Shown here in pieces: positions 1-64,000 of a stretch of DNA of 64,000 nucleotides; positions within the stretch are counted from its first letter, which is position 1, and every line of letters starts with the position of its first letter. The DNA comes from Chrysoperla carnea (taxonomy: Eukaryota > Arthropoda > Insecta > Neuroptera > Chrysopidae): assembly GCF_905475395.1 (NCBI RefSeq), contig NC_058338.1, positions 13,406,935-13,470,934 of the forward strand, in the 5' to 3' direction. The position numbers and the translations under genes were made by a program. The notes below the pieces were generated by a model. It worked only from the letters and a program-made list of their open reading frames with translations, did no database searches and had not been told where the DNA came from.

Positions 1-454
1 GAATAGCAAAGTTTGAATTTTCTATAGTTTTGTTCTGGAAGTGAAATTTGCTAAATAACATCTAACGAAGAAGTTAGCGTCTATTATTAGCCTCTGAAGA
101 ATTAGTGATACAATTTGTTAATAAGTAAAAATTTAAACATTGTTAGCAGGCAGAATGGGTAAAACATCAACAACAACTGTCTCTTATCCTTGATGTACAC
201 AAGGCCGGATTAACCATTAAACAGATTAGGCAACTGCCTAGAGGATCCTTGATCTATTATGGAACTTATCCTTTCAAAACTTAGCTCTGCACTGTGGTTC
301 TTGCGTGGTAACGATACTATAGAGAAAGTCAGTTGGATTTCTCATTTTATTGGTTCTAATCTGTTCACGCTGACTTTAGTGTGATCCGCAAAAAAAGCTT
401 CCACCTATCCAAAAAATTTTTACCATTCACTAAAATAATAATTTAATTAAGTAG

Positions 455-995
455 GAACACCAGATTATTTGGCTCCCGAGGTATTGAAAAATAAAGGATA
501 TGGAAAAGCTATTGATTGGTGGTCATTTGGTGTACTTGTTTATGAGATGGCAGACGGTCAGCCACCATTTTACGACCTTCGGATATTAAAAACATATGAT
601 AACATTTTACGAGGACGTATACAATATCCATCACATTTTAGTAAAAGTCTAAGAAATTTTTTAGAACATCTCATACAAATTGATACTACAAAACGGTGAA
701 TTTCTACAATTTATTTTCATTTAACGCTTTGATGTTGAGTGTTTATAGCCTTGTCTTTACTTTTAATGTGTCTTTTCATAGATACGGTTTTTTAAAAAAC
801 GGTATAGTAGACATAAAATGTCATGAATGGTTTCAACATTTCAAGTGGAATGAATTATTTAATAAAACATTAAAACCATTTCACAGACCGAACAGAATGC
901 CGGATGATTATATGATAGCCACGGAGAATAGTGAATCAGGACCAATACGCAGTACTGAGCTGTCAGAATATGTTGATGAATTTAAGGATTTTTAA
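455..995 (+). CDS. PKA/PRKX-type protein kinase catalytic subunit, last two exons (5' part outside window)
   Basis: Exons 455-695 and 782-995 (stop TAA 993-995). The GT donor at 696 and AG acceptor at 780-781 split an Arg codon. The protein resumes at the activation segment (TPDYLAPE, the APE motif), followed by DWWSFG of subdomain IX, then the helical C-lobe and the AGC-kinase C-tail with LKNG and WF motifs, ending in FKDF, the hydrophobic F-x-x-F motif that docks on the kinase core. About 150 residues are present; the ATP-binding lobe and the HRD/DFG loops must lie left of the window. The family phosphorylates Ser/Thr in the cytosol and nucleus under cAMP control. The tail and the DWW motif resemble PKA-C and PRKX/Pka-C3, with many private substitutions, so which paralogue it is stays open. 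The next gene, brm, is tail-to-tail 2.1 kb away. Confidence 0.85.
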
Positions 996-3073
996 TAGGC
1001 ATATGCCTGTGAGTTTTAAATATAATTAATTATGATCGGGCACATCAAATGTGTGTTATATAACACCCTATATAATAGGTTTACATTATTTTATCATTAC
1101 CTACGACCATGCATTAATGTAATCAACAATACCGATCAAATAAAAAAACTAAGTGAAGTTTTTAAAAAAATTTCAATTGTTGTTTTTTTATCCTAAAACT
1201 AAAAAATTAATATAACTTCCATTTGTTGTGTGTAGAACTGCATTTAGCGCCGTACCCAAAAATATTTTAATTTATAATCTTTTCATTATATTATAAATAT
1301 TAGTTTTCACCATAGAGTTAATACAAGAGAGCTGTAAAGCCGCCGCCCAAACGGTTGATCCAGCAGAGAGACACAGGTAAAGTAGGCGCGTATGACGGTA
1401 GACAGGCAAATGAAGTAGACGCGTACAGCTGTATTCGTCTTTCTTATACGCCTACAATTTGACTCTTTTTTACCTCTCTCACTCGGCGGTCTAAAATATT
1501 TTGAAAATCACTTAATGCGCTTCCTATGTCTATACAGCTCTATGGTATTATCTCCACGATTTCAACATATTGATATCATTTATGTAATAATAATATGCCT
1601 ATATTTCCTTTATTATGACGCCCCAAAATTTTATCATCCACTGATATAAAAAGACAGCAACTCTTCGCAGTATCCCTACTTGCGGGGTATACTGAACCAC
1701 CTCTATTTGAAAATAAAATGGAAATACTTTGCAAGTAGAAATGAAATCTTAACAAAAACATTGGCTCTCAAAGAATCCGATATTATTTACTTACACCAGT
1801 CCAAAAGAATTTTAGTAGAGAAATTTCGTAGATAAAAGCAATCTCGGAGCGGCGAAACCGGAGGCAAAAGCTAGTAATGGATAAATTAATAATTAAACTT
1901 ACCTTTACCAAACACTAATCACCTGATCGAAGCTGATTCGCCGACGCCACAATTTGCCAAAAGTATAAATTGTTCACTCACCGATAATCAATCGATATTT
2001 AGTTTTTGTATTTTGTCAATTTTTTAGATTACTACAATCAAAGCCAAATCCCATTTCAAAATCAATTTACGATTTTGTGCAGTCCTCTAGTTAGAGAAAA
2101 ATACTCCATTTTGGAAATTGTTAATTCAAAAATGTATAGATGTTTTTAAATCTTGACTATTACTATCTAAAACTAATACCACAGCTAGGCTATTCGACTG
2201 TGCTCGCCTGAAATTTACTAGAGCACAGTTGAGAAAGATACTGTCGATTGAATTACCACTTTCATAACATGGTGATCTCTGATGATCCCACTTATAACGA
2301 TGAAACTTTCGTACATGTTGCATCTGTACGAATTTGCAGGGTGTCAGATTCAGAATGTTCGGATCTGACTGAACCTTGGATCCATCAATCCTGGGAAAGT
2401 ATCGACAGCATCCTATAGCTTCATCTGATTAAAATAGAATCTGTTACCCGAAGACGTCTCGCCTTCGGGTGGCAGGTTGTTTGTTCTCAAGGAGGTCCAG
2501 AGAATCTCTTTTTACGATACTCCTCTTATGTTTTATTATTATAATTATTATCTAAAATTAAGATAAATAAAAACAAAAAATGTTCTCAAAAATGAATAAC
2601 GAAGTCATTTTTGGAACATAAAAGAAAAATTTGTATTTATTTAAAAATAAATATATGATTATTATTGACATATACATTTTATTCATTTTTTTTAAATTGT
2701 TTTTGTTGTTGTTTTTAATTGAAAATAAAAAGAAACTAAAGACAGTGAATTATTGAATTAATCGTAGTATTGAAAACAAAATTGTATTCATCAATATAGT
2801 ACATCTTATTATATCGTCATATTATCTTTTTAATCAACATCAGAAGTAGAAGATTTAGTTTATTAAGGAAATATATTTTAATATAGAAATATAGTAATGG
2901 GATTAAAGAATGGGTAGACAGAAAATGAGCGAGTCGAGTTCTCTCTAAAGAAGATTAGAATGAATATAGTAAAATAGTCCAGCATTCTCCATACATACAT
3001 GTACAATTATTATTATTTTTGAATAATAAAAACCACAGAGGTTGTCTTTGATTCTTTATTTGATTCTTTTTTT
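996..3073. other. Intergenic region between kinase and brm 3' ends
   Basis: This 2.1-kb AT-rich stretch has no convincing gene. A polyadenylation signal AATAAA for the kinase lies near 1139-1144. On the minus strand an AATAAA (plus TTTATT, 3055-3060) sits 14 nt after the brm stop and may be one brm polyA signal. It also holds the inverted-repeat element at 1309-1546. Confidence 0.6.
1309..1546. repeat. Palindromic MITE-like element, copy 1
   Basis: The left end reads ACCATAGAG and the right end CTCTATGGT, an inverted match. Internal arms around 1367-1400 and 1430-1490 (GAGAGACA / TACCTCTCTC) are also partly inverted. A diverged shorter copy occurs at 42566-42710, sharing ACAATTT, TACCTCTCTC and the end block TTTCCTATGTNTATACAGCT. 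Non-autonomous, no coding content. Confidence 0.55.
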
Positions 3074-6000
3074 TTAATCTATATCATCATCATCATCATC
3101 CGATATGTACTTTTTCGTGTTTCGTTTACGACGATTACTTGTTGATTTTCGACTTGATGATTTGGAAATTTTTATTTTCATTTTTACTGTTGAATCTTCA
3201 TCGGATTGATTTTCATCGTCTACTGCATCACCTATAATTTATAACAAAATTTAAATTTAAACATGTGAAAAAATAGATCCATAGGTTAGGTTAGAATGGC
3301 TGTGAGACACTTAGACCAAAAGGCCCGTTGTGATATTGAAAAAGAGTTAACCCATCCCCAGTTAAAACTCCATGAACCATTACGAGCTGTTTAAGAGTAG
3401 CAGGGGTGCTTTGAAATCACCGGGCTTAAGGTTGGAGAGGTCGTCATAGAAAGGCTGGCGTTCAGCGTACCTGCCGCCAAGTACGTACAGTGTCAATCTC
3501 CTGGTATAGTGATAGATATAGGGTAAAATTAAATCAATAAGATTAATAACATACGTGATTTATTTTCTTCCTCGTTATCAGATTCACCTTCTGATTCCAC
3601 ATTTTGACGGGCATTTTTAAATACTGTTTGCAGTACAACACTATCTTCATATATTAGGGATGTTTCTTTATTATATACTTGTGCATTATGGCATAATTGC
3701 ATAAAATCTTTTTCTAATTCAGCAACGTCTGAGTACTAAAAGAAAAAAATTTTTCTTTAAATTTTGAATCTTACAATATATATATTCACATCTATGCTTA
3801 GAGCTACTCACCTTCCCTTCATCTATTCTTTGTAATATTTTTTTAATATCTAATGGTTTCTTAATTATTTCATAATAGTCTGGGAATTTTCCCCTAGAGG
3901 GTAACTTCATAAAAGGTTCACTTAGTAAACGGCCTTCTTTACTGTAAGGGAAAAACAATTATTAATACATACTTTGTTTGAAACTATGGATTCATATTTA
4001 TGGATAAAATCGTTTACTTTAAGCTGATTTCAGAGTGTTCATTTTACAAATATTGTAAATTTTATGAAGTTGACGATTTTCAAATAAATTATTTTACTTA
4101 CCTATCTGTATATTTAACTACATTATCCATAATTTTCCGTAATTGTTTCTTTAGTCTTTGATCTGATTTATTAGAATACGAAGAATTTTTATCATTTGTC
4201 CTTCGTTTCTTTGCTAAATTTGGAATAGATACTTCTGGATCCGAATCATCACCACGCTTCGAACGACCTCGTTTACGGCCACGTTTCTTTTTCACTTTCT
4301 CTTCCTCTTCTTCTTCTTCCTCTTCATAATCACCACCTTCGTCTATTGCCTAAGGAATAATTAAAGTTAGTTAAATATTGATAAAGCATTTCCTTACGAA
4401 TTTAGAAGCTTACTTTTAACCATTCTTTCTCTGTAAGACTGTCCGTATAATCAACTTCTTTCCGTTGACGTGTACCACGCCCCAAGAAACTTGTCTCATC
4501 TTGACTCTCTTCATATGCCCATCGTTCAACTTCGTCTTCTTCCTTAACAAGCCAATCTGGCAGTTCACTTTCTTCCAATAACCGCCCTTTTCGGGCTGAG
4601 CCCAATTTAGAATCCTCTCTCCGTCGCTCCAAATCCATTCTTTGAAATTGTTGAAATTCTTCTTCACTTCTCGCAATCATTTGATTTACAGTCTCATCGT
4701 CTGGAACCTGAACATAAAATTTTCATAGTATTATTATGTCTTCAAACACCTAAATCATAATTTCGTTAGCTCGATTTGCTGTTGAATAACTTGAATTTGT
4801 TTGATTTTTTAAATTAAACGGTCTTGTTGGATAACAGAAGCATGAGCTATTATAAATAATCAATGTTAGATTTAAAAATTATCAGTAGCTGGAGCTTTAT
4901 TTATATAGCCAAATAACTTTTGATCTCGAGGATGAAATAAGCTTAATACCAAATTTTCATCGAAATCGGTGCTATAGGTCAAAATTTAGAGATTTCGTTG
5001 TTTTTCCTACTCGTTTATTGGAGTATACATAAGCGCCGATTGAAGGAAAACGGAAATATTGTACATATTTAAGAGAAAAAACTAATTTCAACTTACCTCA
5101 TTTTCTTCTTCTTCTTCAGCATCGTCCTGATGAAGGATACTTTGTAAGAATTGCTGCCGTTCACTACCCGTTGATTTTTGATCAAACATACCCGCTTGAA
5201 TAACTTTTTCATCCATATTCAACTTATATCTAGCTGCTGCTAAAATACGTTCTTCCACTGAGTTCACAGTCATTAATCGTAACACACGCACTTCATTCTT
5301 TTGTCCAATACGATGAGCACGATCTTGCGCTTGTAAATCTTGATGAGGATTCCAATCGGAATCAAATATAATAACCGTGTCAGCCGATTGTAAATTTAAA
5401 CCAAGTCCACCCGCACGAGTTGATAACACAAACAAAAAGTATTCACTATCTTTAGCGTTAAATTTTTTAAGTAAGTCACCACGATCTTCCGCTTTGGTCA
5501 TACCGTCCAACCTTAAATACATAAAACCACGCCAATTTAAATAGTCTTCCATGATACTCATTAGTTGTGTCATTTGACAAAACAGTAGAACACGATGGTT
5601 TGTGGCCTTTAACTTTGGTAATATTCGATCTAATAGTTCAAATTTACCAGAGGCACGGAACAAATCTGGACCGGTCACAACACCCGATGGCATACCCAAA
5701 TGATCACAATATTTCTCTTCAATTGCTTGGAACATAAACGGATGATTACATAATTTACGTAGCTGCACAATAGTGTTCATTAACGCTTTAGCGCCACCTT
5801 TTCCTTTGTTACCCCGTTCCGAACCGTCTGTTAATAGTACACCTTTACTTTGCATATGTTTGTACAATACACGTTGTAATGCAGACATATCACACTTAAC
5901 AATATATTCAACTTTGTCAGGTAATTGAGATTCGACTTCCTTCTTGAGACGTCGTAACAAGAATGGCCGTAATACTTTATGCAAACGACGGATAATAAGT

Positions 6001-9000
6001 ATAGTTTCTTCTTCATTTAATTCCACTTTTTCACCGGTGGTAGCAAATGGAGCATTAAACCATTGTTCAAATGTTGAACATGACTTGAAAATTGATGGTA
6101 ATAAAAAGTTCAGTAGAGCCCATAATTCTGGTAATTTATTTTGTAATGGTGTACCGGTTAAAAGCAATCGATGTGGGGCTAAGTAATGCGTATTTAATAC
6201 TTGGGTTAATTTACAGTGATGATTCTTCATACGATGACCTTCATCGATTATCATGTACTTCCATTGTAACTATACAAAGAAAATTATAAAATAAGATACT
6301 TAGTGATAAATAAAAAAACAATCAATGAATAACTATCACGCGCGATGGCGACTAATTTATAATACAATCTTTACCCTTTGAAAGTATGAAAGAGACTGAG
6401 TTGATCTTAAATTTAATATCCTGTTCTAAAGGCAGGTTCAATTTCACTCTTTCGCTCAGTTTAGTAACTAAAAACTTCGATTTGAATTAAAAAAAATTTT
6501 TTTTTAAATAATTACCTTAGCTAAAACACCTTTATCCTTAATTACATATTCATACGTTGTTAATAATACATTAAATTTAGTTGATCGCATTTGGCTTTGA
6601 ATTTGTCGTCGACCAGCTGGTGAACCTTTGTATGATACCACAATGACACTGGGTGCCCATTTTTCAAATTCCAATACCCAATTCGACAATGTTGATAATG
6701 GTACAATAATTAAAAATGGACCATTTACTTTTTTCTTTTCCATTAAATATGTTACAAGTGCAATTGTTTGAATTGTTTTACCCAAACCCATTTCATCCGC
6801 TAATATGCCATTTAAATTATTATTAAATAATGAAACTAACCATTCTAAACCCTTAATTTGATATTCTTTTAGGTTACCATTTACCATTATGGAGGCTTGT
6901 TCAGTTACTATTTCATGTACAGTGTGTGCAATACTAAAAAAAGAAAAAAAAAATTGTTTAGAACTGGTTGTACAGATATTGAAATATCTAAAGGAAGAAA
7001 TCAAGCCATAAATATTTGACACGAATATTACTGCTACTCACCTATAGTAAGTTTGCTCTTCAGTTGGATTTTTATATTCATCATCTTCAACTTTAGCTTT
7101 TTTAATAATAGTTTTCGCTTTATCTTCCTCTGTAGAAGCTTCACCATCACCTTTCCTATTTTCCTCATTATTTTCACCATCACCTTCACCGTCACTGTCA
7201 CTATCACTTTCGCTTTCTACAGCTTCCCATCCAGGATGTGATTCAAGCCAAGATTGTAGTTGACTGAGCAGAGGTGCTTCTTCACCAGTTAGCGTACGTC
7301 CAGTGGCTGTTTCAAGTACAGTTACACGACCATCACTATCTTGTGACTCTTCGCCATCGGCTTGTTGTTCACCATTTGTTTCGCCAGTATTCAATTTTTT
7401 ACGTTTACGCTTACGTTTTTGCTCTTCTTGTTGCTTACGTTTCTGTTCCATTTTATGTTGTTTCACCATCTCAGTTAAATTACCGATATATTCGTCAGTT
7501 TGGGATAGTAAGAAAGCTAAACGTTTATCTTTCTTTTGATCAATCAATTTTCGGTAACCTTCTTCATCTTCAGCCATTAAACGTCTCATACGTTCTTTTT
7601 CAATACGTTCCTGTTCTTTCTTCTGTTCACGTTCCGCATTTGCATGATAATTCATAACGGCCTTATTTAATCGTACTAATTTAGCTTGATTATTACGATG
7701 GAATTCTTTGAAATCTTTGCCATGTTGTAACACAGAAGATAAGAATTCTTGATGTTTTTGTCGTCTTTTCCGTTCTGCCTCTAATTTTTGTTGTTTTTCT
7801 AGTTTTTCAGTAGCACGTGCTTCTCGTAAGCCTTGTCGTTTTGTTCGCTTGTATGCCTTTACGTTAATTGCGGTTTCTAATGTGGTATCACGTCGTGTAC
7901 AACTTACAATCTACAAAGATAAATAAAATTATTTATATTTCGGTAAAAAAGTGATTGTCCGATACAACAAAGAAATCCTTCGGGTAACTAATAAAATCAA
8001 TATCTGTTATGGAGGTTTTGTACACATTTTGGTGAAGAATATGAGTGTTAACTTCTATGATCTTTCGTAAGCTGTTCAAGCCATTGTAAGCTTTATGGTC
8101 AAGTTTAAATTTATTAACTCTCTAATGTTCGTATGTTTATTGCTTTTATTTAATCATTTAATTATTTTGATAGTTTTGATCTTGTTCTTCAAATTCTCTC
8201 TTTTGATGATATCTTTATTACAAAGATGGTAGAATGTAATCAACAGATTTTGGATGTGTATAACTTCTAAAACCAGATTCAACCTGAGAACCACGAATTC
8301 CTTTCCATCAAGATTAATCGAGAGTAAATCACCTCAACTGATTTCGAGAGTGTTGACCGAAGGTTTAACTTTGGGCAAGTGTTTTAGAAGTAATACTGCT
8401 TTTAGATTGAAATATTACGTCTGAATAATTTTAAAAAACAAAAACACCTAATTATAATAGAATTTCCCTATCATTCACCAAAAACTAAATAATAAAATAA
8501 ATATTCTTACCTCTTGTCGTAACTGCCGTTGAAAGTTTAAACATCTTAATGCTCTAAGTTCAATTTCAGCTTGTAATCGAACATCTTCAGCCATATTTGT
8601 TGGTAATTGATCTAGGAATTGTATCCGATGCGCAATGCGCGCTTGTATTCGATGTTCTCGTTCTTGTAATATAATTAATGGGTCAATACCAACTGGTTTT
8701 GGTACAGATGTAATACGATTTTGTTTTGGTTGTGGTTGTGTGGCGGGTGGTTGTCCTTGTGGTCGTTGTTGTGGACCACTAGCCATTGACGTTGGCGGTA
8801 AATTTTGTGGTGGCATTTTCCCTCCATTTGGCTGTTGCATTGGTGCCATTGGGAGATTCGGCATTTGCGAATTCTGTTTAGAATGATAATTAATATTTAA
8901 AATGTAGTATGCTAATTTTTTTTTCTTTAACATTTAAAATACATTTTAAGGGGAAAAATGAGGTTTAATTAGAGAAAATTTTCATAACTATAACAATAAC

Positions 9001-12000
9001 ATGAGGATAACTAAGGTCTATAGGTTTTAATCGTAATCCGTTTTTATTCTTTATTTTTAGCCAGAATGAGCAAAGGCGACAGTGGCTGATACCCGATACC
9101 TCACTAAACGAAGTGCATATTCAAATTTTAAGGTAGTTACTCGTAGCCAAAATTTAAACCACATATCGCCGAGAAAAATTGAACTCACGTCATTAAAAAC
9201 ATATAACATTTTTTTTAAACAGTAGTTCGGAGTCGAAATAATTTTATTAGAAATCTCATGATTGAATTTTAATGCACTAGCTTTTTTTGCAGAAAATTTT
9301 AAATGTAAATTTTAGATTTTCCGATATAGTTTAAAATTACTCTGCTTAAAATAAACATGCAAAAATGTTTTGGATGGGAAGCCCTATGAAAATTCTCCCA
9401 CAATGTAATTCTTATTTGAAAAACTTTTGTACAAAAAATTTATAAACAAAAGGATGCCTTAAAAAAATTTGTTATTTTCTGTAAAAAAAAATCTCCACAA
9501 TAATTATTTCAAAAGGAAATTCAACTCATGCTTTCATCAGATACACAGTATGGTACCTGCGGTGGTGGCTGTTGAAGTGGTGGCAGAGGTGGTTGTTGTT
9601 GTAATTGTTGCATTGATGGTGGAGGACCTGCGTTTGGTGGATGTGGCAACATTGGCGGTCCTTGTGATGTTGGTGGTAATTGTTGAGATTGTTGTGGTAG
9701 CATTGGTGGTGGTCCACATGGTCCTTGCATTGGAGGACCTGGTGGACCTTGAGGAGGACCTCCTGGTGGTCCTGTAGGTGGACCTTGTGGACCAGGGGGG
9801 CCTGGAGGTCTCATTGATGTTGGTTCATCTGGAAGGCCTCCTGGTGGACCAGGTGGTGGTGGGCCATTACCACTATTACCACTCATTGGTGGTTCTCCAG
9901 GTCCAGGCCCTGGACCAGGCCCGCCTGCACCTCCACTAGCTGGCGATGAGTCTTTATTATTTACCTATACAATAACGTGTAATTTCCAAAAAAAGTTTAA
10001 AATCGAATACAGTAAAATCAAATTATACGATATAATCTTATTTCTTACATTAAATACAAAAAAAAATTCATTTCGAGCAGCAAATTAGATTTATAAAAAT
10101 GATTCGAGCAACAAATAGGGAAGACAGACATGCAGTATTGATTTTAAATTTATATTCCAGTTTTAAAATGTTTATAAACGTTATTAATTTTGAACTTTTT
10201 GTGAAATTAATTCTTAAGTGTTGGATATTTAACAGGTACTCAATGGAAAATATCGCGAGAATAAACAAAGTATTCTAATGTGTTGGTTTATTTGGGTATA
10301 GTGGGAAGCATACTTTGAAACTGACCAAAGTTAAATACTGTCCAACTAGCCATTGTTTGCTTAAATCTAAAAACTTTGTATAGCTTTAAAAATTCTGAAT
10401 TAAAAAAGATTTATTAAAAATTTAATCCAAAAATTTTAATTTAATTTTAACAATAGCTAATTTGAAATTAACATTTTAGAAATCATTTTAAAAGAATTAG
10501 TGATTTCCTTAAACAAAATCTAGAAAAAAATGTCACCGATTTTTATCAAATTTTATAGACTTGGAGCAAAATATTCGTTGAATAGATAGATTTCCATTTA
10601 GATCGTTTTTTATTTTCAATAGCTCAAGTTTCAGTCGTAAAATCAAAGGTCAAAAAGCACCGGAAATTTTGTATTTTCAACAGTCTTCGATTATGATTAA
10701 TACAGTTAACGAGTTAACCATCTGGTCACGTACATAAATGAAATTTTGTGCAATCATTGGGGGAAAAATAAATATTGATAATTGATCAAAAATAATGTGT
10801 TGTATTTCATAATTGGTTCTTTTACAAAGCACTCTTATTATGAAATACAATTTTAAAAAAGAGGCTGCAATATAATATCAACCATAAAATATCAACAAGG
10901 AAAAATACTTGGAAATCACAGATTTTTTAATTTGTCTACTATACGCTATCCTTAAAAGTAAACATGTAAAAAGGTAAGACGAAATTCGATTCCGTTTTTA
11001 AAATAAATTTATTTAATGTTATTTTTTCCTACATTCATTTTAAATAGTTAAATTAAGAGTATTTTTCGGAAAAATAAATTTGTTTTTTTTTTACCCTTTT
11101 GCACATTTACTAAAAGCGGGTCTTTAATCATATCCAAGGACCTTAAATGTATTAAAACAACAAGTTCAAAAATTAATGAAATATCTATGAGTGCCAAGCA
11201 TAATTTTTCTCTTGTAGCAAGAGTCCAAATATATATAATAGAATTAAAAAAATGCTTATCGATTAATAGAATAATGAAAAAATAAAAAGCTGCAAAGCTA
11301 TAGTATAAAATAAATAGAATAATACAAAGCTCAATCGATTTTAAAGAAATTTTTGAATTCTCAAAAAAGCCATTCGATATGAGCATAACAAATTAATTAC
11401 CAAAATAAATTTAAATTACAATAAATTTTTATAAATCATTTTAATAAATTTTTATTAGAAATCTAAAATAGAAGAATTCTATGCTCTTCATTCAAATCAA
11501 ATTATGTCATTATTAATCGCTTTCAAAAAAAAAAAAAATGGAGATTTTCATTTTAATATGTATTTTGTTTTAAAGATTTGTATCGATTTGACCATGAATT
11601 TATGGTCGAATGGCGTAATTATTATTGTATAGGGAGGCAGAGTTCAAAACAAAACATCAAACCAAATCAAAATATTTTTAATTTGAGGTTAAATTGGAAT
11701 TTAAAAAACTTTCAGTTAAAAGACCATTGATTGCAAAAACTGAGATGACGATCCTGTTCAAGATAACATGACTGCAAAATTCTATAACCTTTTTCATATC
11801 CTTATACAAAGATTTAATGATTTTTTATTTGCATATCGATAACTAGATAAAATCTTAAAACTCCAGCACTAATTAGTTCAACTTAGCTTTAATTTTCAGA
11901 CAAAAATATTGAACATTAAAGGTCAAACAGAATTGACTAAAGCAAAGGTCAGACAGATTGAGTCAATTGACATGAGTTTGGAAGATGTTATGCCGTTTTA

Positions 12001-15000
12001 GAACGTTAACTTACTTCAATATGTTTCAACAAGGACGGCAGAGTTATAAGAGGACCGTAATCTTTATCTGAAATCGCGTACGTTCTCTTGGCTGACAATT
12101 TCCGATAAAATAATAATTACGCCATATTTTCCATACAAAAATATATAAATCTAATAAAGAGTATAACGCGACCCAAAAATTAGATTTGAATGAAGCTGCC
12201 AAATAGAAAATCAAAATTACAATAATTTATAACAGCATTGATAACTTATAAAAGAGAAATTTATTTAATTTTAATACCTAGAAAAAACAGCCATGCCTGA
12301 AAATAATTAAGCATCAACTACAAAAAATAATAAAATAAAATAATTTAGGGCATCCAAATGTTTACAAATTAAAAAAAATAAAAATAAAATAAAACCGAAT
12401 TGATCTAAAAGAAATTTTCAAAAAGCAAAATATTAAAAAGCATTACATTATTATTGCCGATTTGAAAATTTTATAAATGCAAAAAGAATATTTTTTAATT
12501 ATCAAAACTACAATATTTTTTTTATTAACCGGCCACCAAATTAACCATGTAATTGTACCCAAAAATAAATTAATTAATAATAAAATAAATAAAATAAAAT
12601 GAATAGATCTTTCTAAGGATATCGCACATATTAAATGATTTTCAAAGTTACCTTTAAATTTTTTCATAAAATAAATGAAAAATGTGCGGAATCCTTTTAT
12701 ACATTAAGCGATTAAAAATGAAACTGTTTGTAGCCTATTCAAAAATCAATACGAGGCGAGATCACACTGTGTGGAATTGCTTATCTTATAAAGTCGACAG
12801 ACATTATGTTTTGCTTTTTTTTTTTAGAACAGCTGCCATATCCCTACTAGTTGTACACAATACATTTTTTCTAAATGAAAATTTTGAGAGTTTAAGCATT
12901 TTTGAAGTTTTTAATCGTTACGAATCAAAAACCCCAGAAGAATATTCTTCTGGATCCTACCTCCATAGACTATCTGCACTTCTAAAAAAATATTTTCAGT
13001 AATTAGGTTTTAAGTTAAAGCGTTAAATTTCTAAAAACTTCTTAAAACTATTTAGAGCGACGATATGACGTTATCATTCTCATTTGAAAACTCAGCACTT
13101 TCGAAAAAAGTCGTAGAGAGTTTGGTAGATTCGCCAAAAGGAAGCCACTCACGAAGTTTCAAGATGATTTAACAAAAAGGATACTGTCTTGCGGACTAAA
13201 ATGCATTATGGATTTTAAATTCCTCAGCCTGTTGAACTAGAATATATTAAGTAACCAATCGTTGGGCCTCATTTAAGCGGGGATTACACTAGGTGAGTTT
13301 ACTACTTGAAGCATCTTTTGGGCGAGTTTACTCGCTGCTACTAAACAACTAATCCTATGTAACCAAGCCTAATATCTAACAAGCAGATACTAATTAACTA
13401 GTAGCTAACTAGCAGTTAGTAAAATTTAAATTTTTCAGCTTTATTCCCTTCTCGTATCTACAGGTAAATTAGCTGAGTATAATTATAGTTATTAGTCTCT
13501 GCTTAAGGGCATCATGAGTGGAAATAAAGGGCAAATCAATGCATACTCATAATAACCGAAATATAAGACATGAAAATTCCACAAAAGGTTTCATTCTAAA
13601 TCGTTATATAAATCATTCAAATATATATTGAATCACGCTCCAAAAAAATATTTAATCACATTCACACAAATCAAAAAACTATCATTTTTCGAGAAAAATA
13701 AACACCGCAAAATGTAGCTTACATTCGAGAAAGAAATGTCAGCATACATCAACCATGCATATTACTTACTTGTGTACTTCCTGGTTGAAACGGAGACGAT
13801 GGAGGTGGTGTCGGACATTGAGGGGGGCCATCAGGACGTTTTCCTTGTACAGCCATTGCTAATTGTTGTGTAAGTGGTTGATTTCGGGCAAGTAATCGGT
13901 ACGCCATAATTTGTACACTGAAATTAATTTTAAATAAATATGTTGATTGAGGCATATCATAAAATATAAAATATGCAATGGGATTTTAACGCTAAGATGG
14001 TCAGCGCCATGATGTAAACCATACCGGTTAGACTCAATTGATTTTTTCATGGAATGAAAAGACAATAGATGCCTACTTCATTTTACTTGTGCTGTGCAAT
14101 AAAAAAAAATTCAAATTTAAAGAATAATTAATTGAATATGTACCGTAATTGTTGTAATTGATTGGAATTAAAACAATGTGGTTTATTTGGATCAGGTGGA
14201 CCATTTCCATTGGATCGAGCACGTAACGCAATTAACTGTGAATAGCGAGGATCTTCTTGTAAACCTTTTTCTTCCATTGAATCAATTGCACGTTGCAGTG
14301 CATTTAGATTTTCTTGTCCTTGATTTTGTCCTGGCATTGGAGGTGGTCCTTGTGGTGGGCCACTTGTTGGACCAGATGGATTCTAAAAACAAAAAGAAAA
14401 TTTGTAGTTAAATAAAATTTATTTTGAATCTTTTAAGATTATAAATATAGACGCTTTAATCACTTAAGATTTTCGAAATAAAATTTAGGTATCGAATTCG
14501 TTTGGTTTAAAAAAAATTGTTCGAACGAAAGTTCCCTTTTAACTATATTATATAAATACAGAAAATAATATAAAAAATATGTAAACAAAACGTACTATAA
14601 AGTATCTTAAATATTTTTTAGTGTGACTCACACTGTATTTACGCGATTATCATTGTATAAATAATAAATATTTGGTTATAATTATTATTATGTAAGATTT
14701 ATTACAATCAATCACACATTACCCTTTTATGTTTACAGAATGTACCAAACAATTACGTGGAGATTTTTATATCATATTGAATTTATATTATTAAGGTATC
14801 AGCGCTACGAGTAAAAAAATGTAAACTATACCCGTTAGACTCAGCTGATTTTATCATTGAATGAAAAGACAAAAGATACCTACTTCGTTATACATTTTAA
14901 TGTGCTGTGTCAATATTTACTCCCCTAGTCCTGCTAATAGTTTTCCTAGTTTTTTTTATATAAACTTTGTAGTTTGTGTTCTTATATAAACATTAATAAA

Positions 15001-18000
15001 TTTTATAATTTTTTGAGAATGTTGGAAAAAATTTCTCAAACAGATATTTTTTGTGTTTGGGCCAAGCAAAAAAAGGACTCACAGAAAAAATATAAAACTG
15101 TCCCAATTGAAGAAATGCCCTAGAGTATACACACAATATAATGAAAATATGATTGAATATTTTGATTCATATTGTACAATATAACCTTAAAAACGGAAGT
15201 GGTTTAATATTACTGATATGATGCTGAACATAATTTTTTTAATGGAAGCAAATATGTAGTAAGATAAAGATCTAATCAAGTTAATTAATTGTAGAGAGCT
15301 TTACTTTGCGGAACTTCATAATTAGGATTTTGAATTCCATAATTAGGATTAATAAAAATATTAAAAAATATAGTGGATTAAGCAAAGAAAATTAGAAGTT
15401 TTATTTCTTCAAAATCCTAATCTAATCAAATTGTTAGAGAAGGGTAGCGAAGTTCACATTAAATTCCTTTTGCTACACAAGCGCCATTCTGGTCAATTTT
15501 AGAACTGTTATTTTCTATTTTCAGTTATATACTTTTTACTTTGACCCCAATTTAAGATTGCCCTCCATACCTCTACCCTCCATAATACTGTATTATACGT
15601 TCGGTATTGCAAGTGGAAAGCATTCTGCAAAAGCTTAATTCTCTGATAATTACATTTCGCAAACTGGAGGCGCCATGTTTGAATTATTAGAAAAACAAAG
15701 CACTGAAATATGCCTACAAATAGTTTTTGAAACATCCTGTACTTTTTAGTACATCCCCGTCTAGACGAACTGAGTGAGATAGACAAAGTTTAAAAAATAT
15801 GTAACGCTTTCATTGATGATCAAGCTACAGGGTACTTATTAATAAACACTTAACATCAGTTTCATTTTTGCAATCTTTTTATAAACAAGTATATTTAAAA
15901 CAACATTTTCATTAAAAAAAAATGGCGGGTACTAATGATAATTTAATAAAATATTTTCAAGTTGCTGAAAGATTAGTGCGTGAAGCTGGTGAGGTATTTA
16001 CTATATTTATTTACTTATATTAAAAAAAAATTAACTAATTACCATTGAAGGACAAACTTTTAAAGTAATTGGTACTCTCCAAATTATTTATGTTGTTTTC
16101 GGAGATATTTTTAATAATTTGTTGTTTACCAGTAAACAAATCCAATATAAGTTATTTTTTTTGTAGCCAATTGTGAAATTATCAGTGAATTATCAATTTT
16201 AATAAAAAAAAAAAGATTAAAAAAACTTTGATCGTTTTTGTATAGTTTGTGAAATACTTTTTTTGCGTAAGAAAGAAAAAAAATTATTTCACAATTAGTG
16301 TTTTTCCTTTAATTTAATTTTGTTTTTGTAATGTAATATAAAATCTATGATGCAACAAAAATTAAGCTATATTGAATAATAGCCGATCGATTGAGAATCC
16401 CTAAACATAAAATGATTAAGGGTATGTTATTTTATTAATCTATTGAGGATGATTTGATGAAAAAAAAAAAGATTATCGATAAATGAAGTATCAATTAGGT
16501 TTTGACAAAAGATCAGTAAATAATTTTAGTTTAACTAAAATAAATTTGTTGAGATTAATTAACACGCTGTATACGATAACAAAAAAACATTATTTTGAAC
16601 TTTCTGTCAGATCTACAGAATGAAGCAGAAAGTTTTGAGGAGAGTAATCACAGATTATAAGAATTTCTGATATTCTTAGAAGTTATATTAATCAAATAAA
16701 ATTTCTATGAGCAAAGCTGTGCTTAAAAAAATGTTGTTATAATTTATGATCAGATCATTTATTCTGTATTGGCTGCTAGTATTTTATATCATTTTCCCTA
16801 ACCGTTATAAAAATTCTCTAACATCCCCAGATTCTCAAAATTGTCTGATTTTCCAAGTTTTTCAGGTCGATCATCAACTATTTTTCTTAATTTAGTAGCT
16901 AAATTGAACCTTAACAATAAAAATAGTTTTTTTTTTAATCTAAAGTAAGATAATAATTGATTGCATATTTGTTTGTAAAGATAAAAAAATATTTGTATTT
17001 ATTTGTACAGAATGATGAGATAAAATTTTTATTTTAATACAGTGCCATTGTTATACAGTGATGAGAAAAAGTTCGTTACTCCTTGTAATGGGCCTTTGTC
17101 CTAAAATTTATTTATTATTTTATTGCTTCAAAAGACGTTCATAACATCAAAAATTACTTTTTGGGTCAAAATTACCCCATCCACCGAGTTTCATCCAATT
17201 TCAAATCAAATTTTTTTTTGCGTTTTTCTCGATTTTTTCAAAGGGGTACACTCCTTAAAAAAATTGCAAAAAATAGAAAAATTTTTGTTATGCCCAATTT
17301 CGATAAAATTCAGTATATAAGGTAATTTTGACCCAAAAAGTTCAAAAATCGGGTGCATTTGATGACTAGTCGAATAATTTTTGAGATACGGACTAAAATC
17401 AATCAAAATATTGCGATATCTCAGAAATTCTGCATCCAATCATTAAATTAACCTGATTTTTATAATTTTGGATCAAAATTACCCCATCCGTCGAGTTTCA
17501 TCAAATTCCAAAACAAAAATTTATTTTGCGTTCTTTTCAATTTTTTCAAAGGGGTACCCCTTAAAAAAATTGCAAAAAATCGAGAAATTTTTTTATCTGA
17601 AATTTCTGAACTTACGAAAATTTTGCTTGTCCATCCGATTTTTAGTATTTTTTAATTAGTTTAAGGTTATCTACTTTGAAAATTTATAATAAATATTAAT
17701 TTTCTCCATAGATACTACAAAATGCGACAAGAACTATTTCAAAGGAATCAACTACAGCAAAAACATCACATTCGGATATTGTTACAGTCTACGATAAAAA
17801 GATTGAAAGAACTATAATTGGAGCTTTAAAGGAACACTATCCAAATCATAAGTAAATGGTTTTTTTTTTTCAAATTTGAAATTTAAAAAGTAAAAGATAT
17901 CAAAAAGTTTGACAGAAAATAAATATAATGCGTCATTTTCAATAAATATATTTTTCGATTTTAGATTATTACGATCATAACTCATTTGAGGAAGATAGTA

Positions 18001-21000
18001 GTTTTATTTTTATATATACTCATTGAAACTAGGTTAGGTCAATATCTCTGGTTATATTACCCATTAAATTTCACGGTTTCCAATTAGTTATCCACAACCA
18101 AAGCGAAGAAACAACGTGTGATTACTTATCAATCTTGACATTATACAAGATGCCCCAAAATCACCGGGTCAAACAGAAACTATGTATTCCTTACGAAATT
18201 CTAATTTTCGATCAAACGTATCGTTAAACACAAATAATAAACAAGTGAAAACAAACAATTAACTGAATTAATTGTTAAATTAAAAGAGTTTAAAAAATCA
18301 CCACAATTATGGCGACCTTTCGGTTGCCATTTATTTGGTTTTCAAAAATTTCGAAAATATTCGAGTATTTCAATTCTATTTAATTTAGAGAGAACTCTAT
18401 TTTAGAACTCTCTGTAAATGCTTGTTTACTTTGGCGAAAAATGGTCTAAGATCAATCGAAAAAAACCTAAAATTAATAACGATAAATAACGAACCCCTCG
18501 TCGTTTCGGTGCGTCAGATCCAAATTCCAAAGGACTTTTATTGACTCGAAGAAAATAATGTTTCGTTTTTTTTAGATTTATTGGCGAAGAAACAATATTT
18601 GAAACAAAATCAAGTATTGTACTAACAAATGAACCAACATGGATATTGGATCCAATTGATGGAACATTAAATTTAGCACATACATTTCCATATTGTTGTA
18701 TATCATTGGCATTAGCAATTAATAAACAAATAGAAATTGGAATTGTTTATAATCCATTTCATAATGAATTCTTTTCTGCTATACGACATCAAGGCGCATT
18801 TTTAAATAAAAAACCAATAACAGGCAGTAAAATTACAGGTATATGATGTTGTCTGATCGATTCGTCTATGGCATCATAGCTCTTAAACGGATGAAATCAT
18901 TTGGTTTTTTAAAAGTTAATTTGATTTGAGAGTGTTCTTAGCTATGTTTTAAGAAAATATGCTCAATCGTTTGAACATTGTCACATCAACTAGGTATAAA
19001 CAAACCTTCATCAACTACACAAGTGAAAACAAACAATTGAGTGAGTTAATTGTTGAAATACCATGTATAGACAGTGTTGATTAGTCTGTCACATTACACA
19101 TACATGCATGCGACACACATATAACTGATATACCCATATAATACTTACTATACAATTTGCGCATAATTTACGCTTTCACGGGTAAACAGTGATGTTTACG
19201 AAAAAATGTTTCAAACTAAAGTTGTTTAATTTTTTATAAGGAACATTTTTTACATTTAAACTTTTGTTCTATCTCTAATGGTTTACAAGATGGGTCATAC
19301 GAACTCGACCTCACTTTTTACGTCCTCAGCACGCTATAAAAATTTCTGCTTGATACCTCTTTTCGTTTTTGAGTAATCGTGATGACAGATGGACAGACAG
19401 ACAGACGAGACAACCGGAAATTGACTAATTAGGTGATTTTATTAAAACCTATACCAAAATTTTGTTCATAGCATCAATATTTTTAAGCGTTACAAACTTG
19501 AGACTAAACTTAGTATACTTTGATATATTTCATATACATGGTATAATTACAAACTTGGGACTAAACTTAATATACCTTGATATATTTCATATAAATGGTA
19601 TAAAAAGGTGAAAATCGTCAAACAGCTGAGCAGATTTTCTTGAAACATATCTAAAGACACTCTCGGATTAAATTACTCTTTGAAGAAAATTTTTGTTTAA
19701 AAATTTCACTGATTTTGAAATATTTCATTTTCATTGCTCGAATTTTGACTTCGCACGATTAATTCGCCCAGCTAACACCAAACACGCAGCTAATCTTATG
19801 TTTATATCGATATTTTCTTGTAGATATAACTTCAGCTTTAATATGTAGTGAAGCTTTTTTATGTCGAGTTAATAAAAAACATACTTATCGTTTAAATAAG
19901 ATTATCAACGCTTGTCAAGGGTAAGTTTAAAATAAATTAAATAACTATAATGAATATACATTTTATTTTCCGCTTACAGGGTTCGTTCGTTAGGCTCAGC
20001 GACATTAGGTTTATGTTACGTAGCAAGTGGTGCTTTGGATGCATTTGAAATTGAATATGTTCAAATATGGGACGTAGCAGCTGCCTCATTGATAATTAAT
20101 GAAGCTGGAGCGATTATTAAAAGTATAAAAGGAGAACCTTTTGATTTACTACAACCTGCATGTGTGGCTGCAGGAACCGAAATACTAGCTGATAAGATTA
20201 TTCAGATTTGTATTGAAAGTGAGCAACAAAATTGTTAATAATATCCAAATAAAAATTTCTGTATAAAAAATTTCATTCTTACCTGTCCCTGTGGTGGATG
20301 ACCAATTGGTGTCATTGGATGTCCCGGATAATTTTGTCCTCCTTGTTGTGGCATACCCGGTGGCATACCATGTGGTGGTGGACCACCAGGCCCAGGAGGC
20401 ATTCCTGGATGTCCTTGTGGTGGAGGTGGCCCACCAGGATGCCCTTGTGGTGGTGGACCACCAGGGTGTCCTTGTGGCGGCATTCCTGGATGATTCTGTG
20501 GTGGACCGCCTTGATGCCCTTGTTGCATATGACTTGGCATTCCAGGATGTGAAGGTAATCCGCCAGGATGCGATTGTGGTGGAGTACCTGGGTGACCAGG
20601 ATGTGGCATTGGATGACTGCCAGGTGGACCTAGAACAAGTTATTTATTTAAATAAATCAATTATAAACAAAATTTTGATATTTATTCCTAGATTTTAATT
20701 TTGGAATATATTGTCACTAAAGTTTCAGAATTCAATGGAACTTATTTCGTGGGCATTTATATAACATTATGCGTTAACATTTTCCATAAATACTTAGTAC
20801 ATGTTCAGAATTAACGACCCAGAAGCCCCTAGGCACTTGGCATTTAGGGTCCCCCATTACAAAGCCAATCTTGCGAATTAAATACACTTGTACAGAATAT
20901 GTAATCTTACCTTGATGTGGAGGTCCATGAGGTCCTGGTGGAGCACCATGTGGTCCAGGGCCACTAGGCCCTGAGTGTGAACCCGGTGGACCTCCATGGG

Positions 21001-22409
21001 ATCCTGGTGGTCCTCCATGTGGCCCCGGTGGACCTCCATGTGGTCCGGGAGGTCCACCATGGGGGCCAGGAGGACCAACATGTGGACCTTGTTGGCCTCC
21101 GTGTGGACCTTGAGGCGGTCCATGCTGTCCTACATGAGGTCCTTGTGGTGGTCCATGTGGTCCTTGTGGTGGTGGTGGACCATGATGGCCCTGTGGTGGT
21201 GTTCCTGGATGTGGAGGTCCTTGCATACCTTGTGGGGGATGGCCCGGATGTGGTCCAGGCCCTGGGTGACCTGGCGGACCACCATGCATTTGTGGGCCTA
21301 CATGATGTGGTGGGGGCCCACTACCTGGCCCCATATTGTGGTGTCCTGGTGGCGGAGTGCCATGTTGTCCATGCATTCCAGGATGCGGAGGTCCTTGTGG
21401 CCCATGTGGATGACCATTAGGTGGCATACCTAAGATAATAGTTTAAGTTTAGTGTAAATACTATAACTAAAGCCATAGATATCATGCGTCAATAACCAAG
21501 AATAATATGCCGTTGTGAAAACAAAAATATAGAAGACATTAAAGTTAACCAATTTTAAGATACAAAAGAGGTGGGCGGAATAGAAGGGTTATTTTCATGG
21601 AACTGAGTTGAATTTTCGAGTTAAGTATACACTTGACACACCGGCAAAAAAATTCCGTAGAACTAGATCAAACATGGTAAAACATTTTTGCATATTTGAT
21701 CATATAGTTTCATTTAACCAAAGCTTTACGAAATATTTTTCCCACAATTTTAAAATCACTCCTTCCACACCCACTGTTTCTTAACTCAAAAATGATCAAC
21801 TTCTGGTATAATGTAAATAAACAGTGCCAAAGGAATCTTTTCATTACTAGAGTCAAGTTTATTTCTCTGACTTGCGTGTAAATTCATTACTATTTAAATT
21901 TAGCATGAGTTGTTTTTAAATTTTTAAAATTCCGCCTGCTCTATTAATTGGTTCTAATTACGCCAAACCTACGTCCAATGTGAAACTGAAAATTTGAAAT
22001 ATTTTCTTTCATATCCTAATAATTGTATTTAGTAATTTACTTAGTTTGAAAATTTATGTAAACAATTACCTGGATGAGATTGAGCATTCATATGTGGTCC
22101 ACCAGGTGAATGGGGAACACCAATAGATGGATGTTGTGGTCCTCCGGATCCTTGCATACCCGGATGTCCACCTTGCGGATTATTACCAGGAGGTCCTTGA
22201 CCCATTGACCCACCCATATGTCCTCCTGATGGTGGCATTCCATGTGACGGTGGTGGTGGTCCATTCATATGACCTCCATGTTGTGCGGGTCCCGTTTGAT
22301 AAGGACTGTGCGGTGATTGTGGTGGTGCTGGACTTTGTGATGGCGGTCCCATAGGACTAGGCGCCTGAGGCGGTGGCATTGGACTACTCTGTGGCGACGG
22401 ACTTGCCAT
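3074..22409 (-). CDS. brm: Brahma (SMARCA2/4 orthologue), SWI/SNF chromatin-remodelling ATPase
   Basis: Fifteen coding exons: 22409-22070, 21429-20911, 20629-20283, 14382-14144, 13917-13770, 9964-9557, 8873-8511, 7910-7042, 6933-6516, 6269-5097, 4707-4414, 4349-4102, 3941-3812, 3735-3555, 3231-3074. All phases agree, giving 1945 codons (about 1944 aa; fly Brm is about 1640). The start is fixed by the family N-terminus [20 protein letters not shown]. Domains in order: a Pro/Gly/His-rich region (1-400), QLQ (about 470-505), HSA (about 755-900), BRK (about 984-1030), the SNF2 ATPase with Walker A DEMGLGKT (about 1124), DEGH box (about 1226) and motif [13 protein letters not shown], then a SnAC-like region, a bromodomain (about 1765-1870) and an acidic tail of Asp repeats. 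It is the catalytic subunit of the BAP/PBAP complexes in the nucleus. Intron 3 (14383-20282) hosts a gene on the opposite strand. Confidence 0.96.
3286..3519. repeat. GC-richer dispersed repeat filling the last brm intron
   Basis: It starts with TAGGTTAGGTTAG and continues with a block of base composition unlike the surrounding AT-rich intron (for example CACCGGGCTTAAGG and CTGCCGCCAAGTACG). It takes up most of intron 14 (3232-3554). Repeats that begin with GGTTAGGTTAG are common in insect genomes. The class is uncertain, possibly SINE-like, and there is no coding frame. Confidence 0.4.
9965..13769 (-). other. Long brm intron 5 (3.8 kb)
   Basis: AT-rich, with poly-A/T tracts. Open frames at 11048-11386 (-), 12443-12667 (-) and 12682-13002 (+) have low-complexity AT-driven composition and no family resemblance that I recognise. 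The flanking exons join in phase 0, so no missing brm exon is required. Confidence 0.5.
13993..14096. repeat. Dispersed repeat, copy 1 (before brm exon 4)
   Basis: This shares an extended diverged match with 14793-14911, including TCAGCGC, GTTAGACTCA, GATTTT, GAATGAAAAGACAA and CCTACTTC, ending in GTGCTGTG. The two direct copies flank the QLQ exon of brm. Confidence 0.5.
14793..14911. repeat. Dispersed repeat, copy 2 (in brm intron 3)
   Basis: Direct diverged copy of 13993-14096 (see that entry), about 800 bp away. Confidence 0.5.
15438..15584. repeat. Partial, inverted copy of the CLP1-intron hAT-like MITE
   Basis: The blocks CTACACAAGCGCCATTCTGG and CCTCTACCCTCCATA match the reverse complement of the element at 30632-30916, in the same order and spacing. 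The far end and the target-site duplication could not be found, so the copy looks truncated. Confidence 0.55.
15922..20238 (+). CDS. Inositol monophosphatase, nested inside brm intron 3
   Basis: Five exons: 15922-15993, 17712-17851, 18576-18838, 19824-19920, 19980-20238; 277 codons including the stop, so 276 aa, the normal IMPA length. It hydrolyses inositol monophosphates to myo-inositol in the cytosol and feeds phosphoinositide signalling; the family needs Mg2+ and is Li+ sensitive. Metal-binding residues are visible: GEE (E75-E76), motif 1 WILDPIDGT (D96, D99) and motif 2 WDVAAA (W221-D222) followed by a conserved NEAG. The gene is intact. It lies entirely within brm intron 3 on the opposite strand. 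Its stop is 44 bp from brm exon 3, and its AATAAA (20248-20253) places the mRNA end almost at the brm exon border. Introns 1 and 3 carry repeats. Confidence 0.93.
17155..17640 (+). repeat. ~306-bp tandem palindromic repeat, locus 1 (IMPase intron 1)
   Basis: The block TTGGGTCAAAATTACCCCAT at 17161 recurs at 17468 (TTGGATCAAAATTACC...), a period of 307 bp, with about 1.6 units. Each unit also contains the block inverted (TTTTGACCCAAAAAG at about 17321). The same family lies in opposite orientation at 58073-58510. Open frames across it are artefacts of the repeat. Confidence 0.75.
18990..19604. repeat. Dispersed repeat in IMPase intron 3, with a 57-bp internal duplication
   Basis: TACAAACTTG at 19491 recurs at 19548, giving two tandem 57-bp units (19491-19547 and 19548-19604) that end ATATGGTATAA-like. 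A 29-bp block (19298-19326) matches 33782-33810 exactly in reverse complement. The part from 19015 to about 19290 resembles the reverse complement of 58793-58930 (TTAATTGTTGAAATACCATG is shared). A GACAGACAGACAG tract lies near 19392. Confidence 0.6.
21000..21100 (-). repeat. Pro-Gly-His codon repeat in brm exon 2
   Basis: Within brm exon 2 the minus strand encodes an imperfect run of GPPGPHG-like units, several nearly identical at the nucleotide level (CCATGTGG / GGTGGACC blocks). It is a coding tandem repeat in the disordered N-terminus and a likely source of length variation. Confidence 0.7.
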
Positions 22410-24993
22410 TTTATTAATAAAATATCAAATATCCAAAATAATACAGTTGATGTAAGTTTAATTAGACATATCTTTAGTCGACACAATGACAGGTCAATTG
22501 ATTTTAGTTTGAGTTCGATACTGACGCTACCCGGTTTTTTTTTATAATATCATTGATCTTTTGTTTAAGTCACACATAATTGCAAATAAATAATCACTTG
22601 AGTGTATTTTATTTATGAAATTCATTCAATTCAATGTTTATAAGTATGAGTAAAAAATTATTTTATAAAAATATTCACACAAGTAAACACTATAAAATGG
22701 CAGTCTTTTCCATACAAATTCTAATAGTTTAAAAAAACACACATTATTTCCAAAATTACACATACAGGCATTTAAACACTTTTGAATTTATTCTTATTTG
22801 CACAATAATTTAAGTAATTTGTAACTAAATAATACATAGCATTAAATTGTTTAAATATTAACTGCATTTTATGAAATTTACACAAGCGACATCAGACATA
22901 TTATTTCATATTCGCTTCTATAGTAGACACATCATAGATTATAACCCCAATTTCTGTATATAATACGGTTTATTCTTCCACAAGCTGCTACAGTGCTACA
23001 TACATACACAACACATACCACATAGCATACATAGCATTAGCATTGGCATCATAGACATATATACATGTTTTTACTGCTGTGCTGTTTTATAACTTAACTA
23101 ATGTATCATGTACGAGAAAGAGAGATACATTTCTGTAATTTTATTAACAAACTAGTGACCCACCTCAGTCGACAGTCACAATCACCAATACTGAATGCAC
23201 GGCCACATTAAAGCGTTTTTATAAATACAGGATGTACTCTTCAATATTGTATGTTTTAAAAATAATTAAATTCTAACTATGAATATTTGTATATCACCAC
23301 ATCGAAATTTTATTTCTATAAAATCTAATAATGAAATTTGATAGAGTAAAGGTCTCTCTCAATAAATTACTTCTCATAGCTAAGGAGAAGTGCTATTGAT
23401 CAAGTTATTTTTCCTTTTGCGAAAATTTGTCCTGGGGGTATTCAAACATTTTGTGCCTAAAATACTAATTAAGAGCTTTAACAATTTTATGATACTGTAA
23501 AATAAATAATATTTGACTGTTTATTGAAAAACTCAAATAGGATATATTAATATTTATATCTTGAAATAAATTATCTATCAATAATAAATTTTTATTGCAT
23601 TTTTTATATTCCATTAAGGGCGATAGAAATAGGGTTTTGGTCTGGGAGGTCTCTGGTTTTCAAATTTCCGGGCTTTATTTGAAAGTTTGAAGCTACTTTA
23701 CAAGGATTGGAATTTTTATTTTGACGCTATCTACAACATATTTCACCGACTTTGATTCGAAAGGAACGTAGCCCCCCATAAGGTCTGCCAAGGATTTTTA
23801 TGCATGTATAAAATCTTAGCCAAATTTTTTTCTGGGGATTTTTTACAATGGTAGAAAAACTTTATAGTAGTTGAGTATATATAATTCCTCCGGTTCCAAG
23901 ATCCACGAGTCAGGACGAATCATTCAAAATTTTTTTTAAATCGCGAGTGTTAATTTTTTTAACATTAGAAATTTCCATTCTTTCAAGACACCCTATACAA
24001 AACTGTAGAAATACGTTCAATACGAATGAACACTCCAAATTTTTTAAATTAGGAGTTAAAAAAAAACCAAGAATATAAACTGTAGATAACAAAAGTTGTG
24101 TGGTTTTCAAAATTAACTTAAATGTGCCTCTTACATGATTATTTCTTTATTCTTTGTGATGTAAACATGTATGTGTTTGGTGTACAATGAATATGCTTCT
24201 CTCTTTTTAATATTGCGCGATTCATCATATCATAATATCATAGGTCTATGAAAATGATGGCATTATTAGCTGCCATCAAATCAAGGCGATGGCTAATAAT
24301 TATATAAATGACTGTATGTAATTATTTTTAAATGAAAATAAAATTTATGATCTTGTAAATCAATCTAAAAAATTACAAAAAATATATTTTTATCAGTTTT
24401 TTAAATGGACTCGATATTTTTTTTATAATAAATGTCACTAATTACATCATTGCATGTTTAAATGTAGTAGTTTTTGCGCCCAACTTTAATTATTTAGGGT
24501 ACGTTCATTACCAATTTATTTATATGTGAGAAAATTTACGATTTTGTTAGCAAGATCAAAATTACTTACCCAAAAAATTAAGTTCTTTTGTCTAAAGATT
24601 TTAAATTCTTCCAATCTTCTCCAAAATTAAAATATATAGAACAAATGATCTTTTCATTTTGGTTCTGAATAACTTTTTACATTCATAATATTGTTCATTC
24701 TCAAATATTATTTTTTTGAACCCAATCAGACTAATTTTGATGATTGCCAGTAATATTTAATTTGAGGAACGAATTCTCACTTGTACTACAAGAACCTTCT
24801 AGAACCTATGTATTATTTTTATTTTAGAAATATAATTTGTATTTTCTGGAATGCTCTAGAATCTTTGCTCTAGAATTTACACGAAAATATTTTAAATTTA
24901 AGTTGGTATTAGTAAAGTTGGTAAAACATGACGTTTAAAATGCAAGATTTATTATTTTGAAATTTTAAAACGTGAAGCAAATGTAACTTTACT
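22410..24993. other. Divergent intergenic region between brm and the HAUS7-like gene
   Basis: This 2.6-kb stretch separates two head-to-head genes and should contain both promoters and the brm 5' leader. Imperfect ACATAC/CATAC repeats lie at 23000-23060. A 207-bp repeat at 23374-23580 recurs past the HAUS7-like gene. I see no further gene. Confidence 0.5.
23374..23580 (+). repeat. 207-bp direct repeat, copy 1
   Basis: Nearly identical, with few substitutions and no length change, to 26759-26965. Both start TCATAGCTAAGGAGAAGTGC and end with AAATTAT-TATCA. The two copies flank the HAUS7-like gene 3.4 kb apart. Confidence 0.85.
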
Positions 24994-26728
24994 ATGAATT
25001 CGAAACAATATGAATCTTTACAAAAAGTACTAATTACCGCAGGATATCCAGAAATTAAATATAAAGACATCGAATTCGTAAAAACACTCTTATCAAAACA
25101 GAATAGGGTTCAGTTATTAACATGGGCTTACTACCAAATAAGCAATGGTAATTCATTCGATAATTCAGGTTCGGGAGATTTATTAGACGATACAAAATCA
25201 ATCCTCGAACCGTTTTTAATAGAAAATGGATTTTGCCGAAGTAATGAAGCAGAAAACTTTATCACGGGATCCAGTATTAAATCAAGTGAAGTGTTCCAAA
25301 TTTTAAAACGGATATTTTTCTTTATAACGTGCAATCAACTTTCTAAAACAAGTGAAGAAGATGCAGATATCAAACCATTCTCATCAGAAACACTTTCAGA
25401 AGTCTTCAAAAAGAAGCATAATGTTCTACCCACTCATATAACTCCAAGACAACTTTCTGAAGATAAGAAACAAATACTTTACAAAGAATTTGTGAAAGAA
25501 AATAGTGATCTTGAAGAAAAAATTAGGGAATTGGAAAATGACTTATCATCAAATGAAGATTTCAGTTTACCTCAGAATACAAATATTGAAGACCTTGAGC
25601 AAAAGCTGATCGATTTTGAGGACAATGAGCAGTTTGAAAATTGTATTAGTAATTTTACGTTGGTTAAGAGGATGAATAAATCAAATGTTTTTTCACAGAA
25701 TGTTAATGAATTAACTCAACAGTCATCCATTGTTCATGATGCCTTAAATCATGTAAACGATTTGTTAAAAGTAGGTTATTGTTAATATAGTAGAGTAAAA
25801 TTACGCAGTTTTTTGGCGCTCTCTGTTGATGACGTATAAGTACGTGATCTGTCAATTGGTGACAGTTCTAGGTATAAATTACACTTTAAAAAAATGAATT
25901 TACAACACAGAATTTACACTCGTTATCATTATGTTTTCTAATAAAAAGCTGTAGAATCGTATAATTTAATGAAATACCATATAAAATGTAAGTAATTAAT
26001 ATCATAAAGTATGTCAACAAATTTGACAAGCACGTATTTTGATGTCACGTCCGTATAAAAATTTGAATTTCCGTTTTAGAAATTTTTAAATGCCCTCACT
26101 GAATTTGTACTTTTATTAATTAATTTTAAGTAATTAAAAAGATATTAATTACTAAAATAATGGTTTAGTTGAAATTTCCAGTCATTAAAGTTACGGAAGA
26201 AAAATATTTGAACCAAATTTAAATTTCATGAATATTCCCTATTGATTGAAAACAAAAGACAGCACAGTACAAAGTACGCAACGACCGAGGACTAGACTCA
26301 CACAGATAGGGGCCGTTTTTCCTACTACCCTCTCCACTCGAGTTTCACGTCCTTGTTATATGGGTTCGTGGTTAGTACTTCATAAAATCATAAAAATTCG
26401 TCAAATTGGGAGGTGTGCTTCGCGACTTTATTAACAAAGTCATTAAAAATTTTTAACTTCCAAGAATTTTTCCTTAAATTTAGTTTTCTGTCCTAAAATC
26501 TTAGAGTGGAATATTTTCTTCAAATTTGAACAACCTATTTTTTTTTTAAATAAATTAAAAAGTTCTTTGCATTTTCAGATGGTCGAGTCTGCAAAATTTT
26601 TGAAACAATTGGAAGATAATGTAACACAACTTCAAAATGGTATCAAGACTGAAAATGACGTGAATACTGAAAATATTAAAATTTTAGAAAACACATTGGC
26701 TACATTAAAGGAATATGGGAATCAATAA
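24994..26728 (+). CDS. Coiled-coil protein, HAUS augmin-like complex subunit 7-like
   Basis: Two exons, 24994-25770 and 26579-26728, joined in phase 0; 308 aa. The ATG follows an AT-rich leader, with no upstream in-frame extension evident. The first 100 residues are predicted helical, with a segment (VKTLLSKQNRVQLLTW) that resembles the HAUS7 N-terminal pattern of a helix followed by hydrophobic-L-x-W. The rest (about 150-308) is acidic coiled coil (EKIRELENDL, IEDLEQKLIDFE). HAUS7 belongs to augmin, which recruits gamma-tubulin to spindle microtubules. The match is from memory of a fast-evolving family and could be wrong; another kinetochore or spindle coiled-coil protein would fit. Flanked on both sides by copies of the 207-bp repeat. 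Confidence 0.5.
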
Positions 26729-26758
26729 AATTGTTTTAATCATTCTTTATTGATTCCT

Positions 26759-26965
26759 TCATAGCTAAGGAGAAGTGCTATTGATCAAGTTATTTTTCCT
26801 TTTGCGAAAATTTGTCCTGGGGGTATTCGAACATTTTGTGCCTAAAATACTAATTAAAAGCTTTAACAATTTTATGATACTGTAAAATAAATAATATTTG
26901 GCTGATTATTGAAAAAGTCAAATAGGATATCTTAATATTTATATCTTGAAATAAATTATTTATCA
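26759..26965 (+). repeat. 207-bp direct repeat, copy 2
   Basis: Second copy of the 23374-23580 repeat, same orientation and length. It begins about 30 bp after the stop of the HAUS7-like gene, so it probably lies in or just past its 3' UTR. Confidence 0.85.
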
Positions 26966-27092
26966 TATTTAAATACTTGCATCGCTAATTCAACAATTTA
27001 ATTTTTATGTAATGTTTTTTTTATATTCCTTTCAACTTTCCCAGACTTTTTTCTTAGGATGTCAAAATATTTCCTCTATAAAAAAAACTTTT

Positions 27093-27350
27093 AACATAAA
27101 GAAAACCGACTTCAAAAGAAAAACTTTTCCAAAATAAATTATTGTAGTTAAAATTATTGTTATTTTTGGAGTCGGTGTCAGCCAGGGAAACACTCTGACA
27201 GAACAGTTTGCTACTACATTAGCTTGGCTGACATCGACTCCAAAAATAACAATAATTTTAACTACATCATATTATCGTTATTTTTTACTTTTTAGATATT
27301 AATTTATTTTGGAAAAGTTTTTCTTTTGAAGTCGGTTTTCTTTTTGTTAT
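27093..27350. repeat. MITE with double nested inverted repeats, copy 1
   Basis: Outer arms AAGAAAACCGACTTCAAAAG and its reverse complement form long terminal inverted repeats of about 50 bp. Inside, GTTATTTTTGGAGTCGGTGT and its near reverse complement form a second hairpin. A close relative is at 51748-52026. No coding capacity. It lies past the 3' end of the FAM177 gene. Confidence 0.8.
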
Positions 27351-27533
27351 TATAAAGTTTCAACCATGCTGAGAACAAATGATTGTATTATGAAACCTGG
27401 TGAAACAAAGATTATAAAATATGGTCTGATTAAAATAAAAATTTATATAAATAATTTATTAAAAAACGGCTTAATAAGTTAACAAATATTTCTGTCTATA
27501 GATAATTACAGTTTTGATATTTTCATGTTATTT

Positions 27534-28205
27534 TTAAACTAATGCGTCTGGTGGGTGAGGTTGTTGTGTCTGAACGTCTTCGCCTTGATTGCTTACCCAT
27601 CCTTCCCTTTCCTTCTGTTCAGCTTCTAGTTTTTTGCGTTCTTTCATTCTCTCATATTCCGCAATTTCAAATTGATATTTAGGACTTGTTATCCCTAAAT
27701 AATATGCTAACGTTTCACCAGCATAATCACAGGCACTTAATACTGTTTGGCCCGTATTTATTGCTTTGTGTGCAAACCAAGGACCCCATTTCAATTTGCT
27801 CTGTAAAATTAATATTCGAAATGAAACAATTTTAATCAAAATTAATTATCTTGCAAAACAATTTTTGATTGTGATTTTGAAAGAAAGTTTTGCCCACGGT
27901 GAAAGCTTATAATGAAATTTGTTGTAGATAATATAGTCTATCACTGTGGTTGTGCACGTTGTACCCATAAGAAAATAACGAAGTCGTTTCTCGTTTCACT
28001 AGGTAATGTTAAAATGATTGATACTTACTGGATCAATTACAGCTTTGTTTTGTGGAGCTATTTGAGTTTCTTGTTCATCTTCGTCGAAAACTTCCACGTC
28101 CCCATCACTAAAATGCAATATTCTTGAAGGCACTCTTGTATTCGATTCTGGAGGTTTTGCTGTATTTTCATTTATTTCTACTTTAAAGATCTTATTTTGC
28201 GTCAT
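27534..28205 (-). CDS. FAM177 family protein
   Basis: Two exons, 28205-28029 and 27800-27534, joined in phase 0 (donor GTAAGT at 28028-28023, acceptor AG at 27802-27801); 147 aa. The family core is recognisable: a short N-terminus followed by RILHFSDGDVEVFDEDE, then VIDP-SKLKWGPW, CDYAGETLAYYLGI, SPKYQFEIAEYERMKE, a charged coiled coil and a disordered tail. It matches the order and spacing of vertebrate FAM177A1, whose biochemical function is not well defined and is reported as Golgi-associated. It has no signal peptide and no clear membrane segment. The start is 1058 bp head-to-head from CLP1. The mRNA end may run into the MITE at 27093-27350. Confidence 0.88.
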
Positions 28206-29263
28206 TTTTACAATTAGCAGAGAGGCCCACCTTCTTTTTTACATTTACACATTACACCCACAATCTTGTTTGTTTTGATGTTATGACTTATGAATAATTA
28301 TTTGAAAACTTAACTCCAAGGAAATGTACTTGACATGGGCGCTCTCCCTTCCTTTGAACATTAGTGTGTTTAAAGTTTTAAACAAACTGAGCACAGAGCA
28401 CTTACGAGCGCTCACCGAAGATACTCAATTCCATATGGCATGTAACTAAATATCTGTTCACAAAAAATGTTTCTTATGAAAAATAAGTAACTTTTTTTGA
28501 ACATTTATTCGTAAACATCAAAGTTTTCCCATAAGGGTGCAAATTAAGGCAAAGCTTTAGTTTCCATTTTTTCCAATATTATATAAAATAGAAGGTGGAA
28601 ACTTTGAAGGAGCTTCAAATAGTGAGTCTATTGATTCTAATTTCATATTAAACTCGTTGGATAATATTAAGGGTCTCAAAATTGTTAACTTTGTAACTTT
28701 TTAACAAAAAAAAGCAAAAAAATTTTTTTTTTATAATCCTGAAATTCTGCAGATTAGTGCACTTATCCTTTCCTGTCATGACAGAAAAAAATTTCGCAAC
28801 CCTCAAATTACTTCCAAATGGTTCAAGATAAAGGGCTGAAATTTTAATGAGTTTAAGAGAGCTGTAATATAAACCTTTCGACGACAGTGCCGCTCACGCA
28901 GTCATCTTAGGGGAGTCTGGGAACGCAGGAAAACTTTTTTTATAAATAAAACAGGAGATCGAGTGATGGCATATTTGAAAATGTTTTTCAAAACAAATAC
29001 AACGGATTTTGAAAAATTCGCTACGACTTTTTTCACGGACTTACGATGACAAAGTAGTAGGTTGACGGTTTTAGAAGTTTTTTTTTTTTGTTTGCTTGAC
29101 CCACAATATTGTGATACACCGTGAATTATGTGTCAAAAGGAATACTCCATATAAATGACCCCCCCCCCATGAACAAGCACTGACATTTATAGCATCAAAT
29201 GAATTAAATATATATGTAAAATAAATTTATTTACAAGTGTTTGGATGAATTTTGCTAACAAAA
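28206..29263. other. Divergent promoter region FAM177 / CLP1
   Basis: A 1.06-kb gap between two outward-facing starts. It holds homopolymer tracts (a run of 10 C at 29159-29168 and several T runs). I see no gene and no defined repeat. It probably contains both promoters. Confidence 0.5.
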
Positions 29264-31599
29264 ATGACAGAAGATAGTAAAACATCTCCTGTACAAGAAT
29301 TTAAATTAGATCCTGACCATGAATTACGATTTGAAGTAGAAAGTAAAAAAGAAAAAGTTATTTTAGAGGTTAGTATTAATATTTTGTTGCTATTCTTTGC
29401 ATTTAATTGTGTAACAAATTAATAAGGACTCGTGATTTGCCTTGTAAGATCTCAATATTAAACATTTCTTTTAGTTAAAAAATGGAATGGCAGAAATTTT
29501 TGGTACGGAAATTGTTAAAGGTAAATTTTATGAATTTACCGCGGGAGCAAAAATTGCAGTTTATACATGGCATGGATGTACGGTTGAACTACGTGGTAAA
29601 ACAGATGTTAGCTATGTAGCTAAAGAAACGCCCATGGTAAGAATTCAAAACTATAATCGACAAACATTGCATTGCACACTCTCCCTCCAGATCGGCGCCT
29701 TAAATTCAGCCACAGGCGCTTATTTCGGTATAGGTTTCATATCAAATAATTAAATAAAAAATTTTCCAGTTAATGTATTTAAATTGTCACGCGGCATTGG
29801 AACAAATGCGAATGTTAGCCGATAAAAGTGGTAAACGAGGCCCAGTTACAATTGTTGTTGGACCAACCGATGTAGGTAAATCAACCGTATGCCGATTATT
29901 ATTAAATTATGCTGTACGTGCTGGTAGGCGTCCCATATTTGTTGATTTAGATGTGGGGCAAGGACAAATTTCAATACCCGGAACAATAGGTGCATTGCTA
30001 GTTGAACGACCAGCAACTGTTGAAGATGGTTTTTCTCAGGAAGCACCTCTTGTATTTCATTATGGTTATAATTCGCCCCATCAAAATACCATTTTATATA
30101 ATTCCCTAGTCACTCGATTAGCTGAAACTATTGCCGATCGTATGCAAGCACATAAAAAAGGTAAGGCTCTATTAATATTCATGATAATTATGCTCCGTCA
30201 CGGCTCTATCTATTTTTGGGAATAAAATTTTGATTTGTTTAGGGACGATGTGTGTTCTTATTAAAAACGCCAGAGTACCTCTTAGATAGAAAACCAAATA
30301 ATTATTTTTAATGTGTGATTAAACTATAAAAATTAAACTATATCTAAACTATATTAAACTATAGTGAGAGCATATGGCGCACTAGCATGATTGAAATTTT
30401 ACATGTTTTTTAGCCAAAATGTCTGGAGTTATTATTAATACTTGTGGATCAGTAAGAGCACAGGGTTATTCACAAATCGTTCATGCAGCTGAAGCATTTG
30501 AGGTGGACGTAATATTAGTTTTAGATCATGAAAGACTTTATAATGAACTAGTACGAGATATGCCTGCATTTGTTAAAGTAGTTTTCTTACCAAAAAGTGG
30601 TGGTGTAAGTTAAATTTTTTAATATTATATCTATGGAGGGTAGAGATAAGGAGAACTATCTTAAATAGGAGTTAAAGTACAAAAGTGTCCATCTAAAAAC
30701 AGCAAATAACAGTTACAAAATTTACCAGAATGGCGCTTGTGTAGAAGGAGGTGTTTTATGTGAAATTCTTTATCCTTCTCGAACAACTTGTTTACTCTTA
30801 TTATTTTGAGCACTTCTTTTAAAACTTACACTTTCAGCAGCGCCACCCTTATTTGCTGCTTTTCGATGGACACTTTTTATATACACAGATGGTTCTCCTT
30901 ATCTCTACCATCCATAATTATATCTTAACGTTTTGAGTAGACGTTAATCAAACGTATTAACGTTAATTAAAATTAATGATCAGGCTCTTATGATGAAACC
31001 CATGACCTAATAAAAACAAAATTTTATATATTTTAGGTTGTAGAGCGAATAATGAGTGTTCGTGCTGAAGCCCGTGATGCACGTGTTCGTGAATATTTCT
31101 ACGGTAATCGTACACCATTTTATCCACATTCATTTGATGTAAAATGGAACGAAGCAAAAATATTTAAAATTGGTGCACCTGATTTACCTGACTCATGTAT
31201 GCCATTGGGTATGAAAGCTGAAGATAATAAATTAAAATTGGTACCAGTACAAATTGGACCAACTATACTACATCATATATTAGCTGTAAGTTTTGCTGCA
31301 TCACTTGAAGAGGATGTTGTACAAACTAATGTTGCTGGATTTGTTTGCGTGTAAGTTGAAGTTTAAGATTTTTATGCATCAAACTATACATGTTACCAAA
31401 AGTTTACCTAGTTGTTTAAATTTCATAATTCATAAAAAAGATTAATACTTTTTTAAAATTTAATGCAAACAATATATTTTCTTTCAGAACAAATGTAGAT
31501 ACAGAGAGACAAACGTTTACAGTGTTATCACCACAACCTCGGCCGTTACCGAACACTTTACTATTACTTTCCGATTTACAATTCATGGATAACCACTGA
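29264..31599 (+). CDS. cbc: CLP1 polyribonucleotide 5'-hydroxyl kinase
   Basis: Six exons: 29264-29368, 29475-29636, 29770-30160, 30414-30604, 31037-31350, 31488-31599; 424 aa against 425 in human CLP1. It phosphorylates RNA 5'-OH ends in the nucleus and works with the tRNA-splicing endonuclease and cleavage factor II of mRNA 3'-end processing. Seen: an N-terminal beta domain (1-90), P-loop GPTDVGKST (120-128, catalytic K126), Walker B-like [15 protein letters not shown], lid region and the family C-terminus ([17 protein letters not shown]). All phases agree and the gene looks intact. A likely polyA signal AATAAA is at 31773-31778. Intron 4 holds a 285-bp hAT-like MITE. cbc is the Drosophila symbol for this family. 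Confidence 0.95.
30632..30916 (+). mobile_element. hAT-like MITE in CLP1 intron 4
   Basis: 285 bp. Terminal inverted repeats TATGGAGGGTAGAGATAAGG... and ...CCTTATCTCTACCATCCATA are imperfect over about 25 bp. An 8-bp target-site duplication ATTATATC lies at 30624-30631 and 30917-30924. An 8-bp TSD is typical of hAT transposons. No transposase frame. A partial inverted relative lies at 15438-15584. Confidence 0.88.
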
Positions 31600-32506
31600 G
31601 AATTGAATATTATTTAGTTATATTTTTAAGAAAATTCCTTATTAAGGTTTTTAAATACTACAGTGCTATTAACAGTAAATATCAGAATATTTTGATATTG
31701 TCGGACATTGTTAAACCTGAAGGATTAACTGTAAATAATGTGATGAGTGATTATGTATTTTATACAATTCGAAATAAAACAAATAGTTTCGTAATAAAAA
31801 TATTTCTTTTTTTAAAATAACACCTTAATGCTTACCTGTTATTGGAGATTTAAAAGGCTGTATGAGTAAGTCTTCACGGTCTACCAATGTCTTCTGAAAA
31901 AGCAATTTTTTTTCCTATGCTATTCTTACAGAAACTAGGAAAAAATATTTCAAACAAAAGTTGTTTTTCTGGAAGAAGAATCTGCACGAAAAAATGACCC
32001 CTGTTTGACCACGAAAGATCCCCATATGTAAAAACTAGATACTGCATCTCATTCGCCCTAGAAATGAACTGATACCTTTTTTACTACTTTCCATTCTGCT
32101 TTCGAATTATAGGATGGAAAATTAAAAACAAAAATTATCATGTTTAAAACTGTCTTACGCAAGAGATGTTTATAACAAGTTTTGCTACGGTATTAATTCC
32201 AAGTAATGTGGCAGGTTCCGAACCAGATATCTATCAAATTAAAATGGAGCTCTATCCTGTTTTTTGCAAAGGAGATTGTAGATTCGATAGTGCCCAAATA
32301 GCTAGAGGAAACATAAGCGGGGTATAGCAAATTTTGGAGAAGGTTGATGAGAAGAGTTAATTTGCGGCAAAGAAAAAAGGTCCAAGCATGTCTACCAGCC
32401 AAAAAATATTTATTTCAAACAAATTACTCGATTACATAAACAGATGACGTTAAAAGGAACTCGAAATAATAAATGAAACAATTATTTAGAAAAATTATAT
32501 ATAATT
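31600..32506. other. Intergenic region between CLP1 and EXOSC5 3' ends
   Basis: Tail-to-tail gap. It contains the CLP1 3' UTR with two AATAAA-type signals near 31773 and 31792. I see no gene or recognisable repeat in the rest. Confidence 0.5.
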
Positions 32507-33496
32507 TTATTGTACATCCATCCGTTTACCAATCTTTTTCGCATATTTACAAACAATATTACGATAGAATTCAAATATTTTCTCACTAGCTAATTTACAA
32601 CGATGAACAGCCTCTGTGTATTGTTCGTCTGTGAATGTGCCCGTAGTATGGGAGGCCACAATATTATAGTTAATATTTTCAAAAACAAATGTAAATGTTG
32701 CCATTGGATATTCGTCGTAGAATTGTTGTTGTAATTGATGCGATGATGAAATCAATGAAAATTGTTGTTTTTTATCCAGTATGCACGTCACAGCCGCCAC
32801 CAGAAATCGCATTGACAATCCAGAATTGATTAGTGCTAAACAACACGCATTTGTGGCACATGCTAATTTCTACTGGAGATAAAAAAAATTACATTTGGTT
32901 TTTAATTATTCCAAACAAAATCAAATTCATGAAATAAATAATAATGATCCAAGAAATAATCATTCGACATTGAAATAGTTTCAGAATGGTTGGCAATCGA
33001 ATTGGTTTCATAAAATTATTTTGAATGCTAAAAAGCAGAGTTAAGAAAATTTGGGCGCTAACTAAAATTAAAAAATACAAAAAACTGTAAACTTACACCA
33101 CCATTATCGTGCATTTCTTGAACTACAACAGTAATAGCTGTTCGTGGATATAAATTTGAATGCAATGCAGCTTCGCAAATATTCCGTAAAAACATTTCCA
33201 AAAAGCGATCATCCACACTTGGAACACCAAATTTCGGTCGATAAATTATTTCAACAGTAGATTTTTCAATTTGTAGTTTTTGTAATTTTACATCGACCGG
33301 TCCATTAACAGACACAATAAATGATGTTTTTCCTATAAAAATGAGTAACGAAATTATAAATTTCAAACAAATTTTTGGGTTTATCCTTTGTACCTTCACA
33401 TAACATAGCTGATCCATCCGATTGAGAGAGAATATTTAATTCACAATGAAATGGCTCAAGGGTTAAATTTTTGTCATCTTCTGTTTTTGTGCTCAT
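32507..33496 (-). CDS. Exosome complex component RRP46 (EXOSC5)
   Basis: Three exons: 33496-33394, 33332-33097, 32869-32507; 233 aa, against 235 in human. It is one of the six RNase PH-like subunits of the exosome ring, which channels RNA to the nucleases in nucleus and cytoplasm. Seen: the RNase PH fold pattern, with early LSQSDGSAML, VNGPVDVKL, RPKFGVPSVDDRFLE, YPRTAITVVVQ, then CATNACCLALINSGLSM in the second half and a C-terminal helix. As in other eukaryotic ring subunits it is expected to lack catalysis. The exon 3 acceptor is taken as TAG before AAA because it restores the family sequence. Head-to-head with gene A, 681 bp apart. Confidence 0.9.
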
Positions 33497-34177
33497 AATT
33501 ACAATTTTTTGTTAAAATAAAAAATGTTTAATTTGTTAACCACTAAATAATCTAATTCGATAAAAACAAATAAAACATAACACAACAGTCAACACCACGT
33601 TTATTCTTTGTTGTATACACATGCGTCGAAAACGTTTATGATGAGGCGGGTAACATATGAATATTACATAATTAAAATGTATTTAAAAATTTTATATATT
33701 TAAAAATAAAAAAGACGAAATTTATTAATGTTAATTATTAATTAGTCCATTCCCGGTTGCTGAAATTTTTACAGCTTGATCAGGACGTAAAAAGTGAGGT
33801 CGAGTTCGTAAATGAGCAACATAGATCAATTCGGTCTTGTAAAATTTATATTGAAATTTAAATGGCTCCTTATAACTTTTGATCCAGAGGGTGAACAAAG
33901 CTTAATCCCAAATTTTTAGGTCAAGCGAAGCTATAGGAAAGAATTTAGAGGTTCATTTACTGGGTAACAGGCAGACATAAAAATTCCTTTTGCTTTTTGG
34001 CTACGGAATCCTAAAACTTATCTACGATAGTGCGGTTATAAATTTTAGATCGGACTATAAATTTTGTAGATGAATGTATCTAAGCAACGACTATTGCCAT
34101 ATACAAAATGTTTAACGATTTGTGTAGTTTAAATTATGTGTCACTTTTAATTTCATTAAAAAATCTCTAGCCAAAAT
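33497..34177. other. Divergent region EXOSC5 / gene A, with dispersed repeat
   Basis: It contains a dispersed repeat fragment (about 33782-34010). Its first 29 bp are an exact reverse-complement match to 19298-19326, and its middle (TAACTTTTGATC, AAGCTTAAT, CCAAATTT) resembles 4910-5000 in a brm intron. An X-box-like motif at 34076-34088 precedes gene A. Confidence 0.6.
34076..34088 (+). promoter_or_regulatory. X-box (RFX)-like motif upstream of gene A
   Basis: GTATCTAAGCAAC, 89 bp before the ATG. The right half AGCAAC fits the RRNRAC half-site of the RFX X-box. The left half GTATCT fits the GTHNYY form known from C. elegans but departs from RYYNYY at one base. The same motif precedes genes B and C. 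Confidence 0.5.
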
Positions 34178-35377
34178 ATGGATTATTATGACGATGGCAA
34201 GAGTGAGCATAGTTTATCGTTGCGTTGATACCAGCTCAAGACGATCATGCAATTTCAAATGTGCATACATATGATGTTGAATTAAAAACACTCGAATACA
34301 AGCAGGAAGCATTAAAGCCAAAAAAATTTCCAAGTCTTAACACAAAGGAATTGTTATTTTTAGATTTATACAAACAATTAAATTTAGGTACAGAACAGAA
34401 ACGTGATTTCCATGCATTATTAATACGTATGGGATCTATAAAAGATTTAATAAATTTATCAAAAGATATATACAATGATATTAGCGACATTATATGTTGT
34501 CCGGATAAACGATGTTTATGTGATCCAACAAATCAATTCAGGCGCTCATCAAAGTTTAGTCGTCAAAATCAACAAAGACGAGTTTCTAAGCGTACATTTG
34601 GTAAAGTATGTACTCTAAACATTTTGAACATAAAAAGTTCTTTAAAAGTTCATTGTCTTACAAAGTATTACATATATGTTAAGACCATATATGTAATACT
34701 CCTATGTCGCCAGCGGACCATGGTCTCCTATGAGAATTTGAGGGGGACCGACAAAAACAAGCGAGACAGAGCAAAAGTACTTTGTATATTATGCGCATGC
34801 GCAGGAATCATACTTTCTTTTATTGTGATCTAGAGCGTGAGAGGAATATTTCGTCTGCACCGTGATGTTTTTGCACGTACCTCTCACTCTGCTGGCTATA
34901 CAGGAGTATTACCATAGATAAAGTAATAGTACTTTTACAAAATCTTTGAGTATTACACATATGGTTGAGACAATGCCGCCATTTACAGTCAAAAACATTA
35001 TTTCGCGCCATAAAATAAGGGAGAATGGGGTTGGCAACCAATGGCACATCCTTGATACTAATCCAATCGACATTTCGATTTTCAACCCTATAGCTCATTG
35101 ACATGGTTGATATGGTTTTCAACTTTTTGATGTGGTTGTTTGAATTATTTTGTTTAAGAGCTCAGAAGATTATGAAGTTAAAAGATTAAATGAATTAAAA
35201 GCTTCAAATAATGAGTTAGTGAGAATAAACAAACAATTAATCAAAATGCGAGGAATTATTCAACATCAAGACGAAGATAGCAGTAATTTTTCTAACTTAT
35301 TGCTCTTACAAAGAGATGTGGCTTATCAAAAAAATATTTTATTTTTAATAGAAGAAAAATTACGTGGATATATGTAA
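34178..35377 (+). pseudogene. Gene A, paralogue of an unrecognised two-exon family, with an apparent frameshift near its start
   Basis: Exons 34178-34605 and 35159-35377 (donor GTATGT). Exon 1 starts MDYYDDGKSEHSLSLR and then hits TGA. The frame that continues one base over (IPAQDDHAIS...) matches paralogues B and C all the way to RTFGK at the exon end, so a 1-bp indel near 34220-34225 is likely. It is either a real lesion or a sequencing error. Exon 2 (72 residues, coiled coil) is open. The conserved core is KRDFHALLIRMGSIKDLINL and CCPDKRCLCDP. I do not recognise the family. No signal peptide or membrane segment is seen. The gene is opposite in strand to B and C and tail-to-tail with an odorant receptor. 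Confidence 0.6.
34696..34909. mobile_element. Short MITE in the gene A intron
   Basis: 214 bp bounded by ATACTCCTATGTCGCCAGC and an imperfect reverse complement (about 15 of 19 match), flanked by TA on both sides, which fits a Tc1/mariner-type insertion. A perfect 15-bp hairpin (34664-34678 with 34686-34700) overlaps its left end. A diverged direct repeat of about 22 bp (34664-34685, 34950-34971) brackets it. Confidence 0.55.
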
Positions 35378-35739
35378 ATGAGGTGTACTGAAACAAGAAA
35401 GATTTTGGGAAAGTTAAAGGAAAATAGACTTTAATTTCAGATGATGTAAATACGTACATAATTTGCTTTGTAATTGTTATGTGTTAAAGCTTGTTATGTG
35501 CCAAAGGTTTTATCATAGATAAAATATATGGGTTTTATTAAAGCTGTCTATAGACCGTGTCGTGTTTAATATAATACCTACCAGAGACTATATCAGTAAA
35601 TTTACCGATATATTCTCTGATACCTACTGTCATTTCAATAACATACAATAGAACCATTAATTTTTTTAAATGTATATGCTACGATGTTAGACTTATATTA
35701 GTAATTAATTAGTTTAATAAGTGATTGAAGTTTCGAAGT

Positions 35740-38490
35740 TTAAACAAAATTACGTAGAAAAGTAAGTAAGGAGTAAGCTGTTCTGATAGCCTGTAAATAA
35801 AATTTTTAGATTATTTTTCGAAAAAGTAGATATATTCCAAAATAAAAAGAATAAATACCGATGTATACGCTGCCATGGACATTGGAAAAAATGATCCAAC
35901 TTTAATTTGCAACGGTCTTTGTGCTCGTAATATAATAAACATAATTATTGAGCGTAGTTTCTTATTATGTTGTGCAGGAAATATATACCAATCAGTTTCC
36001 CAGACTTGGTCTGCTACTTTTAAACTCTAAAATTTTATAATAGTTAAAAATATAATAAACAAAACTGGTAAGCGTTTTTAACTATGGTAAGCGATATTTT
36101 AGATACGTACCTCAAAATGTAATTTTGCTCCATAATAATATAGGATAAACAACTCCAAAATTTTAGACATTAAAAATACCGAAATCCATGCAAAATCGAT
36201 TGTAAAAAGATCTGTCTGTAATTTAAACATATTTAGATATTTTGAATATTTTTCATAATAAACCACAGCCCAACAGTTCAATGCCTTTTTAAAAGTAATT
36301 CTATTAGTAAATTCTGATAGTAATCACTTATAAACACCGGCTCTGGGCAGTGGTTTCTTAAGAGTTTTATGAAAAATATATACCAATAATAATTGAAAGC
36401 CTGTGACACAAAACAATACCATATAGAATAAAAACACAAGTAGCATTATTGGGCTGATCAAATCATTTAAAACTTCAATATATCTAAAAAAACATTAGTT
36501 TAATTTAAATTGTTTTCTGTTTGCTTTTAAGCTACATATTAATCGGAAAAACAGTCTGATCCAAGAATCGACTTTTTGCCAGTAAATTTTCGATTTACGC
36601 CTTTAAAGTGGTACAGAAATACTCTACTTCCGGACACCATATTCTATTTATTTAACATTAAAAGTATTCGTAATATATTGAGGACCTTTGGCTTAAAACT
36701 GAACTTTTCGGCAACAGTTTTCAATGTTCACATTTTCACGGAGGCTTATAAGACAAACCCTCGAAAAGAGGGGGAGGTAAGTCAAAAATTAAATTATTAG
36801 TGTTTGTCTAAATTTAATTATGAACAAAATGAGAGCCGTATTAGATTAAAATCTGTTCAGTATAAAAAAATAACTTGAACTCCTTTATTTTACATTCATT
36901 TACTCGACTGTGTACATAACACTACAATTTAGGCGATAAATCGATAATATTTGCTTAGACAACGTACATCACAACTGGTAAGTATACTAACTTACCGCGA
37001 TACATCTTGATGTAACTGAATACATTTGTACAGTTTAATATACATTTTCGATTCTTCGTATGTTCTTTCCGAAAGTGCCTCTCGAAATTTAAACTGAATA
37101 AGACGAAGTTGAATAATAGCGTGAATTATCAAATTTAATACTAATGCCTCTAATAATCCAGCAATTACTGTCGATGGTATGCCAAACACTAGAAAGTAAA
37201 TACTTATCACCTCCGTACAGAAAGTCATCTATGAGTCTCACAGAAAATTGATTGAAGTATTGGGGCAATTTTAAGTTTTGGCTGTTTAGATGATTTTATT
37301 TTTAAATAAGTTAAAGAAACATAAACCTAGCTTAAAGATCTAGTATTTAATGCACTGCTGAAGGCCTGAATGTCTGAATGAGCACATATAAGTTAATTTT
37401 CATGTATCCTAAATCATTTCCTAAATATTAATATGCATACCAATCTCGATAGTCATTGATAATAGAAAATGTTCTTTAGGATCAAAAGGCAACCATATTT
37501 TCATTGGCAAATTAACTTCACCAGTAAGAAGTATTTTTAGAATATTTGGTATACTTGCAGAAGAGAAAGCCATAGTATACAGAAACCATTGATATCGATT
37601 TGCTTTATTGGCATCAGCTACACCATTTTTAATAATTTCCAATTCATTTGGGTCCAATTGATTTTCATATGTTGTTTTCTCGTAAATTTCATTGAATAAA
37701 TATTGACAGCCATTACTTCGAATAATTCGAAATTTAGTTATGCTGACCTTAAACAACAAGCCGGTCTTAAATTAAAAGCTTTATACTATATGCCACTGAC
37801 GGAGATATTCTATCCTGTATTTATGAAATACATATCAAGTAATACTAATTATAGTTCCAAGTTTTATAGGTGTTCATAAAATCACCTAATGAGATATTTC
37901 CGTTTGTCCGCCTGTCCACTCGCCCATGAGCGCACGATAACGCAAAAACAAAAAGAGATATCAAACTGTAATTTTTATAGCAGGCTCAGGAAGGTGAGTT
38001 TGAGTATAAATAAATTGTATGTATCGATATTTTTCCCCTGGGAGGGGGTAGGACGCCTAAATTTTGGTAGAACCCGGCAAATCTTCATTACTAGTGCCAT
38101 GATAAAGTTTAATAACAAAGTTTCATTGTGGTACATGTTTTGTCGCCAAAATATGCTATTTTTCCTGTACTATTAACTGTAAACATAAGAAAAGAGAAGG
38201 TTCTTTGGTATATTTTTGATACTTACCAGGAAAAAAAATGTAACAATTCCATTATACGTCATATTTGTTAAGCTATCTAAATGTAAAAAAAAATCAGCCA
38301 ATTGTGTTATTAACATTAAAATGTAAAGTGAAATTGCTATTGGAAAAATTGTGTATTTTTGAATAGTACACGATTTTAATTTGTTTTTTTCATCTTTATC
38401 TTGTTCCAAACTTATATCTGGGAATGACATGCCCATATAATACATTCCAGTTACACAATAGTATAATAATGGATTCTTTAAAATTTTCAT
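35740..38490 (-). CDS. Insect odorant receptor (7tm_6 family), complete
   Basis: Seven exons: 38490-38227, 37747-37441, 37188-36996, 36483-36384, 36215-36111, 36026-35859, 35790-35740; 396 codons, 395 aa, typical for the family. It would act as the odour-tuning subunit of a ligand-gated cation channel with Orco in olfactory neuron dendrites. Hydrophobic segments alternate with loops along the chain (for example FPIAISLYILMLITQLADF in exon 1 and LISPIMLLVFLFYMVLFCV in exon 4). The diagnostic C-terminus is present: LELFILYYYGAKL, ...WETDWY, ...LQIKVGSFFPMSMAAYTS and AIRTAYSLLTFL in the short last exon. The phase pattern of the final three introns fits insect ORs. No Orco-specific features are seen. 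It lies between genes A and B. Confidence 0.9.
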
Positions 38491-39296
38491 TTTTCGTCTA
38501 GTAAGTGCTTACTAACGCAATACCAAGAGAAAAATAAATTTTAACAAAACTTAAAAAGCAAAATACATAGATAATTGTGTAACTTTCAAAATGATAAATA
38601 ATTAATTAAGAAGGTATTTAATAATCGAAATAATCAGTTTATAACTAAATATGTAGGTAATAATAACATAATTTAGCTTTTTTTATTTTTACATAATTAA
38701 GTTTTTGTTTAACTTCCATCCCAACTATAGCTTGGAATTTTATAAAATAAAAGTTGGAAAATGAACAAAAAAATGAAACTTGTAAATAGACAAAAAAAAA
38801 TTATGATAATAATATTAATTAGGCAACTTGAATTACGTTTATGTTATACATATATAATAATTATTGATTATTTGACAAACACTTAACATTTACGTCATAC
38901 AAGTTGCCTATTGACTACCTTTTTAAGAAACACATTGCATGAGGTTTTTTTACATATCGAAAACTAAAAACTCCCTTATACATATATTACATGCGTTTAA
39001 TTATATGGGGGATTTTTTTTTAGAGAAATATGTATATCATTTAGTTATCAATTATATTGATCAATGAATAATCAAATAGCTAAATTTTTTTAATCAAATT
39101 TTCATAACTTAATTTTCAAATTTTAATAACATATAATTAACATTCAACTTTTTATTCTAACCACCATATTTTTGATTTGAAATAAAATTTTCAATATATC
39201 AATTTATCAACAAAAAAAAAAACTATACTCAAACTGGGTTTTTTAAAATATATTTTTCGTTCGAATAAAACAGTATTTTGAAAATTTTAAATGAAC
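38491..39296. other. Region between the odorant receptor start and gene B
   Basis: Very AT-rich. An imperfect inverted repeat lies at 38820-38845 and 38885-38910 (TAGGCAACTTG arms), flanking an AT-rich loop. It should hold the receptor promoter and the gene B 3' UTR. I see no gene. Confidence 0.5.
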
Positions 39297-40369
39297 TTAT
39301 AAATATTTGCTTAGTTTTTCCTTTAAATAATATAAAATTTCTTTATTATAAGCCACATCTTTACGCAACAATAATGAATTAACAAAATTATTCAAATCCT
39401 CATCTTCATGTTTAATTGTTCCACGCAGTTTATTTAGTTTTCTATTTATTCTAACCATTTCCATTTGCGTATCTTTTAATTCAGATAATTTATCTAATTT
39501 AAAATCATCCATATCCTTTAACACACCATTTTCAGAGAGAAAATCGTAAATTGAAAATAAATTCTATGCTATTCATACAGGTGATTTTTTTTAAATATTC
39601 AGCTAATTTTATCAAAACGAATTGGAACATTAAATTTAAAAAATCAACAAACCTAACGGCGTTAAATAAAAACTGAAAAGAATAAAACAAGTCCAGTACT
39701 TTTAATAGTGACTAACAGTCGGGATCCATTAAAATTTATACCGACTCAAATGGTCCTAATAATGGCGCCCGACTGTTAAAGTCGCTTTGTAAATTACTAG
39801 ACTTGTTTTATTCTTTTCAGTTTTTATTTATCGCAGTCGGGTTTTAGATTTTTAAATTTATTTCTTTTATTTTACATTTTTTAGTTTGGATTTTAAAACT
39901 CTGATTATAATATTCAGGGCCTTTAAATCTTTGAAATAGAAAGAAGTTTTTATTATTATATGAACATACATACATTATCAAATGTACGATTGGCAACATC
40001 AGTTTTAAAACTATCTTTAGTTGATATCCTGAACTGACGAGTCGGATCACATAAACACGATTTATCCGAACAACAAACAGTATCTTTAATATCATTAAAG
40101 ACAACTTTTGATAAATTTACAAAATCTGCCACAGATGACAAACGTACTAATAGCGCATGAAAATCACGTTTTTGTTCTGGATTCATTTCCATTCTTTTAT
40201 ATAAATTTAAAAACAACAAATCCTTTTTATTAAGACCTGGTAAAACTTTTGGCTTCAATGACTCTTGTTTGTATTTCTTTGCCATATCTGTCTCTGAAAT
40301 CATAAAATCTTCATTAACTGACATCACATCGATACTAGATAGACTGTCGTCATTGTGAGCCATATCCAT
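39297..40369 (-). CDS. Gene B, paralogue of the unrecognised two-exon family
   Basis: Exons 40369-39974 and 39515-39297, joined in phase 0 (donor GTATGT, acceptor TTAAAG); 204 aa, intact. The N-terminus is acidic. Residues about 50-130 hold the family core: LNKKDLLFLNLYKR, EQKRDFHALLVRLSSV and CCSDKSCLCDPTRQFR, where the Cys cluster could bind metal or stay reduced. Exon 2 is a coiled coil (MVRINRKLNKLRGTIKHEDE, VAYNKEILYYLKEKL). There is no signal peptide, so a cytoplasmic protein is expected. I recognise no known family. An X-box-like motif lies 153 bp upstream, and a MITE sits in the intron. It shares intron position, phase and exon 2 length (219 nt) with A and C. Confidence 0.75.
39652..39841. 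mobile_element. MITE with perfect 30-bp inner inverted repeat, in the gene B intron
   Basis: The arm at 39664-39693 (AAATAAAAACTGAAAAGAAT...) is the exact reverse complement of 39800-39829. The match continues outward at lower identity to CCTAACGGCG / CGCAGTCGGG (39652-39841, about 190 bp). No target-site duplication was recognised. No coding content. Confidence 0.8.
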
Positions 40370-40521
40370 GTTATTAAGGCATAATTAAATCTGGATGACT
40401 TGAATAATTTTTATTGGATATTACAATTTTGTACGCAAAGTTGATATATAGGTACGTTTAATTTAATGCGGTGTCACAACAAAGACCAAAGAAATCGAAT
40501 TTTTTTTATCAGGTAACTGTA

Positions 40522-40534
40522 GTTGCCTAGATAC
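40522..40534 (-). promoter_or_regulatory. X-box (RFX)-like motif upstream of gene B
   Basis: Minus strand GTATCTAGGCAAC, 152 bp before the gene B ATG, in the same orientation relative to the gene as in A and C. Half-site GGCAAC fits RRNRAC. Confidence 0.5.
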
Positions 40535-41398
40535 ACACAAGATTGGTTACACCAGTAACAGAGGACCCCGGACACAATACATAGTTTTTGGTTTCGGTTA
40601 AATTTTTTTGAAAGCTATGGATTAAGTTAGTTTTGATCATGATGATCAAAAGGTCTTGTGGATTCAACCTTCATAAATCCTTTCCTTCCGAGCTATGGTC
40701 CTTCAAAGGTTATTTTGGTGAAATATAACAATATAACAAACATTTCTAAAAATAAATTATAGAGCTGAGTTTGGCTTTACTTTCGGTGTCCATTGACCAA
40801 ATAATTAATAATAATGATACACCATTAATTCCATTTTATATATTTTTATTAAATGTACAAAAAAGAAAAACAAAACAGGATGACACGTATTCTTAACTTT
40901 AAAAATGTTCAATATCTAATTATTATATTTACCCAAGTTCTGTTCCAAAAGGGGTAATAGTGTCATTTGCCCTTTTCATAATGTATAAAAGCCTCTTTTA
41001 TGTAATTAGGAAAACTCGGTGCTCAAAGTCACATAAGGGAGTAAAAAATATTCTATTATTATAATATTCTTATAATAATCTGAAATCTTTCATGATTTCA
41101 TGAGAGGTTTTTTAATGAGCTCATTACATACTAACTTATCCAATTAATAAAATGGACAATATGAACGTGGACAACTGAACTTCGTTTAACAACCTTTTCA
41201 AGAGAAATTTATTTTGACGGAAGCGTATGCGTATATAGTCCATCTAAATAGCGGCGAATGTATGATGTACGCATAAGTTTCTTTCAAAATTCTTCTGTCA
41301 CACATAGCTATGCCTTTTTCATTCGAATAAACTATTGACTAATAAGTATCACATAAACTTAAGAATATGGTCCCTGTTTTAGGTGGTTATCAATCTTA
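40535..41398. other. Region between genes B and C
   Basis: AT-rich sequence with no gene I can support. It should contain the gene C 3' UTR. Confidence 0.4.
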
Positions 41399-42202
41399 TT
41401 ACATATAAGACCTACGTAACTTTTCTTCTAAATAATGCAATTTTTCTTTATTATGTTGTACATCTTTAAACAGTAATGATTCAACAAAATTATTCAAATC
41501 TTCATCTTCATGTTTAATTATTCCTCTCAGTTTGGTTAATTCTCTATTTATTTTAGTTAACTCATTTTCTGTGTTTTTTAATTCAGCTAATTTTTCAATT
41601 TCGAAATCATCGACAGCCTTTAACAAAATACCTAATTACAAGACTAACCAAATTCATAATTCAAATAATTCCGTTGATGCTGATGGGTCCGTTGACAGAC
41701 TGACAGTGTTGGAACTTTCTTTGATAAGTTGATTTAGAGCTTTGAAATATAAACAATTGCTTAAGAGATATATACAAATACATACTTTACCAAATGTACG
41801 TTTGCCAACGTGATTTTGATAAGCGTATTTAGTTGATATCCTGAATTGATGAGTCGGATCACATAAACATCGTTTATCCGGACAACAAATAGTATGTTTA
41901 ACATCATTAAAAATTTCTTTTGATACATCTATTAAATCCTTTACTGATGACATACGTATTAATAACACATGTAAATCACGTTTTTGTTTCGTAGTTAGTC
42001 CGATTCTTTTATAGAAGTTTAATAATGACAGTTCCTTTTCAGTAAGATTTGGTATTACCGAAGGACTTTTATATGCGTATTCTGGTTTCCCTTGTTTCTT
42101 GACCCGGGGCCAAACACCAAAAGTGTCTGAAATTGGAACGAGATATTCTTCATCAGCTGGCAAAACTGTTAAACTACGACTGTCGTCATCGTGATCATCC
42201 AT
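41399..42202 (-). CDS. Gene C, paralogue of the unrecognised two-exon family
   Basis: Exons 42202-41786 and 41617-41399, joined in phase 0; 211 aa, intact. An acidic start (MDDHDDDSRSLTVLPADEEY) is followed by the family core LTEKELSLLNFYKRIGL, KQKRDLHVLLIRMSSVKDLI and CCPDKRCLCDPTHQFRISTK, then RTFGK at the splice site. Exon 2 is a coiled coil (LTKINRELTKLRGIIKHEDE) of the same 219-nt length as in A and B. The intron is the shortest of the three (168 bp). An X-box-like motif lies 113 bp upstream. Function unknown; the promoter motif hints at ciliated cells. Comparing the three, the CC-x-DK-x-CLCDP-xx-QFR block is the best conserved part. Confidence 0.75.
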
Positions 42203-42314
42203 GTTTAAGTAAGGAATAAAGACTGACTCTCGATGATTCGAATAATTTTTACAGAATATTACTATTTTGAATAGAAATTTAATAAATAATTTTAAGATTT
42301 AGTAAAAGAAAATC

Positions 42315-42327
42315 GTCGCCTAGATAC
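42315..42327 (-). promoter_or_regulatory. X-box (RFX)-like motif upstream of gene C
   Basis: Minus strand GTATCTAGGCGAC, 112 bp before the gene C ATG. GGCGAC still fits RRNRAC. Same orientation and similar distance as in A and B, although the surrounding sequence has diverged. Confidence 0.5.
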
Positions 42328-42565
42328 AAACAAATATATAGTGTGAGATTGGCCTGAGCACAGAAATCACTCAAAAGGGGGCTCGAACTTTTGATCATCA
42401 TGGAGATTAAAAATTCCATATCCGTCATTTTTCTTCTGTTCACTATTTTTGGAACATTCTATTTAATCACATACTGATTGATGGGAAAAAATTTACCTTT
42501 TACTCCTGAGTAAAATAAAAATTCGTACTTTAAATGTATTTATAATTTAAATTTTTTACACAAAT

Positions 42566-42710
42566 ACCATAGAGCTGCAAAGTTGGGGAGAGACAGATAA
42601 AGTATGCCTTCGTATGTCTAATACGTTTACAATTTCTGCCTCTTTCTACCTCTCTCGCTGCTATCAAGAATTTACTTTTTGCGTTTCCTATGTTTATACA
42701 GCTTTATAGT
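42566..42710. repeat. Palindromic MITE-like element, copy 2
   Basis: A shorter relative of the element at 1309-1546, with ACCATAGAGCTG at the left and CAGCTTTATAGT at the right. It lies about 95 bp beyond the SKI2 stop codon, so it may fall in the SKI2 3' UTR. Confidence 0.55.
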
Positions 42711-42804
42711 ATAATCTCTATACAAATAAGAGTATACTGATTTATGATTTTGCTAAGCAAAAGCAAGTTTATTAAATAATTAAATACAAAATAATGTAGC
42801 ATTT

Positions 42805-45800
42805 TTACACTTTAATAGTAGTATCATCTTGTGTATATAAACTGGCAGCAAAAACAATATCACGTTTTACACAATTTGATGCTTCTTCCATTTTGGTCAA
42901 TAATTTTGGATCGCCAATAATAACAGCTGCATCTTTAACATCATTTAATGTTTCGTTTAATTGTTGAATACAACGGACAATAATACCTTCTTGTATATCA
43001 GTTTTTTCCATAATTTTTCCAAAAGGCTAAACAAACAAAAAAATTATGTAAAACACAAAACTAAAAAGAAAGGACCAAATTTTTAGTAACGTACTTCTTG
43101 CATTGCCCAATCATAAACCACTTCAACTAGTCCAAAATTTAATTCTTCACTTGCTAAAATTTCATCATCACTAATAGCATATTTTCTTTCTACATCTTTA
43201 ATATCAGCTTTAATTTTTTCAATTGCTTGTTTTCCCTATGAAATAAAATAGAAAAAAGTTAAAAAATTTAAAAGAAGTTGGTATTTTTTTTAAATAATTA
43301 CTTCTAATAGAGTTTTTGTCATATTTGGTTCAACATCTGTTTTGGCTTGAAACACTAAACATGATAATAATGCAGCTACTTCTTCAGCACGTAAGCCCGT
43401 TAGCACATTACGTAAAACTAATTCAGTAAGTATTAATTCATTTGTACCAATTTGGCAGGCAACTTTTCCTTTCAATTTAACTGTAAAATAAAACTGACAA
43501 TAAATTCAAAAAATCTTAATAACATATGATCGAAAGTTAAAATTTAATGAAACCTTCGACACAAACTCAGATACTAAACGAATGAACCGATTTTGATTTT
43601 GTTTTGTTTGAAAGGTAATTTGATCACGAGTGTTTTTAATATTTTCCAGTTTCTCTAGAAATTCTAAAGTCGCACTTAATACATAGCTAAAAACACTGCC
43701 GATCAAATTACATTTCAAACAAACAAAAAATCAAAATCGGTTCATCCGTTTAGAAGCTACGATGCTACAGACAGATATACATACACACACACACACACAC
43801 ACACACTTAGCTGTCAAGCTTATAACACAACTAAAACAGGCAGGTCTGTAACTAGGGCGTGGCAAAAGGAGGCACCCGTCACCGGTGCATTAGAAAAAGA
43901 GGAGGAACAAAACAAAACGTATGATTTATACGTAAAAAGTTTGATACATAAAGTCGTAAACTTAAAAAATTCGATTTTTTGTTAACACAGGCAAATTTTA
44001 TACGATTTTATTGGATTTTTTTTTGAAACCCACTAATTTTGGGTCATTCTTTTCAGCTGTGGTGCCAGTTTTTCGGTAGTTATCATTTATGTGTTGACTT
44101 CCGTAACTAGGATTCCACATTCTGGAAATCTATTAGAGCTAGGTTAAGTTTGATCATAAATTTGAAAAGTATGTCCCAAATTAAGTAGGATTACATACTA
44201 GGTTTATCAAAATTTGATAAATATAGCGGTCAAACTTATAACACTCTTTTTTTTTGGGTCAGGATTTAAAAAATAACAATGGTCACTGTTAAACTAGTGG
44301 CACAATTAAAGCAAATCATACTTACTTCGGCGTTGTGTATCAATATAATCCAATTCCATTAATGTTGCAATACGGCTCTCATATTCTGGATACAATGACA
44401 TACTTTGATGTGAGATACAATATTCTAAATTACGTCGTTTATCCTCTAAATGTTTCTTTTTATAAACTTCTTCAAATTGTTTATCAAAATTAGCAATTTT
44501 TGTATATTCAATCATTTTATTTAATTTTGATTGTAATTGTGTTAATTGATCCATTTTCATTAATATCTCTAAATTTTTCACTTTTAAATCCGTGATCACA
44601 TTTAAATATTTCATAGCACTTTTTGTTTTTGTATTATGTGTTAATTTTGTTAATTCTTGTATTGCTTCATTGCATGTTTTACCAATTGGATCGTTACGGA
44701 ATCGTTCAATTTGTCTTTTATCCCAATCCTTTAACACTAAATCTGTGTCTATTTTTAATACTTTTGCAACTATTTCAAATATATCAATTGATGTAATTGT
44801 TATTACTTCGTGACCACCCACACCATCTGGTTGAAATAGTGATTCAGATGCAAATGATAACATTTTATAATATTCATCTGATGGTTCTTCTTCTTTATTT
44901 AAATTCTTGTTAGTATCTAAAATTACATACACTTAATTAAATTCGAACAGGAGCGGATTTACGAATTTGCCGCCCATAGGCAAGCATCAAAGAGCCGCCT
45001 TTTTTTATAAACAAAAATCTGTTTTATTTATTTGGAAATTGAAAAATATTTAATATAATAAATGAAATAACTTTTTAATATCTAAGTATACGATCTCTGA
45101 CCTTGAATATCAAAGGGTACTTCAATCGTGGTTCAGAGAACAGTGTTTCATGCAAACCCTTCTATAATTCATTCGATCATCTCTAAATAAAAACTTTAAG
45201 ATCAAAATGAAAATTTCTCTATTGGAAAATTTACCTTGATTGGGTAAAATTTTCGTTGTTAATCGTATATCATCATTTTCTTGAGTTTTTTGGTGATTTA
45301 AAACCAGAACCACATACGCCGTATCTTTTTTACTTTGAACATTTAACAACAATGCTAATTTGTTAATATGATGTTTATAGTTTATCAGCAATAATCGTCC
45401 AGGTACTAATTCTTTTAAAGCAAATTTTTGCAATATATTAGGCTACAATCAAACAAATAAATTTATTTTCCAAGCAAAAAATAAAAAAATTTAAATTAAT
45501 ACAAACCCAAATAGATTTACGAAGATCTAAATAGCTCGATGCAGCATCATAATATAATGCCAATTTTTGTAAATGTTCAGCAATATTTTTTGGTAGATTT
45601 TCTAATTGTTTTTCAGTATTTTCCAGTTCTTTCTTTAATATAACAGCGCGTGTTCGATGCTCAACTTCACGAAAACTATGCGATAACATACCTTCCACAG
45701 TTAATGATTCCACTCTTAATAAATTTAATAACATTCCGTAAGTTAGACGAAATTGGGATTGTAATTTTTCTGGTTTACCTTAAACAAAAAGAAACAAATG

Positions 45801-48800
45801 TAATTTCAGAAAATTTTCTTGATAGCATAACATGAAGTTTTCAGGAATTATTTTTTAGTAGTTCAGAATTATACGATTTTGCTCTTAGTTTTTCCCTCTG
45901 CCCTCTTTAGCCAGGGACCCCTTTTGACACCAAGAAATATTAAGAACATTAATCAACGCTAAACTATTAAAATTTTGTTAAACAAAAATCCTAAATACGC
46001 TACTGAATAAAATGCACGCTAAATTAATGTAATGTCTATCCTTTAAAAAAGACATTTTTAATATTTTTTTAAATAATGAAACATAATTTTTTTAAATACT
46101 TACCCAGCATCATAGCTTTCAATTGTTCCATTGATGGAACTTGCCCCTTACAAATAATAATCACAGTACCCTCATCATCATGGCCTCGACGCCCTGCACG
46201 TCCAGCCATTTGTATGTATTCAGCCGGCCATAAATCACGCGCTTGTTTACCATCAAATTTTCGAACAGCATCAAATAACACTGTTTTTGTTGGCATGTTA
46301 ACACCCATTGCAAATGTTTCAGTTGCAAACAAAATCTAAAATATACAAAAATTTTCGTTATACTGTTTAAAAATTTCGCTTATAATTTTTACTTATAATC
46401 TGAAATAAACTAAACCTTCTTCCAATCAAGAAGGTTTTTGTATAATTCAAATTTTACCTTAACCAATCCACTTTGGAATAACATCTCCACAATTTCTTTG
46501 AGAATTGGTAATATTCCACTGTGATGAACTCCAATTCCTTTTTCTAAACACTCTTGTAATTTAAGTACCTGTAATAAATTTTTTGGGTTATTCAAGAAAA
46601 AAAATTCTTTACATAAACAAATAAAATACCTGTGGTAATTTTTGATCTTCAGCTTTTAATCTTTTAATACACCTATTAAAAAACGAGTGAACACGATGTT
46701 TTTCCGTAGCGTCGTTTAAATCTATGGAACTTAATGCATCCGCATTTAAATCACAACGTTTTCGTGATAACGTGAACGCCACTAACGGTAACTTATCACC
46801 TCGCTTTAAGTGATCAATTAGACCAATCCACATTGTTTTCTCTTGATTTTGGGTATATTGTTGTTTCTGATTAGCTGCGTTACCTGATTTCGCTGATTTT
46901 GCTGCAACAGCCGCGTCATATCTAGAAAAAGATGGTAGTAGATTTATCAAATCACGGAAAGTTCAAAATGGTTTTAATCTGTTCTTTTGCATGTAAAGAA
47001 TTTTTTGAAGTATGGACTAATTTTTTTGCTTGTGCTATACGAGGTAAAAAATGAGGCAGTTCAAACTGAGCCGCCATAAGTGCTCTTACAGGTCATAAAT
47101 GAGAGTCCAGATCAAAGGCTTTCTAAACGTATGTAGCTTAGCGTATGTCATCTGTTAATAATCAAGCGAAATAGATGTAAAAAATTAATTTGAGTATTAC
47201 TTACCCTATTTTACTAAAATTACCATCAGCATCAACAATCATAAATCGATCATTTTTTGTACTTCCCCCACATCCTGTATATAAATAATGTACAAGTGGT
47301 ATAGGACGCTTGGGGGTACTAATCACATACACCTTACGTTGTTTTGTATAGCCAACCCAACTGGCAAATTCGAAAGTATTTGGGACGGTTGCGCTTAACA
47401 TTACAATTGTTACATGATCTGGTAATAATATTAATACTTCTTCCCAAACATGGCCACGCTTAAATTATACGTTCGAAATTTAAAACAGATATTAAAAAAA
47501 CAGTTAAAAACAAAAAACTGCACTTTCCTTGTAGGAAATGACTTTAAGTTAAATTATCTGAATCTATGTAACCTAGTCGTTCATTAATAGATCAACGGGT
47601 ACAAAGTTATTAGGAAGTCATTGTATACGCTCTTGAAGGCGTTTATTAATACCTATGTTTTAACTTCGACTTCCCTGGACTTCATATCCGTAGAGACCTT
47701 TGCTTTACTTCATTTACTATAAGAAAAGTGCAGAGTTCTATATGGGTAAAAATTTGAACTTACATCGGCATCATTTATATAATGAACTTCATCAAAAATA
47801 ACATATTCCAAATCTCTTGTAACGTCACTACCACAATAAAGCATTGATCGTAAAATTTCTGTGGTCATTATTAAACATGATCCAGTATCATTGATTTGGA
47901 AATCACCAGTAATTAGACCAACATCATTAAAAGTATGTTTAAAATCACGATATTTTTGATTTGATAACGCTTTTATTGGTGACGTATATATTGTTCGGGT
48001 CATATGCTGTTGTGACAATGCTATTGCATACTCAGCAACTACAGTTTTACCTGCCGAAGTATGAGCAGCTACAAATACATTCGAATGTTCTTCTAATTTT
48101 AAAATTGCCTAAAATTAAGCAGGAATTCATTTGTATAACTTTTCAATCGTATAGTTTTTATAGCGCCTTTTCTAGTGAAATACGTACTTGTTTCTGGAAT
48201 GTGTCTAATTCAAAATTATATTTATGCGCCATATGAGGTATTTTTTCATGAAAATCAGTAACTGGTTTATTAACGTCAATCATTTCAGCCCATTGTGAAT
48301 GTCTTGTACTAGATGATTGTGACGATGTTCCAGTTATATTTAATACAGGGATTGAACTCTCTTCTGGTATAACATTTTTATCATCAATAGTAAAGTTTGA
48401 CAACGAATCAATTGGTTTAGTTGATGTATTATCAACATTTTGATTATTATCTGTCCATAAACCTAAATTGAACAAATTTTTATAGAATTTGTGATACTAT
48501 ACAGAGTGTATCATGAATCACACAAAGTCTCAGAAGATAATCTAATCACTTATATGTGACTGAGAGAAAAATACATTTATCTTTTAAGACTATAAATTTA
48601 TATTTTAAAAAGTCCTGCTCTTTCGAAAGATTGACTCTTATAATATCCCATGAACAGCTAAATGAATTTTACCTAGTAAATCATTTTCTTCTTGAACAAC
48701 AGATAATAAATTTACAACCGATTCTTCAAGAGATTCTTCGTTTTCGATTTGCTGTTGATGTGGAGCATGTTCAGGTGGTGAATCGGTTACTAAAGTGCAA

Positions 48801-49572
48801 CCATCTTCACGAAATTGTAAACCGCGTGAAAATCCAGGTGGTATTGATAATAAATCTGTATATAAAAGAGTCTAGTTATTCAACTTTAGAGTTGTTTTCT
48901 ATTGGAAATCTCAAAACAATGTACCTTTACTCAAATCGATTTGTTCCTCCAATGTTATGTCTGAAATCGGATCGGGAAAGCCACCGGGCCAAAATGGATA
49001 GTTTCCTGCATTACCTCTAGTTTGTTCGGTTATTGGACCAGGTGCACGATTTAGAGAAGTTGAATTTTTAGGTGTTAGTCCAACTTCATCTACTGTCACT
49101 TCACAGAATTCTATTATTTTTCCTGTGAAGGGATGACGTTGGACCTAAATTAATGCATAAAGGTTAACTGTTAGTGCATTTACTTGATGACTTCGAATTA
49201 AATTAATCCTATTGCAATATAGTAAAGGAGTTTTAATAGTAAAAAAGACAAAAAAGATGAAGGCATAAAATAGACTTCGAGTATTTTTAAATTTCCACGG
49301 TTTAACTCAAGGAGTTGTTCTGCTGTCTAGGTAGTTTTTGCAAATGTCTGTATTAAAGCCAATTTATATCCGTTTTTATGACTTCCACTTACCTTTAAAG
49401 TGGTGGCTAGGGGAGAGTTTTCGAAGAAAAATAAATCGTTAATATCTGGTTCTCGAGGCCAAAACTGTTGACAACGTTCATAATCATGAATTGGGAGTCG
49501 ATCGGGATGTAATAAATATTCTTTCAATTGATCCTTTATGTCTGGTAAAATAGGAGGTGATCCAAAAGGCAA
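42805..49572 (-). CDS. SKI2 (SKIV2L/twister) RNA helicase of the SKI complex; first coding exon not found
   Basis: Fifteen exons: 49572-49393, 49144-48925, 48855-48673, 48462-48188, 48108-47764, 47458-47205, 46921-46630, 46568-46458, 46335-46104, 45778-45507, 45442-45235, 44916-44326, 43480-43302, 43235-43095, 43026-42805; 1234 residues, all in phase, against about 1200-1250 in the family. It is the DExH helicase that threads mRNA into the cytoplasmic exosome. Seen: N-terminal YPFWPGG and SIPPGF motifs, Walker [10 protein letters not shown] (about 300-308), DEVH box (about 390), SAT motif (MLSATVPN), motif [12 protein letters not shown], an arch/insertion domain, and the C-terminal DSHCT domain ending [13 protein letters not shown]. 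The first listed exon begins LPFG after an acceptor, so a short 5' exon lies between 49573 and about 50690. Most introns are short; 43481-44325 is filled with repeats. Confidence 0.95.
43570..44260. repeat. Repeat cluster in a SKI2 intron
   Basis: Inverted arms at 43570-43610 and 43717-43757 share AAATCAAAATCGGTTCAT and CGTTTAG. An (AC)12 microsatellite follows at 43783-43806, then a block resembling transposon ends (GTAACTAGGGCGTGGC, CACCCGTCACCGGTG, 43853-43895). After that comes a diverged single unit of the 316-bp satellite found at 56208-57340 (about 43960-44215, sharing CCCACTAATTTTGGGTCATT and GATTACATACT). Confidence 0.7.
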
Positions 49573-50693
49573 CTAAAATTTTTTAGACTTTATATTTAAT
49601 CATAAAATACACATACATTATTTTAAAAAATCCGAACTTAATTATTGACATAATTCCAAAAGAATACAATCCAAAAGAAAATCTTAAAAATAGAATTATA
49701 TCATTTTAAATACGAATTTTTCAAAATTATGGTATAGTTATACATTATTTTCGATCACCATATTCGAAGTGTTTTAAAATATGTCCAAAAAGTAACGTGC
49801 TTCTTAATCTTAGAATTCTAAAAATTTTTGAACTTTTAATGAATTTACGAATTTTAAGGCTTTTTATATCATTTTTATGTACTTTTCGACAATTTTTAAA
49901 AAGCTGGTGTAGAATTTTAGGTTAGATTTGTAAACATCTGATGTTGACAATTGGCTGTGTTTGGCAGAACAGAAAATTCGATTAGTTTATATCCTCAAAC
50001 AATGGCACCTTATGTATCTTTAAGAAAAAACATTAATACACCAGACAGGGGTGCTGGCTACACGGACAGAAACTAACTGGTCGCTCAGTTTGGCCAACCA
50101 CCTAATCATGGAGGTTATAAAGAAGGAGAACGATCGCTATAGAAAATATTGTCCCCAAAATATGGACAAAATAAGTGAGGCGCTGGGATCGCTACGTTGT
50201 CTCATTAAAAACGGGCTGTTGTGCGCTAATTTCAAATGATCTATCAACGTTTAATATACGTGTATATAATATCATTTAAAGGAAAAAAAAGCAAATAATG
50301 AAATTAATATTAATTATTATTATTATTTACCAATGAATAAATTATAAATTATCTATTCTACTTTATAAATTTATCTATACTACTTTATAAATTTGAATGG
50401 TACTAGCTTCATCTACTTCTACTTATAAACAGCTAACTTCGGAGATACTACTTACCGACGACAGCGCGGCTGGTGGCTGAAAAATGAACTATAAATCCTA
50501 CAAATTTTCAGGGACAGACGCGCTAATGCTTTAGCGCGTAGCGATCGTTCTCCTTCTTTATAACCTCCATGCACCTAATCCAGCCATATGCATAGAATAA
50601 ATGAGCTCCCGGACTACAATCAAAATTTGCAGGACGGAGCTCCTTTTTCAAATGATCTTCATTACTAATTGAGTATAATATTTGATTATAAAA
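49573..50693. other. Divergent region SKI2 / mRpL40
   Basis: Head-to-head intergenic region that must contain the missing first exon and promoter of SKI2 and the mRpL40 promoter. It is interrupted by the 464-bp MITE at 50108-50571. I could not pick the SKI2 first exon with confidence. Confidence 0.5.
50108..50571. mobile_element. MITE with perfect 32-bp TIRs and 9-bp TSD
   Basis: The arm 50108-50139 (ATGGAGGTTATAAAGAAGGA...) is the exact reverse complement of 50539-50570. The flanks CACCTAATC (50099-50107) and CACCTAATC (50572-50580) are an exact target-site duplication, with one extra G at 50571. The interior is AT-rich with no transposase frame. The perfect arms and exact TSD point to a recent insertion. 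Confidence 0.9.
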
Positions 50694-52863
50694 ATGTCCA
50701 TGAAAAGCTTAATACAAAGTATAACCAGGTATTACTTCAAAAATTATTAAAATTCTGTTTTCATTTAATCTTGTAAAAATAAAATTTTTAGGTTAACTCT
50801 TGCAAATGGAAAACAACATTTTTCTTCCAACAGACATATTCATACAAATTCATCACCACTTTATTTTAAAGTATCACAAATATTATAGTAAGTTACTTTC
50901 ATAGCAATAAATAGCAAAAATAGTTAAAATATTACTGTGGATTTTAGTGCTGAACCCTTAAAAAAGAAGAAACGTTTAGATCCAGCAATTATAAAAGCAA
51001 GAGAAGAAAGAAGGAAGAAGAAAATTGAAAAACAAATTCGTCGATTAGAAAAAAATGCTCGTCAGTTAAAACCTATTGATGAACTTGAAGTTCCATTGTA
51101 CTTGGTCGATAATGAAAAGTTAGTTGCTTTAGTATTGATGAAATAAAATAACTTAAACTTCGTACAGATTCTATAGCGGATTTCGGGATATCCTTTTCAA
51201 ATATTTAAAAGGGAATGGGTAGTATATTATACATCTAGATGAGATCTAAGACATTCTTTATTCGTTCCCGTGGTGTGTGTGCTATTTTTCTGCTCGACGA
51301 AAGCGGAAATCGGCAACTTCGTTTAGCACAGCGGGACGAAAATTAACACTTTCGTAATCCTAAAAATTCGACTATTCTCGATCAGATACACCAGTTCAGC
51401 AGTCTACAACACACTTTTATATTAATTATATTAAAATAATCAAAGGCGGATTAAGACATTTTGGGCCCGTAGGTAGTTTAAAAAATTAGCGCCTCCCGTA
51501 GTAAAATTCTAATAATAGATATTCTTTTTTAACCGCTTTCAAACAAAAACGGAGGAGGTTATCAATTCGACTGTATTTTTTTTTTTTATATTTGCTACCT
51601 CAGAACTTTCGACTGGGTGAACCGATTTTAATGATTCTTTATCTATTTGAAAGCTGGTGCTTCCCGTGTGGTCCCATTTCATTTTGGTCAAGTTCTGACA
51701 ATGGCGTCCATGAGAAAACTATAAAAGTCTTTTAAAGTTAAACTTTTAACAAAAAGAAAACCGACATCAAAAGAAAAACTTTTCCAAAACAAATTAAAAT
51801 GCACTAAAAAGTAAAAAAATAACGATAATATAATGTAGTTATTGTTATTTTTGGAGTCGGTGTCAGCTAAGCTAATGTAGCAAACTGTCAGAGTTGTTTC
51901 CTTGGCTGACACCGACTCCAAAAATAACAATAACTACATTATATTATCGTTATTTTTTTACTTTTTAGTGCATATTAATTTGTTTTGGAAAAGTTTTTCT
52001 TTTGAAGTCGGTTTTCTTTTTTTGTTAGTTTTTACTTACACAATTAATTTAATCTTTGTTTAAAATAGCCTTGCGCCTGATGACACGTGCTTTAAATTCT
52101 TAGATTCGACTGATATTCAAGCAAAAATAACATTGGGAACTTTTAAGAGATATTGGGTACATCTCTCACTTCTAACTAAATCACTCTTATTTATTTTTAA
52201 TACATTTCATATTTGATTCATATTGAATAAATATTTCCAAAAAGACTTCAATTTAAAACTTCCATAGAATTAGTTCGAACTGAAATTATTAAAATATCTG
52301 AATTAGATTCATTGTTAAGTTTCAATTAAAAGCATGGGCTGCGTTTTTAACAATTTAAGCCTTATTAATATTCTTTATTTTTTTGTTTAGACAACATAAG
52401 CGACAACTGCCTCCGTTATCTGCAGAAGTTTTGGAACAAAGAGTTTTGTTAGAAAAACAATGGGCACGTTACAAACGGGAACAACATTTAAAAGATATTC
52501 AAATGTTTGATCGTATTATGCAATCGCAACAAAAAGCTTTAGATGAATTACGTAAAGAATCAGAAGAACTTTATCAAGAAGCTATACAGGTAAATAGAAT
52601 ATTTGAAAAAGGATTCTATTGCAGGTCATAAAATAAAAGTGGCACGTTTACTCCTGCTCAAAATACTTATATGTATCCATGTATATATAAGGAGAATGTC
52701 CTTAAATTTGAAACACAACAGTTTGATTTATAATTTTTCTTTTTCACAGATGGATTTAACATTATTACCGTATACAACAAAAGGTCCAGTTCGCACTCCA
52801 GCAATTAAGTCTTATGAAAGTCCGGATGGTGAATACATTGATATATCAAGAAAATGGGATTAA
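50694..52863 (+). CDS. mRpL40: Mitochondrial ribosomal protein L40
   Basis: Five exons: 50694-50728, 50792-50887, 50948-51118, 52391-52589, 52750-52863; 204 aa (human MRPL40 is 206). It is a component of the large subunit of the mitochondrial ribosome. Exons 1-2 encode a basic, hydroxyl-rich, acid-free leader (MSMKSLIQSITRLTLANGK...) typical of a matrix targeting peptide. They were chosen because ATG, donor AG/GTATTA, acceptor and phase all connect. The mature part starts near AEPLKKKKRLDPA and continues REERRKKKIEKQIRRLEKN, LKPIDELEVPL, a long basic/acidic helix with LEKQWARYK, and the C-terminal SYESPDGEYIDIS. A polyA signal AATAAA lies at 52934-52939. Intron 3 (51119-52390) carries a 279-bp MITE. 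The two leader exons are less certain than the rest. Confidence 0.9.
51748..52026. repeat. MITE with double nested inverted repeats, copy 2 (mRpL40 intron 3)
   Basis: Relative of 27093-27350: outer arms AAGAAAACCGACATCAAAAG and its near reverse complement, with inner arms GTTATTTTTGGAGTCGGTGT and its exact reverse complement. The arms in this copy match over long stretches, including ATAATATAATGTAGTTATTG-type inner flanks. Confidence 0.85.
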
Positions 52864-55261
52864 TTTGCAGATTATGATGTTGATTTGTATTATTACAGTA
52901 GTCATTTCATTTGTAAAATCTGTTTTAAATGTAAATAAAAAAGAAAATTAGTTAACAACAGTTTTACTTTAACAGAATTTAAAATTAATGAATAAAATAT
53001 GTGATTTCAGTGATTTTGATCCCTTGGAGTGTTTAAAGGTATTAGAATGACAAAAAGTTCATAGTTCGCGAGATAGCACCCCTTTTGTTAAATGATCAAT
53101 ATATACTTGAAACTTCGTGAGTGGTTCCCTTTTAACAAGTCTATGAAACTTTCTCTCAGTGATTTTTTTGAAAGAACTTCATATTTAAGCTATCTGTCTG
53201 AAAAAAAGGTGGATTAAGTATACCCAAGAGGCGTATCCAATAAAAGAGTATGACGTGCACACTACAAAACTTTAACTCCGACACAAGAGGATATGGCGGG
53301 AGAGGATATGGCGTTTGATATACCCAAGTCTGATATCAAATAAAAGGGCATGATGTGTACATTAAAAAACTGTAAGTTACATGAAAGTCACTTCAACCGT
53401 TTAAAAGTTGTGAACTCTTTTATCGAGGGTTTATCCCATTTCATAAAAGTTATTAGATACTTCTCATCTGTTTCTAAGCAACCATAATGTGCCACAGTAA
53501 AGCGTGCCAGGATTCCTCGCCAAAATAATAAAATCGATGAAATTGTGAACAAAAGGAGCATAAGTGACGGCATATGAAGTGTAGTTTATAGCACAATAAT
53601 CTTTGTTTTTTAAATTGAAGTTGCCCAGCGAAGCGGGTAGTTCACAGCTAATCATTGCTAATGCGTTAAAATTACGTGAGTAATTAAAAGTTCATTAGGG
53701 AATTAGATTTAGGAATTCTCAACTCAAATATACATTATATTACTAGTATATAAATATTTCTTTAATATAATACAGTTATTAATACAATGTAGTACAAAAA
53801 ATATAAATTCAATCACATTTATACATGATATTACAAATATCTCTAAGTACATTAACAAAATAGCAATTTACAAATGATAATAAAACTTTTATCCATCATT
53901 CTTTAATGCCCAATAGCTTAGCGATAAAAATCCCTTTCAACGCCTTTATCAATTAGATATAAAATTTGCTAGTAGGTCTATGGTCAGGAATATTATTTGA
54001 GAGCCTGTTGTCATGACCTTGTCTACAAATTTGTCTTCTAAGAACATACCGCCCTCCATTTTCATAAGGGGATTTCTTTTTTAAGGAGCCTAAAAAATCT
54101 TTAATTTCGCGGCAAGCCGAGTGTCCATGAGCATACAGTACGTCATTGATAAATACAGCTCTAGAAATTGGTGTGTGGCTAAATTGTGGTTAGCCTAATA
54201 ATTTTTTAACCTTCGAAAGTTCTTGAAGATGAGGTGTTCTCTGACATGCCTCATTTGTTGGTAGTATAAAATGTCGTTCGTTCTTTGGAATATAGACTTA
54301 TATTCAAAGAGTCATCAACAGAGTAAGGTATAAATGAATATTTTTAAAACTTTATATTGTATACTTTGCTTGAATATTAATAATTTTCGGATAATTTTAA
54401 ATTCTTTAAATTATACATCTAACAAAGAATGTGAAAGAGACTTATACCGTGCTCGCTCAAAAAACTCGATAGTTTAGAATTGATCATTTTTAATGCTGAA
54501 TGGCATCGGATAATTGTGCCACTATAACAGTGATATCGGATAAACTGTGCCACTATTCATGCTGAATGACATCGGATAAACTGTGTCAATATTTCATCAA
54601 ATAAATTACCAAATGAAAAATGAGTCACTGAATTTAAAAGGGGTCGTAAACGACGAGAAACAGTGGAATAGATTAAATTAGAGTGTCATCCATCATAATA
54701 AAATCAACCGTTTTTTTGGAAACATTTCTCAAAAACCGTATGCATTCTTTTAAATGACTCTGAATATCAAATTCATGGTTATCAATGAATATTCTCATCT
54801 GAACCCAGAAATTTTCACACTGGTCATTTTTTAATTGAGGACTTCTCTGATGAAATATTGATGGTATATGTCTATAAGACACATCCAACCGTAAGATTTA
54901 GAAAAAAGAACAGGTATGTGATCTTTGCAGAACACTTAAAACTAAATATGTACAATTTTAAACTCTTGCCTCACAATAACTCATACCTTTTCATCTTTCA
55001 CCACATAACAATGCAAAACTTTCATTTCTAATCAAATCAACATTTATAAATTGCTTTATAATCTAAAAACAAGCAGTACAATAGTATCGCTTAATATGTG
55101 TTCCATTTCTTTAATCAATAAAAAAAATATGCGAGTTAATCAGACCACCATATTAATGTTTGAAACACTAGCGCCATACGTGATAGAAACAAATACTAAG
55201 CGAGGTAAAAATTAACTTTGTGTAAAAATAAAAAAACTCACTGACTAAAACCTATAAAAAA
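52864..55261. other. Intergenic region between mRpL40 and the RING gene, with repeat remnants
   Basis: It contains the mRpL40 3' UTR. Two 57-bp units share TATACCCAAG and ATAAAAG (53219-53275, 53319-53375; spacing 100 bp). A transposon-end-like sequence GCCCAGCGAAGCGGGTAGTT lies near 53627. Short imperfect tandem repeats with ATCGGATAAACTGTG units occupy 54490-54595. No confident gene, apart from a weak open frame at 54673-54888. Confidence 0.5.
54673..54888 (-). CDS. Hypothetical open frame, possible terminal exon
   Basis: An open minus-strand frame of up to 71 codons (stop at 54673), with a possible acceptor (CTTATAG) at its beginning. The predicted segment looks protein-like (QLKNDQCENFWVQMRIFI, HLKECIRFLRNVSKK) rather than repetitive. 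I recognise no family and found no upstream exon in the 370 bp before the RING gene. It may equally be chance. Confidence 0.2.
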   Translation of the reverse strand: MDVSYRHIPSIFHQRSPQLKNDQCENFWVQMRIFIDNHEFDIQSHLKECIRFLRNVSKKTVDFIMMDDTLI

Positions 55262-58200
55262 TTATCTTAAAATAATATATTCTTGTTTACAAATAGGACA
55301 ATTATTTGATGTTTTCAAACATTGTCTTAAACAATCTGCATGAAATAAATGATGGCATGGTGTAATTCTTGCTAATTTCATTGGACTTAAACATACCGCA
55401 CAAATATCATCGAAACCATTTAATTCCTCACTAGTTGCATGTCTAAATGGCACCAATGCTTTTTGTTCTTGTCGTAAATCATTTAATGCAAATAAATTTA
55501 AATGTTTATACCGTAAATATATATTAAAATATAATGCCATTAATATAATTCTATATTTGCCATATAATACCATCACTGGTAATATAAAGATTCCTGTTAG
55601 CACCATTGTAAAACTTTGTAAGAATACCGGTGTGTATAAAAGTTCTAATGATTCTAAATAATCTAATTGTAAAAATTGAATTGCAGATTTGAATATATCT
55701 GTGAAAACTTTTTCTGTGGACATGTAGAACAGCCATGTAATGATTGTATAGCATGTTGATGGTTGATAATTTTCTAATTTTTGTTCTAATCCAAATACTA
55801 ACAACATAAATATAACAGTTATAATGAAAGTAACAGCTTTTGTAAATTCTAAAACAATTTTCGTTGTTGTCATTGCTAAATGTTTAACATTTGATGCTTT
55901 TGTAATATGTACATATGGTGACCAGTCTTCTTTTTCGATTAATTCTTTAATATAACATGTACAATACGAAATAACATTATAGAACATTAACGAGTATAAT
56001 GATGTTACATGTCCCGCTTTTTTCGATGTCGTGTATGTGTTTAATAATGCATCGGCTAATAGAAAGAACGTAATCTGAAAAATAATCAAACAGATTCAAT
56101 TAGTTTTTTCGAAATTTCCTTATGGATTGATTGGGTTATGTATAGGGGGGTATAATGCAACAGAATCGTGTGCCTGTTCCAAGAATTAATTATATGCTTA
56201 ATTCTTGGACCAGGACTCCAAATTCTTGAAACCTATTAGAGCTAGGTTAATTTTGATCACAAATTTGAAAAATATGACCCAAATTTAGTAGAATTACATA
56301 CTTGGTTTATCAAAATTGGATAAAATTTGGATGTGATAGAGCAAAATTAATTTTTTTGGATTCTGATGACGTCATTAGGTTAAAAAATTTGATTTTTTTG
56401 ATAACACAGGCAAATTTGATCCGATCTTATTGGAATTTTTTTTAAAACCCACTAATTTTGGGTCAATCTTTTCAGCTGTGATGTCAATTTTTCGCTAGCT
56501 GTCACTAATGTGGCTTATTTCGGGACCAGGACTCCACATTCTTGAAACCGATTAGAGCTAGGTTAATTTTGATCAAAAATTTGAAAAGTACGGCCCAAAT
56601 TTAGTAGGATTACATACTTGGTTTATCAAAATTGGATAAAATTTGGATGTGATAGAGCAAAATTAAATTTTTTGGATTCTGATGACGTCATTAGGTTAAA
56701 AAATTTGATTTTTTTGATAACACAGGCAAATTTGATCCGATCTTATTGGAATTTTTTTTAAAACCCACTAATTTTGGGTCATTCTTTTCAGCTGTGATGT
56801 CAATTTTTCGCTAGCTGTCACTAATGTGGCTTATTTCGGGACCAGGACTCCACATTCTTGAAACCGATTAGAGCTAGGTTAATTTTGATCAAAAATTTGA
56901 AAAGTACGGCCCAAATTTAGTAGGATTACATACTTGGTTTATCAAAATTGGATAAAATTTGGATGTGATAGAGCAAAATTAAATTTTTTGGATTCTGATG
57001 ACGTCATTAGGTTAAAAAATTTGATTTTTTTGATAACACAGGCAAATTTGATCCGATCTTATTGGAATTTTTTTTAAAACCCACTAATTTTGGGTCAATC
57101 TTTTCAGCTGTGATGTCAATTTTTCGCTAGCTGTCACTAATGCGGTTTATTTCGGGACCAGGACTCCACATTCTTGAAACCGATTAGAGCTAGGTTAATT
57201 TTGATCAAAAATTTGAAAAGTACGGCCCAAATTTAGTAGGATTACATACTTGGTTTATCAAAATTGGATAAAATTTGGATGTGATAGATCAAAATTAAAT
57301 TTTTTGGATTCTGATGACGTCATAAAGTTAAAAAATTCGAAGAAAATTTGAACTTTATCTAAAATGCCTTAAACGTTAACATCTCTTTATCCCATCACAA
57401 TAAACCGAAAATAAGAAAGATAAATTAAGTAATTACAATTACAATTTTGTTAAAAAATTTAAATAATAATAATTACCTGATTAATTAGAGTGAATAAATT
57501 TTGCATTCGGAAAAATGCACGCTCCGTTCGATCAATTGGTGCATAAAGCATACGAATTACATTTAAAAATGGACCCCACATGGCTTGTGCTAACTCTGTA
57601 ACAATATCAATTTTCTTTTATTATTAGTTTCCACTTGAATAGATAAAAAGATAATTATAATGTCAATTGTTAAACATAAGTTATGTCGAATATATTATGC
57701 TTTTTAATTAAGACGTATTTTGATTGACATAATTGATTAAAAATATTATTTATAATCTAGGATAATACAGGATAGTTTTTGAAAAATACATATGGTCAGA
57801 GATAACGCTTTATAAACTTCTAGAAACAATTAGCAGAATGATTAATAAAATATATAAGGTTTTTAGCTGGCAGTCGCTATTCAATTACAATTTTAGCTAT
57901 GTAAAATTTTTCTTAAATTTTAAAGATTTAAAGTTATTACAAAAAAGGAAACAAAATAATAAATTGAATCCTAGTATTTTGACCAATGTTTACCAATTTA
58001 TTTAGGGTATTTTCCAATAAAATAATTATATTTTGTCCCATTTACGCTGAAGGCAGATTTTAGTCTGTATCTCAAAAACCATTCGACCAGTCATCAAATA
58101 CACCCGATTTTTGAACTTTTTGGGTCAAAATTACCTTATATACTGAGTTTTATCGAAATTGGAGATAACAAAAATTGTTATATTTTTTGCAATTTTTTTA

Positions 58201-59968
58201 AGGGGTACCCCTTTGAAAAAATCGAGAAAAACGCAAAAAAAGTTTTGTTTTGGAATTTGATGAAACTCGGTGGATGGAGTAATTTTGACCCAAAAAGTAT
58301 AAAAATCGGGATAATTTAATGATTGGATGCATAGTTTCTGAGATATCGCAATAATTGGATCGATTTTAGTCCGTATCTCAAAATCTAATCGACCAGTCAT
58401 CAAATGCACCCGATTTTTGAACTTTTTGGGTCAAAATTACCTTATATACTGAGTTTTATCGAAATTGGAGATAAAAAAATTTTTCGATTTTTTGCAATTT
58501 TTTAACGAGTATGACTCTCGAAAATGTGAGGGTGTCTTCATCTTAAATGCGACACACTGTATATGATACAACTAGTAACACCTAATCTAAAACACCCTGT
58601 TTTAAAAAAATTATTATTTTCTTTAACAGTTTTATAATTAATTGGTATATTATAATAGAAATTATTAAAGTTAAGGGTTAATTTTATAAAAATAAAAATG
58701 ATGTTAGAATAATATAAAACATCACAAAACTTCCATCATTGAATATTATGAAAATCGTATCTAAAATCTCGCGAAAAATAAAACCAACGTAGGACCTATC
58801 TTGTAAACCGTTAGAGATAGAACATCACTTTTTACCTGGGAGGGCGCAAATTGTATATATTTGTTAATTGTAATCAACACCGTCTATACATGGTATTTCA
58901 ACAATTAACTCAGTCAAATATTTATTTGCACTTGTTTTTCATTATATTATTTATATGAGTTTTCAAATAATAATTTCATCAAGTAAGTTATAATTTTGCT
59001 ATAATTTTTTTATAAAAATATTATATAATTAAAAATATAGGCAAAATTATTACATAACTGATGAAATTATTGTGTAAAGAACTCACATCTATACATAGTA
59101 TACCAGAAAGTGGCCCTACGCGTCTCTCTGTTTATCCACTAACACTTTCTAAACAAAGCAAGGGATTTTGAAGCTGCTTTGAACATTATGCATGAACTTT
59201 TTTCCCGGAAGGTTTATATGTATAGTTTGCATCTGTGCGAAGCCGGATCGGGTCGCTAGTTAATAATATACTGAATAATATAGAATAAACTGTTTTCGAA
59301 CTTAGTTATTTTGGGAGAAATTGAACAATTAACGAAAGGCGTAAACTTCGTTTTGCATATAGTATGATTTTTTATAATTTTTAGTGGAAGTAAGTATATT
59401 TATATTTCAATTATTATCTTTTGATATCGATTAATTCATCCGATCAAATTGTCCTCCTACATTTGAGATGAGCTTTTTTTAATTATAATATGTAAGTTGA
59501 AAGGTATTTTGTATAAAAAGGCTTGTGCTTAAAGCATAATCCTTCATTCCTTCACTTAGTTTTTCATTCTACACATCATTATCAGGTAATGTTAAATTAT
59601 ATTTCTTATTTATACATTATTTTTTTTTGCTTATAATATTTTTAGGATCTAGTGTTGAAACTAATACAATTATTGCATGAAGTTTTTGAAATTTCAAGTT
59701 AGATTTCGCAAATATTCGATATCCGGAATTTTTGGATTTGTTTATAATTTTAGATCAAACTTACCTTGTAATGTTATAAGTAATTTTCTGAAATGTGTAA
59801 CTGCAATAGATGAAACCGGATTACATATTTCTTTCGCTGTGACCAATAATGGGGCGGCCACACAACTGTAATTGTTTAACCAACTACAAAAAGCGAGTAA
59901 CATGGGCATACCCATAAAACTGTTGTGGCCCACATATGGCATCAAAAATACTACTGACAAAAGACATA
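55262..59968 (-). CDS. Multi-pass membrane RING-H2 E3 ligase, TRC8/RNF145-like, C-terminal part
   Basis: Three exons: 59968-59765, 57595-57477, 56074-55262; about 378 residues, in phase throughout. Upstream exons must lie in or beyond the remaining 4 kb of the window. The family are ER-membrane ubiquitin ligases acting in sterol and membrane protein degradation. Seen: several hydrophobic segments (ITFFLLADALLN, KIVLEFTKAVTFIITVIFML, FTMVLTGIFILPVMVLYG), then a basic helix and a linker of the RNF139/RNF145 kind (PFRHATSEELNGFDD). The RING-H2 domain CAVC...ITPCHHLFHADC...CPIC has ligands in C3H2C3 order near the C-terminus, ending EYIILR. Introns 56075-57476 and 57596-59764 contain tandem satellite repeats. 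Exact orthology (TRC8 or RNF145) is not settled. Confidence 0.85.
56208..57340 (+). repeat. 316-bp tandem satellite, about 3.5 units, in a RING-gene intron
   Basis: GACCAGGACTCCA recurs at 56208, 56524, 56840 and 57156, an exact 316-bp period. The later units are nearly identical; the first is slightly diverged at its start. Each unit contains TCTGATGACGTCATTAGG and CCCACTAATTTTGGGTCA. A diverged single unit lies at about 43960-44215. No coding capacity. Confidence 0.95.
58073..58510 (-). repeat. ~306-bp tandem palindromic repeat, locus 2 (RING-gene intron)
   Basis: TGGGTCAAAATTACCTTATA at 58121 recurs at 58427 (period 306 bp), with the inverted block ATTTTGACCCAAAAAGT between them (about 58280). 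It is the same family as 17155-17640, in opposite orientation. Confidence 0.75.
58793..58930 (-). repeat. Fragment of the dispersed repeat seen at 18990-19604
   Basis: Its reverse complement carries TTAATTGTTGAAATACCATG, GTGATGTT and a TCTATCTCTAA-CGGTTTACAAGAT-like block, in the same order as 19045-19300. Confidence 0.55.
59512..59679 (+). promoter_or_regulatory. Promoter-like TATA box, leader, splice pair and ATG without a gene
   Basis: TATAAAAAG at 59512-59520 is followed by a leader, a donor-like CAG/GTAATG at 59585-59586, an acceptor-like TTTTTAG ending at 59645 and ATGAAGTTTTTG at 59677. The frame that follows has no signal peptide and runs antisense into the RING-gene exon at 59765. 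It may be the remains of a first exon or pure coincidence. Confidence 0.25.
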
Positions 59969-62900
59969 CTGTAACAAAAAAAAAAAAAAAATTAAATTGT
60001 AAAAAATATCTATAGGAACTGAATTACGCAATTTAGAATATCTTCACTTGATAGGAAGGTTCAAGTTATTGGTTTATTGTGTCTGACCAACCTGATTCGA
60101 TAATGTTAAAGGGTTGGGAAAGTGGTTAATGTTTTTTTGAGAAATGGATTTTCAACATTTTCTTCCCCTTATTATTATCAAACAGAGTTGGTACTGCAGA
60201 CGCTAATGATAACCTGAAATAAGGAACTATTGGCAGGGAGCATAGTAGGACTGCAGCGCTCTTATCTTATAAAATTTGCAATAAATCATGCGTTCTATTT
60301 AATTAATGAGTAATTCTCAATTATTTGCATGTAAATGTTATAGTAAATGTCAAATCGTACTTGCATTAGAAATTAAATAACAAACATAATTACTGTGCAT
60401 AAACTTATATTATGTCCATCTATAAAATTATATAGATATATAAAGTAGTATGTCGTTTCTATGGTAACTTTATAATATAAAAGCCATGGACGGAGCGAAT
60501 AGACTAATAGACAAGACAATTCGAAGCTACTTATCTATATTCAACTTTTTATCTCTTACTCACTTTGAAACGTAAAACCTCAAAATTTGAAAATTTGATA
60601 GGGGATAACAATTTTTTTTCCTTTATCGATTATAATAACTTCTATATTTATCCATTTTTTTGCAAAAATGGGAATATATTAAGAAACGTATGAAAAGTGC
60701 TCGTTTGGCAACATTTCGTAACTATTGTACAATACTGTAGCATTTTTAATCGCAATTACATACAAATTACGTTTCAAAAAGTAACTCATGCTAATTGTGT
60801 CAGATAAATATTACAGAATATTTTTCTTATGTTTCGAGCTATGTTCAAACTTAAAAACATCGTTACTTGAATCAAAAATAAAATAACAAATTTCATATAT
60901 TTTGAGCTTGGATATATTCAATAACATACTTATCTATCTGATTTTCAAGTATTTTTCAAAAACCAAAATCACTTAATTATTTCACAAATATTAAAATTGA
61001 TTTCGTAATTTAATATTTTTAGCAAAAATAAACAATTTTTTTTAAATCTATATTCATTTCGAAATGAAAGGAAACTAATTGCATTTTATGATATTGCTCA
61101 AAAACAAATCATTTTATTACGTTCGAACATGTACACACGAATTAACAAAAATTGCAACCAATCTTAAATGATTTTGTGATTAAAAGCTGTAAATCTTGTC
61201 AATATCAGTATAATATTCGCGATTTTTATATGAAATTTTAACACAAGTATAGTATAAATTCAACAACCGTTTCTTTGATTATTTTCAATGATTTTGATTC
61301 TTTTTTTTTGACAGTGTGTGTACTCACGTATATTCTTATAAAAAAAAATTAATATTATTGTTGTAGTTGTTGGCTACAGCAATGATATTTTCTGATATCA
61401 CGCCACTCTTTTTCGAATTTTAGCCAAGAAATTTATAAATATTTAAATACAATATAAATATGTACGTATGGTTTTGTGTACAATATCTTCAAAAACAACA
61501 TGTCCTAATTTTTATTTTAAAAACAAACCGATTTGTATCTAATAATTCATTTTTATATATTTTGGTGTTCATATTCATTGGATCATTATCGTGTCTGTCT
61601 GTATGTCCGTCTGCCATCAGATAGCTTCTTAGAATCTATCTGACGAAAATAGTTGAAAAGTTTGATTTAATAGGGGAAGGTGGTCTAAAATGACCAATCT
61701 AAGAAAAAATGTAATTTACAGCCAAACTATATTTTACATATGTACAACGTCGAAATATTTTCGAGTTCTTTATTCAAATGTTACAATGTTGGTATGTAAA
61801 TTTCTTTTGATGTGTTCAAATTTTTAGAACTATTCAATATTTCTCAAAAGTAAAGTAAAAGTATTTGTTGAACCATTAATTTAATCGCGCAGAAACCATC
61901 TATCGATAAATATGTTAGAAGGCTATAATGGTTTACTTAAAACAACTAGGGATAATTTTACTCTGAGGGATCATTATAGACCACTTTCCCCTATATACGT
62001 ATAGAGCTAGATATCATAAATGTATTCTGTAAATAAACGCTTCTGACTTTAAGGATAAGTTAGAAAGTTAAAGAAAATTCTGACAAGTGTGCTATGTGAC
62101 ATATTAAAAGGGTTAGTTATTCCGCCGCCGGAAGCTTTTTTTTTTACTTTGAAAAGCGTGAAATATTCTCTTCATTCAAAGTTTACAGGAAAACTTAAAG
62201 AAAATCGAATTATGGTTGTGAGGGTTAATTCTGGGAGATGAAATAGAAAATTTGCATCAAGTAACGTATCGCAACCACCAATGCTCTCTTATATCTGGCC
62301 CCAAGAAGCGTAAAATTAAAAAAAATTAATAGTACATACAAATTACACAGGAAAATCTTAGAATCTATAGAACGTCTTAGAATCTGTAGTGTCTAGCCTA
62401 AGCTTTTCCTATAATATATCATCTTAATAAATCTTTGTTTTAAGTGTTTGTCCTAAAAATTTTCATTCTGGCCTCCTCTCCTTGACCAATACGCTTGCGA
62501 TACCCTTGTTAAGATAGATTTTTACGATTTTTAAGCTCCAAAAACTAAAAAGACTAAATTTTATTGATTCTACTCTTCTTACTACTGTCGGTGTGATGTA
62601 GTACCTACACCGGAAGTTTTATTATACAATAAGATCGATGCGATGGTGCTAATGTTTTTATTTTATGTTGATTGATTATAATGTTCTGTCACATATGAAT
62701 ATGACGCAGTCCAATTGGCTACCTCTAACTTTGGCGCAAACATATTTTTCATATTTTGAATTTATTTCGACAATTTATTGTCAAATTTTAACGAAATCAT
62801 AAGATTTGTAGCAAGTTTATTTGTGTATAATTTAGTTTGCCTTTTAATTAGATATTATTTCGGAAAACACAGGAATTGAAAAATCTTAACATTGTCGAAA

Positions 62901-64000
62901 TATAATAAAAAATTGTCGAAATATCTCGAATTTATTATACGCAGACTGATATAAAATTTATTATACAATAATTTTTTATCAATTAAAGAATACACTTAAT
63001 TTGAAATCATTTGCTTGAAAAGAAATCAGAATGTATGTATCTCTACCTACTTACACATTCTGTATCTATTTCGATAAACAATAAACAGATGTTGATTAGT
63101 TATTGACAGCCGTTAAACGATTGTTTATTTTTATTTTTTATTTTTTGTTTGTTTTGATACTATAGATGCGAAAAGCAAAGTGTTAAAACTATGACAGCCA
63201 AACTATGTTTTTGATGAAAACGTAATTTGTTTTGAAATGTTGTTCCAAAAAATAAAAATAATATTTTTTTATTTTGATTCACTTGCATTTGGTTACCTAT
63301 ATATTTCAACTAACAACTATAGCGAAGCATAATTTCTTATAAATTCTATTTTTATTTTTAAATATTGACCTAAATATCGTTGTTAATTCCAGAATAAAAA
63401 AAAAATTAAAATAAATAAATTTCAATAAATTAAATAAACGTTTTGACTTTATTTCACAATCGACCATGAAAACTTTTGCGAATTAGGCCATTGACCAAAG
63501 ACATTGACCGATGTTTACAACAACATAATAACAAAGAAAATACGAGAATAACGAGAGTAGAAGAGTGGGAGGGGAGAGGCGACCTCATTAGAATGTCGCG
63601 AGGTACTACGAATGATTTTTTTTTCTCAAAAGTGAAATTATTACGTACTGTGAATTAATATAATAATAATAATTTACAATCGATATAGTCCGTCAGAAAT
63701 TAAATTTTGATTAGTTTTTTCCCTAAATTTAATGTTTACAGATTATATGTAAAAATCTGGGAAGCATGGTAAATTAGATCCTTACCGTATTTACTAAAAA
63801 TCTTGTAATCTTTGAGATATTTCCAATTATAGATTAACTATAAATCTAAACTTTCGAAGGTTCTCAAATTTGGAAAATAAAATTAAACAAAACTTTCCGC
63901 CAAGGCACAAAAATATGTTTCTTGTTTGTTAAAGTCTTAATGCTGCCTTTTTAGACCCTGCACAACGATAAAGATTAGGTTGCAACTTGCAAGTCAGTTG
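59969..64000. other. Right end of window: probable 5' intron of the RING gene
   Basis: 4 kb of AT-rich sequence with no exon that I can support. It holds the MITE-like element at 61671-61993 and TE-like tracts (GTCTGTCTGTATGTCCGTC near 61593). A short open frame at 63476-63658 (+) has no family resemblance. Confidence 0.4.
61671..61993. mobile_element. MITE-like element with ~25-bp inverted ends
   Basis: The left end TAGGGGAAGGTGGTCTAAAA and the right end (reverse complement TAGGGGAAAGTGGTCTATAA) match at about 21 of 26 positions. TA flanks both ends. About 323 bp, no coding frame. Confidence 0.6.

Follow-up and report, generated by a model that had tools for sequence, protein, structure and literature searches.

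The locus raises the question of what three small tandem genes of Chrysoperla carnea encode, and whether the X-box-like element that each of them carries ahead of its ATG places them among the genes that RFX factors switch on in ciliated cells. The genes, termed A, B and C, are tandem paralogues in a 64-kb window (the whole stretch of DNA analysed), with ATGs at positions 34178 (A, plus strand), 40369 (B, minus strand) and 42202 (C, minus strand). Gene A was modelled with exon 1 at 34178..34605 (428 nt), an intron at 34606..35158 (553 nt, GTATGT...AAG) and exon 2 at 35159..35377 (219 nt including the stop), all on the plus strand. On the minus strand, gene B comprises an intact exon 1 at 39974..40369 (396 nt), an intron at 39516..39973 (458 nt) and exon 2 at 39297..39515 (219 nt including the stop); gene C comprises an intact exon 1 at 41786..42202 (417 nt), an intron at 41618..41785 (168 nt) and exon 2 at 41399..41617 (219 nt including the stop). 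The three introns have the GTATGT donor, the AAG acceptor and phase 0 in common (A being read in the downstream frame), so that the shared intron position and phase and the 219-nt second exon described in the first-pass annotation were borne out by the models.

Between A and B lies an odorant-receptor gene (about 35.8-38.5 kb, minus strand); 7tm_6, an odorant-receptor family of insects, was matched on 2 of the 3 exons tested, both times under the Pfam cut-off. One flank of the cluster is formed by an unnamed minus-strand gene at 32.5-33.5 kb, for which the one exon tested gave no Pfam match, followed by CLP1. The other flank is formed by a minus-strand helicase gene with DEAD and DSHCT domains, extending from 42.8 kb to about 49 kb.

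As a gene family the trio stood in its paralogy, introns and second exon; what did not stand is gene A as an intact open reading frame. Its ATG at 34178 aligns with the ATGs of B and C and is followed by a stop 16 codons later, and the homologous frame, displaced by one base, can be read from 34213 onward. Beyond this early break, A shares 51-52% identity with B and with C (B vs C, 53%), and since the rest of A is thus about as well kept as B and C, the break, if real, would be recent. Concerning A only, and compatible with all other alternatives weighed below, a 32-nt GT...AG stretch (34203-34234) could be read as a very short intron, which would leave A intact; otherwise A would be a decaying copy or would carry an assembly indel. 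Subtraction of 32 nt from 428 nt yields 396 nt, the exon-1 length of B, and the identity after the break speaks for little decay. A one-base indel is simpler, however, and 32 nt is under the usual size of insect introns; the short intron was therefore regarded as highly improbable.

The proteins of B and C have 204 and 211 residues, respectively, and pairwise identity across A, B and C is 51-53%. Alignment of the three corroborated the annotated CC-x-DK-x-CLCDP-xx-QF block (A, CCPDKRCLCDPTNQF; B, CCSDKSCLCDPTRQF; C, CCPDKRCLCDPTHQF), the four cysteines of which (CC-x4-C-x-C) are the only cysteines in the sequences examined (for A, the part after the frame break), an arrangement suggestive of metal binding or of a structural role. 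Substitution rates obtained by counting (dN/dS of 0.37/0.85 for A-B, 0.38/0.72 for A-C and 0.30/0.65 for B-C, with synonymous differences of pS 0.43-0.51) indicate that A, B and C have, on average, been under purifying selection. In a crude heptad count, which falls short of a proper coiled-coil prediction, hydrophobic residues occupied 7 of the 8 a/d positions in the C-terminus of B and of C, and the best window of A was located in exon 1 rather than in the C-terminus. An AlphaFold2 model of B, built on a three-row alignment, had a mean pLDDT of 42 and was too poor for a fold search.

The family is without a name in the libraries searched at the sequence level. No Pfam family was found over the cut-off with either the single sequence of B or a profile (best E 0.031, DUF3781, with B only), and no PDB match was obtained by sequence comparison with the same two types of query; some of the Pfam and PDB searches were run with a B query containing one wrong residue. 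Searches of the 559-Mb genome with C exon 1 and B exon 2 as queries, at E up to 0.001 and 1, returned no further family copy beyond the three loci among the best candidates, which were scored. No paper on the gene family was recognised in the literature, which says little, as this search was based on words and not on sequence.

Exact matches to GTATCTARGCRAC were confirmed ahead of all three genes: in A at 34076..34088 (plus strand, GTATCTAAGCAAC), 89 bp before the ATG, in B at 40522..40534 (minus strand, GTATCTAGGCAAC), 152 bp before the ATG, and in C at 42315..42327 (minus strand, GTATCTAGGCGAC), 112 bp before the ATG. GTATCTA is invariant in A, B and C, and the variable bases are confined to the RFX-like half. 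With the upstream regions anchored on the motif, pairwise identity was 0.92, 0.85 and 0.92 inside it; over the preceding 40 bp it dropped to 0.23-0.38 and over the following 60 bp to 0.32-0.45, about 0.29 being expected for unrelated DNA of the same composition. The annotated divergence of the upstream sequence around the motif accordingly holds for the adjacent flanks; it does not hold throughout, as B and C keep a second promoter block of 30 bp, 87% identical and situated 33-67 bp before the ATG (B, 40402..40431, minus strand, upstream positions 339-368 of 400; C, 42240..42269, minus strand, upstream positions 334-363 of 400), which was not found upstream of A.

That the motif might simply have been copied along with the genes had been raised as a caveat, and as regards its origin the caveat is right; function was argued from retention against diverged flanks, with A, B and C being paralogues and not independent witnesses of conservation. 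A functionless motif that was copied in the duplications and persisted by chance would fit with the common ancestry of the three genes, with the second block shared by B and C, and with synonymous sites of which roughly half still agree. It fits poorly with a motif 85-92% identical next to flanks of 23-45%. Comparison of the 300 bp upstream of each gene gave a best shared 13-mer with 4 pairwise differences, and 4 or fewer were reached in 6 of 2000 shuffles and in 31 of 2000 random genomic triples (in an earlier shuffle run, the observed sharing was reached in 0 of 200). Likewise, 18 of 200,000 random triples held a site of at least 9.47, the score of the A element under the X-box matrix described below, in all three members, and 0 of these 18 were as alike as A, B and C. 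Chance survival was hence considered very improbable; the retention of the motif while the adjacent flanks diverged favours function, and the promoter element is very probably functional.

Resemblance to the X-box was scored using a half-site matrix. Its training set, taken from Table 2 of PMC2375033, comprised 28 X-boxes from 14 genes under dRFX control in two species; genes listed there as invariantly expressed were excluded altogether, as were CG13178, CG12548 (both rows), the second row of CG15161 and the two additional rows of CG9595. CG18631 was kept, with its site 2.6-2.7 kb from the ATG, and the training set holds one GTATCC half-site. The elements of A, B and C scored 9.47, 12.35 and 10.35, values reached by 3.45%, 1.34% and 2.0%, respectively, of 898 background windows of 200 bp (the 64-kb window outside 33.9-43.0 kb plus 13 loci, with the word itself masked; before masking, 4.6%, 1.6% and 2.2%). 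All three elements, therefore, scored above random DNA of the same genome; 34 sites in the 181 kb of background score at least 9.47. The result is weaker with a stricter training set: once the last three, most deviant training sites are dropped, the scores of A, B and C are attained by 56, 18 and 45 background sites, respectively, over these 181 kb. The score alone proves little, since the 64-kb window holds 19 sites of at least 9.4, 16 of which are not the A, B and C elements. The 200 bp upstream of three other genes of the window held no site (-1.83, -0.17, 0.09). An X-box-like site was also seen at 53.47 kb, where the sequence was read and no gene start was placed.

The two halves of the element contribute very differently. 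The 3' half (AGCAAC in A, GGCAAC in B, GGCGAC in C) scores 9.65, 12.53 and 10.53 of a maximum of 12.53 and corresponds to the strong half-site RGYAAC / RRNRAC, with C one base off RGYAAC and still fitting RRNRAC. The 5' half, GTATCT in all three, scores -0.18 of a possible 12.5. The strict consensus RYYNYY N1-3 RRNRAC is not matched, the third base being A in A, B and C, which is the one-base departure from RYYNYY already conceded at first pass; all three fit the more degenerate RYNNYY N1-3 RRNRAC given in Table 2 of PMC2375033. The likeness to the X-box was upheld for the 3' half (RGCRAC), the matrix score and the distance to the ATG, and was not upheld for the GTATCT half or for the exact word, which has no genome-wide excess: GTATCTARGCRAC occurs at 16 sites in 559 Mb vs 16 for the reversed control pattern, and 3 of these 16, the elements of A, B and C, fall within 8.3 kb. 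A looser word, GTATCYNRGCRAC, is barely in excess (117 sites vs 92 for the control). Open reading frame strings were viewed at 7 of the 13 out-of-window GTATCTARGCRAC sites; no ciliary gene was recognised by eye among these 7, and two (L038 and L043) resemble mobile-element remnants by eye. Taken by its letters, the element is a one-half-site X-box whose second half is invariant for no evident reason.

This asymmetry leaves room for a constrained element that is read by a factor other than RFX, or of which RFX reads only half: an unknown factor would recognise the invariant TGTATCTA, and the likeness to RGCRAC would be partly fortuitous. Invariance of GTATCTA with all variable bases in the RFX-like half, the score of GTATCT under the X-box matrix, and the equal counts of the exact word and its control are all in line with such a factor. 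On the other side stand the scores of the 3' half and the small share of 200-bp background windows (1.3-3.5%) that match the whole-element scores; moreover, a strong half combined with a degenerate one is often seen in published fd3F/Rfx targets (Newton et al. 2012, PMC3414849). An element read by another factor, wholly or in part, was considered unlikely.

Compared with the Drosophila dRFX targets of PMC2375033, the elements are alike in having a strong RRNRAC half, in the spacer (1-3 bases there, 1 in A, B and C), in how far they stand from the ATG (50-160 bp for 19 of the 28 published sites in the training set) and in that a site is kept amid mostly unconserved surroundings. They differ in the 5' half, which is GTATCT here and GYTRYY there, although the B9 gene CG14870 has a D. 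pseudoobscura counterpart for which GTATCC is listed as the 5' half (PMC2375033). They also differ in the kind of conservation, which is between paralogues only here and between species there. According to Laurencon et al. 2007, dRFX dependence cannot be predicted from the mere presence of an X-box ahead of a single gene, and conservation between species is a good prognostic factor for it (PMC2375033). One-half-site X-boxes (RGYAAC) have been reported for fd3F/Rfx targets (PMC3414849; PMC4168999), and the chordotonal genes of this group share with A, B and C the combination of one strong RGYAAC half-site and one degenerate half (PMC3414849). Their X-boxes are, however, paired with a Fox motif, usually at <=50 bp from the start (PMC3414849), whereas A and B are without one. 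Within 300 bp, the Fox motif RYMAAYA was counted 0 times in A, 0 times in B and 3 times in C; with a background of 1.12 per 213 bp and at least one in 63% of 213-bp windows, a missing Fox motif is not rare in this DNA. Co-regulation of A, B and C by Fd3F was not supported by the Fox-motif counts.

For calibration, RFX factors and ciliary genes were searched in the same genome. RFX DNA-binding domains were found at four places, all above the cut-off; two are of the RFX1-3 type by eye, and the one tested against the PDB matched human RFX1 at E 8.7e-37. The palindromic X-box GTTGCYNRGCAAC has 36 genome sites vs 13 for the reversed control, in keeping with the use of canonical X-boxes by this genome. 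Eight ciliary genes (three B9 genes, IFT57, IFT46, BBS5, CLUAP1 and IFT20) were collected via six family searches and scored over the 600 bp that precede the first exon piece matched, rather than relative to a mapped start codon. A site of at least 15 was present in 3 of the 8 (CLUAP1, 19.3; B9 on C2, 17.6; IFT57, 15.1), a score reached in 0.67% of 298 background windows, and the elements of A, B and C score below those of all three. As the remaining five stayed under 15 (IFT46, 10.3; BBS5, 8.0; B9 on C5, 5.8; B9 on C3, 4.8; IFT20, -0.9), the positive control is a partial one.

A further alternative places the genes in a testis programme, in which an element similar to beta2UE1, the testis element of beta2 tubulin (PMC2880298; PMC6896403), would drive A, B and C in spermatocytes in reverse orientation. 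A tandem family that evolves fast and has one broken copy would be in keeping with testis genes. When the D. melanogaster beta2UE1 word (PMC2880298) is aligned with the motif in reverse orientation, a single offset gives 10 matching positions of 14 in A, 11 of 14 in B and 9 of 14 in C. The match is not above background in A and C: 12.6% (A), 1.2% (B) and 59% (C) of 597 background 300-bp windows match equally well or better, which is a weaker fit than that to the X-box. In addition, the fit is poorer for the beta2UE1 versions of D. virilis and D. simulans, and the invariant GATAC part is absent from beta2UE1. Sperm of Rfx-mutant Drosophila are motile (PMC4168999), which counts against RFX and not against a beta2UE1-like testis switch. 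On balance, a testis programme of this type was judged improbable.

The asymmetric X-box remains the preferred reading. The products of A, B and C would be small (about 205 residues), each with a tetracysteine block and a C-terminus that is probably helical, and the promoter element of the genes would have been inherited from a common ancestor and then kept under purifying selection. Some 90-150 bp ahead of the ATG, an RFX factor would bind RGCRAC, the strong 3' half-site; the degenerate GTATCT would be either a second half-site of low strength or a place for a partner to bind. The RFX factor would switch the genes on in ciliated sensory neurons (or the male germ line), and their products would probably have a structural or adaptor function in the cilium or at its base. 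RFX is the best-supported reader of the element, and its binding there appears somewhat probable from the sequence. The ciliary, sensory or sperm role proposed at first pass is plausible only by way of the motif and the RFX reading; expression of A, B and C in ciliated cells is an evenly balanced expectation on these grounds, and a place of the product in the cilium is to be taken as tentative and somewhat doubtful. The explanation as a whole was given about even chances of being right. In a bolder version, which seems rather unlikely, the element would be a composite of the invariant TGTATCTA fused to an RFX half-site, an unknown partner would replace the Fox factor, and the tetracysteine proteins would belong to a lineage-restricted insect family dedicated to one specialised cilium type (a sensory-neuron subtype or the sperm tail).

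Findings of this kind are already known from X-box screens for new ciliary genes. Should the promoter element be right and the cilium wrong, the locus would still provide a modest, testable example of constraint on a promoter following tandem duplication. If the asymmetric X-box is true, nature would offer in it a test of how far degeneration can go in one half of an X-box, the non-consensus half being here the invariant one in three copies, and an undescribed gene family would join the insect ciliary parts list, found via promoter and paralogy alone.

Promoter sequences of the three tandem paralogues (genes A, B and C) were read around the 13-bp X-box-like motif that precedes each ATG. In genes A and B, another RFX-like half, RTTRCC, lies 4 bases beyond the strong half RGCAAC, with identical spacing in both (34083–34098, + strand, for A; 40512–40527, − strand, for B). 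This extra half RTTRCC is absent from the motif-flanking sequence of gene C. Among the four genomic places with an RFX DNA-binding domain, two separate domains, on contigs C4 and C1, were of RFX1–3 type, one was RFX5/7-like and one ARID2-like, L012 having been compared with PDB and the labels of L013, L014 and L015 assigned by eye.

Scoring with the Drosophila-derived half-site matrix gave two further X-box-like sites in the window, GTTTCTAAGCAAC at 53470–53482 (score 14.3) and GTTGCCCAGCGAA at 53620–53632 (score 12.6), separated by 150 bp; no gene start was placed near them on reading the surrounding sequence. Between genes A and B lies an insect odorant receptor gene (35814–38508, − strand; 7tm_6 matches on two exons, with sub-threshold scores), for which the matrix scan of 200 bp upstream returned no X-box-like site (best score 0.09).

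Removal of a 32-nt GT...AG stretch (34203–34234, + strand) from gene A would leave 396 nt, the length of gene B exon 1. A relative of the motif with two mismatches (34219–34231, − strand) is located at the gene A frame break. The gene B intron carries an inverted repeat (39649–39844) whose 65-nt arms are 85% complementary and separated by 66 nt; it includes a further, inner pair of 19 nt and looks like a small non-autonomous transposon.
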